Origin: Pseudomonadota bacterium
Lineage (GTDB): Bacteria; Pseudomonadota; Alphaproteobacteria; Sphingomonadales; Sphingomonadaceae
Assembly: GCA_039818985.1 (NCBI GenBank)
Contig: JBCBSU010000001.1
Location: 1,452,367 to 1,516,366, forward strand
DNA: 64,000 bases
Direction: 5' to 3'
Below the pieces are notes generated by a model. It was not told the origin of the DNA, searched no databases, and saw only the letters and a program-made list of their open reading frames with translations. Within the stretch, counting starts at the first letter, position 1; each line of letters opens with the position of its first letter. Of the stretch, positions 1 to 64,000 are shown one piece after another. A program made the position numbers and the translations under genes.

Positions 1-249
1 ATAAGCACGCGCATCCTGCACTTCCTTTTCCATCCGGCGGCGGACATTCTGTGTCTCAGCCTGGGCGTAGAGCAGCTGCTGTTTCGCTTCATTCATTGCG
101 GCTTCGAGCTCGGCAATATTCGCGGTGTTAGCATCATCGCCCTGTTCGCCTGCATTATCGCCGCCTTCGCGCAGATCTTCAGGAACACCTTTCAATTCGG
201 CTTCTGTAGCTGTATCATCGATTTTGTTGTCGTTGTTCATGTCACTCAT
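1..249 (-). CDS. grpE: GrpE nucleotide exchange factor, 3' part cut by window edge
   Basis: The N-terminal 83 codons of a GrpE homologue are visible; the rest lies beyond base 1. An acidic, poorly conserved start (many D, E and N) is followed by a coiled-coil helix with a QAETQNVRRRMEKE signature, which is typical of the long GrpE helix. GrpE releases ADP from DnaK in the cytoplasmic Hsp70 cycle. ATG at 249 is taken as the start; a second ATG at 240 is possible. hrcA lies 35 bases upstream on the same strand, so the two are probably co-transcribed. Family assignment is firm although the C-terminal beta domain is not visible. Confidence 0.88.
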   Translation of the reverse strand, partial: MSDMNNDNKIDDTATEAELKGVPEDLREGGDNAGEQGDDANTANIAELEAAMNEAKQQLLYAQAETQNVRRRMEKEVQDARAY

Positions 250-284
250 AACAGTCTAGCAATTCTCAATTTGTCCCGGCAGCC

Positions 285-1328
285 TCAGCCCAATAGCCGG
301 GTCAGGCTGCGCGCCGTAAAGTCCACCATGGGAACCACACGGCCATAGTTCAAGCGGGTGGGTCCGATCACGCCGATGACGCCGACGACCCGGCCCTGCC
401 CGTCACGATAGGGGGCCGCTATCACAGATGAGCCGGAAAGCGAGAATAAATTATTCTCCGCGCCGATAAAAATCCGTGTCGATCGGGCTTCGCGCGCGCT
501 GTCGAGCAGTGAGGCAATCTCCTGCATCTCCTCCAATTCGCCCAGCAATTGCCGCACCCGCTCCAGATCCGCCACCGCCTCATTGTCGAGCAGATTGGCC
601 TGACCGCGTACGATCAGCACCGGACGCGCAGCGCTATCCTTCGACCAGGTTGCAATGCCGCGCGCCACCAGATCAGCGCTGGCCTTGTCGATGGCGGCAC
701 GTTCTCTGGCAATTTCTTCACCCATTGCTGCAAAGGCTTCACTGAGATTGCGCCCGGAAAAGCGGCTGGTGATGAAATTGGCCGCCTCTTCCAGAGCCGA
801 TGTCGGCAGCGGTGAATCGGTTTCGATCAGCCGGTTCTCGACGCTCCCATCCTCGCCGACCAGGACCGCCAATATCTGCTGCTCCGACAGACGGACGAAG
901 TTACATTGTTTCAGCTTGGGCTCGCGATTGGGCACCATCACCACCCCGGCACATGCGGAAAGACCCGAAAGCGCAGTGGTCGCCGCCGCCAGCGCATCCT
1001 CGATCGGGCCATTGCCGTTGAGCTGGGTCTCGATCGCAGCGCGCTCCTCGGGCGTCGGTTCAGCCACCTGCATCATGCCATCGACAAACAGCCGCAACCC
1101 CTGCTCTGTCGGCATCCGGCCGGCGCTGGTATGCGGCGCAGCGAGCAGACCTATCTCCTCCAGATCCTGCATCACATTGCGGATAGAGGCGGGCGAAAGG
1201 TTGAGATCGGAAGTCTTTGAGATGGTCCGCGAACCCACCGGCACGCCGCTATCGAGATAGCTCTCGACAACGATGCGAAACACATCGCGGGTGCGGTCGT
1301 CCATATCGGAGATGGGTGTGGTGACCAT
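285..1328 (-). CDS. hrcA: Heat-inducible transcription repressor HrcA
   Basis: 347 residues, the usual length for HrcA. An N-terminal winged helix (about residues 10-75, with SRTISKTSDLNLSPASIRN) is followed by the GAF-like dimerisation region and the C-terminal segment with GRVVGVIGVIGPTRLNY, a signature of the family. HrcA represses chaperone operons by binding CIRCE elements. No CIRCE inverted repeat (TTAGCACTC-N9-GAGTGCTAA) is visible upstream of this gene or of the hydrolase gene before it, so autoregulation from this locus is not supported. The upstream hydrolase gene ends only 9 bases away, so hrcA probably shares its transcript, with grpE following. Confidence 0.95.
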   Translation of the reverse strand: MVTTPISDMDDRTRDVFRIVVESYLDSGVPVGSRTISKTSDLNLSPASIRNVMQDLEEIGLLAAPHTSAGRMPTEQGLRLFVDGMMQVAEPTPEERAAIETQLNGNGPIEDALAAATTALSGLSACAGVVMVPNREPKLKQCNFVRLSEQQILAVLVGEDGSVENRLIETDSPLPTSALEEAANFITSRFSGRNLSEAFAAMGEEIARERAAIDKASADLVARGIATWSKDSAARPVLIVRGQANLLDNEAVADLERVRQLLGELEEMQEIASLLDSAREARSTRIFIGAENNLFSLSGSSVIAAPYRDGQGRVVGVIGVIGPTRLNYGRVVPMVDFTARSLTRLLG

Positions 1329-1337
1329 AATCAGTAT

Positions 1338-2159
1338 CTAGGGTTTTGTGGAAGATCGCTCAAGATCAACACTTGCCTTTGCGCCAGTAAGGATTTGCGG
1401 AAGCGCAGTTTGTAACGTGGAATAATGCGACAGACCCGCGAAAGTTTCCAATTCCGCATATGCACCCAAATAGCTCTGCATGTCATGCGCCATTGCCAAA
1501 GGCGTCCAGTTGTCCGCTTCTCCGTGCCACAGTTTCACAGGTATTGAGCGCACGACATCGGCAAGCTGCCAGTCGCGAACATAGCGCATTATCTCAGCCA
1601 TATACGCAGAACGATTTTGATTGAGGCTTTGGCTAATCATATCGGCAATAACGGCGCGAAAATCCTCTGTCTGCGCAAGATCAGCATCTTTACCGGTTGC
1701 GCTGTTGAATATTTGTGCAAACATCCAGTCTGGCATTAGCCGCGAGAAAAGCCCTTGAACCGCTACCATGGTGCGAAAACCCATGGCGCTTTTTTGTGCT
1801 GTGGAGAACACCGCTTTGCCAGCCATTGCGTCAAGATATGCGCCCCAATGCAGCGGAGCGGCAATGGCGATCAGGTCAATCCGGTCAATGTGTCTTTCAA
1901 TATGCGGCACGGTTTGCAATGCGGCAAAGGTTCCAAGAGAGAAGCCGATAATTTCGATTTTACCTGCCGGAAAGTGCTTGTCGACCTGCCTCGCCAAGGA
2001 CTGAAAATATGTGTCCGTTGCCTGGCGGTCCTTTGTATTGCGCCGCCCCGGCACGAATATATCCATATTTTCGAAATGCTCCGCCTCAATGAACAGCTGC
2101 AACTCTTCCGCTGTCCCGGGAAGGCCATGAAAGTAAACGATTTGCCGCTTCTCACTCAT
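1338..2159 (-). CDS. Alpha/beta-fold hydrolase of unknown substrate
   Basis: 273 residues with an alpha/beta-hydrolase layout: an early oxyanion-type HGLPGT (about 11-16), nucleophile elbow GFSLG with Ser74, a likely acid in GEADNWTP near the C-terminus and a likely catalytic His in GLSHYST. There is no signal peptide, so it is probably cytoplasmic. The start is ATG 2159, preceded by an AGAGGG ribosome site. It heads the hydrolase-hrcA-grpE transcript and is divergent from rph. Its codon use looks more AT-rich than its neighbours, which hints at acquisition. Esterase, lipase and peptidase roles all remain possible. Confidence 0.75.
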   Translation of the reverse strand: MSEKRQIVYFHGLPGTAEELQLFIEAEHFENMDIFVPGRRNTKDRQATDTYFQSLARQVDKHFPAGKIEIIGFSLGTFAALQTVPHIERHIDRIDLIAIAAPLHWGAYLDAMAGKAVFSTAQKSAMGFRTMVAVQGLFSRLMPDWMFAQIFNSATGKDADLAQTEDFRAVIADMISQSLNQNRSAYMAEIMRYVRDWQLADVVRSIPVKLWHGEADNWTPLAMAHDMQSYLGAYAELETFAGLSHYSTLQTALPQILTGAKASVDLERSSTKP

Positions 2160-2259
2160 ATAGCCCTCTTACCAAGCTATCCGGCTAAATCCATCTGGTA
2201 ACACGCTGACCATTCTTCTAACGCTTGCCGACAAGACACCCAGCCATGGAGAATCACCT

Positions 2260-2979
2260 ATGTCTTCACGCCCTTCGGGCCGCACGCCGGATGAAATGCG
2301 CGCCATTATGATTGAAACCGGTTTCACCAAACATGCTGAAGGTTCGTGCCTGATCAGCTTTGGCGATACCCGGGTGCTGTGCACCGCCAGCATCGAGGAG
2401 CGGGTGCCGCCCTGGCTGCGCGGCAAGGGCGAAGGCTGGGTCACCGGCGAATATTCGATGCTGCCCCGGGCCACCCATAGCCGCGGCAGCCGTGAAGCTG
2501 CGCGCGGCAAACAATCGGGCCGGACACAAGAAATTCAGCGGCTAATCGGGCGATCCTTGCGCGCTGTGGTGGACTTGAAGAAGCTGGGCGAGCGCCAGAT
2601 TACGCTCGATTGTGATGTGATTCAGGCCGATGGCGGCACCCGCACCGCCAGCATCAGCGGCGCATGGGTCGCTTTGCGGCTGGCGGTCAACACTCTGCTC
2701 GAGCAAAAGCTGATCGAGCATGACCCGATCACCCAGAAAGTCGCTGCCATCAGCTGCGGTGTCTATCAGGGCACGCCGGTGCTCGATCTCGATTATGACG
2801 AAGACAGCAACGCCGATGCCGACGCCAATTTCGTGCTGATCGGCGATGGCAATATCGCCGAGGTGCAGGCCACCGCCGAAGGCGCAACCTATGATGAAGA
2901 AGCGCTGCTGCGGCTGCTGCGGCTGGCACGGATGGGTTGTGACGGCATCTTTGCGGCACAGGACAAGGCGGTAGCCTAA
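2260..2979 (+). CDS. rph: Ribonuclease PH
   Basis: 239 residues, full length for RNase PH, the phosphorolytic 3'-5' exoribonuclease that trims tRNA 3' ends. It has the RGKGEGW segment, the phosphate-binding region [19 protein letters not shown] (Arg88 corresponds to the conserved phosphate-contacting arginine) and the [17 protein letters not shown] core. The start ATG 2260 has GGAG eight bases upstream. It is divergent from the hydrolase-hrcA-grpE transcript and followed by rdgB, a pairing common in alphaproteobacteria. A palindromic repeat fills the gap to rdgB. Confidence 0.97.
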
Positions 2980-2981
2980 CC

Positions 2982-3065
2982 ATTCGTCATCCTGAACGTG
3001 TTTCAGTATCTCAAGCACTCTGGCGAAATGATAGCAGATGCTGAAACACGTGCAGCATGACGAAT
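2982..3065. repeat. Intergenic palindromic repeat, type 1 (CGTCATCCTGAACNTGTTTCAG family)
   Basis: Two near-complementary arms of about 29 bases (2982-3010 and 3036-3065) lie between rph and rdgB, separated by a roughly 25-base loop. They share the core CGTCATnCTGnACGTGTTTCAG in inverted orientation. A second copy with closely related arms lies at 35845-35931. Such elements are common between genes in sphingomonads. On the rph-rdgB transcript the RNA would fold into a long hairpin that could affect processing or stability; that role is inferred. Confidence 0.85.
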
Positions 3066-3076
3066 AGAGAGATAGT

Positions 3077-3715
3077 ATGACCCACCGCAAACTCGAGCCG
3101 GGCCGGCTGATCATCGCCACCCATAACAGGGGCAAGCTGGCGGAAATCGATGCGCTGCTGGCGCCCCATGGCTTGCAGACCGAGGCAGCGGGTGATCTCG
3201 GTTTGCCCGAACCCGAGGAAACCGGTACAACATTTGCCGAAAACGCGTTGATCAAGGCGCGATCGGCCTGTGAGGCTACGGGTTGCGTCGCACTCGCCGA
3301 TGATAGTGGGCTATGCGTCGCCGCACTTGGCGGCGCGCCGGGTGTTTACACCGCCGATTGGGCTGAAAAGCAGTGGTTTGAGGCCCAGGCCCTGGGCGGA
3401 GAAGGACGCGACTGGTATCTCGCCATGGGCAAGGTCGAGGGCAAGCTGGCCGAGCTGGGCCCTGATACCGATCGCAGTGCCTATTTTATCTCGACGCTGG
3501 CGCTGGTCTGGCCCGATGGCCATTATGAAATATTCGAGGGCCGCGCTTATGGTTCGCTGACATGGCCGCCACGCGGCACACTGGGCTTTGGCTATGACCC
3601 GGTTTTCGTCCCCAATGGCGAGACGCAAAGCTATGCCCAGCTGGGACCGGAACACAAAATGGAGCATGACCACCGCGCCGATGCGTTCGCCAAGCTGGTA
3701 GCCTCGGTTTTCTAG
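3077..3715 (+). CDS. rdgB: RdgB/HAM1 non-canonical purine NTP pyrophosphatase
   Basis: 212 residues. RdgB hydrolyses dITP, ITP and XTP to the monophosphates and keeps deaminated purines out of DNA. The N-terminal substrate-binding motif ATHNRGKLAEI (about 14-24), the GTTFAENALIKA helix and the catalytic ALADDSGL segment (Asp75-Asp76) are all intact, as is FGYDPVF near the C-terminus. It follows rph across a palindromic repeat and precedes hemW in the same direction, with the CAP lipoprotein gene inverted between them. Its stop codon overlaps the stop of the convergent CAP gene. Confidence 0.95.
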   Translation: MTHRKLEPGRLIIATHNRGKLAEIDALLAPHGLQTEAAGDLGLPEPEETGTTFAENALIKARSACEATGCVALADDSGLCVAALGGAPGVYTADWAEKQWFEAQALGGEGRDWYLAMGKVEGKLAELGPDTDRSAYFISTLALVWPDGHYEIFEGRAYGSLTWPPRGTLGFGYDPVFVPNGETQSYAQLGPEHKMEHDHRADAFAKLVASVF

Positions 3716-4293
3716 CCTTTAAGCGGGTCACGGCCGACAATATTGCCACCTGGGCTGTAGCGGCAGACCAGATAGTCATTGCTGCGGCTGCTGGCGAGCG
3801 CACAGCCCATATGGGTGTTGGTCGGCCAGATAATCTGGGTGTAATGGCCGACATCGCTCCAGCGGCCCGTGGTGCTGTTATCCGGGAAAATACCGGGCTT
3901 GAACATCTTGCGCTCATCGACCCAGCCTCCGGCCATTTCGGCATAACCAAAGGCATTGCGCGTCCCCATCCACAGATTCTCGCCCTGAGCAGCAGGGCCT
4001 GTATTGTCGGGATCATGCTCGAACCTACCAGTACGCGCCAGCTTATCGGCATAGATCTGCGCCGAGCGGGCCAGGGTATTATCCCAGCTTAGCGCCGCCG
4101 CTCCGACATCGCGACGTGCCGCATTATGCGTCTGCATCATCGTCCGGCGCAGCATCGTATCGCCACGCGGCGCTGGTGTGCCATCATAGACTGAACGGAT
4201 TTTGGGCGGGGCTGCAGCTTCGCCTTCGCTCGCCGGGATGCACCCGAGCAGCACTGGCGAAAGCGCCGTCAACAGGATAAGGGCCTTTTTCAT
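3712..4293 (-). CDS. CAP/SCP-domain lipoprotein (PR-1-like)
   Basis: 193 residues from ATG 4293. The N-terminus is a lipoprotein signal peptide with lipobox LLGC, so the mature protein should be anchored in the envelope. The rest is one CAP (SCP/PR-1) domain: FEHDPDNTG, GENLWMG, GWVDERKMF and the signature HYTQIIWPTNTHMGC are all present. The biochemical role of bacterial CAP lipoproteins is mostly undefined. Translation could be read further upstream without a stop, but that extension is antisense to hemW and the signal peptide fixes the start. The gene overlaps rdgB by 4 bases at its 3' end and abuts the hemW start at its 5' end. Confidence 0.9.
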   Translation of the reverse strand: MKKALILLTALSPVLLGCIPASEGEAAAPPKIRSVYDGTPAPRGDTMLRRTMMQTHNAARRDVGAAALSWDNTLARSAQIYADKLARTGRFEHDPDNTGPAAQGENLWMGTRNAFGYAEMAGGWVDERKMFKPGIFPDNSTTGRWSDVGHYTQIIWPTNTHMGCALASSRSNDYLVCRYSPGGNIVGRDPLKG

Positions 4294-5490
4294 ATGACCG
4301 GCAATAGCGCAACAATGATGAATGACAGGCAAACGGGGCTGGCACTCTATGTGCATTGGCCGTTTTGCATCTCCAAATGTCCCTATTGCGATTTCAACAG
4401 CCATGTCCGCGCCGATATTGATGACCAGGCATGGGCCAAAGCGCTGCTCGCCGATATGGCCTATGAGGCTGGACTGACGCCTGATGGCCTGGTGCATTCG
4501 ATTTTTTTCGGTGGTGGTACACCGTCGCTGATGCCCCCGGCCCTGGTGGCACGACTGATCGATGCAGCCGGACAGCATTGGGGCTTTACCGATGATGTCG
4601 AGATCACATTGGAAGCCAACCCGTCCTCGGTCGAGGCGGCGCGCTTTGGCGATCTGGCGGCAGCAGGCGTCAACCGTGTATCGCTCGGTTTGCAGAGCTT
4701 CGATGATGCGGCGCTGCGCTTTCTTGGACGGGCGCATGGCGCTGAGGAGGGACTGGCTGCACTCGGGGTCGCGCAGCAAAATTTCGAACGCGTTTCGTTC
4801 GATCTGATCTATGCCCTGCCCGATCAGACACTCGACCAATGGCGCGCCATGCTGCAGCGGGCGCTGGATCAGGACACCGGCCATCTCTCCCTCTACCAGC
4901 TCACCATCGAGCCCAATACCCGCTTCGCCAGCGATGTGCGTCGCGGCCTGTTCGATCCGATGGATGGCGACCGCGCCGCCGATTTCTATGCCCTGACCGA
5001 GGAAATGACCCACGCCGCCGGTCTGCCCGCCTATGAGATCAGCAACCATGCGCGACCCGGAGAGGAGAGTCGGCACAACCTCACCTATTGGCGCTATGGC
5101 GATTATATCGGCATCGGCCCTGGCGCCCATGGCCGCCGCCTGCAGGAAGCGACCGAGCGGCATAAAAAGCCGGAAAACTATCTCTCCGCAGTGGCGCGCA
5201 ATGGCCGTGGGATCAAGACAAGCCGCCATCTCGCGCCCCGCGAAGCTGCGAGTGAGGCGCTGATGATGGGGTTGCGGCTGACCGAGGGGGTTGATCTGGC
5301 GATGTTGGCCGCGCGTTTCGGTCTGTCAAAAAGCGACATCATCGATCGGCAGAAACTGGCGATGCTGAACGATATGGGACTGTGCGAAGCAAAAAATGAC
5401 CATATCCGTGTCGTCCGCAAAGCACATATCCTGCTCGACACGATTATCGCCGAACTGGCGGTGTTTGAGGAAGTCGAAGTCGCTTCCTGA
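4294..5490 (+). CDS. hemW: HemW, radical SAM heme chaperone (coproporphyrinogen oxidase-like)
   Basis: Up to 398 residues. The radical SAM cluster motif is CISKCPYC (Cys25, Cys29, Cys32 from ATG 4294), followed by GGGTPSL and the LQSFDDAALRFLGRAH segment of the HemN/HemW family. The cluster lacks the extra cysteine of true HemN (CxxxCxxCxC), which supports HemW, a heme-binding chaperone rather than the oxidase. The start may be 4294 or the downstream ATGs at 4315/4318; the ATG at 4294 directly abuts the start of the divergent CAP gene (CATATG). It follows rph-rdgB in the same direction. Confidence 0.92.
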   Translation: MTGNSATMMNDRQTGLALYVHWPFCISKCPYCDFNSHVRADIDDQAWAKALLADMAYEAGLTPDGLVHSIFFGGGTPSLMPPALVARLIDAAGQHWGFTDDVEITLEANPSSVEAARFGDLAAAGVNRVSLGLQSFDDAALRFLGRAHGAEEGLAALGVAQQNFERVSFDLIYALPDQTLDQWRAMLQRALDQDTGHLSLYQLTIEPNTRFASDVRRGLFDPMDGDRAADFYALTEEMTHAAGLPAYEISNHARPGEESRHNLTYWRYGDYIGIGPGAHGRRLQEATERHKKPENYLSAVARNGRGIKTSRHLAPREAASEALMMGLRLTEGVDLAMLAARFGLSKSDIIDRQKLAMLNDMGLCEAKNDHIRVVRKAHILLDTIIAELAVFEEVEVAS

Positions 5491-5501
5491 AAGACAAGTT
5501 C

Positions 5502-5585
5502 CGTCATTGCGAGCGCAGCGAAGCAATCCAGGGCGTCTCGCGCTGCTCTGGATTGCCGCGTCGCCTTCGACTCCTCGCAATGACG
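5502..5585. repeat. Intergenic palindromic repeat, type 2 (CGTCATTGCGAGCGCAGCG family)
   Basis: The left arm (5502-5531) begins CGTCATTGCGAGCGCAGCG. The right arm (about 5548-5585) ends with the inverse CGCAATGACG and contains CTGGATTG, matching CAATCCAG of the left arm. The element fills most of the hemW-xerC gap. This sequence type is a frequent dispersed repeat in sphingomonad and related genomes. The arms are imperfect, so folding would give an interrupted hairpin. Confidence 0.85.
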
Positions 5586-5624
5586 TCACTTCTCTGTTGC
5601 GCAAAGTTGCTCTACACTTGCTTC

Positions 5625-6515
5625 ATGGACAGGCAGGCGATCCTTGCCGCATGGCGGCAGCATCTGGAACAGGGCAAGCGTTATTCGCCCAACACCGTGC
5701 GCGCCTATGGCAGCACTGCCGAACGGCTGCTTGAGGCAATCCCAGGCTGCACCAGCTGGGCCGCGATTGCCGAACTGGATTCGCGTGATATCCGCAGCCA
5801 TCTGGCAGCACGCCGCGTGGAGGGCCTGGGTAATCGCAGTATTGCGCGCGAATTGTCGGTGATCCGCCAACTCATCCGTTTTGCCGCCAAACAGACAGGC
5901 CGCAGCGACATCGCGCCGCTGCCGCGCGGACCACGACTAAAGCGCAGCCTGCCGCGCGCCATTGCCGCCGATGCCGCGATTGCCCTGGCCGAAGCCGTAT
6001 CCGAAGAAGCCAGCGAACCATGGGTCGCGGCGCGCGACTGGGCGGTGCTGTTGCTGCTCTATGGCGCCGGACTGCGCATCGGCGAGGCGCTTGGCCTCAA
6101 TGCCGGTGTGCTGCCGCTGGAACGAACGCTGCGCATCACCGGCAAGGGCAACAAGCAGCGTATCGTGCCGATCCTGCCGCAAGTGGCCAAGGCGGTGAAT
6201 GATTACGGCGCGCTGTCACCATGGGGAAAAAGCACAGAGGAACCACTGTTCCGCGGCGTGCGCGGCGGGCGGCTCGATCCCGCCATGGTCCGCCGCGCGG
6301 TGCAGCGCGCCCGTGCTGCACTGGGCCTGCCCGACAGCGCGACACCCCATGCGCTGCGTCACAGCTTTGCGACACATCTGCTCGGTGGCGGTGCCGATTT
6401 GCGCTCGCTGCAGGAACTGCTCGGCCATGCGAGCCTCAGTTCGACGCAAATCTACACCGCCGTCGATGCGGCTCAGCTGATGGATATTTACGACAAGGCG
6501 CATCCGCGGGCGTGA
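5625..6515 (+). CDS. xerC: Tyrosine recombinase XerC
   Basis: 296 residues from ATG 5625, the usual XerC/XerD length. There is an N-terminal SAM-like core-binding domain (about 5-90) and a C-terminal catalytic domain with all expected residues: Arg151 (GLRIGEAL), Lys174 (GKGNKQR), His242 and Arg245 (HALRH), His268 (LLGHAS) and the nucleophile Tyr277. XerC with XerD resolves chromosome dimers at dif during division. An in-frame upstream extension runs into the palindromic repeat and is not used. XerC rather than XerD is the likelier label, but the two cannot be separated with certainty here. Confidence 0.85.
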   Translation: MDRQAILAAWRQHLEQGKRYSPNTVRAYGSTAERLLEAIPGCTSWAAIAELDSRDIRSHLAARRVEGLGNRSIARELSVIRQLIRFAAKQTGRSDIAPLPRGPRLKRSLPRAIAADAAIALAEAVSEEASEPWVAARDWAVLLLLYGAGLRIGEALGLNAGVLPLERTLRITGKGNKQRIVPILPQVAKAVNDYGALSPWGKSTEEPLFRGVRGGRLDPAMVRRAVQRARAALGLPDSATPHALRHSFATHLLGGGADLRSLQELLGHASLSSTQIYTAVDAAQLMDIYDKAHPRA

Positions 6516-6533
6516 TTACCAGAACGAAACGCA

Positions 6534-7154
6534 TCAGCTAATATCATCTGAATTCTTACTCTGACTTAAAAGCACGAGCATATCTTCATCATTGTACCAA
6601 ATAGACCACCATATCTTTTTATACCAAGGGACATTAGTTCCGGGTAATCTATTATTTATCCAATTTTTGGATAACTTCGAATATTCTTTATAAACCAACT
6701 TCTTGCTCGGTCCAGAGTCATTTTGAATTTTCTCAATTAACTCCTTTGTCATACGATAGTCGCGCGTTAATTGACGGTGAAACCACCTCTTATAAAACTG
6801 TTCGTCAAACAGGTTTTTATGGATTCCCAATGCCACTAATTCATAATTGTTAAGTTGAAAAAATACTGCGTTCCTGTCTTCCTCAGTTTCAGGATTGTCG
6901 CTCGGCTCCGCTAAATCTTTAATGTCAAGATCGGGATCAGAGTCATATCTTCTCAGAATGGCTTTAAACCGATTATATTTGTCGGACCCTACTTCATCCA
7001 AAAACGTATCCAAAATGAAATCCATAGTGGCGCGCTTGCGGGCAACTTTTTTTGTATGCGTATATGTGAAAAACGCAACAACGACTGCTGCAAAGATTAA
7101 TATCACCTCAATGAATGGCGAAGCCGCAATAACTTTGCCGAAAAATTCCTTCAT
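6534..7154 (-). CDS. DUF4760-like membrane-anchored protein, unknown function
   Basis: 206 residues. One transmembrane helix lies near the N-terminus (about 13-30, IEVILIFAAVVVAFF), followed by a basic KKVARKRATMDFIL segment and a long charged cytoplasmic region with NYELVALGIHKNLFDEQFYKRWF. This arrangement resembles DUF4760 proteins; the assignment is by eye. The gene is clearly more AT-rich than its flanks and uses codons rare in the neighbours, which suggests horizontal origin. It converges on xerC. A strong intrinsic terminator and a 14-codon ORF lie immediately upstream. A GAGGGG ribosome site sits unusually close (3 bases) to ATG 7154. Confidence 0.65.
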   Translation of the reverse strand: MKEFFGKVIAASPFIEVILIFAAVVVAFFTYTHTKKVARKRATMDFILDTFLDEVGSDKYNRFKAILRRYDSDPDLDIKDLAEPSDNPETEEDRNAVFFQLNNYELVALGIHKNLFDEQFYKRWFHRQLTRDYRMTKELIEKIQNDSGPSKKLVYKEYSKLSKNWINNRLPGTNVPWYKKIWWSIWYNDEDMLVLLSQSKNSDDIS

Positions 7155-7167
7155 ATGCCCCTCTAAT

Positions 7168-7208
7168 AAAAAGCGCCTTCAAACAATAGATGCCTGAAAG
7201 CGCTTTTT
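7168..7208 (-). terminator. Intrinsic terminator or attenuator upstream of the DUF4760-like gene
   Basis: Read on the minus strand, AAAAAGCGCTTTCA (7208-7195) pairs with TGAAGGCGCTTTTT (7181-7168) across a 13-base loop: 14 pairs with a single G-U wobble, ending in a run of U. This is a textbook Rho-independent terminator for minus-strand transcription. It sits between the 14-codon ORF (7231-7275) and the start of the DUF4760-like gene (7154). Read on the plus strand one pair becomes a C-A mismatch, so the minus direction is favoured. Confidence 0.8.
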
Positions 7209-7230
7209 GCAAGTTTAGGAGATATTGATT

Positions 7231-7275
7231 TTAATCGCCGCCATATCCCTCCATGAAAAAATATCGCTTTGCCAT
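7231..7275 (-). CDS. 14-codon ORF with strong ribosome site, candidate leader peptide
   Basis: ATG at 7275 encodes MAKRYFFMEGYGGD followed by TAA. A near-ideal Shine-Dalgarno (ACAGGAGA) ends 6 bases before the ATG, better than most ribosome sites in this window. The peptide is rich in aromatic residues (Tyr-Phe-Phe, Tyr). About 22 bases after its stop lies a strong terminator hairpin, and about 13 bases beyond that the DUF4760-like gene begins. This is the layout of a transcription-attenuation leader, or else of an independent micro-gene with its own terminator. No homologue is recognised. Expression is unproven. Confidence 0.45.
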   Translation of the reverse strand: MAKRYFFMEGYGGD

Positions 7276-7560
7276 ATGAAATCTCCTGTCAATTATCTAG
7301 CCACTGCGGCTTAGGGGGATAGGATCGCATGGTCAAGAAAATCTAAGAGAATTAGATCAAGCCTGGCAATGCGGAAAGCGTATACCCCCAGCTTTCCGTA
7401 GCGTCACTTTCAACATAAGGAAGCTTGCTAACATTGCAAGTTTAAAGTAACTTTAATAACCCTACAATTAAAGCGCTACAGACCTATTTTTTCCACAGCT
7501 TTATCCACAGTCAGATAACTGAAATAGCCTAGTGTTTACACTCCAAGAGCTTAAGGCTGT
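7276..7560. other. AT-rich intergenic region between the leader ORF and gshB
   Basis: There is no gene in this roughly 285-base stretch. It holds a perfect 8-bp inverted repeat, CGGAAAGC (7372-7379) and GCTTTCCG (7391-7398), with an 11-base spacer; a small inverted pair CTTGC/GCAAG near 7425-7440; and two DnaA-box-like 9-mers at 7489-7509. Composition is markedly AT-rich compared with both sides. A TAGATAAT element just upstream of the leader ORF ribosome site (minus strand) could act as a -10 box. No convincing -35 is seen. Confidence 0.55.
7489..7509 (+). promoter_or_regulatory. Pair of DnaA-box-like 9-mers
   Basis: TTTTCCACA (7489-7497) and TTATCCACA (7501-7509) are direct repeats 12 bases apart, about one helical turn, in an AT-rich stretch. 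The second is a perfect match to the classical DnaA box; the first differs at one position. They could form part of a replication origin, a DnaA-titration site or a DnaA-regulated promoter. Only two boxes were found, which is few for an origin. Confidence 0.4.
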
Positions 7561-8529
7561 CTACTGATTATTCAGCCGCCCCTCAATCGCATCCCAGATC
7601 TTCCCGGCAACATCGCTGTTGTTGAAGGCATCGATGGCAACAATCCCGGTCGGTGAAGTGACATTGATCTCGGTCAGCCATTCGCCGCCAATCACATCGA
7701 TACCGACAAAGGTCAGGCCGCGTCTCTTCAGTTCCGGGCCCATGGCATCGCAGATTTCCTGTTCGCGCGCTGTCAGTTCGGTCGCCTCGGCATAGCCGCC
7801 CTGGGCGAGGTTGGAGCGGAATTCACCCTCGCCCGGCTTGCGGTTGATCGCGCCGACCACCTCGCCATCGACGAGCACAATGCGTTTGTCGCCCCTGGCC
7901 ACTTCGGGAAGGAACGGTTGCACCATATGCGGCTCAGGCCAGGTCTGGTTGAACACTTCCATCAGCGCTGAGAGATTTTCGCCATTTTCGGGGATTTTGA
8001 AGATCGCCTTGCCGCCATTGCCGTGCAGCGGCTTGATGACCAGCGCACCATGGCGCTTCTGGAAATCGCGCACATCATCGAGCGAACGGGTGATCATCGT
8101 TGGTGGCATATAGCGCGCATAATCGAGGACAAAGACCTTTTCCGGCGCGTTACGCACCGATATCGGGTCATTGACCACCAAAGTCTGCCCTCCGAGCCGC
8201 TCGAGCAGATGCGTCGCGGTGATATAGCCCAGATCAAAGGGTGGATCCTGCCGCATCAATATGACATCCACGTCGCGAGCCAGATCGAGCGTCACTGGAT
8301 CACCAAAGCGATGATGGTCGCTCTGAACCGGCTGGACTGTCACCGGATGCGCCTTGCAGATCAGCCGCTCTGCATCATTCGGCCCGGCCTCCCAAGTCAG
8401 CGTCGTCACATCATAATGGTAGAGGCTGTGTCCGCGCTTCTGAGCCGCGAGCATCAGCGCAAAGCTGGAATCACCGGCAATATTGACGCTTTCCATAGGG
8501 TCCATCTGGACGGCAACCGAGAGGCTCAT
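7561..8529 (-). CDS. gshB: Glutathione synthetase
   Basis: 322 residues, standard length. GshB ligates glycine to gamma-glutamylcysteine using ATP. The N-terminal substrate domain starts with VAVQMDPMESVNIAGDSSFAL and contains MRQDPPFDLGYI; the C-terminal ATP-grasp domain has VIKPLHGNGGKAIFKI and ends with ITEINVTSPTGI-type residues (visible as LTEINVTSPTGIVAID). It acts in the cytoplasm in redox defence. It is the last gene of the minus-strand rsmI-yraN-gshB run, 31 bases after yraN. AGGATG precedes the start ATG 8529. Confidence 0.97.
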   Translation of the reverse strand: MSLSVAVQMDPMESVNIAGDSSFALMLAAQKRGHSLYHYDVTTLTWEAGPNDAERLICKAHPVTVQPVQSDHHRFGDPVTLDLARDVDVILMRQDPPFDLGYITATHLLERLGGQTLVVNDPISVRNAPEKVFVLDYARYMPPTMITRSLDDVRDFQKRHGALVIKPLHGNGGKAIFKIPENGENLSALMEVFNQTWPEPHMVQPFLPEVARGDKRIVLVDGEVVGAINRKPGEGEFRSNLAQGGYAEATELTAREQEICDAMGPELKRRGLTFVGIDVIGGEWLTEINVTSPTGIVAIDAFNNSDVAGKIWDAIEGRLNNQ

Positions 8530-8560
8530 AAATCATCCTTTGTCTGCAGGGCGTCGCCCG

Positions 8561-8935
8561 TCATCCCATCTGGTCATGCCAGATATTGGCTAAATGGCGC
8601 GGCCAGTGCCCGGGCGCAACCAATATGGCGTCTATGGAAATACTATCGCTGTCAGAAGCATAGATATGCGCCACGCTTTCCGCCGCAGCGACGACGCGTT
8701 GCAGGCGGCGTTTATCGAGCGCTAGATCGAGATCGACAGCGGTCTTGCGGTGTTTAACCTCTACAAAAGCTACCGTCCTGCCACGCCGGGCAATCAGATC
8801 AATCTCTCCACGTGGCGTTTTCAGACGGGTGGCCAATATCCGCCAGCCTTTCAATCGCAAATACCAGGCTGCCATGGTTTCCGCGCGGCGACCCTGTTTC
8901 TCCGCCTCGGCACGCGATCGCCCTGCCCTAGCCAC
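8561..8935 (-). CDS. yraN: UPF0102 family protein YraN (endonuclease-like fold)
   Basis: 124 residues when started at GTG 8935, which overlaps the rsmI stop by 8 bases. An ATG at 8998 would add 21 residues inside rsmI and is less likely. The RRAETMAAWYLRLKGWRILATR start, GEIDLIARRG and FVEVKHRK are the family signature and resemble a PD-(D/E)XK nuclease core (Asp of EIDLI; Glu-Val-Lys). The function is not established; links to Holliday-junction-type processing have been proposed for the family. The rsmI-yraN-gshB order on one strand suggests translational coupling with rsmI. Confidence 0.85.
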   Translation of the reverse strand: MARAGRSRAEAEKQGRRAETMAAWYLRLKGWRILATRLKTPRGEIDLIARRGRTVAFVEVKHRKTAVDLDLALDKRRLQRVVAAAESVAHIYASDSDSISIDAILVAPGHWPRHLANIWHDQMG

Positions 8936-9785
8936 CGGCCTTGATATCCAGGGCTTTCTGGTAAAGCGCCTTACGGTCGACACCGAAGCGCCTGGCAATA
9001 CTGCTTGCCGCTTTGCTCACCGGCATGGCCGCCAGTGCATCCACCAAGGCATTGGTCACCTCGGTATCGTCAATGCCAGCCTGTTCGGCGACGGGCGGTG
9101 CAATTACCAGAACAATTTCTCCCTTGGCAGCATGATCGCGATAATGCGTCGCCAATTCCGCAGCACGACCATTGCGCGCCTCCTCGAAGCGCTTGGAGAT
9201 CTCACGTACCACAGACAGTTCACGCAAAGGCCATAGCGCATGAATCGCCTCAAGGGCAGCGACAAGACGTGGACCGCTCTCATAGAAGACCAGCGTCGCC
9301 CGCACCGTACCCAATTCTTCGAGCGCGCGCAGTCTCGCCTGCGCCTTGGGCGGCAGGAAGCCGCCGAACAGAAAACGATCGGTCGGCAATCCCGCCAATG
9401 TCAGCGCGGCGATCGCGGCGCTGGCACCGGGCAATGTGGTAATGTTTACCCCTGCCGCTCGCGCATCACGCACCAGTTTGTAGCCGGGATCGGATATCAT
9501 CGGCGTACCAGCATCGCTGACCAGCGCCACCGCCTCGCGCTGCGCCCGGGTTACAAGCTGTTCGCGATCCTTTGCTGTGCTATGGTCATGATAGCGCAGC
9601 ATCGGCGCATCGGCACCGATGTGCCGCAGCAATTTGGCGGTAACCCGACTGTCTTCACAGGCAATGCAGGCGACTCCGCGCAATATCTCTGTGGCACGTA
9701 AAGTTATATCGCCAAGGTTGCCGATTGGCGTAGCAACGATATACAGGCCGGGTTCAACTGTGCTGGTCATGATGGTTATCGTCAT
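8928..9785 (-). CDS. rsmI: 16S rRNA (cytidine1402-2'-O)-methyltransferase RsmI
   Basis: 285 residues. RsmI methylates the ribose of C1402 in the 30S decoding centre using S-adenosylmethionine. The tetrapyrrole-methylase fold is shown by LYIVATPIGNLGDITLRA at the N-terminus, CEDSRVTAKLLRHIG, the LVSDAGTPMISDPG loop and LPGASAAIAALTLAGLP. The C-terminal helical extension (ALAAMPVSKAASSIARRFG) is typical. ATG 9785 or ATG 9770 may be the start. It heads rsmI-yraN-gshB and is divergent from the LpoA-like gene, with only about 25 bases between the starts, so their promoters must overlap coding sequence. Confidence 0.96.
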   Translation of the reverse strand: MTITIMTSTVEPGLYIVATPIGNLGDITLRATEILRGVACIACEDSRVTAKLLRHIGADAPMLRYHDHSTAKDREQLVTRAQREAVALVSDAGTPMISDPGYKLVRDARAAGVNITTLPGASAAIAALTLAGLPTDRFLFGGFLPPKAQARLRALEELGTVRATLVFYESGPRLVAALEAIHALWPLRELSVVREISKRFEEARNGRAAELATHYRDHAAKGEIVLVIAPPVAEQAGIDDTEVTNALVDALAAMPVSKAASSIARRFGVDRKALYQKALDIKAGG

Positions 9786-9810
9786 GGACCATGGGGTGAG
9801 GGAGCGACAA

Positions 9811-11004
9811 GTGAAGACCGGGATTTGGCCGAAAAAAGTTCAGCTGGCGATCGCCGCGACATTGTTGCTGGTGCTGACAGGCTGCGAGTCGCTGATACCG
9901 AAAGGGGCCGATACATCGACCGGTCCTGCTCCCGAGGTCGAGGCCCCGGACACCGGCCCGGAAACGCCTATTGGCGATGTCGTCGCCGGCGATGAACAGC
10001 GCCACAAGGTCGCGCTGCTTCTGCCATTGTCGGGCAGCAACGCCCCGATTGGCCAATCCATAGCCAATGCCACGATGCAGGCATTGCTCGATACCGGTGC
10101 GGAAAATATCCGCATCACCCGCTATGATACAGCCAATGGCGCCGCAGCCGCAGCACGCCAGGCGATCAGCGATGGCAACCGGCTGATCCTTGGTCCCTTG
10201 CTCGGCAAGAATGTCGCCGCTGCTGCCGGTGTCGCGACCCCCGCCAATGTCCCGATTATCAGCTACTCCAACGATAGTAGCGTCGCCAATGACATGGTGT
10301 TTATCATGGGCTTCGTCCCCGACCAGTCAATCGACCGTGTGGTGCGCTATGCCCGTTCGCAGGGATTGAACCGCTTTGCCGGGCTGGTCCCCGGCGGTGT
10401 CTATGGCCAGCGAGCCTCGGCATCGATGCTGCGCGCGGTGCGCAATGCCGGCGGCAGCGTGGTCAGGCTGGAAACCTATAGCCGCAGCAGTGCCTCGCTC
10501 GAAAGCGCGGTCAACCGGCTCGCCGAAGTCGGCGACTATGACGCGCTGCTGGTCGCGGATAATGGCCAGACGGCTATCCGCGCCGTGCCCATGGTGCGCG
10601 AGAACGGTTCGGCAAATGCCCGTATTCTCGGTACCGAATTGTGGAACACCGACAATACGCTGAGCGGCGCACCCTCAATGCGCGGCGCCTGGTTCGCGAG
10701 TGTCAGCGATGAGCTTTACCGGCAATATGCCGGGAAATACCGCCAGCGCTTCGGCAATGATCCCTTCCGTCTCTCGAGCCTCGGTTATGACAGCGTGCTG
10801 CTGACTTTCCGCATCGCGCGTGAATGGCCTATAGGCAGCGCCTTCCCGGTCGATCGGCTGCGCAGTGAGGAGGGCTTTGTCGGCCTTGATGGTGCTTTCC
10901 GCTTCGATCGTTCCGGCATCGCCGAACGCGCGCTGGAAGTGCAGGAAATTCGCCAGAGCGGCAATGCGATTATTTCCTCGGCCCCGCGCTCCTTCGAGGA
11001 TTGA
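9811..11004 (+). CDS. Penicillin-binding protein activator, LpoA-like lipoprotein
   Basis: 397 residues from GTG 9811, chosen because GAGGGAG lies 6-7 bases upstream and the protein then begins with a clean lipoprotein signal ending in lipobox LTGC. The mature part is a type 1 periplasmic-binding-protein fold (HKVALLLPLSGSNAPIGQSI, NRLILGPLLG, VPIISYSND), as in the C-terminal domain of LpoA. LpoA proteins sit in the outer membrane and stimulate the class A PBPs. The N-terminal TPR part of enterobacterial LpoA is absent, as usual in alphaproteobacteria. It is divergent from rsmI, a common arrangement. Confidence 0.85.
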   Translation: MKTGIWPKKVQLAIAATLLLVLTGCESLIPKGADTSTGPAPEVEAPDTGPETPIGDVVAGDEQRHKVALLLPLSGSNAPIGQSIANATMQALLDTGAENIRITRYDTANGAAAAARQAISDGNRLILGPLLGKNVAAAAGVATPANVPIISYSNDSSVANDMVFIMGFVPDQSIDRVVRYARSQGLNRFAGLVPGGVYGQRASASMLRAVRNAGGSVVRLETYSRSSASLESAVNRLAEVGDYDALLVADNGQTAIRAVPMVRENGSANARILGTELWNTDNTLSGAPSMRGAWFASVSDELYRQYAGKYRQRFGNDPFRLSSLGYDSVLLTFRIAREWPIGSAFPVDRLRSEEGFVGLDGAFRFDRSGIAERALEVQEIRQSGNAIISSAPRSFED

Positions 11005-11026
11005 TGTTTCTGCTGATAGTGAAAAC

Positions 11027-11680
11027 TTACAGAATCGACTGACCGGTCTTTTCCCAGTCGGCGAGGAAGCCGTCTATGCCCTTGTCGGTCAGCACATGCT
11101 TGAAAAGGCCGCGAATGACATTGGGTGGCATGGTCGCGACATCGGCACCGATTTTCGCTGATTCGAGAACATGGATCGGATTGCGGATAGAGGCGACGAG
11201 AATCTCGGTCTCAAAGGCGTAATTGTCATAGACCAGACGGATATCCTCGATTAGCTGCATGCCGTCGAGGCCATTATCGTCATGCCGCCCGACGAAAGGC
11301 GAGATAAAGGTCGCTCCGGCCTTGGCCGCAAGCAGTGCCTGATTGGCGGAGAAGCACAGGGTCACATTGACCATGCAGCCATCATCGGCGAGTTTCTTGC
11401 AGGTTTTCAGACCATCGATGGTCAGCGGTACCTTGATAGCAACATTGTCGGCAAGCTGGCGCAGCACATCGGCTTCGCGCATCATCGTCTCATGGTCGAG
11501 CGCCACGACTTCAGCCGAAACCGGGCCATCGACCAGGCCGCAGATCTCCTTCACCACCGGCAGAAAATCGCGCCCCGACTTGTGGATCAGCGACGGGTTG
11601 GTGGTGACGCCGTCAAGCAGGCCGGTTTCGGCCAGATCGGCGATTTCTGCAATTTCTGCGGTATCGACAAAGAATTTCAT
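11027..11680 (-). CDS. fsa: Transaldolase / fructose-6-phosphate aldolase family
   Basis: 217 residues from ATG 11680; longer upstream readings lack similarity. It belongs to the short transaldolase subfamily: [10 protein letters not shown] with Asp6, TTNPSLI with Asn28, SAEV with Glu57, Lys83 (AIKVPLT) as the Schiff-base lysine, and ISPFVGR. Such enzymes act as transaldolase in the pentose phosphate pathway or as fructose-6-phosphate aldolase; the sequence alone does not separate the two cleanly. It is cytoplasmic. The gene is divergent from priA, with 85 bases between the starts, and converges on the LpoA-like gene. Confidence 0.9.
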
Positions 11681-11765
11681 GGCGTCATCTTCTCCGTGGA
11701 TTGAGCGGAATTGATTCGTGTCAGCGGTATAGCCCGGCCAGCCGCATGCGGCTATAGATGCAGCA

Positions 11766-13982
11766 ATGGCATCCACCGCTCCTTCCAGCCGAAAAACGGG
11801 CGCAACAACCGCTTCGAAACAGCGTGTGCGCGTGGTTCTGCTGACCACGGTCATCGGCCCGCTCGATTACGCCATGCCACCGGGCATGGAACTGACACCG
11901 GGCGATATCGTTACCGTGCCGCTAGGGCCACGCCAACTCACCGGCATTGTCTGGGAAGCAGACAAGACCCAAAATGATGATGTCTCCGAAAAGAAGCTGC
12001 GCCCGGTAATCGCAAAGGCCGATTTGCCGCCGCTTTCGCAACCCATGCGTCGGCTGGCCGAATGGGCCAGCGACTATTATCTCGCACCACTTGCGAGCGT
12101 ATTGCGCATGGCGATACCGGGATCGGCGGCGTTGAAAGAAGCACGCGACATCACCGAATACAGCCTGAGCGACAAACGCCCCGACCGGATGACCGATGCG
12201 CGCAAACAGGCTTATGATCGGCTCGCAGCAAGGCAGGGCACGGTACGCGAACTGGCGGCCGCGGCCGAGGTATCGGAAGGTGTCATTCGCGGCCTGATCA
12301 ATAGCGGTTTTGCCGAAACCCATCTGGTACCAACCGATGCCCCTTTCGATCCTCCCGATCCCGATGCAGGCCAGGTCGCCCTCTCCGAGTCGCAGCGTGA
12401 TGTCGCAACGCAACTGGTCGAGGCAGTGCAGCAACGCCAATTCGCCCCGATATTGCTCGATGGCGTTACCGGTTCGGGCAAGACCGAAGTCTATTTCGAG
12501 GCAGTGGCCGAAGCGATCCGCCTCGGCAAACAATGCCTGGTGCTGCTGCCCGAAATTGCGCTCACCCAGCCCTTTCTTCAGCGCTTTGCGGAGCGCTTCG
12601 GCACCCGCCCCGTAGCCTGGCATTCGGGGCTGCGCCAGTCCGAACGCCGCCGTGCCTGGCAGGCCATAGCCCGTGGCGATGCGCATGTTATTGTTGGCGC
12701 GCGGTCTTCCCTGTTCCTGCCCTATGACAATCTCGGTCTGATTATCGTCGATGAGGCGCATGAGACCAGCTTCAAGCAGGAAGACGGGGTGCGCTACAAT
12801 GCCCGCGATGTCGCGGTGATGCGCGCGCATATGGAGAGCTTTGCGGTGATCCTTGCCAGCGCCACACCAGCGATAGAGAGCCATCATATGGCCGAGATCG
12901 GGCAATATCAGCGGCTGTCGCTGCCCTCGCGTTTTGGCGGTGCGACCATGCCCGACATAGTGCCGGTGGACCTGACCGAAACCTCGCCCGAGCGCGGCCA
13001 TTGGCTCGCACCGCCACTGGTACAGGCACTGGAGGAAACGCTGGAACGCGGCGAACAGTCGCTGCTGTTTCTCAACCGACGTGGTTATGCGCCGCTGACA
13101 TTGTGTCGCAATTGCGGGCATCGCATCGAATGTCCCAATTGCAGCGCATGGATGGTCGAGCACAGGCTCACCCATCGCCTTGCCTGTCATCATTGCGGTC
13201 ATGTCATGCCGATGCTTGATAGCTGCCCCGAATGCGGCGCAGAGGACAGCCTTGTCGCCTGTGGCCCGGGTGTCGAGCGTATTGCCGATGAGGTGAAACT
13301 GCGACTACCCGAAGCGCGCAGCATCGTGGTGACATCGGATACCATCTGGTCTCCTGCCAAGGCCGAGGCATTTGTCCAGCAGGTCGCCAATAATGCAGTA
13401 GACATCATCATCGGCACACAATTGGTGACCAAGGGCTATCACTTCCCCAATCTGACGCTGGTGGGTGTGGTCGATGCCGATATCGGGCTCGAGGGCGGTG
13501 ATCTGCGCGCCGCCGAACGCAGCTTCCAGCAGATATCACAGGTAGCAGGCCGTGCCGGGCGGGCTGAAAAGCCGGGCCGGGTGCTGGTGCAGACACGCAA
13601 CCCCGAAGCGCCGGTGATCGCGGCGCTGATCGCCGGCGACCGCGATGCCTTTTATGCTGCCGAACTGGCAGCGCGCGAAGCGGCGATGATGCCGCCCTTT
13701 GGTCGTCTGGGAGCGCTGATTATTTCCTCCGAGGATCAGTCCGAAGCCAATGAGGCGGCGCGGATGATCGGTCACGCCGCACCTGATTTTAATGGTTTTA
13801 CTGTCTATGGCCCCGCCCCCGCTCCGCTGTCGATGCTGCGCGGGCGCTATCGCTTTCGGCTGTTGGTACATGCCCGCCGCACCGTGCCTATGCAGCAGGC
13901 AATACGCGACTGGCTGGCCCCGATCACCTTGCCACGCGGGGTACGGGTGGCACTCGATGTCGATCCCTATAGCTTTGTTTGA
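11766..13982 (+). CDS. priA: Primosomal replication restart helicase PriA
   Basis: 738 residues, full length. PriA recognises stalled forks and D-loops and reloads the replisome. The N-terminal 3'-DNA-binding domain ([18 protein letters not shown]) is followed by a superfamily 2 helicase core with Walker A GVTGSGKT (Lys239), DEAH box (329-332) and a downstream QVAGRAGR motif VI. The zinc-binding insert carries paired cysteines (CRNC, CPNC, CHHC, CPEC) near residues 440-490. It is cytoplasmic. An N-terminal extension of about 20 residues precedes the conserved domain, so the true start could be slightly later. Confidence 0.97.
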
Positions 13983-14018
13983 GCTTCCCAGAAGTCGTGA
14001 GGCTGGTATAGCGCGTTT

Positions 14019-15611
14019 ATGAACAGCATCAGACGATTTGCCGCGCTTTGTGCCGTGCTGCTCCTCACCATGCTGCCGGTGCAGATGGCGCATGCCGATC
14101 CGGAGGATATCCAGGCCAGCGCCCGCTCGGTAGTGCGCGTGGCACTGATCGCCATGCAGGGCGAAGAAGTATTCTTCCTCGGCCATGGCAGCGGTTTTGC
14201 GGTGACACCAGACACGATCATTACCAATGCCCATGTTGTGCAGCCCAGTACCAATGATCGTTCGATCATTGTCGGTGTAGTGCCATCAGAAGGCAGCGAG
14301 ATTTATCGCAGCCGGATTGTTGCCTATTCCCCGCAACAGGATCTGGCACTGATCCGTATCGAGCAGGGCAGCCTCGAACCGATATCGATTTTCGGACAGC
14401 AGGTCGGCGATGGCAGCGATATTGTCGCCATAGGCTATCCCGGCGCGGTCGATCGTGCGCTCGGCCTGACCGATGGCGACAAGGTGGAACCGGGGACACC
14501 GATCAAGACCACTGGTACCATTTCAGGCGGTCGTTCGAACCGTGAATTTGCAACTTTCACCCACACTGCAGCAGTCGCCCGCGGCAATAGTGGTGGCCCG
14601 ATCGTTGATGAATGCGGCCGTGTTGTTGGGGTAAACAGCTTCATCTCGGTCTCCGATGGCAGCGATGCTGAATTCGGCTTCGCCATTTCCAACCAGGAGT
14701 TGCTAAGCTTTCTTCGAAATTCGGGCATTAGCCCACGCATCGCGACAACACCCTGCCGCTCTTCGGCACAGATCAGCCAGGCCGAAACCCGTCGTGCCCT
14801 GGCGGAGATTGCACAGCAGGGTGACGAAGCCATGGCGCGCGCGCGCGAGGAACAGCGCCGTCAGGCCGCGCTTGAGCGCAGCGTCGATCAGGAAATTCGC
14901 AGCGAGCGCGAAAACTATATGGCGGCGGCACTGCTGCTGGTGGTGCTGGCCGGATTTTCCGGCACTGCGGCACTGACATTTGCTGGCCGGCCCGATGCCG
15001 GAAAAACGCGCATAGCCGGTGGTGTCGCGGCGATAATGGGTGTTGGGGCTGTTGCCCTGTTCCTGCTGCGCCCCTCCTATGACGAATTCACCGACAGACT
15101 GGCGATAGCCATAGAGCAGAGAACACAGCCAGAAGATGACCAGCCACAGCAGATCATGGCGCAAAGCTATGTCGGTGACAATATCTGTACCATCCAGAGC
15201 GAACGCAGCCGCATCACCATCAGTCAGGCGAACGATATCGGCTTTTCCTGGTCGGATAGCGGCTGCGTCAACGGCCGTACACAATATGGCCGGGACGGCG
15301 ATGAATGGGTGCGCATATTGGTGCCAAATGAAGAACAGACCGTCTCTGTCTATCGCTTCAACCCGGATAGCGGCGAACTGGCGCTGTCACGCTATCTGCT
15401 GGGCCTCGAAGCAATGCAGCAGGCGCGCAACATAAGATCGCGCTTTGGCGGCGAGCAGTGCAGCAATGACAAAGCAATGCGCGACGCGCTGGAAGGCATG
15501 CAGGACGCGCTACTGGCGATTATCCCGCAAAGGCCGAATGAGCGGCTGGTCTATCAATGCGCTTCCCGCGTCGGCAATCAGCCGGATCGCATCGAGGCTG
15601 TTGCAAATTAG
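14019..15611 (+). CDS. Trypsin-like serine protease with C-terminal membrane segment
   Basis: 530 residues. The signal peptide (about 1-26, ending AHA) leads to a trypsin/HtrA-type protease domain with an intact triad: His72 (TNAHVV), Asp108 (QDLALIRI) and Ser191 (RGNSGGP). No PDZ domain follows. Instead there is a charged coiled-coil-like stretch (about 254-298), two hydrophobic segments (about 300-322 and 332-351) and a C-terminal domain of about 175 residues that is not recognised. The protease is therefore probably periplasmic and held in the inner membrane. Its stop overlaps the convergent ada gene by 4 bases. Confidence 0.85.
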   Translation: MNSIRRFAALCAVLLLTMLPVQMAHADPEDIQASARSVVRVALIAMQGEEVFFLGHGSGFAVTPDTIITNAHVVQPSTNDRSIIVGVVPSEGSEIYRSRIVAYSPQQDLALIRIEQGSLEPISIFGQQVGDGSDIVAIGYPGAVDRALGLTDGDKVEPGTPIKTTGTISGGRSNREFATFTHTAAVARGNSGGPIVDECGRVVGVNSFISVSDGSDAEFGFAISNQELLSFLRNSGISPRIATTPCRSSAQISQAETRRALAEIAQQGDEAMARAREEQRRQAALERSVDQEIRSERENYMAAALLLVVLAGFSGTAALTFAGRPDAGKTRIAGGVAAIMGVGAVALFLLRPSYDEFTDRLAIAIEQRTQPEDDQPQQIMAQSYVGDNICTIQSERSRITISQANDIGFSWSDSGCVNGRTQYGRDGDEWVRILVPNEEQTVSVYRFNPDSGELALSRYLLGLEAMQQARNIRSRFGGEQCSNDKAMRDALEGMQDALLAIIPQRPNERLVYQCASRVGNQPDRIEAVAN

Positions 15612-16660
15612 CCGCCGGATTTCGCTTCAGCCTCGAGCAGCTTTTGCTTGATTTCCAGTCCATAGGCATAACCGCCTAGTGAACCATCACTGGCAATTAC
15701 CCGGTGGCACGGAATCAGCACCGCAACATTATTGGCGCCATTGGCAGAACCGGCGGCGCGATAGGCTTTGGGCTTGCCGACAGCTGCAGCGAGCTCGGCA
15801 TAGCTGCGAGTTTCGCCTGGCGGAATACGCTGCAATTCGCGCCACACCGCTTCCTGAAAGGCGGTGCCCTGAACATCGAGCGGAATATTCTGGCGCTCCG
15901 CCGGACGTTCAACGGCCGCTACGACATTGCGCACCAGTGCCGCAAAATCCACGCCGCCACGATCAAGTTCGGCATTGGGGAAGCGTTGCCTCAATTCTTC
16001 CTCACCTTCATTGAACGACAGGCGGCATACACCCTTTTCGGTTGCCGCGACCAGCATCGGCCCCAGATAGCTGTCGACTATGGTCCAGTGGATAGTCACC
16101 CCGGCTCCGCCATTTTTCCATGCACTTGCGGTCATACCCAGCCTCTTGTCCTGTTCTGCATAAAATCGTGATGGTCCCGAATAGCCCGCATCATAAATGG
16201 CATCGCTGACCTTTGTTGCATCGCCCAGAGCCTCTTGTGCGCGCTCGGCGCGCAACGCCCGGGCATAGCCTGCCGGCGACAGGCCAGTCTCGCGCTTGAA
16301 CAGCTTTTGCAGATGCGTCGGGGAATAGCCGGTCATCACAGATAATGCCTTCAGCGTCGGCACCGACTCGCTTTGACGGATAGCGTCGATAACCGTTTTC
16401 ACCGCCGCTTCGTCGCGCGAGACATCATTGGGACGGCAGCGTTTACAGGCACGCAGTCCGGCTGCCTCCGCCTCTTCCCCCGTAGCAAAGAAGCGTACAT
16501 TCTCACGCAATGGGTGACGCGCGGCACAGGATGGGCGGCAATATATCCCGGTGCTCAATACACCGGTAACGAAGCGCCCGTCATAAGCTCTGTCACGCCG
16601 CAGCACCGCAGCCCATGCGTCATTATCGGATATGGTTTTGTCGGATGGCGCATATGTCAT
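15608..16660 (-). CDS. ada: Bifunctional Ada: transcriptional activator and O6-methylguanine-DNA methyltransferase
   Basis: 350 residues with the three Ada parts. The N-terminal zinc domain carries Cys41, Cys45, Cys72 and Cys75; one of these normally accepts methyl groups from phosphotriesters. The middle is an AraC-type helix-turn-helix (LSVMTGYSPTHLQKLFKRETG). The C-terminal suicide methyltransferase contains IPCHRV with acceptor Cys318 and the GGYAYG loop. Methylated Ada activates alkylation-repair genes and its own gene. No alkB or alkA neighbour is present here. All key cysteines are intact. Confidence 0.95.
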   Translation of the reverse strand: MTYAPSDKTISDNDAWAAVLRRDRAYDGRFVTGVLSTGIYCRPSCAARHPLRENVRFFATGEEAEAAGLRACKRCRPNDVSRDEAAVKTVIDAIRQSESVPTLKALSVMTGYSPTHLQKLFKRETGLSPAGYARALRAERAQEALGDATKVSDAIYDAGYSGPSRFYAEQDKRLGMTASAWKNGGAGVTIHWTIVDSYLGPMLVAATEKGVCRLSFNEGEEELRQRFPNAELDRGGVDFAALVRNVVAAVERPAERQNIPLDVQGTAFQEAVWRELQRIPPGETRSYAELAAAVGKPKAYRAAGSANGANNVAVLIPCHRVIASDGSLGGYAYGLEIKQKLLEAEAKSGG

Positions 16661-16750
16661 GCCCTATATCTACCCCCCGGCGCTGCAGGACGCATCCCGT
16701 TTCTTGCGTTCAAAGCAAATCGGGCAATCGCCGCTATGATTATGCCGGGA

Positions 16751-18493
16751 CTACAGCGCTTGCAGCTGTTGGGTAAGCGCCGCCATCTGCTCGCGCAGAC
16801 CAGCCGATTGGACCGCCAGCGCGTCGGAGGTCCTGGCCAGCAATTCTGCATTTGCAAAGCTCTGGTCCGAACCCGATTTCAGTGCCTCCATATTGGTCAC
16901 AACCTGGCGTGAGCTGACCAGCACGTCGTTGACGGCATGAAATATGTCATTTGATGCCTCCGCCTGTTCAGCCACCGAATACTCGATATTTTTCGCATTG
17001 GACTGGACTGTTTCTATCTGTGCATCAACCCCGGAGACCATGGCGCTCAGCCTGGCTGCAAGCTGATCGATATCGGATAGCTGGCCTTCGACTGAAGCCG
17101 CAGACTGTTGAGTCTGTGTCGCCAGCGACTTCACTTCCTGCGCCACCACCGCAAAGCCGCGCCCGGCTTCTCCGGCGCGTGCCGCTTCTATGGTGGCATT
17201 GAGCGCCAGCAAGTTGGTCTTTTTGGCAATATCGCCAATCAGTGCCAGGATCTGTGATATCTCCTTCGCCGCTTCGGAAAGCTCCTGCGAGAATATCATG
17301 CACTCGCGGCTTTCTTTGCGCACGGTCTCAATAGTGCGATAGCTGTTTTCTGCATTGGACCGGACAACTGACATGCCAGACTGCAAGGTCATGCCGCGCT
17401 GGTCGATGCGCTGGATAGATTCGCTGGTCTGCACCGCATGACTGGCGACAAAGGCGCATTCATCCCGCACCGTTTCAGCCGAGCCAGTCATGTCTGTGAC
17501 AACAGCGCGCATGGTATTGGCAGTTGCCGCCATTTTCTCGGTCATCTCCACCAGCTCAACCTCATAGGCGGCCATGATGGCGTGCATTCTCTCCGCCCTT
17601 TGCGCGCGCTCGACCTGACGTTCCTGCTGCTCCTCGACCAGCTTGCGGTCCAGGCGGTTGCGTTCCTTTTCCGCCTGCAAGGCCTTGCGAGCCTGCCGGT
17701 GTGACTTCAGGATGGAACGCGAGATGGTGCCGATCTCGTCCTTTCTGCGCAGCCCCAGCATGGAAACACCATCCACCCCGGCTTCTTCGGAAAGCGCAAA
17801 TTTGGCCATTTGCTGCAATGGCAGGGTCAGATGATGTTTGCTGACCCAGATGCACCACCAGGCAAATGCGATGGCAGCGACGATGACGATACCGGTCAGG
17901 CTGTAAATGAAGATATAGGCAAATGACAAAATCCGCATGTCAGCAGCAGTCGCCTGCCGCATCGCAGCATTGAACCGGTTCACCGCAGACCAGAGAGGTT
18001 CAAAATCCTGGTGCAATCCACTGGTCTTGAGAAACTCTATGCTTTCGACATCGTTTTGCTGCAGCGTGGCGCGCAGCTTGTTGCGCAGCGCATCTGCCTT
18101 GATGCGCGCAGTCTGCAACTCGTTGTAATGGCGCCCGGCCGAGTATGGCACCTCTATCTGTTCCAGCAGAGCCCAGTGATTATCGGCGCGCCGCTGCAAC
18201 ATGTTCAGTGCGCTGACACCGCTGGATGGTGGCATCACATTGCTCTCCACCTTGCTTTCTACCGTCAGGATTTCACGATAGTCCTCGACAAGATCCTGCA
18301 TCACATGGGCAAGAACCAGTCGTTCAGCAGCCAGTATCTGGTTATAATATTGCGATATCGCGACCGTCATCGCGGCCAAGAATGCCAACAGCCCAATCAA
18401 GCCGATCATCACCGACAGGCCAAATTGCACCTTGGTTCTGATTGGCGACTGGGCAAGCCGTTCCGCCAGATCGAAAACGCGTTTCTTGAGCAC
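16751..18493 (-). CDS. Methyl-accepting chemotaxis protein
   Basis: 580 residues. TM1 (about 24-46) is followed by a periplasmic four-helix-type sensor region (about 50-185), TM2 (about 187-213), a HAMP segment and a cytoplasmic signalling coiled coil. The hairpin tip with [20 protein letters not shown] and [10 protein letters not shown] is intact and should bind CheW/CheA. The ligand is unknown. No che genes are nearby, so the receptor is an orphan here. Upstream, the minus strand contains TTAACCAT (18577-18570), a CtrA-type half-site; CtrA control of motility genes is known in alphaproteobacteria, but here it is only suggested. Confidence 0.92.
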
Positions 18494-18789
18494 CGCAAAA
18501 CAGCCTTTGGACAGAGCGAACGGAACTATCCCCTTCGCTTGGTTGTGGCTAAATCAGGATCGCAAAAATATGGTTAATACATATTAGAAAAGCTGCAAAA
18601 ACAGTCATCGACGAATATGGATCATTGGGCGGAAAAGAGCAGAATCGCCAACATGCCGGTCACCTGTCTTGCAAAGGGCAAAGAGGGATGCTAGCAGCCG
18701 CGCCAGATCACGCAGATGCGGCGCTTTTGCGAAAGTGCGCAGCATGTATTTACGGTCGTTATCGGCCAGTTTTCAGGGAAAGCAACACC
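18494..18789. other. Divergent promoter region between the chemoreceptor gene and atpH
   Basis: This stretch of about 296 bases holds no recognisable gene. The side next to the chemoreceptor is AT-rich and includes TTAACCAT on the minus strand (18577-18570). Toward atpH, CTTGCAAAG followed about 17 bases later by TAGCAG (about 18668-18697) is a possible but weak promoter for the atp operon. Plus-strand reading open from 18625 is in frame with atpH, but the sequence before GTG 18790 does not resemble any delta subunit. Confidence 0.4.
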
Positions 18790-19359
18790 GTGGAGCATTC
18801 CAGCGGCATTCAGGCCAGTCTTTCAGGACGCTATGCAAGCGCGCTGTTCGCGCTGGCACACGAGGAAAAAAAGATTCCGGTGGTCGAGAAAGACCTCTCA
18901 GCACTTGCCAGTCTCGTCTCAGAAAATTCTGATAATTATAGTGAAACGCTGGACAGTCTGCTGACCTCACAGGTGATTGGCCGCAGCGCCGCCAAGGCGG
19001 CGATGGCCGGACTTGCCGAATCGATGAAACTCAATGCCCTGACCGCCAATTTCCTCGGCGTTCTTGCTGAAAATGGCAGGTTGGCCGAACTGTCAGCAAT
19101 GATTCGCGCTTTTCACGGCCTCGCCGCAGATCATCGCGGTGAAGTCACGGCCGAAGTTACCAGCGCCTATCCGCTGACCCAGACGCAGCGCGATGCGATT
19201 GCCAAAAATCTCAAAAGCCGCGCTGGCCGAGAAGTCATTATTTCCGAACATGTCGATCCCGATATCCTCGGCGGACTGATTGTCCGTATGGGAAGCCAGA
19301 TGATCGACGGTAGCATCAAAACGCGTCTCAATACGCTGTCCCAGGCGATGAAAGGCTAA
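18790..19359 (+). CDS. atpH: ATP synthase F1 delta subunit
   Basis: 189 residues when started at GTG 18790, which has AGGGAA nine bases upstream and gives the normal delta length. The protein has SGRYASALFALA at the N-terminus and DPDILGGLIVRMGSQMIDGSI near the C-terminus, both characteristic. Delta links the F1 head to the peripheral b stalk on the cytoplasmic side of the inner membrane. It is the first gene of atpH-A-G-(x)-D-type F1 operon; the Fo genes are not here, which is the usual split in alphaproteobacteria. atpA follows after 6 bases. Confidence 0.93.
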   Translation: MEHSSGIQASLSGRYASALFALAHEEKKIPVVEKDLSALASLVSENSDNYSETLDSLLTSQVIGRSAAKAAMAGLAESMKLNALTANFLGVLAENGRLAELSAMIRAFHGLAADHRGEVTAEVTSAYPLTQTQRDAIAKNLKSRAGREVIISEHVDPDILGGLIVRMGSQMIDGSIKTRLNTLSQAMKG

Positions 19360-20895
<1,536 letters not shown>

Positions 20896-20909
20896 GACTA
20901 TTTATTCCC

Positions 20910-20990
20910 CGTTCGCCCTGAGCTTGTCGAAGGGCCGCACTTCTTCTGCAGAAGTAAAGAACGGGGCTTCGACAGGCTCAGCCCGAACGG
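20910..20990. repeat. Intergenic palindromic repeat, type 3 (CCGTTCGCCCTGAGCTTGTCG family) inside the atp operon
   Basis: The left arm (20910-20932) and right arm (20967-20990) are near-perfect inverted copies with core GAGCTTGTCGAAG / CTTCGACAGGCTC. The spacer itself contains the palindrome TTCTGCAGAA. The element occupies nearly the whole atpA-atpG gap (110 bases). This repeat type is widespread in sphingomonads and other alpha- and betaproteobacteria. There is no U-run, so it is not a simple terminator. Confidence 0.88.
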
Positions 20991-21005
20991 AAATTTGAGA
21001 GAATA

Positions 21006-21875
21006 ATGGCCAGTCTTAAAGAACTGAAAAACCGGATCGGGTCAGTTAAATCGACCCAGAAGATCACCAAGGCCAAGCAGATGGTCGCCGCAGCCAAGCT
21101 GCGCCGTGCCCAGGCGGCAGCCGAGGCTGCACGCCCCTATTCCGAGCGTCTGGCTGACGTCATGGCGTCGCTCGCCGGCAAAGTTTCGGGCGACAGCGCA
21201 CCGAAGCTGCTTGCCGGCACTGGCGCCGACCAGCGTCACCTGCTGGTGGTGGTCAACACCGATAAGGGTCTGTGCGGTGGCCTTAATTCCAATATTGTCC
21301 GCGCCGCCATCGCCAAGGCCCGCGAGCTTGAGCAAGACGGTAAAGACGTCAGCTTCTACCTCGTCGGCAAAAAGGGCCGCGCACCGATCAAGCGCGTCTA
21401 TGACAGCAAGATCAGCACCCATTATGATACGTCCAAAGTCCGCAACCCGGGCTTTGACGAGGCGACCGAGATTGCCGACGAGCTGGTCACGATGTTTGGC
21501 GAAGGCAAATATGACATTGCCCATCTGATCTATCCGGTGTTCAAATCGGCGCTGGTGCAGGACCCGACGGCACAGCAGCTTATTCCCGTCCCTGCCCCCG
21601 ATAACGACGAGCAGAGCGGCGCCGTGGTCGAATATGAGCCGGGTGAAGAGGAAATTCTCGAGGAATTGCTGCCGCGCTATGTCAAGACCCAGCTGTTCGG
21701 CGCGCTGCTCGAGCGCGAAGCCTCGGAACAGGGGGCGTCGATGACCGCGATGGACAATGCGACACGCAATGCCGGCGACCTGATCAACCGCCTCACCATC
21801 GAATATAACCGCAGCCGCCAGGCCGCGATTACCACTGAACTTGTCGAAATCATTTCGGGCGCGGAAGCGCTTTAA
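21006..21875 (+). CDS. atpG: ATP synthase F1 gamma subunit
   Basis: 289 residues. Gamma is the central rotor shaft of F1. The N-terminal helix [20 protein letters not shown] and the C-terminal [19 protein letters not shown] helix, which together form the coiled-coil shaft, are present, with [15 protein letters not shown] in the Rossmann-like domain. It follows atpA across a palindromic repeat; atpD starts 22 bases after its stop. Nothing is missing relative to the family. Confidence 0.98.
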
Positions 21876-21879
21876 ATAA

Positions 21880-23343
<1,464 letters not shown>

Positions 23344-23357
23344 TCGCCGCGCATTTC

Positions 23358-23837
23358 ATGAACGCAAAGGCGCTGCAACAGGGACGTATCGACACCCTGT
23401 TGCGGCGCCTTTTGCAATGCGGCATTGTGGTTTTTCTGGTGATCTCAGCCTTTGATATTCACCATTATCGTGTCGAGCATTGGCAGAATTTCCGCGCTGA
23501 TTTCGAGACACTCGCCGCCAGCCAGTTCGGACAGAGTTTTGACGGCTGGTGGCTCTATGCAGTGGCGTTTCCCTTTGTTGCGACCAATTTCGCCTGCATG
23601 GTGCTGATGCTCATGGGACGGCGCAATCTGCACTGGCCGTATGCTATTTCGGCGATTGTGATGGCGGTAATGCCCTTTGTCGGATGGCAGACCGCTATCT
23701 ACCGCAGCGTCTGGCCAGATACCCTTACTCTGCTGGGCTATGGCATTGGCGGCATGATTTTCGCAATCGTATTTTTTCGCTTGGATAGCGCTTCGCAAGC
23801 GCTTATGGCTCCGGCCAACAGAGAGACACAGGAATAA
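23358..23837 (+). CDS. Four-helix membrane protein inserted between atpD and atpC
   Basis: 159 residues, not recognised. Four hydrophobic helices are predicted by eye (about 18-33, 64-87, 93-113, 121-141), with an aromatic-rich loop (HHYRVEHWQNFRADFE) between the first two. It has no signal peptide motif. It lies 14 bases after atpD and 4 bases before atpC in the same direction, so it must share the ATP synthase transcript. Base composition matches the operon. No clear Shine-Dalgarno precedes ATG 23358, so translation may depend on coupling. A role in ATP synthase assembly or just hitch-hiking cannot be told apart. Confidence 0.75.
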   Translation: MNAKALQQGRIDTLLRRLLQCGIVVFLVISAFDIHHYRVEHWQNFRADFETLAASQFGQSFDGWWLYAVAFPFVATNFACMVLMLMGRRNLHWPYAISAIVMAVMPFVGWQTAIYRSVWPDTLTLLGYGIGGMIFAIVFFRLDSASQALMAPANRETQE

Positions 23838-23840
23838 GTC

Positions 23841-24098
23841 ATGGCACTGCATTTTGAACTCGTAACCCCGGAAAAGCTGATCCGCTCTGAAGATGTGCAC
23901 ATGGTGCAGGTGCCGGGCAGTGAAGGCGATTTCGGTGTCCTCGAAGGCCATGCCCCGTTCATGTCGACAATCCGCAATGGCGAAGTCGCCATCTTCCGCA
24001 GCGAGAATGGCGAGCCGGAAATGATTGCCATTGAAGGCGGCTTTGCCGAGGTCAATGACAAGGGCCTGACCATCTTGGCCGAGCGCGTTACTGCCTGA
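23841..24098 (+). CDS. atpC: ATP synthase F1 epsilon subunit, short form
   Basis: 85 residues: only the N-terminal beta-sandwich domain ([51 protein letters not shown]). The C-terminal two-helix domain of longer epsilon subunits (about 50 residues), which inhibits ATP hydrolysis, is absent. The stop is clean and the alphaproteobacterial short form is a known variant, so this is not a truncation artefact. AGGAATAAGTC precedes ATG 23841. The 3' end overlaps the convergent GT-C-like gene by 11 bases. Confidence 0.93.
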
Positions 24099-25848
24099 GC
24101 GACACCGTACAGCTCAGCGCATCTGCACGGGCGATAAGCGGCGCCATATAGCTGCTCGCTTCCCGGTTGCCCCAGTTGAATTTGCGCATCAGTGCGCCAT
24201 ATTCGGCCACCGTCATGAAGCTGACGGTATAGCGCTGACAAAGCCGGTCAATATCGTCAGGCTCCAGCGTTGAACCACGCAGCCGCAGCGGACGGTTTGC
24301 CAGATATGGGTCGTTGGTGACCAGATCCACGGCGAATGGACCGGCATCATCATCGATAATCAACAGATCGACATTCTGACGATCGAGCCGTTCACTGAGA
24401 TCGGCAAACACACCGGATAGCGAAGAGGCCTGCCAGAGATACCAGGGGATAATGGCCAGCGCAGTAAAGGCCGTAGCGATACGCCACTGGGTCTGTGACA
24501 ACAGGTTGCGCGCGCGCAACTCAACCCAGCCCAGTGTCGCGAGCAGAACCGCTACGCCCATGAGCCCATGCATATAGCGATAGCCCCAGCCATGCCCCTG
24601 ATAGGGTCGCAGCAGCAATTTCACCATGATGGTGGTGATCAGGACGCCGATAAAGGCCCAATATAACGGTTTGCGTGAGGTCAGCGCTGCCCTTACCCCG
24701 ACCAGCAGCAATGGTAGCATGAGAGCATGTTGCCATGTGAAGAACCGTACCATGTTGGCGCTCTGAACCGCGATATTCTCCCAACTCAGCTCTTCCAGCG
24801 CCCAGCTTAAGCGGGTCAGGAAGAAACTGTCCGTATCACGCGTCACAATGGCCAGTGGTTCGTCGACCATGGCCAGCGGCAATTTCAGCCAGAGCGCCCA
24901 GAGCATGATGATCAGCGCATAGGCACCGGCATAGAAGGCCGCGAGCCACCAGCGGCGTTGCCACAGGATCAGTGCCAGTATCGGACCGGCGAATAGCGGA
25001 TGATAGACCAGTTGATGCAGACCGGTAGCGGCAAGGCCAACCGTGATCGCCGCGACATGGCTGTACCAGCGGTCATGCAGGAACAACCACAGCCAAAGCA
25101 TGTTGAGCCCAAGATGCCCGGCCATGGCATAGCTGGTCATCGACAGCAAAAATATCTGCGCGCTCATCGCATAGAGAAGGACAGCAACCCAATGCGCCTC
25201 GCGATTTTCGGGCCATAGCCGGATAGCAATGCGCCATGTCGCCCACAGCCCGAGAGCGGAAAAGAACGGGCTGCTCCAACTCCCGAACAGCATCTGGAAG
25301 AGTGCATTGACCGGTCGGTAACTGGATAACCAGGCATAGCCGCGCAACGATTCCACGGTGAAGATGACATTCAGGCTGTCATGGGTTTCGCGCCAAAAAT
25401 CAGGTAACCGCGCAATCAGGTCACCATTTGAAAAGATCCGTGCGTCCATCACCGCCATCTGTTCGTCGCGCGAGAAATGATAGCCATGCAGCACCAGCCA
25501 GTGCCCTACCCATCCCAACAGCAACAAGGCACTGCATGACAGCCAGAAACCGGTGTTGCTCAAGCGGAGGGAAGAAAAATCGACGCCAGTCGCCGGACGG
25601 CGGGCCATGGCAAACCATAGCAGGATCAGGGCGCAGGCAATGAACAGATCCTGTCCTTGCAGGAACTGGCGCACCATGATCTCGCTATAGGAAAATGAGC
25701 CGAGCAGCAGCAACGCAACCAGAATATAGGCACTGGTGATGAGCATCTGGCTCCACAGATCGGGCGTTGCGCGGGCAGATGTGTTTTCCGCAACACCGTC
25801 GCTACGCTGTCTTTTACCGATTTGTGCAGATGAAAAGCCTGGAAGCAC
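24088..25848 (-). CDS. Polytopic membrane protein, GT-C glycosyltransferase-like
   Basis: 586 residues with about 11-13 transmembrane helices after a polar N-terminal segment of some 35 residues. The first large extracytoplasmic loop carries [16 protein letters not shown]; an acidic pair in this loop (Arg-Asp-Glu) is a hallmark of GT-C enzymes such as the GT39/ArnT group. The C-terminal region (about 470-586) is soluble. The acceptor and donor are unknown, and the family assignment rests on topology and the loop motif only. The 3' end overlaps atpC by 11 bases in convergent orientation. Confidence 0.6.
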
Positions 25849-25952
25849 GGTGCCACTGCTCTTGGTTACAGATCGCGCAGGTCTAGGCCATCATGGTTAA
25901 TTTAGGGTATAGTCACCCCCTGCCCATGGTCTCGCCTGCTGCACCGGAAGCA

Positions 25953-26975
25953 TCAATTTTTGCTGCGCCACCACAGATACAGTCCGCTAACAATGATCAG
26001 CGCTGCCCCGACCATCGCCTGGAGATCGGGATAATTGCCATAAACGCTGATGCCCAGGGCAAGCGCCACCAGCAGCTGGACATAGACCATCGGCGCCACG
26101 ACAGCGGCGCTGGCACGCATGGTACCAAGATAGATCAGCATATGGCTGAACGAAGCGGTACAGGCGACAACCGTACAGACGATCAACACCCATGTCGGCG
26201 GTAATGACAGGGTAAAACCTTCTAGTTCGGCATAATGCGCAACCAGCGATGCCAATATCAGAAACGGTGCACAAAAGGCAGCCAGCAGGAATTGCATCAG
26301 CAGCACACTGCCGCTGCCCGCAACCTTGCGGTTGAGCATCATCACGCCGGACATGGCCAGCGCGGCCACAAGAGGCAGAGCCGCAGTCCAGCCAAGGCTG
26401 GCAACATTGGGGCGCAAAATCATGATGACGCCAGCAAAAGCGATGATGCTGGCCACCCAGATATAGGGTGCCACCCGCTCCTTGAGCAGCCATGCCGACA
26501 ACAGTGCAGTCAGCGCCGGGTTAATGAATAATATGGCGGTGGCATCGGCTAACGGCATCAGGAAGATGCTGGTGAAAAAAGCCAGTGTCGCCAGAGACAG
26601 CATGAAGCCGCGCGCCAGCTGATAGCCGGCCATCGGCACGGCAAAGCCGGAGATTCCCGACCGTGCAAGCAGCAGACCACCGAGCAACAGCGCGCCCAGG
26701 GTGAAACGCAGCGCCGCCACTGCCGTGCTCGGCCACATGCCGGCGGCAGACTTGATGATCGCATCCCCGAGCGAAAGGCTGGCAAAGCCGGCCAGGGTGA
26801 GCAGCATTGCCGCACCGACACTGTCATGGCCATGGGCATTGCTGGTACCAGAATGCGCCGCCTGGGCCGCACCCGGACGGCTCTCGGTCATTGGTGGCAA
26901 GTTGGAAGAAGGCCGGTTCATGTCGCTGCCCATGACAGAAAAAACCGATAGCGCCAACCCGTTGTGAACGGTCAT
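25953..26975 (-). CDS. EamA/DMT-family transporter
   Basis: Up to 340 residues with ten hydrophobic helices in two repeated EamA halves (about 60-190 and 200-335). The first half begins LTLAGFASLSLGDAIIKSAAG and carries FTSIFLMPLADATAILFINPALTALLSAWLL, typical of drug/metabolite transporters; the longer piece is cited as residues about 140-172. Substrate unknown. The start may be ATG 26975, 26933 or 26921; the first 50 residues are polar and poorly conserved, so a later start is likely. The gene is divergent from cpaF. Confidence 0.85.
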   Translation of the reverse strand: MTVHNGLALSVFSVMGSDMNRPSSNLPPMTESRPGAAQAAHSGTSNAHGHDSVGAAMLLTLAGFASLSLGDAIIKSAAGMWPSTAVAALRFTLGALLLGGLLLARSGISGFAVPMAGYQLARGFMLSLATLAFFTSIFLMPLADATAILFINPALTALLSAWLLKERVAPYIWVASIIAFAGVIMILRPNVASLGWTAALPLVAALAMSGVMMLNRKVAGSGSVLLMQFLLAAFCAPFLILASLVAHYAELEGFTLSLPPTWVLIVCTVVACTASFSHMLIYLGTMRASAAVVAPMVYVQLLVALALGISVYGNYPDLQAMVGAALIIVSGLYLWWRSKN

Positions 26976-27112
26976 CCAAACCAGAGCAATGGCCAGTTCG
27001 GAATCACCGCACCTGCGTTAGGAAAATGTAAAAGTTTCCGGCCTATTTACCTTATCCAACCACCAATAATTGGGCCTGATCAGTCCATCAGAAACATCAT
27101 GGGACGTCGAAT

Positions 27113-28618
27113 ATGAGTGCATTTGGACGGAAAAACGGCATGGGCAATCGCCCACAATTTGGCGTTGCCCGTCCGATGAAGGGTGGCGGACCTGCTGAAC
27201 CGGCAGCGGATGACAAGTCTGAACAGTTCCCGCCTATTGATGAAGCCAAGCTTCCCGGAGCATCGTCAGCGGAATCTCCGGAAGAAAATGATGCCATGTC
27301 GCGGCTCACCGACCGCGCCAACGCGCTCGCCGAGGAAGCGCCGAAACCTGAAGGTTTCGAAGCCTCGGTACACAAGATCAAGGAACAGGTGCTGCCGCGT
27401 CTGCTTGAGCGCGTCGACCCCGAGGCGGCGGCGACGCTGACCAAGGAAGAGCTGTCCGAGGAATTCCGCCCGATCATTCTCGAAGTGCTGGCCGAACTCA
27501 AGCTGACGCTCAACCGGCGCGAACAGTTTGCGCTTGAGAAGGTGTTGATCGACGAGTTGCTCGGCTTCGGTCCGTTGGAAGAGCTGCTCTCTGACCCGGA
27601 TGTATCAGACATCATGGTCAATGGTCCCGAACAGACCTATATCGAAAAAAAGGGCAAGCTGGCCATCGCGCCGATCCAGTTCCGCGATGAGGAGCATCTG
27701 CTGCAGATCGCCCAGCGTATCGTCAACCAGGTCGGCCGCCGTGTCGACCAGACCACACCGCTTGCCGATGCCCGTCTCAAGGATGGCAGCCGTGTCAACG
27801 TCATCATCCCGCCGCTCTCGCTGCGCGGTACCGCCATCTCGATTCGTAAATTCTCCGACAAGCCGATTACCCTCGACATGATGAAGGAATTCGGTTCGAT
27901 GTCGGACAAGATGTGCACCGCGCTGAAGATTGCCGGGGCATGTCGGATGAATGTGGTAATCTCGGGCGGTACGGGTTCGGGTAAAACCACCATGCTCAAC
28001 GCGCTGTCGAAAATGATCGATCCGGGTGAGCGTGTCCTGACCATCGAGGATGCTGCCGAGCTTCGTCTGCAGCAACCGCACTGGCTGCCTCTGGAAACGC
28101 GTCCGCCCAACCTTGAAGGCAAAGGCGCGATTACCATCGGAGACCTTGTGAAAAACGCCCTGCGTATGCGCCCCGACCGCATCATCCTGGGTGAGATTCG
28201 TGGTGCCGAGTGTTTCGACCTGCTGGCCGCGATGAACACCGGCCATGACGGCTCCATGTGTACACTCCACGCCAACAACCCGCGAGAGTGTCTGGGCCGT
28301 ATGGAGAATATGATCATGATGGGCGACATCAAGATCCCGAAAGAGGCCATCAGCCGCCAGATTGCCGAATCGGTGGACCTGATTGTTCAGGTCAAGCGAC
28401 TGCGCGACGGTTCGCGTCGCACCACCAACATTACCGAAGTGATCGGCATGGAAGGCGATGTCATCGTCACTCAGGAGTTGTTCAAATTCGAATATCTCGA
28501 CGAAAGCGCCGACGGCAAGATCATGGGCGAATATCGCTCGACGGGCCTGCGCCCCTATACGCTGGAAAAAGCGCGCCAGTTCGGCTTCGATCAGCCGTTC
28601 CTCGAAGCCTGTCTCTGA
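27113..28618 (+). CDS. cpaF: CpaF/TadA-type pilus assembly ATPase
   Basis: 501 residues. A hexameric type II/IV secretion ATPase that powers Tad/Flp pilus assembly at the inner membrane. A disordered Gly/Pro-rich N-terminus (1-80) precedes the N-terminal domain (EVLAELKLTLNRREQF; LLGFGPLEELL). Walker A GGTGSGKTT spans 285-293 with Lys291; the Asp box (TIEDAAELRLQQPHW), Walker B (RPDRIILGEIRGAECFDLL) and His box (GHDGSMCTLHANNPRE) follow. No other cpa/tad gene lies within the window, so the ATPase is isolated from its usual cluster. Confidence 0.95.
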   Translation: MSAFGRKNGMGNRPQFGVARPMKGGGPAEPAADDKSEQFPPIDEAKLPGASSAESPEENDAMSRLTDRANALAEEAPKPEGFEASVHKIKEQVLPRLLERVDPEAAATLTKEELSEEFRPIILEVLAELKLTLNRREQFALEKVLIDELLGFGPLEELLSDPDVSDIMVNGPEQTYIEKKGKLAIAPIQFRDEEHLLQIAQRIVNQVGRRVDQTTPLADARLKDGSRVNVIIPPLSLRGTAISIRKFSDKPITLDMMKEFGSMSDKMCTALKIAGACRMNVVISGGTGSGKTTMLNALSKMIDPGERVLTIEDAAELRLQQPHWLPLETRPPNLEGKGAITIGDLVKNALRMRPDRIILGEIRGAECFDLLAAMNTGHDGSMCTLHANNPRECLGRMENMIMMGDIKIPKEAISRQIAESVDLIVQVKRLRDGSRRTTNITEVIGMEGDVIVTQELFKFEYLDESADGKIMGEYRSTGLRPYTLEKARQFGFDQPFLEACL

Positions 28619-28630
28619 TTGCAGATCAGT

Positions 28631-29806
28631 TCAGCCCCTGACCAGCCCCGGATAGACTGGCTGGCCACGCATATGGGTAAAGAGCATCTGCTGTACCCTT
28701 GCAGGATCAAGAGCAAAATGCGCTGCCACCGCGCCGCTGATCGCGCTTTCCTGTGAAATGGTCGGGCGCAGGTCACGGCCATCAAGCAGTTGCGATTTAC
28801 CGAGCCCCGGCCAGTCGGCATGCACTTTGCCACCATTGACCGTGCCGCCGAGCAACATCATTACCCCGCCTGTCCCGTGATCGGTGCCATTGGTTCCGTT
28901 GATAGCGGCAGAACGACCGAACTCCGTCGCAATGACCACCAGCGTGTTGTCCCATTCGCCGGCCATGCCCGATCGAAAGCCGTCGAGCATGTCATCAAGA
29001 TATTTCAGGTTTACGCGCATGCGGAACTGGCCATTGGCGTGCAGGTCCCAGCCTTCGGTTTCCACCATCGCGACACTGGCACCGCTCCTGCCACCCATCA
29101 GCCGTGCCATCAATGCCCCGGCAGCGCGTCCATCACGTCGCCCCACAGGTCCTGAATTACCTGCCATGTCACGCGTCTCATTAGCGCTTTGCAGCGCGGC
29201 AGCAAGATCGGGGCTGTCACCATAAAGCCGATTGAGACGATCGAGGAAATCGCCATCCGGGCTGGGCAGCGAACTCGGCGTATAGCTGGACGCCCGGCCC
29301 GGGCCGCGCAGCGCCAGCGGAATGTCGCTCGAAAGGGCAATTGCCGATGGCGCCTTGTCAGCGCTGTCGGTTTCCAGCAATGTTATCAAACGGTTGAGCC
29401 AGCCTGTCTTGACCTTGTAAGGGGCATCGCCGCCCGATTCCAAAACATTTTGCCCGTCAAAATGCGACCGATCACGATAGACCGAGGCGGTGGCATGAAC
29501 GAATGCGGCCTGTCCGCCATCATAGAGTTTCGCCATATTTGGCAGCGAAGGGTGCAACCGGAACAGGTCATCGAGCGCGTGGCCGCTTTCGGCTTCCTTT
29601 ACATAAGCACGGCGCAAATCGGCAAAGTGACGGTCGCCCACCGGCGCCAGTTCGGCAAGGCCATCCGCGGCACCACGCTGGATGACGAAAAGCAATTTGC
29701 GTCCCCTAACCTGCTGCGCCAGCGCCGGAGCAATGGTCCGGCTGCCGGCCAACGCGGTAAAGGCGATGCCTGCGGCCAATATTGTCCGGCGGTGCAACAT
29801 GCTCAT
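28631..29806 (-). CDS. DUF1501 family protein, Tat-exported
   Basis: 391 residues. The N-terminus (HRRTILAAGIAFTALAG) is a twin-arginine-type signal peptide. DUF1501 proteins resemble sulfatase/alkaline-phosphatase-fold enzymes; the SHFDGQNVLESGG, TEGWDLHANGQ and ATEFGRSAAINGTNGTDHG segments are typical and supply candidate metal ligands. Substrates are unknown. The start codon overlaps the end of the DUF1800 gene by 4 bases (ATGA-type), so the two are translated together. DUF1800-DUF1501 pairs recur widely in bacteria and probably form one envelope system. Confidence 0.9.
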   Translation of the reverse strand: MSMLHRRTILAAGIAFTALAGSRTIAPALAQQVRGRKLLFVIQRGAADGLAELAPVGDRHFADLRRAYVKEAESGHALDDLFRLHPSLPNMAKLYDGGQAAFVHATASVYRDRSHFDGQNVLESGGDAPYKVKTGWLNRLITLLETDSADKAPSAIALSSDIPLALRGPGRASSYTPSSLPSPDGDFLDRLNRLYGDSPDLAAALQSANETRDMAGNSGPVGRRDGRAAGALMARLMGGRSGASVAMVETEGWDLHANGQFRMRVNLKYLDDMLDGFRSGMAGEWDNTLVVIATEFGRSAAINGTNGTDHGTGGVMMLLGGTVNGGKVHADWPGLGKSQLLDGRDLRPTISQESAISGAVAAHFALDPARVQQMLFTHMRGQPVYPGLVRG

Positions 29807-31260
29807 CTCCTCAGAAACTCCGGACTCATCAGCAGCATCGCGTAGGCCTGTCTGGAACTTTCTGCACGACTAAGCTCAAGCGCGGTGGAAGCACTGAGAC
29901 TTTGCGGGAAAATCTGACGCGCCAATGTCGGGACATCGAGATCGGCGGGCGTGCGGCCCGCAATCAGACGACTGACTTCGACCCGCTTGAACAGCGTATC
30001 GGGGCCGAGCCAGTCACTCTGCTGGTCACCAAAGCCTGCAGGCGATCCGGGCCGCCAGGGTTGCTGCCCCATGCGCCGCATCATGTTGAGCAGATGCTTC
30101 GCCGGTAATGCAGTGCCACGATGAATCCGGCTGGCGGCAACCGCCCATTCCCAGGGCGTGGTGTATTTGCCTTTGGCCTGCCACACTTCGGGTGCATTCA
30201 CCAGCCTACGGTAGAGGCTGGCAAGGTCGCCGCCGGTTTTCAGGAAGTCCTCTTCAAGCTGGTTCACCAGCGATGACGGCGGATCATCGGCGGCAAAATG
30301 CCGTGCCAGCTTGGTGGCAATATGCCGCGCCGTCGACGGATGCACTGCCAGATCGTCAAGGATGGCCAGCGACTGACCTGCGCCCGACTGGCTGTAACGC
30401 CGACCCATTACCTGCGCCGTACCCGGCTGGTGCAACGGTTCGGCGAACGCGGCCGCGCCGTAATTCCCGTCGAGATTGAGCCGCTGTGCCAATCGCCCGC
30501 GTGACAGGCCACTCACCGTCCATCCGGTCAGAGCATGTGCCAGCTGCACCACGTCATTTTGGTCATAACCACCACGCACACCAAGGCTGTGTAGCTCGAG
30601 GATCTCACGTGCCAGATTCTCGTTGAGTCCACGTTGCCGATTATTGCGCCGCCGGTTGACAAAGCGCGCCGCAACGCTGTCAGGGCCGATCGATTGTATC
30701 TGATCGAGATAGATCAGCATCGCCGGGTGCAGCGATGCCGCCTTCAGCAGATCGGCAAAACGGCCCATGATATTGGGGCGGATAGCCTCGAACTCATGTA
30801 GCCCGGCAAAGCCTAGCACCAACGGCTTTTCAACCGATACCGCAAAATGGTTGGCCCAGAAATGCACCAGTCTTTCGGCAAAACCGGTATCGCTCTGCGT
30901 TGCACTATCGATACGTGCGTTTACCGATCCAGCATAGAAATCGAGCGCGGAGCGACCGATAAACTTGCGGATCTCACGGTTTAGAGCAGCGCCATTCTGC
31001 TGACTCATGCTATTGGGACGGCTCACATTGCCGTCATTACCGATCACCCCATTGGCACGCAGCGTGTCGAGATAATCGGCAGTGGCCCTGGCAATGGTCT
31101 GGCGCGACGGCGCAGCGGCGATCATGGCCGGGCGCGGGTTGAACCGGTCGAGCTGGCGCAGCAGAGAGACGGCAGGATCATCGGCGGGAGCACCAGCAGG
31201 TGGCTGCCCGGCTCTGGGTCCAAGGCCAAAGCGACGTTCGGCATGTTCCGACATCAGCAT
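29803..31260 (-). CDS. DUF1800 family protein
   Basis: 485 residues from ATG 31260, which is preceded by AGGAG seven bases upstream; a longer reading to 31323 lacks a ribosome site. Family features visible: HFWANHFAVSVEK, RLVHFW, ENLAREILELHSLGVRGGYDQNDVVQLA (cited as about 250-278) and the C-terminal LMLSPEF-like ending (LLMSPEFLRR). The function of DUF1800 is unknown. No clear signal peptide is seen, whereas the paired DUF1501 protein has a Tat signal, so co-export of the complex is possible but unproven. Confidence 0.9.
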   Translation of the reverse strand: MLMSEHAERRFGLGPRAGQPPAGAPADDPAVSLLRQLDRFNPRPAMIAAAPSRQTIARATADYLDTLRANGVIGNDGNVSRPNSMSQQNGAALNREIRKFIGRSALDFYAGSVNARIDSATQSDTGFAERLVHFWANHFAVSVEKPLVLGFAGLHEFEAIRPNIMGRFADLLKAASLHPAMLIYLDQIQSIGPDSVAARFVNRRRNNRQRGLNENLAREILELHSLGVRGGYDQNDVVQLAHALTGWTVSGLSRGRLAQRLNLDGNYGAAAFAEPLHQPGTAQVMGRRYSQSGAGQSLAILDDLAVHPSTARHIATKLARHFAADDPPSSLVNQLEEDFLKTGGDLASLYRRLVNAPEVWQAKGKYTTPWEWAVAASRIHRGTALPAKHLLNMMRRMGQQPWRPGSPAGFGDQQSDWLGPDTLFKRVEVSRLIAGRTPADLDVPTLARQIFPQSLSASTALELSRAESSRQAYAMLLMSPEFLRR

Positions 31261-31356
31261 GAGAAAACTCCTGCAGTCATGAGTGCATGCTATATTGCGG
31301 CAGATGAACTGCCAATGAGGCATTGTGTCGCAAATTGTCTCAGTCTGCCGCGCCTG

Positions 31357-31557
31357 TTAGAGGCCTCGCAGACCCAAACCGGCAGCGAAAGCGGCAAAGA
31401 TCAGCGCCAGAACCATGATCAGGTTCCATGGCATGAAGCCGACACGATCAAGATCATCACGATCATTGCGCCGCTTTTCCATGATCGCGCAGATAATGGC
31501 GATAGACACGGCCGCAACAGCGGCAATGGCCCAGGGATGATTGGCCCATTCGTCCAT
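31357..31557 (-). CDS. Small two-helix membrane protein
   Basis: 66 residues from ATG 31557. Two hydrophobic helices (about 7-25 and 43-63) flank a charged linker MEKRRNDRDDLDRVG. It starts 11 bases after mmsB ends, in the same direction, so it is probably the last gene of the valine-degradation transcript. Not recognised; the helix-charged loop-helix pattern and spacing make it a credible gene. A reading that starts further upstream inside mmsB is unlikely. Confidence 0.6.
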   Translation of the reverse strand: MDEWANHPWAIAAVAAVSIAIICAIMEKRRNDRDDLDRVGFMPWNLIMVLALIFAAFAAGLGLRGL

Positions 31558-31567
31558 TGCGTGTGGC

Positions 31568-32458
31568 TTATGCCTGGCTGATGCTGTCCAACGCGGTGAT
31601 GATCCCGGAAAAGTCCAGGCCCTGGCTGTCTGCTTCGACAAAAGCAGCGTAAAGCGCCTCTGCACGCTCACCCATAGGAACTGACGCTTTTGCCGAGCGT
31701 GCCGCTTCCAGCGCCAGACGCATGTCCTTGAGCATCAGCGCCGCAGCAAAACCACCCTCATAGCCATTATCGGCCGGGCTTTGCGGACCGACGCCTGGCA
31801 CCGGGCAATAGCTTGTCATCGACCAGCTCTGGCCCGATGCCTGGCTGGAAATATCATAGAAGGTTTGCAAATCGAGACCCAGATTTTCTGCCAGCTTGAA
31901 AGTCTCACAGGTCGCCGCCATGGTCGATCCGAGGAGCATATTATTGCAGATTTTGGCAGCCTGCCCGGCGCCATTGCTCCCGGCATGGATCACCGCCTTG
32001 CCCATATCGGCAAGAATCGGTTCCGCCTTGGCAAAGGCTTCCGCACTGCCGCCCACCATGAAGGTCAGCGTGCCGCCATTGGCTGCGGCAATACCGCCTG
32101 AGACCGGAGCATCGACAGGAAACATCTTCTTGGCATGCGCCATATCGGAGATATCTCGCGCGGTATCGACGTCGATGGTCGAGCAGTCGAGCACGATGGC
32201 TCCGGGCGATCCCGACATGATAACGGTGTTGGCATAAACGCTGCGCACATGTTTGCCCGCTGGCAGCATGGTGATCACCGCGTCCATGCCGAGCACCGCC
32301 TGGTCGGCTTCGGATACCGGCTCACATCCGGCGGCCCCTGCCTTGGCCAGTGCCTCGCCCGACAGATCGAAAGCTGTCACTTCATGCCCGGCCTTGACCA
32401 GATTGGCAGCCATGCCTCCGCCCATATTGCCGAGACCGATAAATCCGATTTTGCTCAT
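31568..32458 (-). CDS. mmsB: 3-hydroxyisobutyrate dehydrogenase
   Basis: 296 residues from ATG 32458 (GGGAG nine bases upstream; an ATG at 32464 is too close to it). The Rossmann motif GFIGLGNMGGGMA is N-terminal, followed by DAPVSGGIAAANGGTL and GSNGAGQAAKICNNML with the catalytic lysine. The enzyme oxidises 3-hydroxyisobutyrate to methylmalonate semialdehyde with NAD+ in valine breakdown. The product feeds MmsA, encoded about 7 kb upstream in the same orientation and cluster. Confidence 0.93.
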   Translation of the reverse strand: MSKIGFIGLGNMGGGMAANLVKAGHEVTAFDLSGEALAKAGAAGCEPVSEADQAVLGMDAVITMLPAGKHVRSVYANTVIMSGSPGAIVLDCSTIDVDTARDISDMAHAKKMFPVDAPVSGGIAAANGGTLTFMVGGSAEAFAKAEPILADMGKAVIHAGSNGAGQAAKICNNMLLGSTMAATCETFKLAENLGLDLQTFYDISSQASGQSWSMTSYCPVPGVGPQSPADNGYEGGFAAALMLKDMRLALEAARSAKASVPMGERAEALYAAFVEADSQGLDFSGIITALDSISQA

Positions 32459-32583
32459 TGTCATGCACTCCCGGTGGCGCTGTCCGCCTGCGGACGCGCA
32501 TGTCATACTGTGATTGATGAAGGATTTAGACGATTGCCGTTCGCTGCTTCAATCGCCGATTTCAACTTATCGGCGATTGCCTG

Positions 32584-33369
32584 TCAGGCATCATCGATCG
32601 AACCGAAAGCCATTCTGCGAAAACCCGAGCGGTCAAATGGCTCCCAGGCGCTTTCAGCCTGTGCCAGCCTGTCGGCAATGACATACATCACCATCGGATT
32701 GACGCCGAGACCACAATGGCTGGCATGGACCACGACATTGTCGGTTTGCGGCGCCGGCTTTTGCACCGATCCACGCCAGCTTACAACGCCATCGGTCTTG
32801 GTGAGGATCGATGTTGTCGGCACCGGCGGCGCTTCATCGAGCTGGCGATAACGGCCTTCGCGCAACGGTTCCGGCTCCTCCCCGTTAAGCGCCTCGAACA
32901 GGTGGCGCGCATTGCTGTGCCCCCGATCATTGGAAATCGGACTGCCAAGGGTAATCACCTGACGCACTTTCTCCGGCGCCGCCTTGGCAATTTCGCGGGC
33001 GAAAACGCCACCCAGACTCCAGCCAATCAGCGACACCTTGCGGCCATCAAGCTGGTGCACCCTGTCAAGCAGGTCATTCATCTGGCGCTCGCGGATACTG
33101 TCGATACGGACATTGCGACCGAGATCCCACCCATGACTGTCATAGCCCAGTTCCTCGAGCAGGCCACGCATCGGCCGGGTCGAACGGTCACTCGCCATAA
33201 AGCCGGGAAACACGATAACCGAATGGCCATCACCACGCGGCAATTGGGTCATCGCCATGCGCAGCGCATAGAACCAGCCCAGTTCCACCACGGCCCGACC
33301 CTCGGCCAGTGTCCAGAACAGGCTTGGCGGCTTCGCACCAGGTTCGCTCATCAATGGTGATGTTGCCAT
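32584..33369 (-). CDS. Alpha/beta hydrolase, lipase-like
   Basis: 261 residues. Nucleophile elbow GWSLGG with Ser118, probable acid in TKTDGVVSW and probable catalytic His in HASHCGLG near the C-terminus. VIVFPGF marks the oxyanion region. No signal peptide. It lies 39 bases after the wax ester synthase/DGAT gene in the same direction, which suggests a role in neutral-lipid turnover (inference). Lipase, acyltransferase or esterase activity cannot be separated by sequence alone. Confidence 0.8.
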   Translation of the reverse strand: MATSPLMSEPGAKPPSLFWTLAEGRAVVELGWFYALRMAMTQLPRGDGHSVIVFPGFMASDRSTRPMRGLLEELGYDSHGWDLGRNVRIDSIRERQMNDLLDRVHQLDGRKVSLIGWSLGGVFAREIAKAAPEKVRQVITLGSPISNDRGHSNARHLFEALNGEEPEPLREGRYRQLDEAPPVPTTSILTKTDGVVSWRGSVQKPAPQTDNVVVHASHCGLGVNPMVMYVIADRLAQAESAWEPFDRSGFRRMAFGSIDDA

Positions 33370-33408
33370 ATTATTCAGTCTTTCCGGTTGAGTGGCTCGG
33401 CAGAAACA

Positions 33409-34917
33409 TCATGTCGATGCCGGTTTCTTGCGCTTTTTGCGTTGTCCTGCAGACTTTCGTGCAGGTGTATTTTTGGTTACAGGTTTTTTCGGCTTCGCCG
33501 CTTTGGTCAGCGCCGACTGCATTTCGTCAAAGGAATCCCGCAGGCATTGCGAATAGAATTCAGGATCGGGAACCACCTTGCGACAGGCGGTGAAGGCAAT
33601 GGTCGCCTGATCGCAATAGCTTTGGACAACATGGCCTAGCGCCAGACCATCGGTCAGGCACAACAGGCCGTGCATACTCACCAGCTGAGCCCCTGCCGAA
33701 TAAATCGGTACCGGCGGACCGGGAACATTGGTTACCACCGTGGTGTAGGGCGGCTTGACATAGTTTGCGAGGCCAAGTTGCGAATAGGCCTGTGCGCCGA
33801 GCGCCATGAACAGCGCTGGCGAAACCTTGCTCATCTCGGTCATCTGGCGGGCACCAATGGCGTCGGTCATCGCCTTGGAACGCTGGGTCTCGCCAAAGAC
33901 ATAGTCAATTCGCTCGGATGGATCGGCAATATGCGTGCCCAGCGGGACAATCATCGCCGAAACCTGATTGCCCATATCGCCTTTCTCATCGGCCGTGCGG
34001 ACCGAAATCGGTGCCATAGCGGTCAGGCTCTTGTCGGCCAGATCACCTTTGGCTTCGAGATAGGCGCGCAGCGCGCCGCCGATAATTGCGAGAAACACAT
34101 CGTTGATCTTGCAACCCGGCGCCAGATCGCGCAGCGCCTTTATCTCGGCAAGGCTGAAGCTTTGCCCCTCGACGACACGATGTGGTGACACCGGCACGTT
34201 GAAGCGGGTTCGCGGTGCGGACAATGCCGGTTCCAGCGCAAACTCATCCTTCACAAGGCCTTTGACTGCGCGATAAAGTCCCGGCGCGGCCTTGGCCAGC
34301 AGCCCGGTCTGCCGTAACGGATTGGTCCAGGCCCGAACATAGCCCTTGAGCATCAGGCCAAAAGGATCGGGTTGCCTGTCGGCTTTCCATTTATCGGGAA
34401 CATCAGGCGGAGCGGTATCCGGCGTCAGCGTGTGCATCGCATCCATCAGGTCGATGCCCGACATCCCGTCAATGGCGCTGTGATGCACCTTGGTGATCAT
34501 CGCATAGCTGCCCTTGGGTATGCCCTCGATATTATCGAGACCCTCAACCACGCAGAACTCCCATGGCGGTCGGGTGAGATCGAGCGGGCGAGCGAAAAAG
34601 CGTGATGCCTGGATGCACAATTGCCGCCAGTCGCCGGGTTTGGGCAGCGCGACATGCCGCACATGATACTCCAGATCGAAGTCCGGATCGTTCATCCAAT
34701 AGGGATAATCGAAGTTGAGCGGGACCTTGACCAGACGCTGGCGCATGGTTTTGGACAGTGCCATGCGCGAGCGGAAAAACTCCAAAATGTCCTTGAAGCG
34801 GACAAAACCACCGGGGGCGGTGCCAGGATCATAGATAAGGATGGACCCGATATGCATCGGGGCATTTGGTTGCTCCAGCGCCACAAAAGACGCATCCATA
34901 CCCTGTAATTGGCGCAA
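33409..34917 (-). CDS. Wax ester synthase / diacylglycerol acyltransferase
   Basis: 502 residues. The active-site motif HHSAIDG (His145, His146, Asp150) is intact, with the N-terminal MDASFVALEQPNAPMHIG and the family blocks PLDLTRPPWE and VTNVPGPPVPIY. WS/DGAT enzymes transfer acyl groups from acyl-CoA to alcohols or diacylglycerol, making storage wax esters or triacylglycerol at the inner membrane face. The C-terminus ends in a lysine-rich tail (about 475-502). The start may be ATG 34917 or ATG 34899. The gene sits in the valine/isobutyryl-CoA cluster and is followed by a lipase-like gene. Confidence 0.92.
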   Translation of the reverse strand: MRQLQGMDASFVALEQPNAPMHIGSILIYDPGTAPGGFVRFKDILEFFRSRMALSKTMRQRLVKVPLNFDYPYWMNDPDFDLEYHVRHVALPKPGDWRQLCIQASRFFARPLDLTRPPWEFCVVEGLDNIEGIPKGSYAMITKVHHSAIDGMSGIDLMDAMHTLTPDTAPPDVPDKWKADRQPDPFGLMLKGYVRAWTNPLRQTGLLAKAAPGLYRAVKGLVKDEFALEPALSAPRTRFNVPVSPHRVVEGQSFSLAEIKALRDLAPGCKINDVFLAIIGGALRAYLEAKGDLADKSLTAMAPISVRTADEKGDMGNQVSAMIVPLGTHIADPSERIDYVFGETQRSKAMTDAIGARQMTEMSKVSPALFMALGAQAYSQLGLANYVKPPYTTVVTNVPGPPVPIYSAGAQLVSMHGLLCLTDGLALGHVVQSYCDQATIAFTACRKVVPDPEFYSQCLRDSFDEMQSALTKAAKPKKPVTKNTPARKSAGQRKKRKKPAST

Positions 34918-35041
34918 AACGGCCCTTTCCTGCTCTCCAGGCCCGATTATCTTCCGGGTCTCTTAAGCAGAGACTATCAGAATGGCGTGAATGCGCAAGA
35001 TAAGGGCTATTACCGATCAGTCCGCGCAAGACCCTGGACTG

Positions 35042-35830
35042 TTATCGTCCCTTCCACTGGCCTTCACGCTTCTCGATAAACGCTGCCATGCCCTCGGCCT
35101 TGTCCTCACTGGCAGTCAGGATCTGAAACAGCCGACGTTCATGCAACAGACCCTGGTCGAGAGTCATCTCATAGGCCGCGTTGACCATTTCCTTGTTCAC
35201 CTTGGCGGCCATGGGCGGCATGGCGGCGATCTGGCTGGCGGTCTTCAATGTTTCTGCCACCAGATCGTCATGCGCGACGATCCTCGCCACCAGTCCGGAA
35301 CGCTCGGCTTCCTCAGCGTCCATCATCCGCCCGGTCAGGCACATTTCCATCGCCTTGGATTTACCGATGGCGCGAGTCAGGCGCTGCGAGCCACCCATGC
35401 CGGGAGCAACGCCCAATTTGATTTCAGGCTGGCCGAATTTGGCGTTATCCGATGCGATGATGAAATCAGCCATCATCGCCAGCTCACAGCCGCCACCCAA
35501 GGCAAAGCCGTTGACCGCGGCAATCCACGGCTTGCGTACGGCTTTTACCAGATGGCTGGTCCAGCGGGCGAAAAAGTCTTCGAGATAAAAGTCAGCAGCC
35601 GCTTTCTCATACATTTCCTTGATATCAGCGCCGGCGGCAAAGGCCTTGTCCCCTGCTCCCGTCAACACCGCGCAACGCTGGCTGTTGTCGGCTTCGAAGG
35701 CGGCAAAAGCGGCAATCAGCTCTTCGAGCACCACGCTGCTCAATGCATTTAACGCCTTGGGCCGGTTGAGCGTGATCAAAGTCACCGCATCGCGCTGTTC
35801 GGTCAGGATGGTTTCAAACTCAGGCATCAT
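35042..35830 (-). CDS. Enoyl-CoA hydratase
   Basis: 262 residues from ATG 35830 (the adjacent ATG 35827 is equally possible; AGGAAA precedes). A crotonase-fold enzyme: the oxyanion-hole segments [11 protein letters not shown] and [13 protein letters not shown] are intact, and the catalytic glutamates are expected in GGCELAM and [14 protein letters not shown]. In this cluster its likely substrate is methacrylyl-CoA, giving 3-hydroxyisobutyryl-CoA, although such enzymes are often broad. A type 1 palindromic repeat lies directly upstream. Confidence 0.92.
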
Positions 35831-35844
35831 TCTTTTCCTAAATC

Positions 35845-35931
35845 TCGTCATGCTGAACTTGTTTCAGCATCTCTTTGTTTAACGCTCATCACCTCGCCTA
35901 AGGAGACCCTGAGACAAGTTCAGGGTGACGA
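35845..35931. repeat. Intergenic palindromic repeat, type 1, second copy
   Basis: The left arm (35845-35873) starts TCGTCATGCTGAACTTG and the right arm (35903-35931) is its near-inverse, with core CAAGTTCAGGGTGACG. The arms match those of the element at 2982-3065 at most positions, so both belong to one family. It fills the gap between the 3-hydroxyisobutyryl-CoA hydrolase and enoyl-CoA hydratase genes, inside the same transcript. Confidence 0.85.
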
Positions 35932-35933
35932 CC

Positions 35934-36983
35934 CTAAGAAACCAATGGCGTCCATTCCTCATTTTCCGGCAGCGGTGCGAAAATGCTGTCGAGCAATTCC
36001 TCTGTCACCCCTTCGGGCGTGGCCGGATCCCATTTCGGTCTATTGTCCTTGTCGATGATCAGCGCCCGCACACCCTCGATAAAGTCGTGCCGCTGCACAA
36101 CCCGCGCGCCGATGGCATATTCCTGTTTCATCTCGGAGGCGAAATCGGGCATGGCAGCACCCTCTTTGAGCTGGCGCAGCGCCACCTTGCAGGTCTGGGG
36201 TGACTTGGTGCCCAGCGTATCGCGCTCTTTCATCGCCCAGAGATCGTCACTGGCATCGAGTGCGGCCAATATGTCTTCATAGATATCGGATGCAAAGAAG
36301 CGATTGATCTTGTCGATATTGCCCATGATGCGCGCTTCGGGTGCAGTGACGGAAAGATCACCCAAAATCCCGCTGATGCGATCCGGGTTCTCCGAGATGC
36401 GTGCCTTGGCCTCATCCAGCGCTTCGGACGGCAGATAATGTGTAGCCAACCCCATAGCGAGGCATTCCGCGCCATCGAGTCGTGCACCGGTCAGCGCCAG
36501 AAACTGCCCGACCCGGCCTTCGAGCCGCGGCAAATACCAGCCACCGCCGACATCGGGGAACAGGCCAATGCCAGTCTCGGGCATGGCAAAGCGGGTGTTC
36601 TCGGTCGCTATCCGGTATTTGGCTGGCTGCGATATGCCGACGCCACCGCCCATGGTGATACCATCCATGAAAGCGACCACCGGCTTGGCATAGGTGAACA
36701 ACAGATGATTGAGGCGATATTCAGTGTGAAAAAACTGCCGTGCCTCAGCTCCGTCCCTGGCGCCACTCTCGGCGAGCATGCGGATATCGCCACCGGCGCA
36801 AAAGCCCCTGCCCTCGCTATGATCGATAATAACCGCCTCGATGGCATCGTCTCCGGCCCAGCCCTGCAGCGCCTCGATCATGCCCTCGCACATGGGAAGA
36901 TTGAGCGCATGGATAGCCTTTGGACGATTGAGGCTGATGCGGCCGATACGGTTCTCGGTGGTGATAATCAGGTCTTGGGTCAT
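35934..36983 (-). CDS. 3-hydroxyisobutyryl-CoA hydrolase (enoyl-CoA hydratase/isomerase family)
   Basis: 349 residues, the length of HIBCH-type hydrolases and about 90 longer than simple hydratases. The crotonase core carries GRGFCAGGDIRML and GGGVGISQPAKYRIA; the FAMPETGIGLFPDVGGGWYL block (about 137-156) is characteristic of the hydrolase branch. It releases CoA from 3-hydroxyisobutyryl-CoA, the step before MmsB. The start overlaps the end of the upstream glyoxalase-fold gene by 4 bases, indicating translational coupling. Confidence 0.92.
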   Translation of the reverse strand: MTQDLIITTENRIGRISLNRPKAIHALNLPMCEGMIEALQGWAGDDAIEAVIIDHSEGRGFCAGGDIRMLAESGARDGAEARQFFHTEYRLNHLLFTYAKPVVAFMDGITMGGGVGISQPAKYRIATENTRFAMPETGIGLFPDVGGGWYLPRLEGRVGQFLALTGARLDGAECLAMGLATHYLPSEALDEAKARISENPDRISGILGDLSVTAPEARIMGNIDKINRFFASDIYEDILAALDASDDLWAMKERDTLGTKSPQTCKVALRQLKEGAAMPDFASEMKQEYAIGARVVQRHDFIEGVRALIIDKDNRPKWDPATPEGVTEELLDSIFAPLPENEEWTPLVS

Positions 36984-37360
36984 GCTTTCGGCTCTATCAA
37001 ATCCCAGCGATTTCCATAAAGATCAACAAATACGGCAACTTTTCCATAGGACTCTTGTCGGGCTTTCTCGCAGAAGACTACCCCGTTCCGGTGAAAACGC
37101 TCCGCGGTCACATCAAAGTCTTCGGTTGTCAGAAAGAAGCCGACACGGCCTCCGCACTGATTGCCGATTGTATCGGCTTCGGCATCATTTTTGGCCTTGG
37201 CCAGCAAAAGGCCGGCGCCGCCGTCCGGCGAAACCACCACCCAGCGCTTGCCATTGCCGAGATCATCGTCTTCGCGCAGCGAAAACCCCAGGCTGTCGAC
37301 GTAGAAGCCGATCGCCTCATCATAATCCCGGACGACAAGCGTAACGAGGCCGAGCCGCAT
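36980..37360 (-). CDS. VOC/glyoxalase-fold protein
   Basis: 126 residues, one vicinal-oxygen-chelate domain: GLVTLVVRDYDEAIGFYVDSLGF at the N-terminus (residues about 3-25), then FFLTTEDFDVTAERF and a C-terminal AVFVDLYGNRWDLIEP with the usual metal-ligand glutamate. Similar proteins act as lyases, dioxygenases or resistance proteins, so the substrate cannot be assigned. It lies 2 bases after the acyl-CoA dehydrogenase and overlaps the hydrolase start by 4 bases, fully embedded in the valine-degradation run. Confidence 0.85.
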   Translation of the reverse strand: MRLGLVTLVVRDYDEAIGFYVDSLGFSLREDDDLGNGKRWVVVSPDGGAGLLLAKAKNDAEADTIGNQCGGRVGFFLTTEDFDVTAERFHRNGVVFCEKARQESYGKVAVFVDLYGNRWDLIEPKA

Positions 37361-37362
37361 GA

Positions 37363-38508
37363 CTATTGCCGCATCATTTCGCGCGAAATGATCATCCGCA
37401 TCACCTGATTGGTGCCCTCAAGAATAGAATGCACCCTGAGATCGCGCCAGAAGCGTTCGATCGGATAATCCTGCAAATAGCCATAACCGCCAAAGAGTTG
37501 CAGCGCCTTGTCGACAATCTGCGAACCATTGTCGGTGGCAAGGCGCTTGGCCATGGCGGCGAATTTGGTCTTATCGGGCTCACCGTCGGTAACTTTAGCT
37601 GCAGCGAGATAGAGCAGCGCACGCGCCGCCTCGAGATCGGTGGCCATATCGGCCAAAGTGAACTGGGTGTTCTGAAAGTCGATGATCCGCTGGCCGAACT
37701 GCTCGCGGTCGCCGGTATAGGCCAGCGCCTCGTCGAGACAGCGCTGCGCGCCGCCGAGCGAACAGGCGCCGATATTGAGTCGGCCGCCATCGAGACCCAT
37801 CATCGCAAAGCGAAAGCCATCGCCCTCGGCACCGACACGATTGGTTGCCGGCACCCGGACATCATCGAGGATCACTTGCCGCGTCGGCTGCGAATGCCAG
37901 CCCAGCTTCTTCTCATTGGCGCCAAAGTTCAGACCCTCCATGCCCTTCTCCAGCACGAAACAGCTAATGCCCTTCGGCCCGGCATCGCCGGTGCGCGCCA
38001 TCAGGACATAGACCTCATTCTCACCGGCACCTGAAATAAACTGCTTGGCGCCGTTGAGAATATAATGATCGTCCTCAAGCCGCGCGGTAGTCTTCATCGC
38101 CGCCGCATCGGAACCGGAGCCCGGCTCTGTCAGGCAATAGCTGGCAATCTTGTCCATGCACACCAGGTCGGGGAGATAGCGGTCCTTGAGCTGCTGGTCG
38201 CCGAAACGGTCTATCATCCAGCTCGCCATATTGTGGATCGAGATAAACGCGCTGGTCGAGGGGCAGCCATAGGCCATGGCCTCCATGATGAGCGCCGCCT
38301 CGAGCCGCCCGAGACCAATACCGCCGCTTTCCTCAGAGACATAGATCGCGCCAAAGCCGAGATCGGCGGCTTTCTTGATGGTGTCACGCGGAAAGATATG
38401 GTCCTCATCCCATTTCGCGGCATGCGGCGTGATCTCGTCGGCAGTAAACTTCTGCGCCATATCCTGAATGGCGAGCTGGTCTTCGGTTAGGCAGAATTGT
38501 CCAGTCAT
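37363..38508 (-). CDS. Acyl-CoA dehydrogenase, probable isobutyryl-CoA dehydrogenase
   Basis: 381 residues. FAD-dependent acyl-CoA dehydrogenase fold: YCLTEPGSGSDAAAMKTTA at the flavin site, the QLFGGYGYLQDYPIERFWRD helix (about 338-357) and LEGTNQVMRMIISRE with the catalytic Glu position of the IBD/SCAD branch. The neighbours mmsA, mmsB and the hydrolase make isobutyryl-CoA the likely substrate. Electrons would go to ETF. Its start overlaps the upstream RidA gene by 4 bases. Confidence 0.9.
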   Translation of the reverse strand: MTGQFCLTEDQLAIQDMAQKFTADEITPHAAKWDEDHIFPRDTIKKAADLGFGAIYVSEESGGIGLGRLEAALIMEAMAYGCPSTSAFISIHNMASWMIDRFGDQQLKDRYLPDLVCMDKIASYCLTEPGSGSDAAAMKTTARLEDDHYILNGAKQFISGAGENEVYVLMARTGDAGPKGISCFVLEKGMEGLNFGANEKKLGWHSQPTRQVILDDVRVPATNRVGAEGDGFRFAMMGLDGGRLNIGACSLGGAQRCLDEALAYTGDREQFGQRIIDFQNTQFTLADMATDLEAARALLYLAAAKVTDGEPDKTKFAAMAKRLATDNGSQIVDKALQLFGGYGYLQDYPIERFWRDLRVHSILEGTNQVMRMIISREMMRQ

Positions 38509-38924
38509 GAATTACTTTCCATATTATTGGCCAAATCATTGGTCAAAATGGCTTCGGCCTCTACTTCGATGCGCCATTCGGGGCGGCACAGGCTGGCGAC
38601 ACCGACCATGGTTGCCACCGGTCGAATATCGCCGAAAAACTCGGCATGTACCGCGCCTGCAAGTTCCTGCTCTGATATGTCGGTCAGATACATACGGGTG
38701 CGCACAACATCCTTCAATCCACCACCGAGTTCGCCAAGAGAATGTTCAATCAGGGTAAAGCACCGACGCGCCTGCGCCGATATATCACCCTGTGTCGATT
38801 GGCCATCGTCTTCGATCGGCCCGGTGCCAGCAACATGAATATGCGGCCCGACCCTTATGGCGCGACAGAAGCCAAACTGGTCCTCAAAAGGTGACCCTGA
38901 GCTGATTCTCTGTGTTTCAATCAT
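38505..38924 (-). CDS. RidA family protein (reactive enamine/imine deaminase-like)
   Basis: 139 residues, single YjgF/YER057c/UK114 domain. AGTGPIEDDGQSTQGDISAQ near 30-50 and LKDVVRTRMYLTDISE with the conserved arginine (Arg of VVRTR) are present, as expected for enamine hydrolysis. RidA deaminates 2-aminoacrylate-type intermediates produced by PLP enzymes. It sits between the lipoprotein gene (4-base overlap) and the acyl-CoA dehydrogenase (4-base overlap), so it is part of the valine operon; a direct role there is not established. Confidence 0.88.
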   Translation of the reverse strand: MIETQRISSGSPFEDQFGFCRAIRVGPHIHVAGTGPIEDDGQSTQGDISAQARRCFTLIEHSLGELGGGLKDVVRTRMYLTDISEQELAGAVHAEFFGDIRPVATMVGVASLCRPEWRIEVEAEAILTNDLANNMESNS

Positions 38925-39457
38925 GAATCGCCAGCCTCAGCGCAGCGCCGGTAAGGGCCAGCTGTCTCTGCAGCATCTCCGCCCGCATCGAGCATGCCTG
39001 CTTTTATGTCATACAGATCGTCAGGGCCCAGAATCAGAGCTACAATATCTCCTGCGCCCTGTATCATCCCGCCATATTTGAAAAAGAGCTGTATCCTGTT
39101 TTCCGCATACATTTCGCCATAGTCCAGATCAGCAACCCAAACAGTATCCATCCAACTGGCGTCCTGCCGCAACTGCTTTGCCGTTATCGTGAGGCGCGAA
39201 CGCGTATTCGCTTTTGTTGCGCCAGAGCGTTGTGCAAGCTCGTCATCGAAAAAACTGTCATCCAGTTCCCAGCAACCATGAAAGACTTCCGGTATCTTGG
39301 TTACGCGCGGATATGGTCTTTTCGTCTCTTCTTCAGCTTCGCTAGAGGCTTCTACTGCATTCGACCCTGCTGCACGACCACCGGAAGCGCTGCAAGCACC
39401 CACCGCGAATAACAGAGGCAACAGCCCGCAATATCCTGCCTTTATGACGAAAGGCAT
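38921..39457 (-). CDS. Small lipoprotein, unknown function
   Basis: 178 residues from ATG 39457; a TTG at 39463 directly abuts the mmsA stop but is a poorer start. The signal ends in AVGAC with the lipidated Cys22, followed by a low-complexity Ala/Ser/Glu linker and a domain beginning FHGCWELDD, a pattern seen in small lipocalin-like secreted proteins. Not recognised beyond that. It is translationally packed between mmsA (6 bases upstream) and ridA (4-base overlap), so it is co-expressed with valine degradation. Confidence 0.75.
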   Translation of the reverse strand: MPFVIKAGYCGLLPLLFAVGACSASGGRAAGSNAVEASSEAEEETKRPYPRVTKIPEVFHGCWELDDSFFDDELAQRSGATKANTRSRLTITAKQLRQDASWMDTVWVADLDYGEMYAENRIQLFFKYGGMIQGAGDIVALILGPDDLYDIKAGMLDAGGDAAETAGPYRRCAEAGDS

Positions 39458-39463
39458 CAGCAA

Positions 39464-40963
39464 TTACCCCATGGTTGGAATGACAAAGGCATTCTCATTG
39501 CTGCCATCGGCGGTGCCGTCGGGCCAGCGCTGGGTGACCGTCTTGATCTTGGTCCAGAATTTGACGCCTTCCATGCCGTGCTGGTTGGTGTCGCCAAAGG
39601 CGGAGCGCTTCCAGCCACCAAAGGTGTGATAGGCCACTGGCACGGGGATCGGCACATTGATGCCGACCATGCCGACATTGACCCGCGCGGCAAATTCGCG
39701 CGCGGCGTGGCCGTTGCGGGTGAAGATCGCGACGCCATTGCCATATTGGTGCTGGCTGGGCAGCGCGAGCGCTTCTTCGAAGTTCGCGGCGCGTACCATC
39801 TGCAAAACGGGGCCGAAAATCTCTTCCTTGTAGCTCTCCATATCGGGGGTAACATGGTCGAACAGGCTGGGTCCGATAAAGAAGCCCTTTTCATGCCCCT
39901 GCAGCGTGAAGCCACGGCCATCGACGACCAGTTCGGCACCTTCATCTACACCCTTCTGGATCCAGCCTTCCACCTTATCCTTGTGCGCCTGGGTGACGAC
40001 GGGGCCATAATGCGCGTCAGGGTCGGTCGAGATGCCGATGCGTAGCGCATCGATCGCGGGTAACAGCTTCTCGCGCAGGCGGTCGGCAGTGTCCTCACCC
40101 ACCGGCACTACCACCGGCAATGCCATGCAACGCTCGCCCGCCGAGCCGAAAGCGGCGCCCGACAGATCATTGACCACCTGGTCGAGATCGGCATCGGGCA
40201 TAACAATGCCATGGTTCTTGGCACCGCCCATCGCCTGCACCCGCTTGTTATTCGCGGTGCCACGCGAATAGATATAATGCGCAACATCGGAAGAACCGAC
40301 AAAGCTGATTCCGCCAATTGCCGGATGGTCGATGATCGCATCGACCATTTCCTTATCGCCATGGACACATTGGAGAATACCTTCGGGCGCGCCGGCTTCA
40401 ATCATCAGCTCGGTCAAGCGCACCGGCACGCTGGGATCACGCTCGGAGGGTTTGAGAATGAACGCATTACCCGTCGCGATGGCGGGGCCGAACATCCACA
40501 TCGGGATCATGGCAGGGAAATTGAACGGGGTTATCCCTGCGCCAATGCCCAGTGGCAGACGCATCGAATACACGTCAATGCCCGGCCCAGCGCCATGGGT
40601 ATATTCGCCCTTGACCGCATGCGGAATGCCGCAGCAAAATTCGATCACATCCAGACCGCGCTGCACATCGCCCCGGGCATCGGCGAGCACCTTGCCATGT
40701 TCCGAAGACAGCAGCGCCGCCAGCTCGTCGATATGCGCTTCGACCAGTTGCTTGAAACGATAGAGTATGCGTGCCCGCTTTTGCGGGTTGGTCGCGGCCC
40801 AGCCCGGCTGTACCGCCAGCGCCGCCTCAACCGCCTTGTCGAGCACTGCTGCATCTCCGAGCGCCACTTCGGCCTGCACATCGCCGCTATTGGGGTCATA
40901 GATCGGAGAGGTCCGTCCGCTGCTGTTATGGCCACCGGCAAGCACATGATCGACTAACCGCAT
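39464..40963 (-). CDS. mmsA: Methylmalonate-semialdehyde dehydrogenase (CoA-acylating)
   Basis: 499 residues from ATG 40963, preceded by AGGAGAAC; an in-frame upstream extension lacks a ribosome site. Aldehyde dehydrogenase fold with the catalytic Cys279 in FGSAGERCMALPV, the ITPFNFPAMIPMWMFGPAIA segment (about 144-163) and FVGSSDVAHYIY. MmsA converts methylmalonate semialdehyde to propionyl-CoA with NAD+ and CoA. It is the first gene of the minus-strand valine/isobutyrate cluster and supplies its last step. Confidence 0.95.
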   Translation of the reverse strand: MRLVDHVLAGGHNSSGRTSPIYDPNSGDVQAEVALGDAAVLDKAVEAALAVQPGWAATNPQKRARILYRFKQLVEAHIDELAALLSSEHGKVLADARGDVQRGLDVIEFCCGIPHAVKGEYTHGAGPGIDVYSMRLPLGIGAGITPFNFPAMIPMWMFGPAIATGNAFILKPSERDPSVPVRLTELMIEAGAPEGILQCVHGDKEMVDAIIDHPAIGGISFVGSSDVAHYIYSRGTANNKRVQAMGGAKNHGIVMPDADLDQVVNDLSGAAFGSAGERCMALPVVVPVGEDTADRLREKLLPAIDALRIGISTDPDAHYGPVVTQAHKDKVEGWIQKGVDEGAELVVDGRGFTLQGHEKGFFIGPSLFDHVTPDMESYKEEIFGPVLQMVRAANFEEALALPSQHQYGNGVAIFTRNGHAAREFAARVNVGMVGINVPIPVPVAYHTFGGWKRSAFGDTNQHGMEGVKFWTKIKTVTQRWPDGTADGSNENAFVIPTMG

Positions 40964-41131
40964 AATGTTCTCCTGGGGATGATTTGTCTTTATCGGCTGG
41001 CTTATGGGCTTGACCGAGTGGATTCTCAAGACGGTTATTGGCGTCGTGATTATAACAAAATACCGCGCTTAACGCACAGCTGGTAATTCTGTTACGCCGA
41101 CACGGATAAGGCCTTCACGGCCTTGTGAAAA

Positions 41132-42091
41132 ATGGCCAATTCGGCCAAGGCCACGGCCATGACCGTTGCCGCATCAGATAGCCTGGCGCAAAACCGCCCG
41201 GTCCAGGGCCTGGCCATGCGGCTGCTCGCCATATTGGCGCTGGCCACCATGATGGCGCTGGTGAAGCTTGCGGCGGATCGCGGTGTGCATATCATCGAGA
41301 GCGTGTTTTATCGTCAGGCCTTTGCCCTGCTGTTCCTGATCCCGATCATCCTCAGCCGGGGCGGTTTCGTCACGGTCAAGACCCAGCGCATGGTCGTGCA
41401 TGGTCAGCGACTGATCGTCGGTCTGTCGGGCATGATCTTCAATTTCTGGGCAGTATCGCTGCTGCCGCTGGCCGAGGCGACATCGATAAGCTTTACCGTG
41501 CCAATCTTTGCGACATTGCTGGCGATCCTGTTATTGTCGGAAAGCGTTGGCTGGCATCGCTGGGGCGCGATGCTGGCGGGCTTTGCCGGAGTGTTGATCA
41601 TCGTTCAGCCCGGCGGTGGCAGCATTGCCTGGCAGGGCGCGGTGGTGGCGCTGACCGGAGCGTTGCTGACAGCATTGGTCAGCATCATCATCCGCACATT
41701 GGGCCGCACCGAGAAGCCAGTGACGGTGGTGTTCTGGTTTACCCTGCTGTCGCTTCCACCGCTGGGACTGGCCATGCTCTGGTTCGGCGCGTGGCATGAT
41801 GCACTGACCTGGGCGATCATCGCCGGGATCGGCTTTTGCGGCGGTATCGGACAGCTGGCACTGACCAGCTCGCTGCGCATGGCGCCAGTGTCGATCGTGC
41901 TCTCGGCCGACTATACCAGCCTGATCTGGGCGACTATTTTTGGCTGGCTGATCTGGCAGAACTGGCCTTCTCCCTGGACCTGGATCGGGGCGCCCCTCAT
42001 TATCGGTTCAGGGCTCTATATCGCCTGGCGCGAACACCGTGTGGCACAGGCTGAAATCCGGAAAACCAGCGGAAATCGGGCCGCAGCCTAG
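41132..42091 (+). CDS. EamA/RhaT-type DMT transporter
   Basis: Up to 319 residues, ten hydrophobic helices in two EamA repeats. Typical segments: MALVKLAADRG, ESVFYRQAFALLFLIPII, LPLAEATSISFTVPIFATLL and LMLGWLIW-like C-terminal helices (TIFGWLIWQNWPSPW). Substrate unknown; not the same as the EamA protein at 25953-26975. The start may instead be ATG 41159. It is divergent from mmsA and its stop overlaps the convergent acyl-CoA synthetase stop by 4 bases. Confidence 0.85.
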   Translation: MANSAKATAMTVAASDSLAQNRPVQGLAMRLLAILALATMMALVKLAADRGVHIIESVFYRQAFALLFLIPIILSRGGFVTVKTQRMVVHGQRLIVGLSGMIFNFWAVSLLPLAEATSISFTVPIFATLLAILLLSESVGWHRWGAMLAGFAGVLIIVQPGGGSIAWQGAVVALTGALLTALVSIIIRTLGRTEKPVTVVFWFTLLSLPPLGLAMLWFGAWHDALTWAIIAGIGFCGGIGQLALTSSLRMAPVSIVLSADYTSLIWATIFGWLIWQNWPSPWTWIGAPLIIGSGLYIAWREHRVAQAEIRKTSGNRAAA

Positions 42092-43665
42092 TTGACCTGT
42101 CGCTCCATGCCTTCCCAATAAGGCTCGCGCAGCGCACGGCGCAGGATCTTGCCCGTAGCATTGCGCGGCATCTCGGCGATGATATCGATCGATTTGGGCA
42201 CCTTGAAACCGGCCAGTTCATTGCGGGCAAAAGCAATAATCGCGTCGGTATCCACTTCCTCGCCAGGCCGGGGGACAATCACCGCCTTTACCGCTTCTCC
42301 CCATTTCTCATCGGGCACGCCGATCACCGACGCTTCGAGAACCGCGGGGTGGCTGTAGAGAACATTCTCCACCTCGGCAGGATACACATTTTCACCACCG
42401 GATATGATCATATCTTTCACCCGGTCATGCATATAGACATAGCCATCCTCGTCCATATAGCCGGCGTCTCCAGTGTGCAGCCAGCCTTCGCTATCGATCG
42501 TCTCGGCGGTCTTTTCCGGTTGCTGCCAATAGCCAACCATATTGGCATCGCTGCGGGTAACAATCTCGCCGACCTCGCCAGTGGCCACCGGCTGATTATC
42601 CATATCCACTATGCGCACTTCCACGCCGGGCACCGGCGTACCGGCGGAACGCATGCGCGCATTGCCTTCCGGGTCATGGTCATCCGGCTGCAGGCAGGTA
42701 AAGGTGCCTGCGGTTTCGGTCATGCCATAATGCTGGACAAAGCCACATCCCATGACCTGCATTGCCTGACGCAGCAGCGCCAATGGCATTGGCGATGCAC
42801 CATAATGGGCGTAACGCAGACGCGAGAAATCGGTTTCCGCTGCCTTGGGGTGATTGATCAGCATCTGGATAGCAGTCGGCACCAAAAACAGATTGGTTAC
42901 ACCGTCCTGGATGCTGTCCAGCACGGCTGCCGGTTCAAATTCCGCGAGGAAGTAAGCGGTCATGCCGCCATGAACGCAGTTGGCAATATAGCCCGACCCA
43001 GCAATATGCGCTACGGGCATGACGACCAGCCCCTTGTCGCTGGCATCCAGCCTGGCCCAGTCAAAGCCATGGTCTTCGATACCCTCTCGCAAGCCAAACA
43101 TGTTGCGGTTGCACAGGATCGCGCCCTTGGGCTTGCCCGTGGTGCCGGAAGTATAGAGCTGCAAAACTGCCGTTTCCGGGTCCGTCTCTGGCAGGCTATC
43201 GGCTTGTGGTTGTGCTGCAATCCATTCAGAGAGGCTGCCGGCATGCTGACAGCCATGGGTACAGACAATGGCTTCCAGCGCGGCGCATTGTTCCTTCGCC
43301 TGATTGGCGATGTCGGCAAAATCCGGCTCGCACAGCAACCATTTGGCACCTGTGTCTTGCAGGATATAACAGATTTCGGGAAGGGCCAGACGCCATCCTA
43401 TAGGCGCAACGGTCAGTCCGGCTCGGCTCGCCGCAATCATCAGCACCGCATAAACGGCGCGGTTCTTGCCCAGCCAAGCGATGCGGTCTCCCGGTTCCAG
43501 GCCAGAGCCCAGCAGCGCTTTTGCAAGCACATTACTATTCTCCGCAAGGGCCGCATAGCTTTGCGCGCCATCCGGATCAATCAACGCGATATGATCGGGC
43601 CGCTTCTCGGCCCAATAATCGATACTGTCATGAAACGACCTGCGCGGGTCTGTTGCCTCGGTCAT
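42088..43665 (-). CDS. AMP-binding acyl-CoA synthetase
   Basis: 525 residues. The ANL superfamily P-loop LYTSGTTGKPKGA starts at about 170; QHYGMTETAG, HTGDAGYMDEDGYVYMHDR and the C-terminal RNATGKILRRALRE with the adenylation lysine are intact. It activates a fatty or aromatic acid to acyl-CoA via acyl-AMP in the cytoplasm; chain preference is not readable. GGGAGAG precedes ATG 43665. An 18-bp inverted repeat lies 24 bases upstream of the start and may be an operator. Confidence 0.92.
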   Translation of the reverse strand: MTEATDPRRSFHDSIDYWAEKRPDHIALIDPDGAQSYAALAENSNVLAKALLGSGLEPGDRIAWLGKNRAVYAVLMIAASRAGLTVAPIGWRLALPEICYILQDTGAKWLLCEPDFADIANQAKEQCAALEAIVCTHGCQHAGSLSEWIAAQPQADSLPETDPETAVLQLYTSGTTGKPKGAILCNRNMFGLREGIEDHGFDWARLDASDKGLVVMPVAHIAGSGYIANCVHGGMTAYFLAEFEPAAVLDSIQDGVTNLFLVPTAIQMLINHPKAAETDFSRLRYAHYGASPMPLALLRQAMQVMGCGFVQHYGMTETAGTFTCLQPDDHDPEGNARMRSAGTPVPGVEVRIVDMDNQPVATGEVGEIVTRSDANMVGYWQQPEKTAETIDSEGWLHTGDAGYMDEDGYVYMHDRVKDMIISGGENVYPAEVENVLYSHPAVLEASVIGVPDEKWGEAVKAVIVPRPGEEVDTDAIIAFARNELAGFKVPKSIDIIAEMPRNATGKILRRALREPYWEGMERQVN

Positions 43666-43688
43666 TGCTCACTCTCCCAATCTTGCAG

Positions 43689-43706
43689 TGCTGTCTGTAC
43701 ACAGCA
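43689..43706. promoter_or_regulatory. 18-bp inverted repeat upstream of acyl-CoA synthetase
   Basis: TGCTGT-CTGTAC-ACAGCA is a perfect inverted repeat with 6-base arms and a self-complementary-like 6-base centre. It lies 24 bases before the start of the acyl-CoA synthetase gene, where a repressor site would overlap the promoter. The family of the binding protein (TetR or GntR type, for example) is guesswork. Confidence 0.4.
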
Positions 43707-43787
43707 TCGTGTCAACATTATATTTCGTCAGAACGCCCTGTCGGCATAGACGATTGCATCTATCGGTGATGATACGCAATAAAGACG

Positions 43788-43828
43788 TTGATGCGATAGG
43801 AAAAACCTATCGCATCAATCAATTGATG
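43788..43828. promoter_or_regulatory. Overlapping alternative hairpins in the 43.7 kb divergent intergenic region
   Basis: TTGATGCGATAGG (43788-43800) pairs perfectly with CCTATCGCATCAA (43806-43818) across AAAAA, giving a 13-bp stem. The distal CATCAA (43813-43818) can alternatively pair with TTGATG (43823-43828) across TCAA. The two structures exclude each other. No U-run follows. The element lies about 70 bases upstream of the TPR/TonB-C-like gene (start 43898) and 120 bases upstream of the acyl-CoA synthetase. Confidence 0.6.
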
Positions 43829-43897
43829 TCAGAATCACAATAGGTCACAATATGCTTCACAGATGATACAGAAGATACCGCCACCAAGGAGAAGTCG

Positions 43898-45211
43898 ATG
43901 TTGCCAGCGCGGAAAGCCAAAGTAAATTTAGGGATTTTTACTTTATCGCTGGCTGTTCTATTTGCCATACAGTCATCCACAGCCTTGGCTTTCCAGTCCA
44001 AAGACACTTCCGAAACCGCTTCTAAGGAAACGACCGACACAGCCGCCCCCTCGGATGGCTCGGATGTTATCGTTGTCTTCGGCTATACCATTGAGGAGGC
44101 GCGGCAAGAGCTGGAAGAATGTCTGGCGCGTAACTGTCCGCCTGATGAAGATATTGCCGCCACAATCAATCTTGCCAATGCAGAATTTCTGGGCGGTGAA
44201 TATCGCGATGCGCGTCGGACCCTTTCATATGGCAAAAACCGCAATGAGAAACATGTCAGTGATTGGCCGCAGGAGATGGCCAATCTCTATTCGGCGCAGG
44301 CAACGGTCGACCTGCATCTCGGCTATGGGCTGGAATATGAACGGGCGACCCGCAAGGCGAGCAATGCGTTGCGCGATTATCAGCCTGATGAGCTCAGGAA
44401 AGAACTACAAGCCCGGCTTAGCCTCGCCGATGCGCGGGTTATCAACGCTGGCTATTGGCGCAGTGCCGAGTCCATCTACAATACGGTGCAGAAGCGTGCC
44501 GAGGCGGCGGGCTATGATGACATTGCGGCATTCGCCGTTTTGCGCAAAGCTGCGCTCGACCTAGCCCGCGCCGAACCGCGCAATCACCGCACAATATTGC
44601 GGCGTGTGCAAAGGGATATGACCGAATTCCAGACAGATCCGGATTTAACCCCACAGCTGCGACAATCGGCAAACGCATTGTTCCTGCGCGCCAGCCTTGC
44701 ACTTGGCGAAAAGGATGAAGCCAGTCAGAAAATACGACCTGCCCTGTCTTCGGAAGGCAAACCCCTGCTGATCAGGCGGGAACCGATCAATCTCCAGCAA
44801 TCGGCACAGCAGGAAGCGGCAGAGCTGAATAATGGCATCAACGCAAATAACGCTGCAGTGACATTTCTCAGTACCGCTTCATTTGAGGATACATGGGCCG
44901 ATATACGCTATCTCGTTAATCCGGACGGCACTGTGTCTGACATCATTGTTCTGCGTTCTGAAGGAGGAGATCCCTTCAACTGGCAGGAGCGTGTCAAGGA
45001 ATCCATCGCAACCCAGGTCTATGCACCGCTCCCGGCATTCAAGAATGGGACGCAACGGGCCGGGATTGTCATAGAGCGCTTCACCTTTACCTCACGCTAC
45101 CCTGCACTGCCATCAACAACAGGATCACTGATACGCCGCCGCACCGGTATGCCGATTGTTGAGCGGCTTGAACTGGTCTATGAAGAATTTGCCTTTGACG
45201 CCGACACATAA
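43898..45211 (+). CDS. Exported TPR-like protein with C-terminal TonB-like domain
   Basis: 437 residues. A signal peptide (about 1-32, ending ALAF) leads to a helical region with TPR-like spacing (about 75-290: AEFLGGEYRDARRTLSYGK, ADARVINAGYWRSAESIYN) and a C-terminal domain (about 330-420) with WADIRYLVNPDGTVSDIIVLRSEG and ESIATQVYAPL, resembling the TonB C-terminal fold seen in many sphingomonad exported proteins. Function unknown; a periplasmic scaffold is likely. CCAAGGAGAA precedes ATG 43898. Codon use is slightly less GC-rich than its neighbours. Confidence 0.7.
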   Translation: MLPARKAKVNLGIFTLSLAVLFAIQSSTALAFQSKDTSETASKETTDTAAPSDGSDVIVVFGYTIEEARQELEECLARNCPPDEDIAATINLANAEFLGGEYRDARRTLSYGKNRNEKHVSDWPQEMANLYSAQATVDLHLGYGLEYERATRKASNALRDYQPDELRKELQARLSLADARVINAGYWRSAESIYNTVQKRAEAAGYDDIAAFAVLRKAALDLARAEPRNHRTILRRVQRDMTEFQTDPDLTPQLRQSANALFLRASLALGEKDEASQKIRPALSSEGKPLLIRREPINLQQSAQQEAAELNNGINANNAAVTFLSTASFEDTWADIRYLVNPDGTVSDIIVLRSEGGDPFNWQERVKESIATQVYAPLPAFKNGTQRAGIVIERFTFTSRYPALPSTTGSLIRRRTGMPIVERLELVYEEFAFDADT

Positions 45212-45239
45212 CGTGCCTGCCTCACGCAAATAGTCACCA

Positions 45240-45893
45240 TCAAGACCGGCGAAAAGCCAGCGACAGATTGTTGGCCGGCATGGCGGTAACCTCTGGCATA
45301 TCAAAGCCGTTTGCGCTGGCAGCTTCGCGCACCTTTTCAATGGATCGTATACCCCATCGCGTATCACGGCCACGCAGATTTTCATCAAAGGCAATATTGC
45401 TGGGGGCAGTCTCGACACCGGCCTGAAAGAACGGGCCATAGACGAATAGCGGTGCACCGCGCGGCAACCATTTGCCAGCGAGACGGAACAGCGCTTCGCT
45501 CGCTTCCCACGGACTGATGTGCATCAGGTTAATGCACATGACCGCTGCCAGCGCATCATCCTCAAATTGAGCCTCTGCATCTTGCGCCAGCACATCGAGG
45601 TGGATGGGCGGTAAAATATTTGCACCGCCTCCCGATTCCGCAACCCAGGCTGTGATTGATCGCAATGCGTCCGACGAGATGTCGCTTGGCTGGAAGGTCA
45701 GATCGGGACGCAGTGTCGCAAAATGGCTGATATGCTGGCCGGTGCCGCTGGCAATCTCCAGCACCGTGCCGCTGGAAGGCAATAGCCGCAGCAGCGCATC
45801 CGCGATCACGTCCCGGTTGCGCTCGGCAGCGGGGGAGAATTTGCGATCTTCCGGGCCGCTCTCTCTGGCTATCCAGGGGGTCGAGTCTGCCAT
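45240..45893 (-). CDS. DUF938 SAM-dependent methyltransferase-like protein
   Basis: 217 residues. FSPAAERNRDVIADALLRLLP and VLEIASGTGQHISHFA (motif I, SAM binding) open the Rossmann fold; AVMCINLMHISPWEA and LFVYGPFFQ are the DUF938 signature. The substrate is unknown. It is cytoplasmic. The start is ATG 45893. It is divergent from the ICMT-like gene with very little space between them and converges on the TPR/TonB-like gene. Confidence 0.88.
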   Translation of the reverse strand: MADSTPWIARESGPEDRKFSPAAERNRDVIADALLRLLPSSGTVLEIASGTGQHISHFATLRPDLTFQPSDISSDALRSITAWVAESGGGANILPPIHLDVLAQDAEAQFEDDALAAVMCINLMHISPWEASEALFRLAGKWLPRGAPLFVYGPFFQAGVETAPSNIAFDENLRGRDTRWGIRSIEKVREAASANGFDMPEVTAMPANNLSLAFRRS

Positions 45894-45916
45894 TACTGTT
45901 CCTTGTGCTCCACAAC

Positions 45917-46456
45917 ATGGCTGGCCATGTCCAGCCAGTGCATCTATTTAACCCTGGCGCGGAAAAGAAAGACAGCAATTTGCCCGAAAAACAGAAAAAA
46001 GATGCTCCCAATGTCCGCTTTCCGCCGCCTTTGGTGTTTCTCGGTTTCATCCTGCTCGGCCGCGCCGGCGATACGCTGTTCCCGCTGCCGACATTGCAGA
46101 TAGCGCCCGAACTGGAATGGATCGGAGTCGGTCTGATCGCCACCGGCATCGCCATTGTTATCGTTTCGCTGGGACTGTTCAGCCAGGCCGGAGAGAACCC
46201 CGAGCCCTGGACCGAGAGCGAAACCATCATCGCCCGTGGCCCCTATCGCCACAGCCGCAACCCGATGTATCTCGGCATGGCGATGCTGATGCTCGGCTTC
46301 GCCTTCTGGCAGGACAGCGCCGGCACGCTGTTCTTTCTGCCCTTTGCAGTGCTGGCTATAGACCGTTTCGTGATCCGGGCCGAAGAAATCTATCTCACCC
46401 GGCGTTTCGGTAAGCCCTATACCGACTATCTGAAAAAGGTGCGGCGCTGGTTATAG
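45917..46456 (+). CDS. Isoprenylcysteine carboxyl methyltransferase-family membrane protein
   Basis: 179 residues from ATG 45917. The first 25 residues look non-coding-like, and TTG 45980 with GAAAGAC upstream may be the real start, giving about 159 residues. Three to four transmembrane helices precede the conserved ICMT/PEMT block: IARGPYRHSRNPMYLGMAM, RAEEIYLTRRFGKPYTDYLKKVRRWL-like ending (split here: EEIYLTRRFG, YTDYLKKV). These bind SAM and methylate lipids or small thiols; the substrate in bacteria is mostly unknown. Confidence 0.8.
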   Translation: MAGHVQPVHLFNPGAEKKDSNLPEKQKKDAPNVRFPPPLVFLGFILLGRAGDTLFPLPTLQIAPELEWIGVGLIATGIAIVIVSLGLFSQAGENPEPWTESETIIARGPYRHSRNPMYLGMAMLMLGFAFWQDSAGTLFFLPFAVLAIDRFVIRAEEIYLTRRFGKPYTDYLKKVRRWL

Positions 46457-46477
46457 CTGTTACTGAGCCGCCTCCGT

Positions 46478-47461
46478 TTATAAATTTGCCGTACGCCGTC
46501 GCCAGATCGCTGCAAGCAAACTGCCGATAACGACATGATAAACCGCCGACAGCGCGCTCGGCACCGGGGCCAGCGCGGCCTGTAGCGGCGAAACAAATTG
46601 CGCCGCAAAAGCCGGGGTCGAGGCGAGCGACGAGCCAAGACCGCTATTCTGCATGCCGACCTCGATACTGATCGTGCGACGCTCCTGCACGCCATAGCCT
46701 GTAATCGCTGTGAGGCCGTAGCCCAGACCAAAGCCACACAGATGCAGCAACAGCACTGCGAGCAGCAATTCGCCGAAATGCGCCTCGATCAATGGTTTGG
46801 ATGCGGCGATGATCCCGGCAACGATCAGTACCACGACCAGCACCGACGCCAGCGGTGATACTATCGCGATATGGTTGGTGGCACGAGGAAACAGCCGTTT
46901 TAGCACCACACCGGCAACCACGGGCATCAGTACGATCGATACCATATTAACAAACAGGTTCCAGCGGTCGATGGCGACGAACTTGTCCGCCAGCCATCCG
47001 GTCAGCAGCGGCGTTGCGATGATCGCCACCAATGTCGACGCCATGGTCATGGTCACCGAAAGCGCCAGATTGGCGCGGGCGAGATAGGCGACAACATTGG
47101 ACGCGGTGCCGCCGGGGCAGCAGGAGACGAGGATCAGCCCTACCGCCAGCCCCGGCTCGAGCGCGAACAGCGTGGCAATGCCAATGCCTGCAAGCGGCAT
47201 GATGGTGAATTGCAGGATGACACCGGTGGCAACGCAGCGCGGAATTTGCAAAACCCGGCGGAAATCATCGAGCGTCAGCGTTAGCCCCATGCCGAGCATT
47301 ATTACGCCCAGCAATACGCTGATCAGTGGCTGACCGAAAGGCTGAAACCGGCCATCGACGACCCACAGGAAATGCGCCGGAAAAAACCACGCCCAGCCGG
47401 TGCCGAGCACTGTCCATAGCGCAAACAGGTTTGTCGAGCCCTGAAATATCCTGTGATGCAT
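46478..47461 (-). CDS. Bile acid:sodium symporter family transporter
   Basis: 327 residues with about ten helices in the BASS/SBF fold. SCCPGGTASNVVAYLARANLA (cited as residues about 121-141) and ISIEVGMQNSGLGSSLA are the two crossover motifs that bind sodium and substrate. In bacteria these carry organic acids such as pantoate or 2-keto acids; the cargo is not readable here. It lies just downstream of gcvPB (14 bases) in the same direction, so it could be co-transcribed with the glycine cleavage genes. Confidence 0.88.
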   Translation of the reverse strand: MHHRIFQGSTNLFALWTVLGTGWAWFFPAHFLWVVDGRFQPFGQPLISVLLGVIMLGMGLTLTLDDFRRVLQIPRCVATGVILQFTIMPLAGIGIATLFALEPGLAVGLILVSCCPGGTASNVVAYLARANLALSVTMTMASTLVAIIATPLLTGWLADKFVAIDRWNLFVNMVSIVLMPVVAGVVLKRLFPRATNHIAIVSPLASVLVVVLIVAGIIAASKPLIEAHFGELLLAVLLLHLCGFGLGYGLTAITGYGVQERRTISIEVGMQNSGLGSSLASTPAFAAQFVSPLQAALAPVPSALSAVYHVVIGSLLAAIWRRRTANL

Positions 47462-47475
47462 GGCTTGGCCGGGTC

Positions 47476-49050
47476 TTACTCTGCGGCCTCCGCCCGGGGA
47501 TCGGGATCTGTCCAGACCAGCACCGGCTTGCGTGCTGCCTGGGTTTCGTCGAGCCGTTTCAGCGGCGCATGATGCGGCGCCGATTTGAGGCGCTCGTCAC
47601 CTGCCAGTGCACGCTCTGCAACGGAACGGAAAGCGAGAATGAACTGGTCCAGCGCCGCCTTGCTCTCGGTCTCGGTCGGCTCGACCAGCATCGCGCCATG
47701 CACCACCAACGGGAAATAGACCGTCATCGGGTGAAAGCCTTCATCGATCAGGCCTTTGGCGAGATCCAAGGTTGAAAAGCCCTCGGCAAAGTCGCTGTCG
47801 GAAAACAACGCTTCATGCATGCACGGCCCCGAATCGGCAAAGGGCGCGTCGAGAATATCCTCCATCGCGCGCAGCACATAATTGGCATTGAGCACCGCAT
47901 CCTCGGCGACCTGGCGAAGGCCGTCCGCACCATGGCTGAGCATATAGGTCAGTGCCCGGGTAAACATGCCCATCTGACCGTGAAAGGCGACCATGCGGCC
48001 AAAGCTCTGGCCATGATGCTCCTGCGCCGTCTCTTCCTCGATAATGTGCAGCAAACCATCATCGCCTTCTTCGACAAAAGGCAGTGGCGCAAAGGGTGCC
48101 AGCGCCTCGGAGAACACCACCGGACCGGAGCCGGGGCCGCCACCGCCATGCGGGGTCGAGAAGGTCTTGTGCAGATTGATGTGCATCGCGTCGACGCCGA
48201 GATCGCCCGGGCGCACCCGACCGACAATGGCGTTGAAATTGGCACCGTCACAATAGACGAAACCACCGGCATCATGCACCGCATCCGAAATCGCCTTGAG
48301 GTCACGCTCGAACAGGCCGCAGGTATTGGGATTGGTGATCATCACACCGGCAACATCCGGCCCCAGTCGTGCTTTCAGTGCCTCCAGATCAACCCTGCCC
48401 TCATCGGTCGCGGGAATGTCCTCGACCTTGTATCCGGCAAAGGCAGCGGTGGCCGGATTGGTACCATGGGCGCTGGTCGGGACCAGGATGACCTCGCGTG
48501 CGTCGCCACGTGCCTCAAGCGCCGAGCGAATGGCAAGCACACCGCATAATTCACCATGTGCACCAGCCTTGGGCGACATCGACACGGCGGGCATATTGGT
48601 AAGCTTCTTCAACCACTCGCCAAGCTGGTAAATCACTCTGAGCGCGCCCTGCACACTATGGATCGGCTGGAGCGGGTGAATATCGGCAAAGCCTGGGAAA
48701 CGCGCGACTTTCTCATTCAGCCGCGGATTATGCTTCATGGTGCAGGAACCAAGCGGGAACAGGCCCAGATCAATGGCATAGTTCTGCCGCGACAACCGGG
48801 TATAATGCCGCACTGTCTCGCCTTCGGCCAAGCCAGGCAAGCCGATGACCGTGTCGCGCTCCAGACCGCACAGGCGGCTTTTCACTTCCGCGGCATCGGG
48901 AATATCGACACCGGTACGATCATAGGCACCACTTTCGAAGATCAGCGGCTCTTTCAGCATCAGCGCGCGGTTCCCAGTGGCAGTGGCTGACGCTTTGTCC
49001 GACGCTGTTTCTTGCGGCACGGTCACCCTGCCGACATTGTTCATGCCCAT
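47476..49050 (-). CDS. gcvPB: Glycine dehydrogenase (decarboxylating) subunit 2
   Basis: 524 residues, the C-terminal half of the split P-protein. The PLP lysine is Lys295 in INLHKTFSTPHGGGGPG; SMSPKAGAHGELCG and YCDGANFNAIVGRVRPGD are conserved. With GcvPA it decarboxylates glycine and passes the aminomethyl group to the lipoyl arm of GcvH. The start overlaps the end of gcvPA by 10 bases, so the two halves are translated in step. Last gcv gene; a symporter gene follows. Confidence 0.97.
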   Translation of the reverse strand: MGMNNVGRVTVPQETASDKASATATGNRALMLKEPLIFESGAYDRTGVDIPDAAEVKSRLCGLERDTVIGLPGLAEGETVRHYTRLSRQNYAIDLGLFPLGSCTMKHNPRLNEKVARFPGFADIHPLQPIHSVQGALRVIYQLGEWLKKLTNMPAVSMSPKAGAHGELCGVLAIRSALEARGDAREVILVPTSAHGTNPATAAFAGYKVEDIPATDEGRVDLEALKARLGPDVAGVMITNPNTCGLFERDLKAISDAVHDAGGFVYCDGANFNAIVGRVRPGDLGVDAMHINLHKTFSTPHGGGGPGSGPVVFSEALAPFAPLPFVEEGDDGLLHIIEEETAQEHHGQSFGRMVAFHGQMGMFTRALTYMLSHGADGLRQVAEDAVLNANYVLRAMEDILDAPFADSGPCMHEALFSDSDFAEGFSTLDLAKGLIDEGFHPMTVYFPLVVHGAMLVEPTETESKAALDQFILAFRSVAERALAGDERLKSAPHHAPLKRLDETQAARKPVLVWTDPDPRAEAAE

Positions 49051-50417
49051 GTGCCAAGCTCCTGCAAAATGTCTTCCAGCGCCGTTGCCAGTGCCTCGAT
49101 ATCCTCATCGGTCACTGTCTCGGTGACTGCAATCACCAGACCGTCGGCCAGTTCCTCGGCATCTGGATAAAGCCGACCAAGCGAAACACCGGCCAATATG
49201 CCGCGATCCGCCAATGTACGGATAATATCGCGGGCATCACGGCCCAGATGCACGGTAAATTCGTTGAAGAAGCGGTCATTGACCACCGAAATGCCGTCAA
49301 TCTGCTCAAGCCGCTCAGCGGCCTTGACCGCCATGGCGTGATTAACCGCTGCCAGTCTGCGCAGGCCTGCCTCGCCCAGCAGCGTCATATGCACACTGAA
49401 TGCCAATGCGCACAGGCCGCTATTGGTGCAGATATTCGACGTCGCCTTTTCGCGGCGGATATGCTGTTCGCGCGTCGACAGCGTCAGCACATAGCCGCGT
49501 TCGCCATCGGCATCGACGGTCTCACCGCACAAGCGGCCCGGCATCTGGCGCACATATTTCTGTTTGCAGCCGAAAAGGCCGACATAGGGCCCGCCAAACT
49601 GCAGACCGACACCGATGGACTGGCCCTCTCCGACCACAATATCCGCACCCATTTCACCCGGGCTCTTGATCGTACCCAGCGCCACTGGCTCGGTGACAAC
49701 CGCGATCAGCAGTGCCTTGTGCTCAGCCGCACGTTCGGCAAGCCGGGTCATATCGTCTATGCGGCCCAATATGTCGGGATATTGCACCACGACGCAGCTG
49801 GTATCGCTGTCAATCTGGTCAATCAGCGCATCATAATCGGTCGCGCCGCCAAAATCGGGCAGGCTGACGCGCAGATCATCCTTGGTAAAGCGCGCCATGG
49901 TCTGGCAGACCGAGACATAATGCGGGTGCAGGCCCGAAGAAAGCAGTGCCTTGCCACGCCGGGTAATGCGCCGGGCCATGACAATCGCCTCCCAGCAGGC
50001 GGTCGAGCCGTCATACATGCTGGCATTGGCAACATCGCAACCAAAGAGCCGCGCCACCTGAGTCTGGAACTCGAACAGCATCTGCAGCGTACCCTGTGCG
50101 ATTTCCGGCTGATAGGGGGTATAGGCGGTGAGGAACTCGCCGCGCTGGATGATGTGATCGACACTGGCCGGAACATGATGGCGATAGGCCCCTGCGCCCA
50201 AGAAGAAGGGCGCATTGCCGGCAACGCTGTTCTCTGCTGCCAGGCTGGCCATATGCCGCTCGACCGCAAGCTCGCTGGCATGATTGGGCAGGTCTCGAAT
50301 GGGACCGTCGAGAATGGCTTCCTCGGGAACATCGACGAACAGATCGTCAATGGTTTCGGCACCCACACGCACCAGCATGGTCGCGCGGTCTTCATCGTTC
50401 AAAGGCAAATAACGCAT
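49041..50417 (-). CDS. gcvPA: Glycine dehydrogenase (decarboxylating) subunit 1
   Basis: 458 residues from ATG 50417 (ATG 50420 is adjacent; AGGG upstream fits 50417 better). N-terminal half of the split P-protein: MRYLPLNDEDRATMLVRVG, AYTPYQPEIAQGTLQMLFEFQ (about 85-105), NASMYDGSTACWEA and the GQSIGVGLQFGGPYVG segment. It pairs with GcvPB. Its start follows gcvH by about 60 bases and its stop overlaps gcvPB. Two-subunit P-proteins are usual in many alphaproteobacteria. Confidence 0.97.
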   Translation of the reverse strand: MRYLPLNDEDRATMLVRVGAETIDDLFVDVPEEAILDGPIRDLPNHASELAVERHMASLAAENSVAGNAPFFLGAGAYRHHVPASVDHIIQRGEFLTAYTPYQPEIAQGTLQMLFEFQTQVARLFGCDVANASMYDGSTACWEAIVMARRITRRGKALLSSGLHPHYVSVCQTMARFTKDDLRVSLPDFGGATDYDALIDQIDSDTSCVVVQYPDILGRIDDMTRLAERAAEHKALLIAVVTEPVALGTIKSPGEMGADIVVGEGQSIGVGLQFGGPYVGLFGCKQKYVRQMPGRLCGETVDADGERGYVLTLSTREQHIRREKATSNICTNSGLCALAFSVHMTLLGEAGLRRLAAVNHAMAVKAAERLEQIDGISVVNDRFFNEFTVHLGRDARDIIRTLADRGILAGVSLGRLYPDAEELADGLVIAVTETVTDEDIEALATALEDILQELGTWA

Positions 50418-50475
50418 CATCAATCCCTGATTGGTGGCGGCCCCGGAGCGGGACAATCACATAACGCAACACACG

Positions 50476-50847
50476 TCACAAAGTTGCGAGGAATTCCTTA
50501 TAGGCTGCCTCATCCATAAGCCCTTCAAGCTCGGACGGATCGCTCAATGTCAGCCTGAAGAACCAGCCCGCACCTTCCGGGTCGGAATTGACCAGTGCCG
50601 GATCATCGGCGAGCGCGGCATTGCCTTCGGTGACGCTGCCGGAAACCGGGGCATAGACATCGCTGGCGGCTTTGACGGATTCAACCACGGCGGCGTCATC
50701 GCCTTTGCCTACTTGCTTATCGGCTTCGGGCACCTCGACAAAGACGACATCGCCCAGCTGCTCCTGCGCATAATCGGTGATGCCGACCGTGGCTGTGTCG
50801 CCATCGACTTCGATCCATTCATGCTCATCGGTGAAATAACGGCTCAT
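50476..50847 (-). CDS. gcvH: Glycine cleavage system H protein
   Basis: 123 residues. The lipoylated lysine is Lys59 in [16 protein letters not shown], and [14 protein letters not shown] opens the fold. It shuttles the aminomethyl group between P, T and L proteins. Its ATG shares one base with the gcvT stop (TGATG), so translation is coupled. Full length with no oddities. Confidence 0.97.
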
Positions 50848-51983
50848 CAGGATTTTCCTTTCCGGCGATATCCATTGGGAACAAAGGGCATTTTGGAAAC
50901 GGCTATGGGTACGCGCTTGCCGCGCACTTCAGCTTCGAGCCTGCTATCGAGTGCAGCATGATCAGCGGCGACAAAACCCATAGCAATTGGCGCGCCGATG
51001 GTCGGAGCAAAACCGCCCGAGGTGATCACACCAACCTCTGCATCACCTGCAAAGATCGGCGCGCCCTCGCGTACAGGCATGCGGCCCTCGACCGCAAAGC
51101 CAACGCGTTTTTTATCGGCGCCATTTTCGAGCGCAGCCAATATCCGGTCCGCACCGTGGAAACCGCCTTCAGCACGGCGCACTTTTGAGATGGCGAAGGC
51201 CAGGTTGCCCTGCACCGGGTCGGTTTTGGGATCAAGATCATGACCATAAAGCGGCAGGCCAGCTTCAAGCCGCAAAGAATCACGGGCCCCCAGCCCGATC
51301 GGTTTGACTTCGGGCTGTTCACACAGTGCATCGGCCAGTGCAACGACATGCTCGGCGGGCACCGAGATTTCGAAACCATCTTCACCGGTATAGCCCGAAC
51401 GACTCACACCCAGCGGCACCTCACCCCAGAGACAGGGGGCAGCATCCATGAAATAGAGATCATCCGGTCCCGGCCAACCCGGCTCCAGCCCGACAATGCT
51501 CAGCCGCGCGAACGCCTCTGCCGCTTTCGGCCCCTGCAGCGCGAGCAGCGCCTGGCCCTCCAGATGGACCAGATCGATAGTTTGCGGAAGCTGCGACCGC
51601 ATATAGGTGATATCCTGATGCTTCACCGCGCCATTGACCACGATGTAGAGATGCCGACCGGTATTGGTGATCATCATGTCATCGAGAATGCCGCCATCCT
51701 CGGCGAGCAGCAGCGAATAGCGCATCTTGCCCGGCTTCAGCGCCGATATATCGCCCGGAACAATCCGCTCCAGCGACTCGGCGGCGCCTTCACCTACCAA
51801 TTGCAACTGCCCCATATGCGACACGTCGAACAGCCCGGCATTGTTGCGGGTCCATTGGTGTTCGGCCATGATGCCTTCATACTGGATCGGCATGGAATAG
51901 CCGGCAAAGGGCACCATGCGTGCGCCTTTTGCCTGATGCCAGTCATTGAGGGGCAGCGTTTTTTCTGCGCTTTGGTCACTCAT
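50847..51983 (-). CDS. gcvT: Aminomethyltransferase (glycine cleavage T protein)
   Basis: 378 residues from ATG 51983; an in-frame upstream extension would run into the riboswitch leader and is rejected. [23 protein letters not shown] opens the folate-binding domain (about 15-37), and [34 protein letters not shown] (cited as about 235-254) complete it. It transfers the methylene from H protein to tetrahydrofolate, releasing ammonia. First gene of gcvT-H-PA-PB, under a tandem glycine riboswitch. Confidence 0.97.
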
Positions 51984-52049
51984 CAGCTTTGCCTTCCGTT
52001 CAGGGTGCAAGTGGTTACGGATCATACCCCGCAGACACACTGCCCCCTC

Positions 52050-52247
52050 TGTCACGGAACCTGAGAGTTTTCGGACGGCTTGGGTCGCCGCCCCTTACCC
52101 CTTCGGTGGCTCACCTTCGCTAAAGCGACGGTGGACGCTTTCCAGAGTGCTCCTATTTTCACAGCGCCAAAACGGTCCCACAGCCTGAGAGTTTCCGGGG
52201 CGGTTGCTCCTTCGGCGGTCGGCTCCCGCCGACACTCTCCCGTTTTG
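52050..52247 (-). promoter_or_regulatory. Tandem glycine riboswitch upstream of gcvT
   Basis: On the minus strand two copies of the glycine aptamer core are visible. The first, about 52247-52180, starts GGGAGAGTGTCGGC and closes with GAAACTCTCAGGC. The second, about 52154-52052, starts AGGAGCACTCTGG, includes CACCGAAGGGG, and closes with GAAAACTCTCAGGTTCC. These are the conserved glycine riboswitch sequences; the linker between them is short. It ends about 70 bases before the gcvT start. In known cases glycine binding switches on the gcv operon; the expression platform here was not resolved. Confidence 0.92.
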
Positions 52248-52308
52248 ACGCATCGGCCTTTACAGGCCGATTCGAGCCATAAAACAGTGGCGGAGGGTCA
52301 GGTGGCTG

Positions 52309-53031
52309 TCAATCAGCGAGGCGGGTGTCTTGTCCGCTTTTTTCTCTCGTCCCCGCAGCCAGCGACAGCAACGCATCATTATGATGCACATATAGCTTTG
52401 ATTCATGCGCCTCATGCGTATCTCCAAGGGCCAATCGCACAATGGCACGGGCAACATCGGCGCTATCAATGGAGCCATAGCGGGACCAGCTTTTGGGGAT
52501 AAGGTGATCCGTGATCGGCGCCAGCATCAACATCAGGCCTTCGACAATCCGCTGCTCACCGTCGCGCTTGCCGCGTAAAAGGCCGGGCCGTATTATATCG
52601 AGCCTGTCAAAACCCAGACTGGTAGCAGCATCTTCCACCTCGCCTTTGGTCCGTTGATAAAGATTTGCCGATCGGGCACTGGATCCGACAGCCGTGACAA
52701 TGATCGCATGCCGCGCCCCGGCAGCATAGGCCGCCGCCGCGCAATCCAGCACAAGGTGATAGTCAACCGCGCGAAAGGCAGCCTCGTTCTTGCCCGATTT
52801 CTTCCATGTGGTTCCCAATGCCGAAATGAAGACATCCGGTTTCAACGTCGCAATGGCATCCGGCCATGCGGAAGGATCGGCAACATGAAAGCCGGAGGGG
52901 ATGCCATCACCGCCGCGCCGGACCAGAGCATGCGCAGCGATATTATCGCTATCGGCCAGCGCGGGGAAGATCTGGCGTCCAACCAACCCGGTCACACCGA
53001 CAATCAATACACGTTTTCCAGTGTCAGACAT
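52309..53031 (-). CDS. NAD(P)-binding (SDR/NmrA-like) oxidoreductase
   Basis: 240 residues from ATG 53031. Rossmann motif VLIVGVTGLVGRQIF (about 7-21), then DVFISALGTTWKKSG, HAIIVTAVGSSARS and YQRTKGEVEDAATSL with a Tyr-x-x-x-Lys pair (YQRTK) as in atypical short-chain dehydrogenases (HTATIP2/TIP30-like). Substrate unknown; it may be a redox sensor. The start overlaps the end of dgt by 8 bases. It lies just beyond the gcv riboswitch but is probably read with dgt, not gcv. Confidence 0.82.
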   Translation of the reverse strand: MSDTGKRVLIVGVTGLVGRQIFPALADSDNIAAHALVRRGGDGIPSGFHVADPSAWPDAIATLKPDVFISALGTTWKKSGKNEAAFRAVDYHLVLDCAAAAYAAGARHAIIVTAVGSSARSANLYQRTKGEVEDAATSLGFDRLDIIRPGLLRGKRDGEQRIVEGLMLMLAPITDHLIPKSWSRYGSIDSADVARAIVRLALGDTHEAHESKLYVHHNDALLSLAAGTREKSGQDTRLAD

Positions 53032-54190
53032 TGCGCAGCCCATTAGGGACAGGTCCGATATGCCCGGCATAACGATTGATCGCATAGCGGTCGGTCATGC
53101 CGGCGATAAAGTCCATGATGCGGCGTCCGGTCTCTATATCATCCTCGTCCAGACCCGATTGCCAGTCTTCGGGCAACCGGGCCGGATCATCGCGATAATA
53201 GCGCGTCAGGTCGGCAATGATGGCGCAGGCACAATCCGCTGCCTCGCGCTGATCCGGGTGGAGATAGAGATTGTCATACATGAAGCGTTTCAATTCTCGC
53301 TCCTTCGCCGCCATCTCGTCGGAAAACCCGCCAATCACCCGACCGGCCATGCGCACATCATCGGCACTGGTGATGTCATGCGCCGCGACGCGCTCACGCG
53401 TTGCCGCAATAACATCATTGACCATCAGCCCGATCTGGCTGCGCACCATCTCTCGCAACAGCGCCGCCTCTCCCGCATCGGGGAAAGCCTGGCGCACCTC
53501 GTCCCATTGTGCAGCGATAAAGGGCAGTTCCATCAATTGCTCGCGTTTCAGGAAACCGGCGCGCAGCCCATCATCAATATCGTGATTGTCATAGGCGATA
53601 TCATCGGCAATCGCGGCGATCTGAGCTTCGAGTGAGCCATGCTTGTGAAGTTCGAGTGACAATTCGGTATCGCATGCCGCCATCGCCCAGCCCGGCTCTA
53701 CCAAAGGGCCATTATGCTTGGCCAGCCCCTCGAGCACTTCCCAGCTAAGATTGAGCCCCGGACGATCAGGATAGGGTGAGTCGAGGTGCATCAAGGTGCG
53801 CAACGTCTGGGCATTATGATCAAAGCCGCCGCAATCGGCCATCACATCATTGAGCGCGCGCTCTCCGGCATGACCGAAGGGCGGATGGCCGATATCATGC
53901 GCCAGGCACAGCGCCTCGGTCAGATCCTCGTTCAGACCCAAAGCCCGGGCGATGGCGCGGCCTATTTGTGCCACCTCGAGGCTATGGGTCAGGCGCACCC
54001 GGTAATGGTCTCCATCGGGCGCGATAAATACCTGGGTCTTGTGGCGCAGGCGGCGAAAGGAAATCGAGTGAATCACCCGGTCGCGGTCGCGCTGAAACGC
54101 ATTGCGCGGCCCGCGCACCGAACTGTCCCGCTCGGCATGGAGCCGACCGCGGCTCTTTGCGGGATCGGAGGCATAGGAAGCGCGGGTCAT
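53024..54190 (-). CDS. dgt: dGTPase-like HD-domain triphosphohydrolase
   Basis: 388 residues. Typical dGTP triphosphohydrolase type 2 arrangement: RDSSVRGPRNAFQRDRDRV and FRRLRHKTQVF at the N-terminus, His69 and the HD pair His98-Asp99 in CLAHDIGHPPFGHAGE as metal ligands. It hydrolyses dNTPs to nucleosides and triphosphate and so affects dNTP pools. Cytoplasmic. The end overlaps the NAD(P)-binding gene start by 8 bases. Confidence 0.95.
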   Translation of the reverse strand: MTRASYASDPAKSRGRLHAERDSSVRGPRNAFQRDRDRVIHSISFRRLRHKTQVFIAPDGDHYRVRLTHSLEVAQIGRAIARALGLNEDLTEALCLAHDIGHPPFGHAGERALNDVMADCGGFDHNAQTLRTLMHLDSPYPDRPGLNLSWEVLEGLAKHNGPLVEPGWAMAACDTELSLELHKHGSLEAQIAAIADDIAYDNHDIDDGLRAGFLKREQLMELPFIAAQWDEVRQAFPDAGEAALLREMVRSQIGLMVNDVIAATRERVAAHDITSADDVRMAGRVIGGFSDEMAAKERELKRFMYDNLYLHPDQREAADCACAIIADLTRYYRDDPARLPEDWQSGLDEDDIETGRRIMDFIAGMTDRYAINRYAGHIGPVPNGLRNV

Positions 54191-54248
54191 AAAAAGCTAC
54201 CTGCTGGACGGAAACATCATCGCGCGGATGATGCGCTTATAGCGGCGA

Positions 54249-54944
54249 TCAGCCTTGACCCAATATCCATTCTACAGCAGCTTCGGCATGAATCTGCGTG
54301 CCATCATAGATGGGCAGGACATTGGCGCGGGTGTTGACGATCATCTCCAGCTCGGTGCAGCCAAGCACTACCGCCTCGACATCTTCCTTGGCGATATTGG
54401 TAAGAAAGGTCTTGAGCGTGCGTTCGGAATCGCGCGTCGCCTGACCCAGCATCAGCTCTTCATAGATGATGCGTTCCAGCTCCTCGACACGCTCCATATC
54501 AGGGGGCATGAGCCTGATACCATGATGCACCAGTCGCTGCCGGTAAAAACCCTCTGTCATAACATTGCGGGTACCGATCAGCGCCGCGCGTTTGATGCCG
54601 TCGGCGCGCATCTTTTCGCCAACGCAATCCGCGATATGGATGATCGGCACCGAGACTGCACCAGCCACATCGTCATAAATTTTGTGCATCGAATTGGCAC
54701 AGATCAGAATGGCGGTGGCGCCGGCATCTTCGAGACGCTTTGCCGATTCCGACAGGGTTTCGCTGGCATGCCGCCACTGCTCACGCGTATCGAGACGGGA
54801 CAGGTCACAGAAGTTCAGGCTCTCCATGACGATCGGACCACTGCACATCCCGCCCGCGCGCTTCTGCACCCGGGTGTTGATATGGCGATAATAGGTCTCG
54901 GTAGAGGCCCAGCTCATCCCACCGATGAGCCCGATCTTGCGCAT
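54249..54944 (-). CDS. Aspartate/glutamate racemase family protein
   Basis: 231 residues from ATG 54944 (AGGAGGGGGAGC just upstream). PLP-independent racemase fold with both catalytic cysteines: Cys82 in ILICANSMHK and Cys196 in VVLGCTELE; the N-terminus IGLIGGMSWASTETYYRHIN (4-23) is conserved. Aspartate racemase is the closest label. It lies 19 bases after pntB on the same strand, so it is probably the last gene of the pnt transcript. Confidence 0.9.
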   Translation of the reverse strand: MRKIGLIGGMSWASTETYYRHINTRVQKRAGGMCSGPIVMESLNFCDLSRLDTREQWRHASETLSESAKRLEDAGATAILICANSMHKIYDDVAGAVSVPIIHIADCVGEKMRADGIKRAALIGTRNVMTEGFYRQRLVHHGIRLMPPDMERVEELERIIYEELMLGQATRDSERTLKTFLTNIAKEDVEAVVLGCTELEMIVNTRANVLPIYDGTQIHAEAAVEWILGQG

Positions 54945-54963
54945 TGCTCCCCCTCCTGCCGAC

Positions 54964-56418
54964 TCAGTCCAGCGCCTTGACGATTTCCTCGACCATCTTC
55001 TTCGCATCGGAAAGCAGCATCATCGTCTGGTCCATATAGAAGACGTCATTGTCGACACCCGCATAGCCGACACCGCCCATGGAGCGCTTGATAAAGAACA
55101 CCTGCTTGGCCTTGTCGACATCGAACACCGGCATGCCATAAATTGGCGATGACTTGTCGGTCTTTGCCGCCGGATTGACAACGTCATTGGCGCCGATGAT
55201 GAAGGCAACATCGGCCTGGGCGAACTCGCTGTTGATATCCTCCAGCTCGAACACCTCGTCATAAGGCACATTGGCCTCGGCGAGCAGCACGTTCATATGC
55301 CCCGGCATACGGCCCGCAACCGGATGGATGGCATATTTGACCTCGACATCCTTTTCCTTGAGCGCATCGGCCATTTCACGCAGCACATGCTGTGCCTGTG
55401 CCACCGCCATGCCATAGCCGGGGATGATGATGACCTTCTCGGCCTGTTCCAGCATAAACGCCGCATCATCGGCGCTGCCTTGCTTATAAGGCCGCTGCTC
55501 GCGCGGTGCGCCATCGGCACCGGCACCATCTTCGGCGCCAAAGCCGCCGGCAATCACACTGATGAAGCTGCGGTTCATCGCCCGGCACATGATGTAGGAC
55601 AGGATCGCCCCCGAGGAACCCACCAGGGCGCCGGTAATGATCATAGCGGTATTGCCCAGCGTAAAGCCCATGGCTGCGGCGGCCCAGCCCGAATAGCTGT
55701 TGAGCATCGAAACCACGACCGGCATATCTGCGCCACCAATCGGGATGATCAGCAGGAAACCGATGATAAAGGCCAGAACAGTGATCCAGATGACCAGCAT
55801 GCCCTCACCCGCACCGCCGGCACCAGATACCGCATAGGTGCCAATCAATATCAGGATCGCGGCCAGCGTGCCAAGATTGATAATGTGGCGCGCAGGAAGC
55901 AGAAGCGGCGCACCGCTCATGCGACCGGAAAGCTTCAGAAAGGCGATAACCGAGCCGGAAAAGGTAATCGCACCAATAGCAATGCCAAGACCAAGCTCGA
56001 TACGGCTGACCATCAGAATCTGGCCTTCCGCATCAACTATGCCGAAACTGCCCGGGTCAAGCCAGGCAGCAAGGCCCACCACCACAGCCGCAAGGCCTAC
56101 CAGCGAGTGGAAGCCCGCCACAAGCTCAGGCATCGAGGTCATTGCGATGCGCCGCGCAATGACAAAGCCAATGGCACCGCCAATCGCAATCGCGATGGCA
56201 ATCTCGTACCAGGTGGCGAGATTATGGGTAATCAGCGTTGTGCCGACAGCAAGCACCATGCCGATCATGCCATTACGGTTGCCCGCACGGCTGGTGGCAG
56301 GCGAAGAAAGACCGCGCAGCGCCAGGATGAAGAATACGCCTGAAACCAGATAGGCCAGCGCAACCCAGGGATTGACCGAACCGCCATCGGCACCGGCAGC
56401 GAGAATGGAGAAGGCCAT
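54964..56418 (-). CDS. pntB: NAD(P) transhydrogenase subunit beta
   Basis: 484 residues. About eight to nine membrane helices (1-290) precede the C-terminal NADP(H)-binding domain III with IIPGYGMAVAQAQHVLREMAD (about 313-333), DEVFELEDINSEFAQADVAF (about 385-404) and the SSPIYGMPVFDVDKA end. Together with PntAA and PntAB it couples the proton gradient to NADPH production. It starts 3 bases after pntAB ends. Nothing is missing. Confidence 0.97.
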   Translation of the reverse strand: MAFSILAAGADGGSVNPWVALAYLVSGVFFILALRGLSSPATSRAGNRNGMIGMVLAVGTTLITHNLATWYEIAIAIAIGGAIGFVIARRIAMTSMPELVAGFHSLVGLAAVVVGLAAWLDPGSFGIVDAEGQILMVSRIELGLGIAIGAITFSGSVIAFLKLSGRMSGAPLLLPARHIINLGTLAAILILIGTYAVSGAGGAGEGMLVIWITVLAFIIGFLLIIPIGGADMPVVVSMLNSYSGWAAAAMGFTLGNTAMIITGALVGSSGAILSYIMCRAMNRSFISVIAGGFGAEDGAGADGAPREQRPYKQGSADDAAFMLEQAEKVIIIPGYGMAVAQAQHVLREMADALKEKDVEVKYAIHPVAGRMPGHMNVLLAEANVPYDEVFELEDINSEFAQADVAFIIGANDVVNPAAKTDKSSPIYGMPVFDVDKAKQVFFIKRSMGGVGYAGVDNDVFYMDQTMMLLSDAKKMVEEIVKALD

Positions 56419-56421
56419 CGC

Positions 56422-56703
56422 TTACTTCTCCTTCTTCTTGTACATCGCCAGCATACGCTCGGTGACCGCAAAGCCGCCGAAAATATTGATGCTGGCCAGG
56501 ACTACACCGAACAGGCCGAGATATTTGGCAACCTGGCTGCCTGCCTCGGCCGAAGCGATCAGTGCGCCGACGATAATCACCGAGGAAATGGCGTTAGTCA
56601 CGGCCATGAGCGGGGTATGGAGCGCCGGTGTGACCGACCAGACGACATAATAGCCGACAAAACATGCCAGCACGAAAATGGACAAAACCGATATGAAATC
56701 CAT
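56422..56703 (-). CDS. pntAB: NAD(P) transhydrogenase subunit alpha part 2 (membrane)
   Basis: 93 residues, three transmembrane helices (about 3-21, 30-50, 60-80), the separate membrane half of the alpha subunit found in alphaproteobacteria. VGYYVVWSVTPALHTPLMAVTNAISS (about 16-41) and GVVLASINIFGGFAVTERML are conserved. It is followed by pntB after 3 bases. Upstream a terminator-like hairpin and a fasciclin gene separate it from pntAA, so it may have its own promoter. Confidence 0.95.
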   Translation of the reverse strand: MDFISVLSIFVLACFVGYYVVWSVTPALHTPLMAVTNAISSVIIVGALIASAEAGSQVAKYLGLFGVVLASINIFGGFAVTERMLAMYKKKEK

Positions 56704-56824
56704 GAAGCTACCCCTGATTAGCGGTCGTCTGATTGGCGGTCATCTGAAGGCCGAACGGCGCGATGCCGCTAACCTTTGGCAAATATCCTCGCGACTGTCG
56801 AGCGTCTCGACTATGATGACAACA

Positions 56825-56856
56825 GAAACGCCGGACAATTGCTTGCCCGGCGTTTC
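56825..56856. terminator. Terminator-like hairpin between fasciclin gene and pntAB
   Basis: GAAACGCCGG (56825-56834) and CCGGCGTTTC (56847-56856) form a perfect 10-bp stem with a 12-base loop. It lies about 30 bases after the fasciclin stop on the minus strand. The following U-run is short and broken on both strands, so termination may be partial. If real it would separate fasciclin from pntAB-pntB transcription. Confidence 0.6.
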
Positions 56857-56887
56857 CGGTTTTCAGCTTGTGCCGACAATCGGCTGA

Positions 56888-57457
56888 TCAGGGTACAACC
56901 ACGCCGTTGATCGAGTGAACAATTCCGTTCGACTGTTCGAGATCGGCCGTGGTCACAAAAGCGGTGCCATTGGAGCCCGACAGCTTGACCTTGTCCGCCA
57001 CGATTGTAGCGGTCAGCTCGGTGCCTTCGACAGTGGTCAGCGTCGCGCTGCCACCACCGGCTTCGATCATGGCGATAAGCTGTTCGGACGTCACCTTGCC
57101 CGGGATCACGTGGTATTTCAGGATGCGGCTGAGAATCGCCTTGTTTTCGGGCTTTTTCAGGCCATCGACAGCGCCTTCAGGAAACACGTTGAACGCGTCA
57201 TTGGTAGGTGCAAAGACGGTGAACGGGCCTTCACCTGACAGCGTGGTGACCAGATCGGCGGTTTTTACCAGTTCGACCAGCAGCGAGTGATCTGCCGAGC
57301 GGGAGACATTTTGCACGATGTTCCAGGTCGGGTACATTGTCGTATCATCGGCGGCCTGTGTTTCTTCCGCAGCACCCTCCGTCGATTGGGCCTGGGCAAC
57401 CGCGCCCCCCAGCAAAAGCGATGCAACAGCAATACCGGTCAAACTCGATTTCAACAT
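56888..57457 (-). CDS. Secreted fasciclin-domain (FAS1) protein
   Basis: 189 residues from ATG 57457. Signal peptide about 1-23 (GIAVASLLLGGAVAQAQ), an acidic linker, then one FAS1 domain (about 50-189) with FTVFAPTNDAFNVFP, ILKYHVIPGKVTS and NGIVHSINGVVVP, the H1 and H2 family boxes. FAS1 proteins are adhesion or envelope proteins. The gene splits pntAA from pntAB-pntB. The leader carries a GGCCGA/TCGGCC hairpin (57530-57547) and a direct repeat GTTTAC-N4-GTTTAC (57608-57623). Confidence 0.9.
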   Translation of the reverse strand: MLKSSLTGIAVASLLLGGAVAQAQSTEGAAEETQAADDTTMYPTWNIVQNVSRSADHSLLVELVKTADLVTTLSGEGPFTVFAPTNDAFNVFPEGAVDGLKKPENKAILSRILKYHVIPGKVTSEQLIAMIEAGGGSATLTTVEGTELTATIVADKVKLSGSNGTAFVTTADLEQSNGIVHSINGVVVP

Positions 57458-57688
57458 ATTTAGAAGTCTCCATTTTGTAGGGAAGGGTGCGCCCAAAAGA
57501 CGCATAAACGAAGGAAAAGGTTCATGATCGGCCGATTTTTTTCGGCCAGAACCGTGATGAGGGGAGTTATCTCTCTGATTATGAACAGCTAAATGTCCAG
57601 GCGACCTGTTTACTTTTGTTTACCTGTTACGACGGCATCTGCATGAATTGACCGGATAATGCAAGCCACCCATGGAAAACCGAATGCT

Positions 57689-57985
57689 TCAAAAGTCCCA
57701 GCTTATGATCGATGACCGCTCATCATCGACAACGAGGTTTTCCGCTTCAGGATCGACAAAGTTGCACTCCGCTCTTTGCCGCACCGTCCTGCCATTGATC
57801 TCGCTTGTAAACTCGATCGCGACATCTGGCCCGTTGGATGACCAGTTCGAAGAAGCTCAGCTTTAGCTTTCGGGATCATCGATCCTGTTCTTGACCCAGT
57901 TTTCGCAGACCGGTGGGCCTTTGACGCCAAGCATTTCGCAACCAGCCAGCAACAGACAGGCTGAAACGCCGGCTGAATATCTCAA
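57689..57985 (-). pseudogene. Decayed small lipoprotein gene
   Basis: A frame opening with TTG 57985, overlapping the pntAA stop, reads MRYSAGVSACLLLAGC, a lipoprotein signal with lipobox LAGC, then GVKGPPVCENWVKNRIDDPES. Codons 41 (TAA, 57865-57863) and 43 (TGA) interrupt it. The same frame then continues for 55 codons with protein-like sequence (SSNWSSNGPDVAIEF, NGRTVRQRAECNFVDPE) to TGA at 57689. A short disturbed patch around 57850-57866 is the simplest explanation: paired small indels or point changes. No intact homologue was available for comparison. Confidence 0.5.
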
Positions 57986-59148
57986 CCCAGCAGCCTCTCA
58001 TGGACGACCTTGCCGTCCTGGGTCACGGTGATGCCCTGAACGATCTCGTCATCTTCGGGGAAGACCGGCGCATTGGCATCCTTGTCCCAGAAGGCGGAGA
58101 AGAAGTTGAAGATGTTGCGCGCAAACAGCGCCGATGCATCAGCCGGCAGCGACGAGGTGATATTGCGCGCGCCAATGATGGTGACGCCGTGCTTGACCAC
58201 GGTTTCCCCGGCAACCGCGCCCTCGACATTGCCACCCTGTTCTGCGGCAAGGTCGACGATGACACTGCCGGAGCGCATTGTCGCCAGTTGATCATCGGAG
58301 ATCAGCTTCGGCGCTGGACGACCCGGAATCAGCGCGGTGGTGATGACGATGTCCTGCTTGGCAATATGACTGGATACCAGCTCAGCCTGCGCCGCCTTAT
58401 ATTCATCGGACATTTCGGTGGCATAGCCCCCTGTCCCTTCGCCTTCGATCCCGGCGACATTCTCGACAAATATCGCCTTGGCACCCAGGCTCTCAATCTG
58501 CTCCCTGGTAGCGCTGCGTACATCGGTGGCGCTGACCTGCGCGCCCAGTCGTCGCGCCGTGGCAATAGCCTGCAATCCGGCGACACCAACGCCCATGACA
58601 AAGCATTTGGCTGCCGAAACGGTGCCGGCTGCGGTCATCATCATCGGGAAGGCCCGGCCATAATGTACCGAACCCAGCAGCACCGCCCGATAGCCGGCGA
58701 GGTTCGACTGGGACGACAATATGTCCATTGACTGCGCCCGGGTAATGCGCGGCATGAATTCCAGCGCCAATGCGTGTACACCGGTCTTGGCATAAGCGTC
58801 GATCCGCTCACGTTCGCCAAAAGGATTGAGCGCTGCCGCCAGCGTGACGCCTTTTTTGGCCTTGGCCAGCTCTTTCGGATCGAGGCCCTGAATAGCGATA
58901 ATGATATCGGCCTTGGCAATGGCGTCCTTGCGGCTGGTCAGCGTCGCACCGGCAGCGGCATAGTCATCATCGGAACAGGATGCCGAAACACCAGCGCCTT
59001 TCTCAACCAGACATTCCGCGCCCAGGCCAGTGAATTTCTTGACCGTTTCGGGCGTTGCCGCGACGCGGTTTTCATACTCGGCGGTTTCGGCGAGGACGGC
59101 TATGATACGGGGCGATGCGGATTGCGCTGCTGCTTCGGACATGGGCAA
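57982..59148 (-). CDS. pntAA: NAD(P) transhydrogenase subunit alpha part 1
   Basis: 388 residues, the soluble NAD(H)-binding domain I. RVAATPETVKKFTGLGAECLVE opens the alanine dehydrogenase/PntA fold (about 28-49), RITRAQSMDILSSQSNLAGYRAV follows (about 137-159), and the NAD motif is GVGVAGLQAIATARRLGA. ATG 59148 and ATG 59142 are both possible starts. Directly upstream is the small aa3-type oxidase subunit IV-like gene. Downstream a lipoprotein pseudogene and fasciclin separate it from pntAB. Confidence 0.97.
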   Translation of the reverse strand: MPMSEAAAQSASPRIIAVLAETAEYENRVAATPETVKKFTGLGAECLVEKGAGVSASCSDDDYAAAGATLTSRKDAIAKADIIIAIQGLDPKELAKAKKGVTLAAALNPFGERERIDAYAKTGVHALALEFMPRITRAQSMDILSSQSNLAGYRAVLLGSVHYGRAFPMMMTAAGTVSAAKCFVMGVGVAGLQAIATARRLGAQVSATDVRSATREQIESLGAKAIFVENVAGIEGEGTGGYATEMSDEYKAAQAELVSSHIAKQDIVITTALIPGRPAPKLISDDQLATMRSGSVIVDLAAEQGGNVEGAVAGETVVKHGVTIIGARNITSSLPADASALFARNIFNFFSAFWDKDANAPVFPEDDEIVQGITVTQDGKVVHERLLG

Positions 59149-59274
59149 TCAGCTGGCAATGATGAGGACGACAATGCAGGTCACGACAGCCGTGACAATG
59201 GTTCCCCATTTCACCAGACCGGTAAAGGCAGAATAGGTTTTGCGTGCATCTTCGATATTGTTGCCAGAAGTCAT
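59149..59274 (-). CDS. aa3-type cytochrome c oxidase subunit IV-like small membrane protein
   Basis: 41 residues from ATG 59274. A short polar N-terminus with ARKTYSAFTGLVKWGTI is followed by one transmembrane helix (VTAVVTCIVVLIIAS). This matches the small bacterial aa3 subunit IV family (TYxxF...WGT pattern), often annotated next to pntA in alphaproteobacteria. It ends directly before pntAA on the same strand, so they share a transcript. A true association with an oxidase is not shown by the locus. Confidence 0.8.
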   Translation of the reverse strand: MTSGNNIEDARKTYSAFTGLVKWGTIVTAVVTCIVVLIIAS

Positions 59275-59439
59275 GGTTCGGCGTTTCCCTTGTCTTTGAA
59301 CTGAGGTTTTGAGAACTGGATTGAAAACTTTCGCGGGCAGGGACGCGAATGCCCTGTCCGCTGCTCCCTTAGCGCGAAGCATCGCCATGCTCAACCATCT
59401 GCGTACCGTGTCCGCTGAAAGCCCGAACGCCGCCGCCTC

Positions 59440-59454
59440 TTAACCTTGGGTTTA
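59440..59454. promoter_or_regulatory. CtrA-like box upstream of NtrC-type regulator
   Basis: TTAA-CCTTGGG-TTTA matches the CtrA consensus TTAA-N7-TTAA with one mismatch. It lies 56 bases before ATG 59510, a suitable promoter position, within the divergent region shared with the oxidase subunit IV/pnt transcript. CtrA is the cell-cycle regulator of alphaproteobacteria; control is inferred from this match alone. Confidence 0.45.
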
Positions 59455-59509
59455 CCAATCCTGCCTATAACTGTGCCTAATCGGGACATTCCGCGCAAGG
59501 ACCGCACTT

Positions 59510-60928
59510 ATGGCAGAGGACCAAACACGCCTGCTGATGCTTATCGATGATGAGCCGGCACAATGCCGTCTGGTTGCGGCGCTGGCTGCCAAGGCCGGCT
59601 GGCGTACCGTTTTTGCCAAGGATTCGGAAACCGCTATCGCCATGCTGGGTACCCAGCAGGGGATGCAGCTTGATGCCATAATTCTCGACCAGTGGGTGCC
59701 CGGGGAAGATGCCGCAAGACTGATCGCCGAACTGAAATCGCGCCGCCCTGCCTTGCCGATATTGATGCTGACCACCAGCACCTCGCCGCTGCTCGCTGTA
59801 GAAGCAATGCGTGCAGGCGCGACCGATTATCTGATCAAGCCGCTGGCACCCGATCGGCTGATTGCCGCGCTCAATGCCGCTACCGAGCGGCAGGACCGGG
59901 TCGATGAGCTGCGCCCGCTCACCGAGAAAATCTCTTCCCCGCTCAATTTCGACGAAATGATCGGCAGCGCGCCGGAATTCCGCGCGGCACTGGCAGTAGC
60001 GGCCAAGGCTGCGCGTAGCCATAACCATGTGCTGATCGAGGGCGAAAGCGGTGTCGGCAAGGAAATGGTGGCGCGCGCCGTGCATGCCACCTCGCCACGC
60101 GCCAAGATGACGCTCAAGCTGCTCAATATCGGCAGCACCCCGGCGAACCAGATGGAATCGCTGCTCTTCGGCCATGAAAAAGGCGCTTTTCCCGGCGCTT
60201 TCGACCGCCAGATCGGCCATATCCAGCGCGCCGAAAACGGCACTTTGGTGATCGATGAAATCGACCGCATGCCGCTCGATATCCAGGAAAAATTTCTGGC
60301 CTGCCTGCAAAAGGACGAGATACAGCCGATAGGCAGCGGGCACAGCTTCCGCGTCGACACCCGTTACATCTTCGCCAGCAACCGCGCACTCGAACCGATG
60401 GTAAAAAGCGGCGATTTCCACCATGCGCTATATGACCTGATAGCCCAACAGCGGATCTGCATCCCGCCGCTACGCAGGCGCAAAGGCGATATCCCCTCAC
60501 TGGCGCGGCATTTCCTCGCGCGTATCGCCGATCAGCCGGGTATGCGGCCGCTGGGGATAACCCAGGATGCGCTGGCGCTGCTCTCCGCCTATGACTGGCC
60601 AGGCAATGTGCGGCAGTTGCAGACCACGCTGTTCCGCGCCGCCATCTTTGCCGACGGCGATGCGCTGACCACAGCGGAGCTGCCGCATCTGGCCAATATG
60701 ATGCAAGGTGTCGATAGCGATGCCACCTCGGCGCATGAGGGAATTGGCGTTACGCTCTACTCCGATGATGGCAATTTGCGGCCGCTGGAAGAAATCGAAG
60801 CCGATATTATCCGCCTCGCCATCGGCCATTATCGCGGCAAGATGACCGAGGTCGCGCGGCGCCTCGGTATTGGGCGTTCGACATTGTACCGCAAATTGTC
60901 CGAACTCGGCATCGACAACGCGGCCTGA
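59510..60928 (+). CDS. NtrC-type response regulator with AAA+ domain and variant GAFPGA loop
   Basis: 472 residues. Receiver domain (about 7-120) with acidic pocket Asp13-Asp14, phospho-acceptor Asp60 (IILDQWVPG) and Lys110. AAA+ domain (about 145-380) with Walker A GESGVGKE (178-185) and Walker B GTLVIDEID (244-252). A C-terminal Fis-type helix-turn-helix (about 435-470) includes TEVARRLGIGRSTLYRKLSELG. The sigma-54-contacting loop normally reads GAFTGA but is GAFPGA here (225-230), which makes ordinary sigma-54 activation doubtful. No sensor kinase gene is adjacent. Confidence 0.9.
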   Translation: MAEDQTRLLMLIDDEPAQCRLVAALAAKAGWRTVFAKDSETAIAMLGTQQGMQLDAIILDQWVPGEDAARLIAELKSRRPALPILMLTTSTSPLLAVEAMRAGATDYLIKPLAPDRLIAALNAATERQDRVDELRPLTEKISSPLNFDEMIGSAPEFRAALAVAAKAARSHNHVLIEGESGVGKEMVARAVHATSPRAKMTLKLLNIGSTPANQMESLLFGHEKGAFPGAFDRQIGHIQRAENGTLVIDEIDRMPLDIQEKFLACLQKDEIQPIGSGHSFRVDTRYIFASNRALEPMVKSGDFHHALYDLIAQQRICIPPLRRRKGDIPSLARHFLARIADQPGMRPLGITQDALALLSAYDWPGNVRQLQTTLFRAAIFADGDALTTAELPHLANMMQGVDSDATSAHEGIGVTLYSDDGNLRPLEEIEADIIRLAIGHYRGKMTEVARRLGIGRSTLYRKLSELGIDNAA

Positions 60929-60945
60929 CGCCGATCAAGCGGTTT

Positions 60946-62040
60946 TCAGGACATTGCGGTCAGCGCTGCATCGCGCAGGCCGCGCCATACCCGCATTGTC
61001 TGCATGGTTTCAGGTACATCATGCACCCGCAATATATGCGCGCCGCAATTCATGGCGTGCTGCGCCAGTGCCAGCGACCCCGGCAGACGCTGATCGGCTG
61101 CTTCCTCGTTCGACAGTGCGCCAATCATGCGCTTGCGGCTCGCACCGACCAGCAACGGCTGACCCAAAGCATGGAACAGCGGCAGCGTATTGAGCAGCGC
61201 CAGATTGTCGGCCAGCGACTTGCCGAAGCCCAACCCCGGATCGATGATGATCCTGTCACGCGACACACCTGCCGCAGCGACCGCTTCGATGCGCGCGTGC
61301 AGCCAGTCGAAAACGTCACGCACCACATCACCATAACCATCACTGTTCAGATGCGGGTCTTCGCCCTGTGACGGGGCATGCATCAGGATCACCGGGCAGC
61401 CTGTATTGACGACCACTTCAATCGAGCCCGGATCATAGAGCAGTGCCGAGACATCGTTGACAATTGCCGCGCCGCTATTCAGCGCCGCCTCCATCACCGC
61501 CGCCTTGCGGCTGTCGATGGAAACCAGAGCGCCCGATGCCGCCAGTTGTTGCACTATGGGTTGAACACGGGCGATCTCGTCACCCTCCCACACGGTTTTT
61601 GCATCAGGCCGCGTCGATTCACCGCCGATATCGACAATCGCCGCGCCTGCAGCTGTCATCGCAAAACCGGCATTGACTGCGGCCTCCGGTGCATCATGTT
61701 TCCCGCCATCAGAAAAACTGTCCGGCGTGGCATTTATGATGCCCATGACCTGCGGCTGGTCGAAACGCAATGTCCGTTCACCCATAACCAGCGGCGCATG
61801 GACCTTGCGCAGACTATCATATTGTTGCTGCAGCTGTTGGCGCGCTGCTTGGGGAGTGGCTGCCAGCGCATCGTCGATGCCGTCTGCAGGCACCAGCGCG
61901 CGATGTGCCTGGCTGCCACCATCGCGGCAATCAATCTGCAGCATATTGGCCCAGACCAGGGAGCCACCGAGACGGATTGCACCACCATCTACCGCCTGCG
62001 GGCTTTGCGCTGTTGCGACGGGATGAAGATAGGCACGCAT
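60946..62040 (-). CDS. folP: Dihydropteroate synthase, long form
   Basis: 364 residues from ATG 62040, which follows the ccrM end by 13 bases; longer upstream readings overlap ccrM and are rejected. The catalytic barrel occupies about 95-364: MGIINATPDSFSDGG (99-113), DIGGESTRP (137-145), NDVSAL, DPGLGFGKS and GASRKRM. DHPS joins dihydropterin pyrophosphate to p-aminobenzoate. An extra N-terminal region of about 95 residues precedes the barrel and looks like an added domain; its job is unknown. Translation is probably coupled to ccrM. Confidence 0.93.
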   Translation of the reverse strand: MRAYLHPVATAQSPQAVDGGAIRLGGSLVWANMLQIDCRDGGSQAHRALVPADGIDDALAATPQAARQQLQQQYDSLRKVHAPLVMGERTLRFDQPQVMGIINATPDSFSDGGKHDAPEAAVNAGFAMTAAGAAIVDIGGESTRPDAKTVWEGDEIARVQPIVQQLAASGALVSIDSRKAAVMEAALNSGAAIVNDVSALLYDPGSIEVVVNTGCPVILMHAPSQGEDPHLNSDGYGDVVRDVFDWLHARIEAVAAAGVSRDRIIIDPGLGFGKSLADNLALLNTLPLFHALGQPLLVGASRKRMIGALSNEEAADQRLPGSLALAQHAMNCGAHILRVHDVPETMQTMRVWRGLRDAALTAMS

Positions 62041-62053
62041 CAGTTGCTGATCC

Positions 62054-63409
<1,356 letters not shown>

Positions 63410-64000
63410 TCACCTGGATGAAAAACCGCTGCGAATCTGAGCGACTCGGGCCACCGGAGCGAAACTGTGCCGGTGATGATCACTGACGCCATGGCTTTCC
63501 AGCGCCGCAAGATGCTCCTTTGTGCCATAGCCCTTGTTGCGCCGCCAGCCATAGCGATCATCCGCGCCCGCCAACGCCAGCATCAGCCGGTCGCGATGCT
63601 CCTTGGCCAGGATCGAGGCTGCAGAGATGGCTGGATCGCTGGCATCGCCGCCGATAATCGCCTCGGCTGGATAGGACCATGATGGCAGCCTGTTACCGTC
63701 GACATGAACCCTGTCAAAACGCTGTTGCACCGCCTCAACCGCGCGGACCATCGCCTGCATCGTCGCCTGCAAGATATTGATACGGTCAATTTCATCGGGT
63801 TCGGCGATACCAATGCCAAAAACACAGCTTTGCTTTATCTGCTGCTCCAGCAGAGCGCGTCGTTTCGCCGTCAGTTTCTTGCTGTCGGCCAGTCCTTCTA
63901 TGCCATAACCGGAGGGCAGGATCACCGCCGCTGCCACCACCGGCCCCGCCAGCGGCCCGCGCCCGGCTTCATCGACGCCGCAGATAACAGGTGAACCCGG
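63410..64000 (-). CDS. rnhB: Ribonuclease HII, 5' end beyond the window
   Basis: 196 residues are visible; the start lies past base 64000. Read inward from the edge, the frame gives CGVDEAGRGPLAGPVVAAAVI, the first RNase HII active-site block with Asp and Glu, then ADSKKLTAKRRALLEQQI and the later HVDGNRLP and DASDPAISAASILAKEHRDRLM segments (cited in pieces). It removes RNA from RNA-DNA hybrids and single ribonucleotides. rnhB next to ccrM is a conserved alphaproteobacterial pairing. The start codon is not in view. Confidence 0.95.
   Translation of the reverse strand, partial: PGSPVICGVDEAGRGPLAGPVVAAAVILPSGYGIEGLADSKKLTAKRRALLEQQIKQSCVFGIGIAEPDEIDRINILQATMQAMVRAVEAVQQRFDRVHVDGNRLPSWSYPAEAIIGGDASDPAISAASILAKEHRDRLMLALAGADDRYGWRRNKGYGTKEHLAALESHGVSDHHRHSFAPVARVAQIRSGFSSR

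Follow-up and report, generated by a model that had tools for sequence, protein, structure and literature searches.

A conserved micro-ORF and terminator-like hairpin predicted ahead of core DUF4760 genes of proteobacteria and phages

As judged by sequence comparison, core DUF4760 loci share a conserved arrangement that is missing from annotation, a micro-ORF followed by a terminator-like hairpin, and this arrangement travels with the gene. The best explanation that we can offer, by analogy and with a probability of roughly 0.4, is that promoter, micropeptide, terminator and DUF4760 effector would form a mobile one-gene cassette in which the peptide acts as an in-trans partner. The conservation of the leader suggests that a gene with a likely role in virus defence has an overlooked control element or partner peptide. 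An unannotated peptide gene present in distant proteobacteria and phages would in this way mark a functionally uncharacterised family located in known defence hotspots, and the leader, whether it acts in trans or in cis, provides a sequence handle to find and test the system, of which copies exist in Escherichia coli.

The leader and its insertion in the window

The window, that is, the whole stretch of 64,000 nucleotides analysed, carries the locus between xerC and gshB (Table 1). The sequence-only reading had placed a Shine-Dalgarno (SD) sequence, a 14-codon ORF, a terminator and the downstream gene in a close array, and this arrangement was borne out, with all of them lying within ~135 nt of the minus strand. 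The stem, which had been given as 14 bp, was corrected by folding to 18 bp with a 5-nt loop. The U-run of the terminator does exist, as U5, but it is found inside the stem, where it ends the 3' arm paired with A5 and is followed by AUUA, and this is probably the reason why a simple terminator scan of the window did not list the hairpin. The 136-nt leader has a folding energy of -43.9 kcal/mol (z -4.9; 0 of 200 shuffles equal it), and in this fold the SD of the micro-ORF is predicted to pair with positions 7217-7223, just 3' of the micro-ORF stop. Four of the 14 residues of the peptide are aromatic, and its C-terminal core, E-G-Y, is the part that is conserved. The possible promoter is located ~65 nt 5' of the micro-ORF. 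We also considered a promoter between the hairpin and the DUF4760 gene, rejected as the gap is only 13 nt; a repeated genomic element, rejected as the leader is present once in the genome; and a known Rfam leader element, rejected as there was no match at the window leader or at those of five related loci.

Table 1. Features of the DUF4760 locus in the window
Feature	Positions	Strand	Basis or remark
Insertion of ~1.06 kb between xerC and gshB, containing leader and gene	6516..7572		No alignment in two same-genus genomes
DUF4760 gene, 206 aa, ATG at 7154	6534..7154	minus	PF15956 profile; structure model
SD-like AGAGGGG of the DUF4760 gene	7158..7164	minus	Sequence
Intrinsic-terminator-like hairpin in the gap between micro-ORF and gene	7168..7208	minus	Fold; covariation in nearest relatives
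Micro-ORF MAKRYFFMEGYGGD, 14 codons plus TAA, from ATG at 7275 to TAA	7231..7275	minus	Sequence
SD of the micro-ORF, AGGAGA	7281..7287	minus	Sequence and fold
Possible sigma-70-type promoter, TTGCCA-18-TAGATT, 9/12	7340..7369	minus	Chance level: 5 found vs 3.5 expected
12-mer tandem repeat, 1.9 copies, near-exact TTTATCCACAGC pair	7488-7510		Outside the leader, ~220 nt 5' of it

In two genomes of the same genus the xerC and gshB flanks are 374 and 64 nt apart and nothing aligns to the insertion, whose GC content is 0.389 (6520-7540) compared to 0.581 for the whole window. This absence, together with the low GC, indicates that the cassette was acquired, and the acquired insertion is little more than the leader and the DUF4760 gene. 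The distribution of DUF4760 in the family is patchy (7 of 298 genomes with a protein query). Searches with the PF15956 profile found it in 14 of 385 genomes of the class and 18 of 398 of the phylum, as well as in 11 of 369 genomes in the class of genome G1003 and 10 of 211 in the order. When the leader was used as a DNA query against 298 family genomes, only short matches at background level were obtained, so it is not conserved as DNA.

Two loci from the wider survey look like cassettes broken up by an insertion, an unrelated stretch taking the place of the leader in L096 and everything beyond the first part of the hairpin being replaced in L207. Downstream of the DUF4760 gene of Pasteurella, positions 3093-3179 of L087 match sRNA-Xcc1 of Rfam, and far from the DUF4760 locus the window itself contains tandem glycine riboswitch aptamers (Rfam RF00504; 52039-52252, minus strand).

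Conservation of the leader, the peptide end and the hairpin

We took 88 DUF4760 loci of proteobacteria and phages (in genomes, phages, plasmids and viral contigs, with a rough deduplication) and searched the 300 nt upstream of each by a fixed rule, according to which an ORF of 6-30 codons had to begin with ATG and have an SD. The strict motif was a peptide end [DE]G[WYF] plus at most 4 residues, and a looser form was counted separately. A strict-motif leader was present at 42 of the 88 loci and the looser form at 50, in a set that keeps near-duplicates (for instance, one locus is represented by both L004 and L070, and several of the enterobacterial loci are closely related); the corresponding values were 0.07 (maximum 1) and 0.81 (maximum 5) for dinucleotide shuffles and 0 and 1 for the reverse strand. 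Because many of the 88 loci are enterobacterial relatives, the 54 genome loci chosen regardless of the leader are a fairer set, and they contained 10 strict and 18 loose leaders vs 0.06 and 0.52 in shuffles. According to their PF15956 score, loci with at least 70 bits showed the strict motif in 7 of 22 cases and the loose one in 12 of 22, and those below 70 bits in only 1 and 2 of 28, which was counted against the cassette reading. Within the window, 238 regions upstream of ORFs with 100 aa or more were compared, and only that of the DUF4760 gene has a strict-motif leader.

Leader presence in a protein tree of 78 rows, 51 of them with a leader, amounts to 6 changes, many branches of the tree being weak, and leaderless rows are mostly placed outside the core DUF4760 group; the tree omits L040, L043, L127, L251, L321 and twelve near-duplicates. 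A converse scan of viral contigs for SD-ATG-EGWGG (at least 120 stretches) yielded 12 short ORFs among the 80 loci listed, and 7 of these 12 precede DUF4760. Seven loci found with this motif were included in the surveys of start overlap, codons, SD pairing and 12-mer boxes and in the tree (without L321), and were excluded from the 88-locus and 54-locus motif counts. In the eight annotated phage and plasmid records that contain the leader (L052, L082-L087 and L090), no feature is annotated over it.

The peptides end in an acidic-Gly-aromatic core, as in EGYGGD, EGWGG, EGYVD, NEGWDF or DEFDGF, the codons of which vary synonymously (GAA/GAG, GAC/GAT and all four Gly codons), the aromatic position being W in 18 leaders, F in 13 and Y in 10, with few V, L and T. 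These types of ending follow the effector (DUF4760) tree: EGWGG and EGYVD are found in loci of the window's class, NEGWDF in Acinetobacter phages, EGWDF in Kingella, NEGWEV in Pasteurella, DEFDGF in enterobacterial P2-like phages and DENDGY in two viral contigs. The distance from the motif to the stop varies between 0 and 5 residues, and this was counted against the cassette reading. In the Kingella-type loci L086 and L120, two leaders in tandem (MNKAYSESWNC and MGKIYLEGWDF) stand ahead of one DUF4760 gene.

A strong terminator-like hairpin was found within 140 nt of the stop in 40 of 45 leaders, compared with 1.9 (maximum 5) in shuffles; these leaders were hand-picked and some of them fail the strict motif (L053, L057, L058, L069, L234, L236, L237, L245 and others). 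Two of the remaining five have no hairpin at all and three scored below the threshold. The distance from the leader stop to the start of the hairpin is 13-73 nt in the scanned loci, never less; the arms of the hairpin are unrelated in sequence between groups, and it is positioned in the gap between leader and gene in some loci and in the first codons of the gene in others, the gene start overlapping or abutting the leader stop in the latter. When six close relatives of the window's type were compared, pairing was kept in 66 of 66 cells, and four pairs are changed on both sides, that is, in a compensatory way. The micro-ORF, the terminator and their link to the downstream gene are thus supported by conservation far outside the genus, by synonymous codon changes and by stem covariation, which answers the check that had been put forward, codon-level conservation plus stem covariation in relatives. 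They fit the earlier proposal of an undescribed micropeptide gene with its own terminator.

Tiny SD-led ORFs that end in DEFDGF and a stop (MLDEFDGF, MKDEFDGF, MNDEFDGF and MFSLRKFDEEDFEFFDEFDGF) were also seen in phages without an adjoining DUF4760 gene, often beside a hairpin. Such stray ORFs occur in viral contigs (L157, L158, L180, L184, L138, L150, L167, L176, L175, L137, L200 and L201), and they lie beside gp47 in T4-like Enterobacter phages, near antiterminator Q in Proteus-type phages and by terminase genes in epsilon15-like phages. DUF4760 leaders represent 20 of the 80 loci with the DEFDGF pattern.

Peptide partner, cis control and other readings

Sequence comparison argues that an amino-acid attenuator is unlikely and leaves a peptide partner or a cis-acting leader as readings of the DUF4760 leader. 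An antiterminator was looked for by pairing the 5' arm of the terminator with the upstream RNA, back to 45 nt before the leader, and none stood out (mean z -0.23 over 40 loci, 37.5% of them above their null), the test being a thermodynamic one of the RNA without ribosomes. The most economical interpretation is that transcription terminates by default and that the peptide is the main product. Type III toxin-antitoxin operons follow this logic, and it is what leads to the peptide-partner explanation, according to which most transcripts would stop at the hairpin, the peptide would be produced in surplus and the probably membrane-anchored DUF4760 protein would come from read-through only. The peptide would act in trans as a partner of DUF4760, most likely as an inhibitor. 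Upon phage shut-off of host expression the short-lived peptide would be lost first, and the freed DUF4760 would stop growth or exclude the phage. If so, the peptide would be the counterpart of a type III antitoxin RNA and would be among the smallest coded inhibitors. It speaks against this explanation that, to our knowledge, no antitoxin is as short as 8 residues.

Type III operons contain antitoxin, Rho-independent terminator and toxin in that order, as described in the accessible text of PMC5086642, and DUF4760 loci would resemble ToxIN and AbiQ in having an antitoxin-coding element, a Rho-independent terminator and an effector served by one promoter. Unlike in those systems, the first element of DUF4760 loci is a single short ORF conserved as peptide instead of RNA repeats, and the effector is predicted to be a membrane-anchored helical protein rather than a ToxN ribonuclease. 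ToxN was not seen among the structural matches of the DUF4760 model, and a scan of 7100-7600 revealed no tandem RNA repeats in the window leader that could be an antitoxin. The only tandem repeat in that interval is the 12-mer at 7488-7510, which we take to be DnaA-box-like; TTATCCACA-like boxes 5' of the leader are not general, being present in 2 of 52 loci.

A leader acting in cis is a possible, somewhat less probable alternative. The nascent acidic-Gly-aromatic end would slow or stall the ribosome near the stop, and ribosome state, stop read-through or re-initiation would then set the passage of the polymerase through the hairpin, with translation stress or a phage-made change switching DUF4760 on; this would represent a new attenuator class without the usual antiterminator. 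Consistent with it, the conserved residues are C-terminal and adjoin the stop, and are kept with synonymous codon change, which is the pattern looked for in arrest leaders. Gene start and leader stop overlap or abut in many loci, in several of them with the hairpin inside the gene, and this also points in the direction of cis control. In L256 and L274 the coding frame of the gene follows on directly in the frame of the leader stop, and the membrane helix is not preceded by any ATG, GTG or TTG. In addition, the SD can pair with RNA just past the stop in the window and in the enterobacterial group. However, no antiterminator stands out, and SD pairing is weak overall (mean z 0.40, with 9 of 52 loci above 1.64); a general sequestration of the SD by the stretch after the stop was rejected, as it is clear only in the enterobacterial group and the window. 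At 13 nt or more from the leader stop, the hairpin starts outside the footprint that a ribosome usually has, and one positioned at that stop would therefore not cover it.

It is distinctly improbable that the terminator only limits the expression of a costly membrane protein while the leader serves to hold ribosomes at the 5' end and encodes a peptide without function. The terminator is indeed the most constant RNA element of these loci, but the peptide end is kept through synonymous codons across distant loci, and a functionless ORF would not keep its ending in this manner, which argues that the peptide is under selection.

Very little probability remains for an amino-acid attenuator of the trp/phe type, the idea suggested by the sequence-only reading from the aromatic-rich peptide of the window. 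In the trp, tna, erm and cat leader-peptide attenuators, an SD-led short ORF comes first, then an intrinsic terminator and then the gene under control, and DUF4760 loci share this order; unlike these attenuators, however, they lack a conserved run of regulatory codons and, in the 40 loci compared, a competing antiterminator. Sensing of aromatic amino acids was not upheld: the YFF of the window leader is private to this locus and absent from the leaders of other loci, W, F and Y alternate at the core position from locus to locus, and the pairing does not exceed that of shuffles. Finally, a chance ORF beside an ordinary terminator has a negligible probability: short ORFs with SD-like sites do appear in ~23 of 88 shuffled regions, but the conservation of motif and hairpin and the compensatory changes refute it.

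The DUF4760 protein and its phage context

The window protein belongs to PF15956 (DUF4760) with an E-value of 1.8e-25 and 90.2 bits, vs a curated cut-off of 25. Its AlphaFold2 model (pLDDT 87) is all-helical, with a long N-terminal membrane-type helix running into a bundle, and the model of an E. coli relative (pLDDT 92) has the same architecture; the protein is probably membrane-anchored according to these models. In a VIA-align comparison the highest-ranking matches of the window model were EP domains of the plant proteins EDS1, PAD4 and SAG101 (Z 11.2, 10.3 and 10.0, the next being 4.5; best row with rmsd 3.3 over 127 aligned residues), values which, being below 13, are weak for helical bundles according to the tool's own note. 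EP domains also came top, likewise with Z below 13, for the model of the E. coli relative (Z 12.0 to 8.3 over the first twelve rows, the next being 7.4; best row with rmsd 5.7 over 153 aligned residues). The models of two distant DUF4760 proteins thus align best to this domain in VIA-align only; in contrast, Foldseek against PDB and BFVD gave no fold match at E 0.001 (E above 1), and a sequence search of the PDB with DUF4760 gave no match. An EP-like helical domain may be a lead for these proteins. The likeness was seen for the models of the window gene (6534-7154) and of L093, and is possibly just a common helical arrangement.

Phage-borne antitoxin mimics are known for ToxIN, according to the accessible text of two papers (PMC5086642; PMC3475682). 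By analogy, the micropeptides (8-23 residues with an acidic-Gly-aromatic end) could be antidotes or sensed ligands of a membrane-anchored DUF4760 protein with a possible EP-like domain, in a new single-gene phage-exclusion system, and the stray phage ORFs of the MxDEFDGF type could be antidote mimics, like the phage pseudo-ToxI RNAs directed against ToxIN. We regard this detailed version as improbable.

In P2-like phages of E. coli and Citrobacter the DUF4760 gene is located between portal and replication genes, and in Acinetobacter and Alteromonas phages near the integrase. The P2 hotspot between gpA and gpQ holds old-tin and other anti-phage defence systems, as far as the accessible text of PMC9122126 describes it, and the E. 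coli DUF4760 gene and its leader are found at the same site as this cargo; unlike old and tin, DUF4760 has 0 occurrences in that text. PADLOC reported nothing at the locus and has no model for the DUF4760 protein. We know of no defence test of DUF4760. In the literature text that could be searched, which leaves out most subscription papers and bioRxiv preprints, DUF4760 appears in one study, of a disinfectant-resistant Serratia; nothing was found there on a leader or micropeptide-terminator system of DUF4760, and nothing relevant with DEFDGF or FDEFDG.

Of 5,426 complete E. coli genomes, 1,131 match the query at all and 278 have a place covering at least 80% of it; in the other matching genomes, among the matches listed, only the phage flank before the leader aligns. 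Six of these prophages were inspected, and five of them carry other cargo without a strict-motif leader. The sixth contains a different DUF4760 gene, together with a hairpin and a leader that by eye reads MTVRRIYSEENWDV up to its stop and is outside the strict motif.
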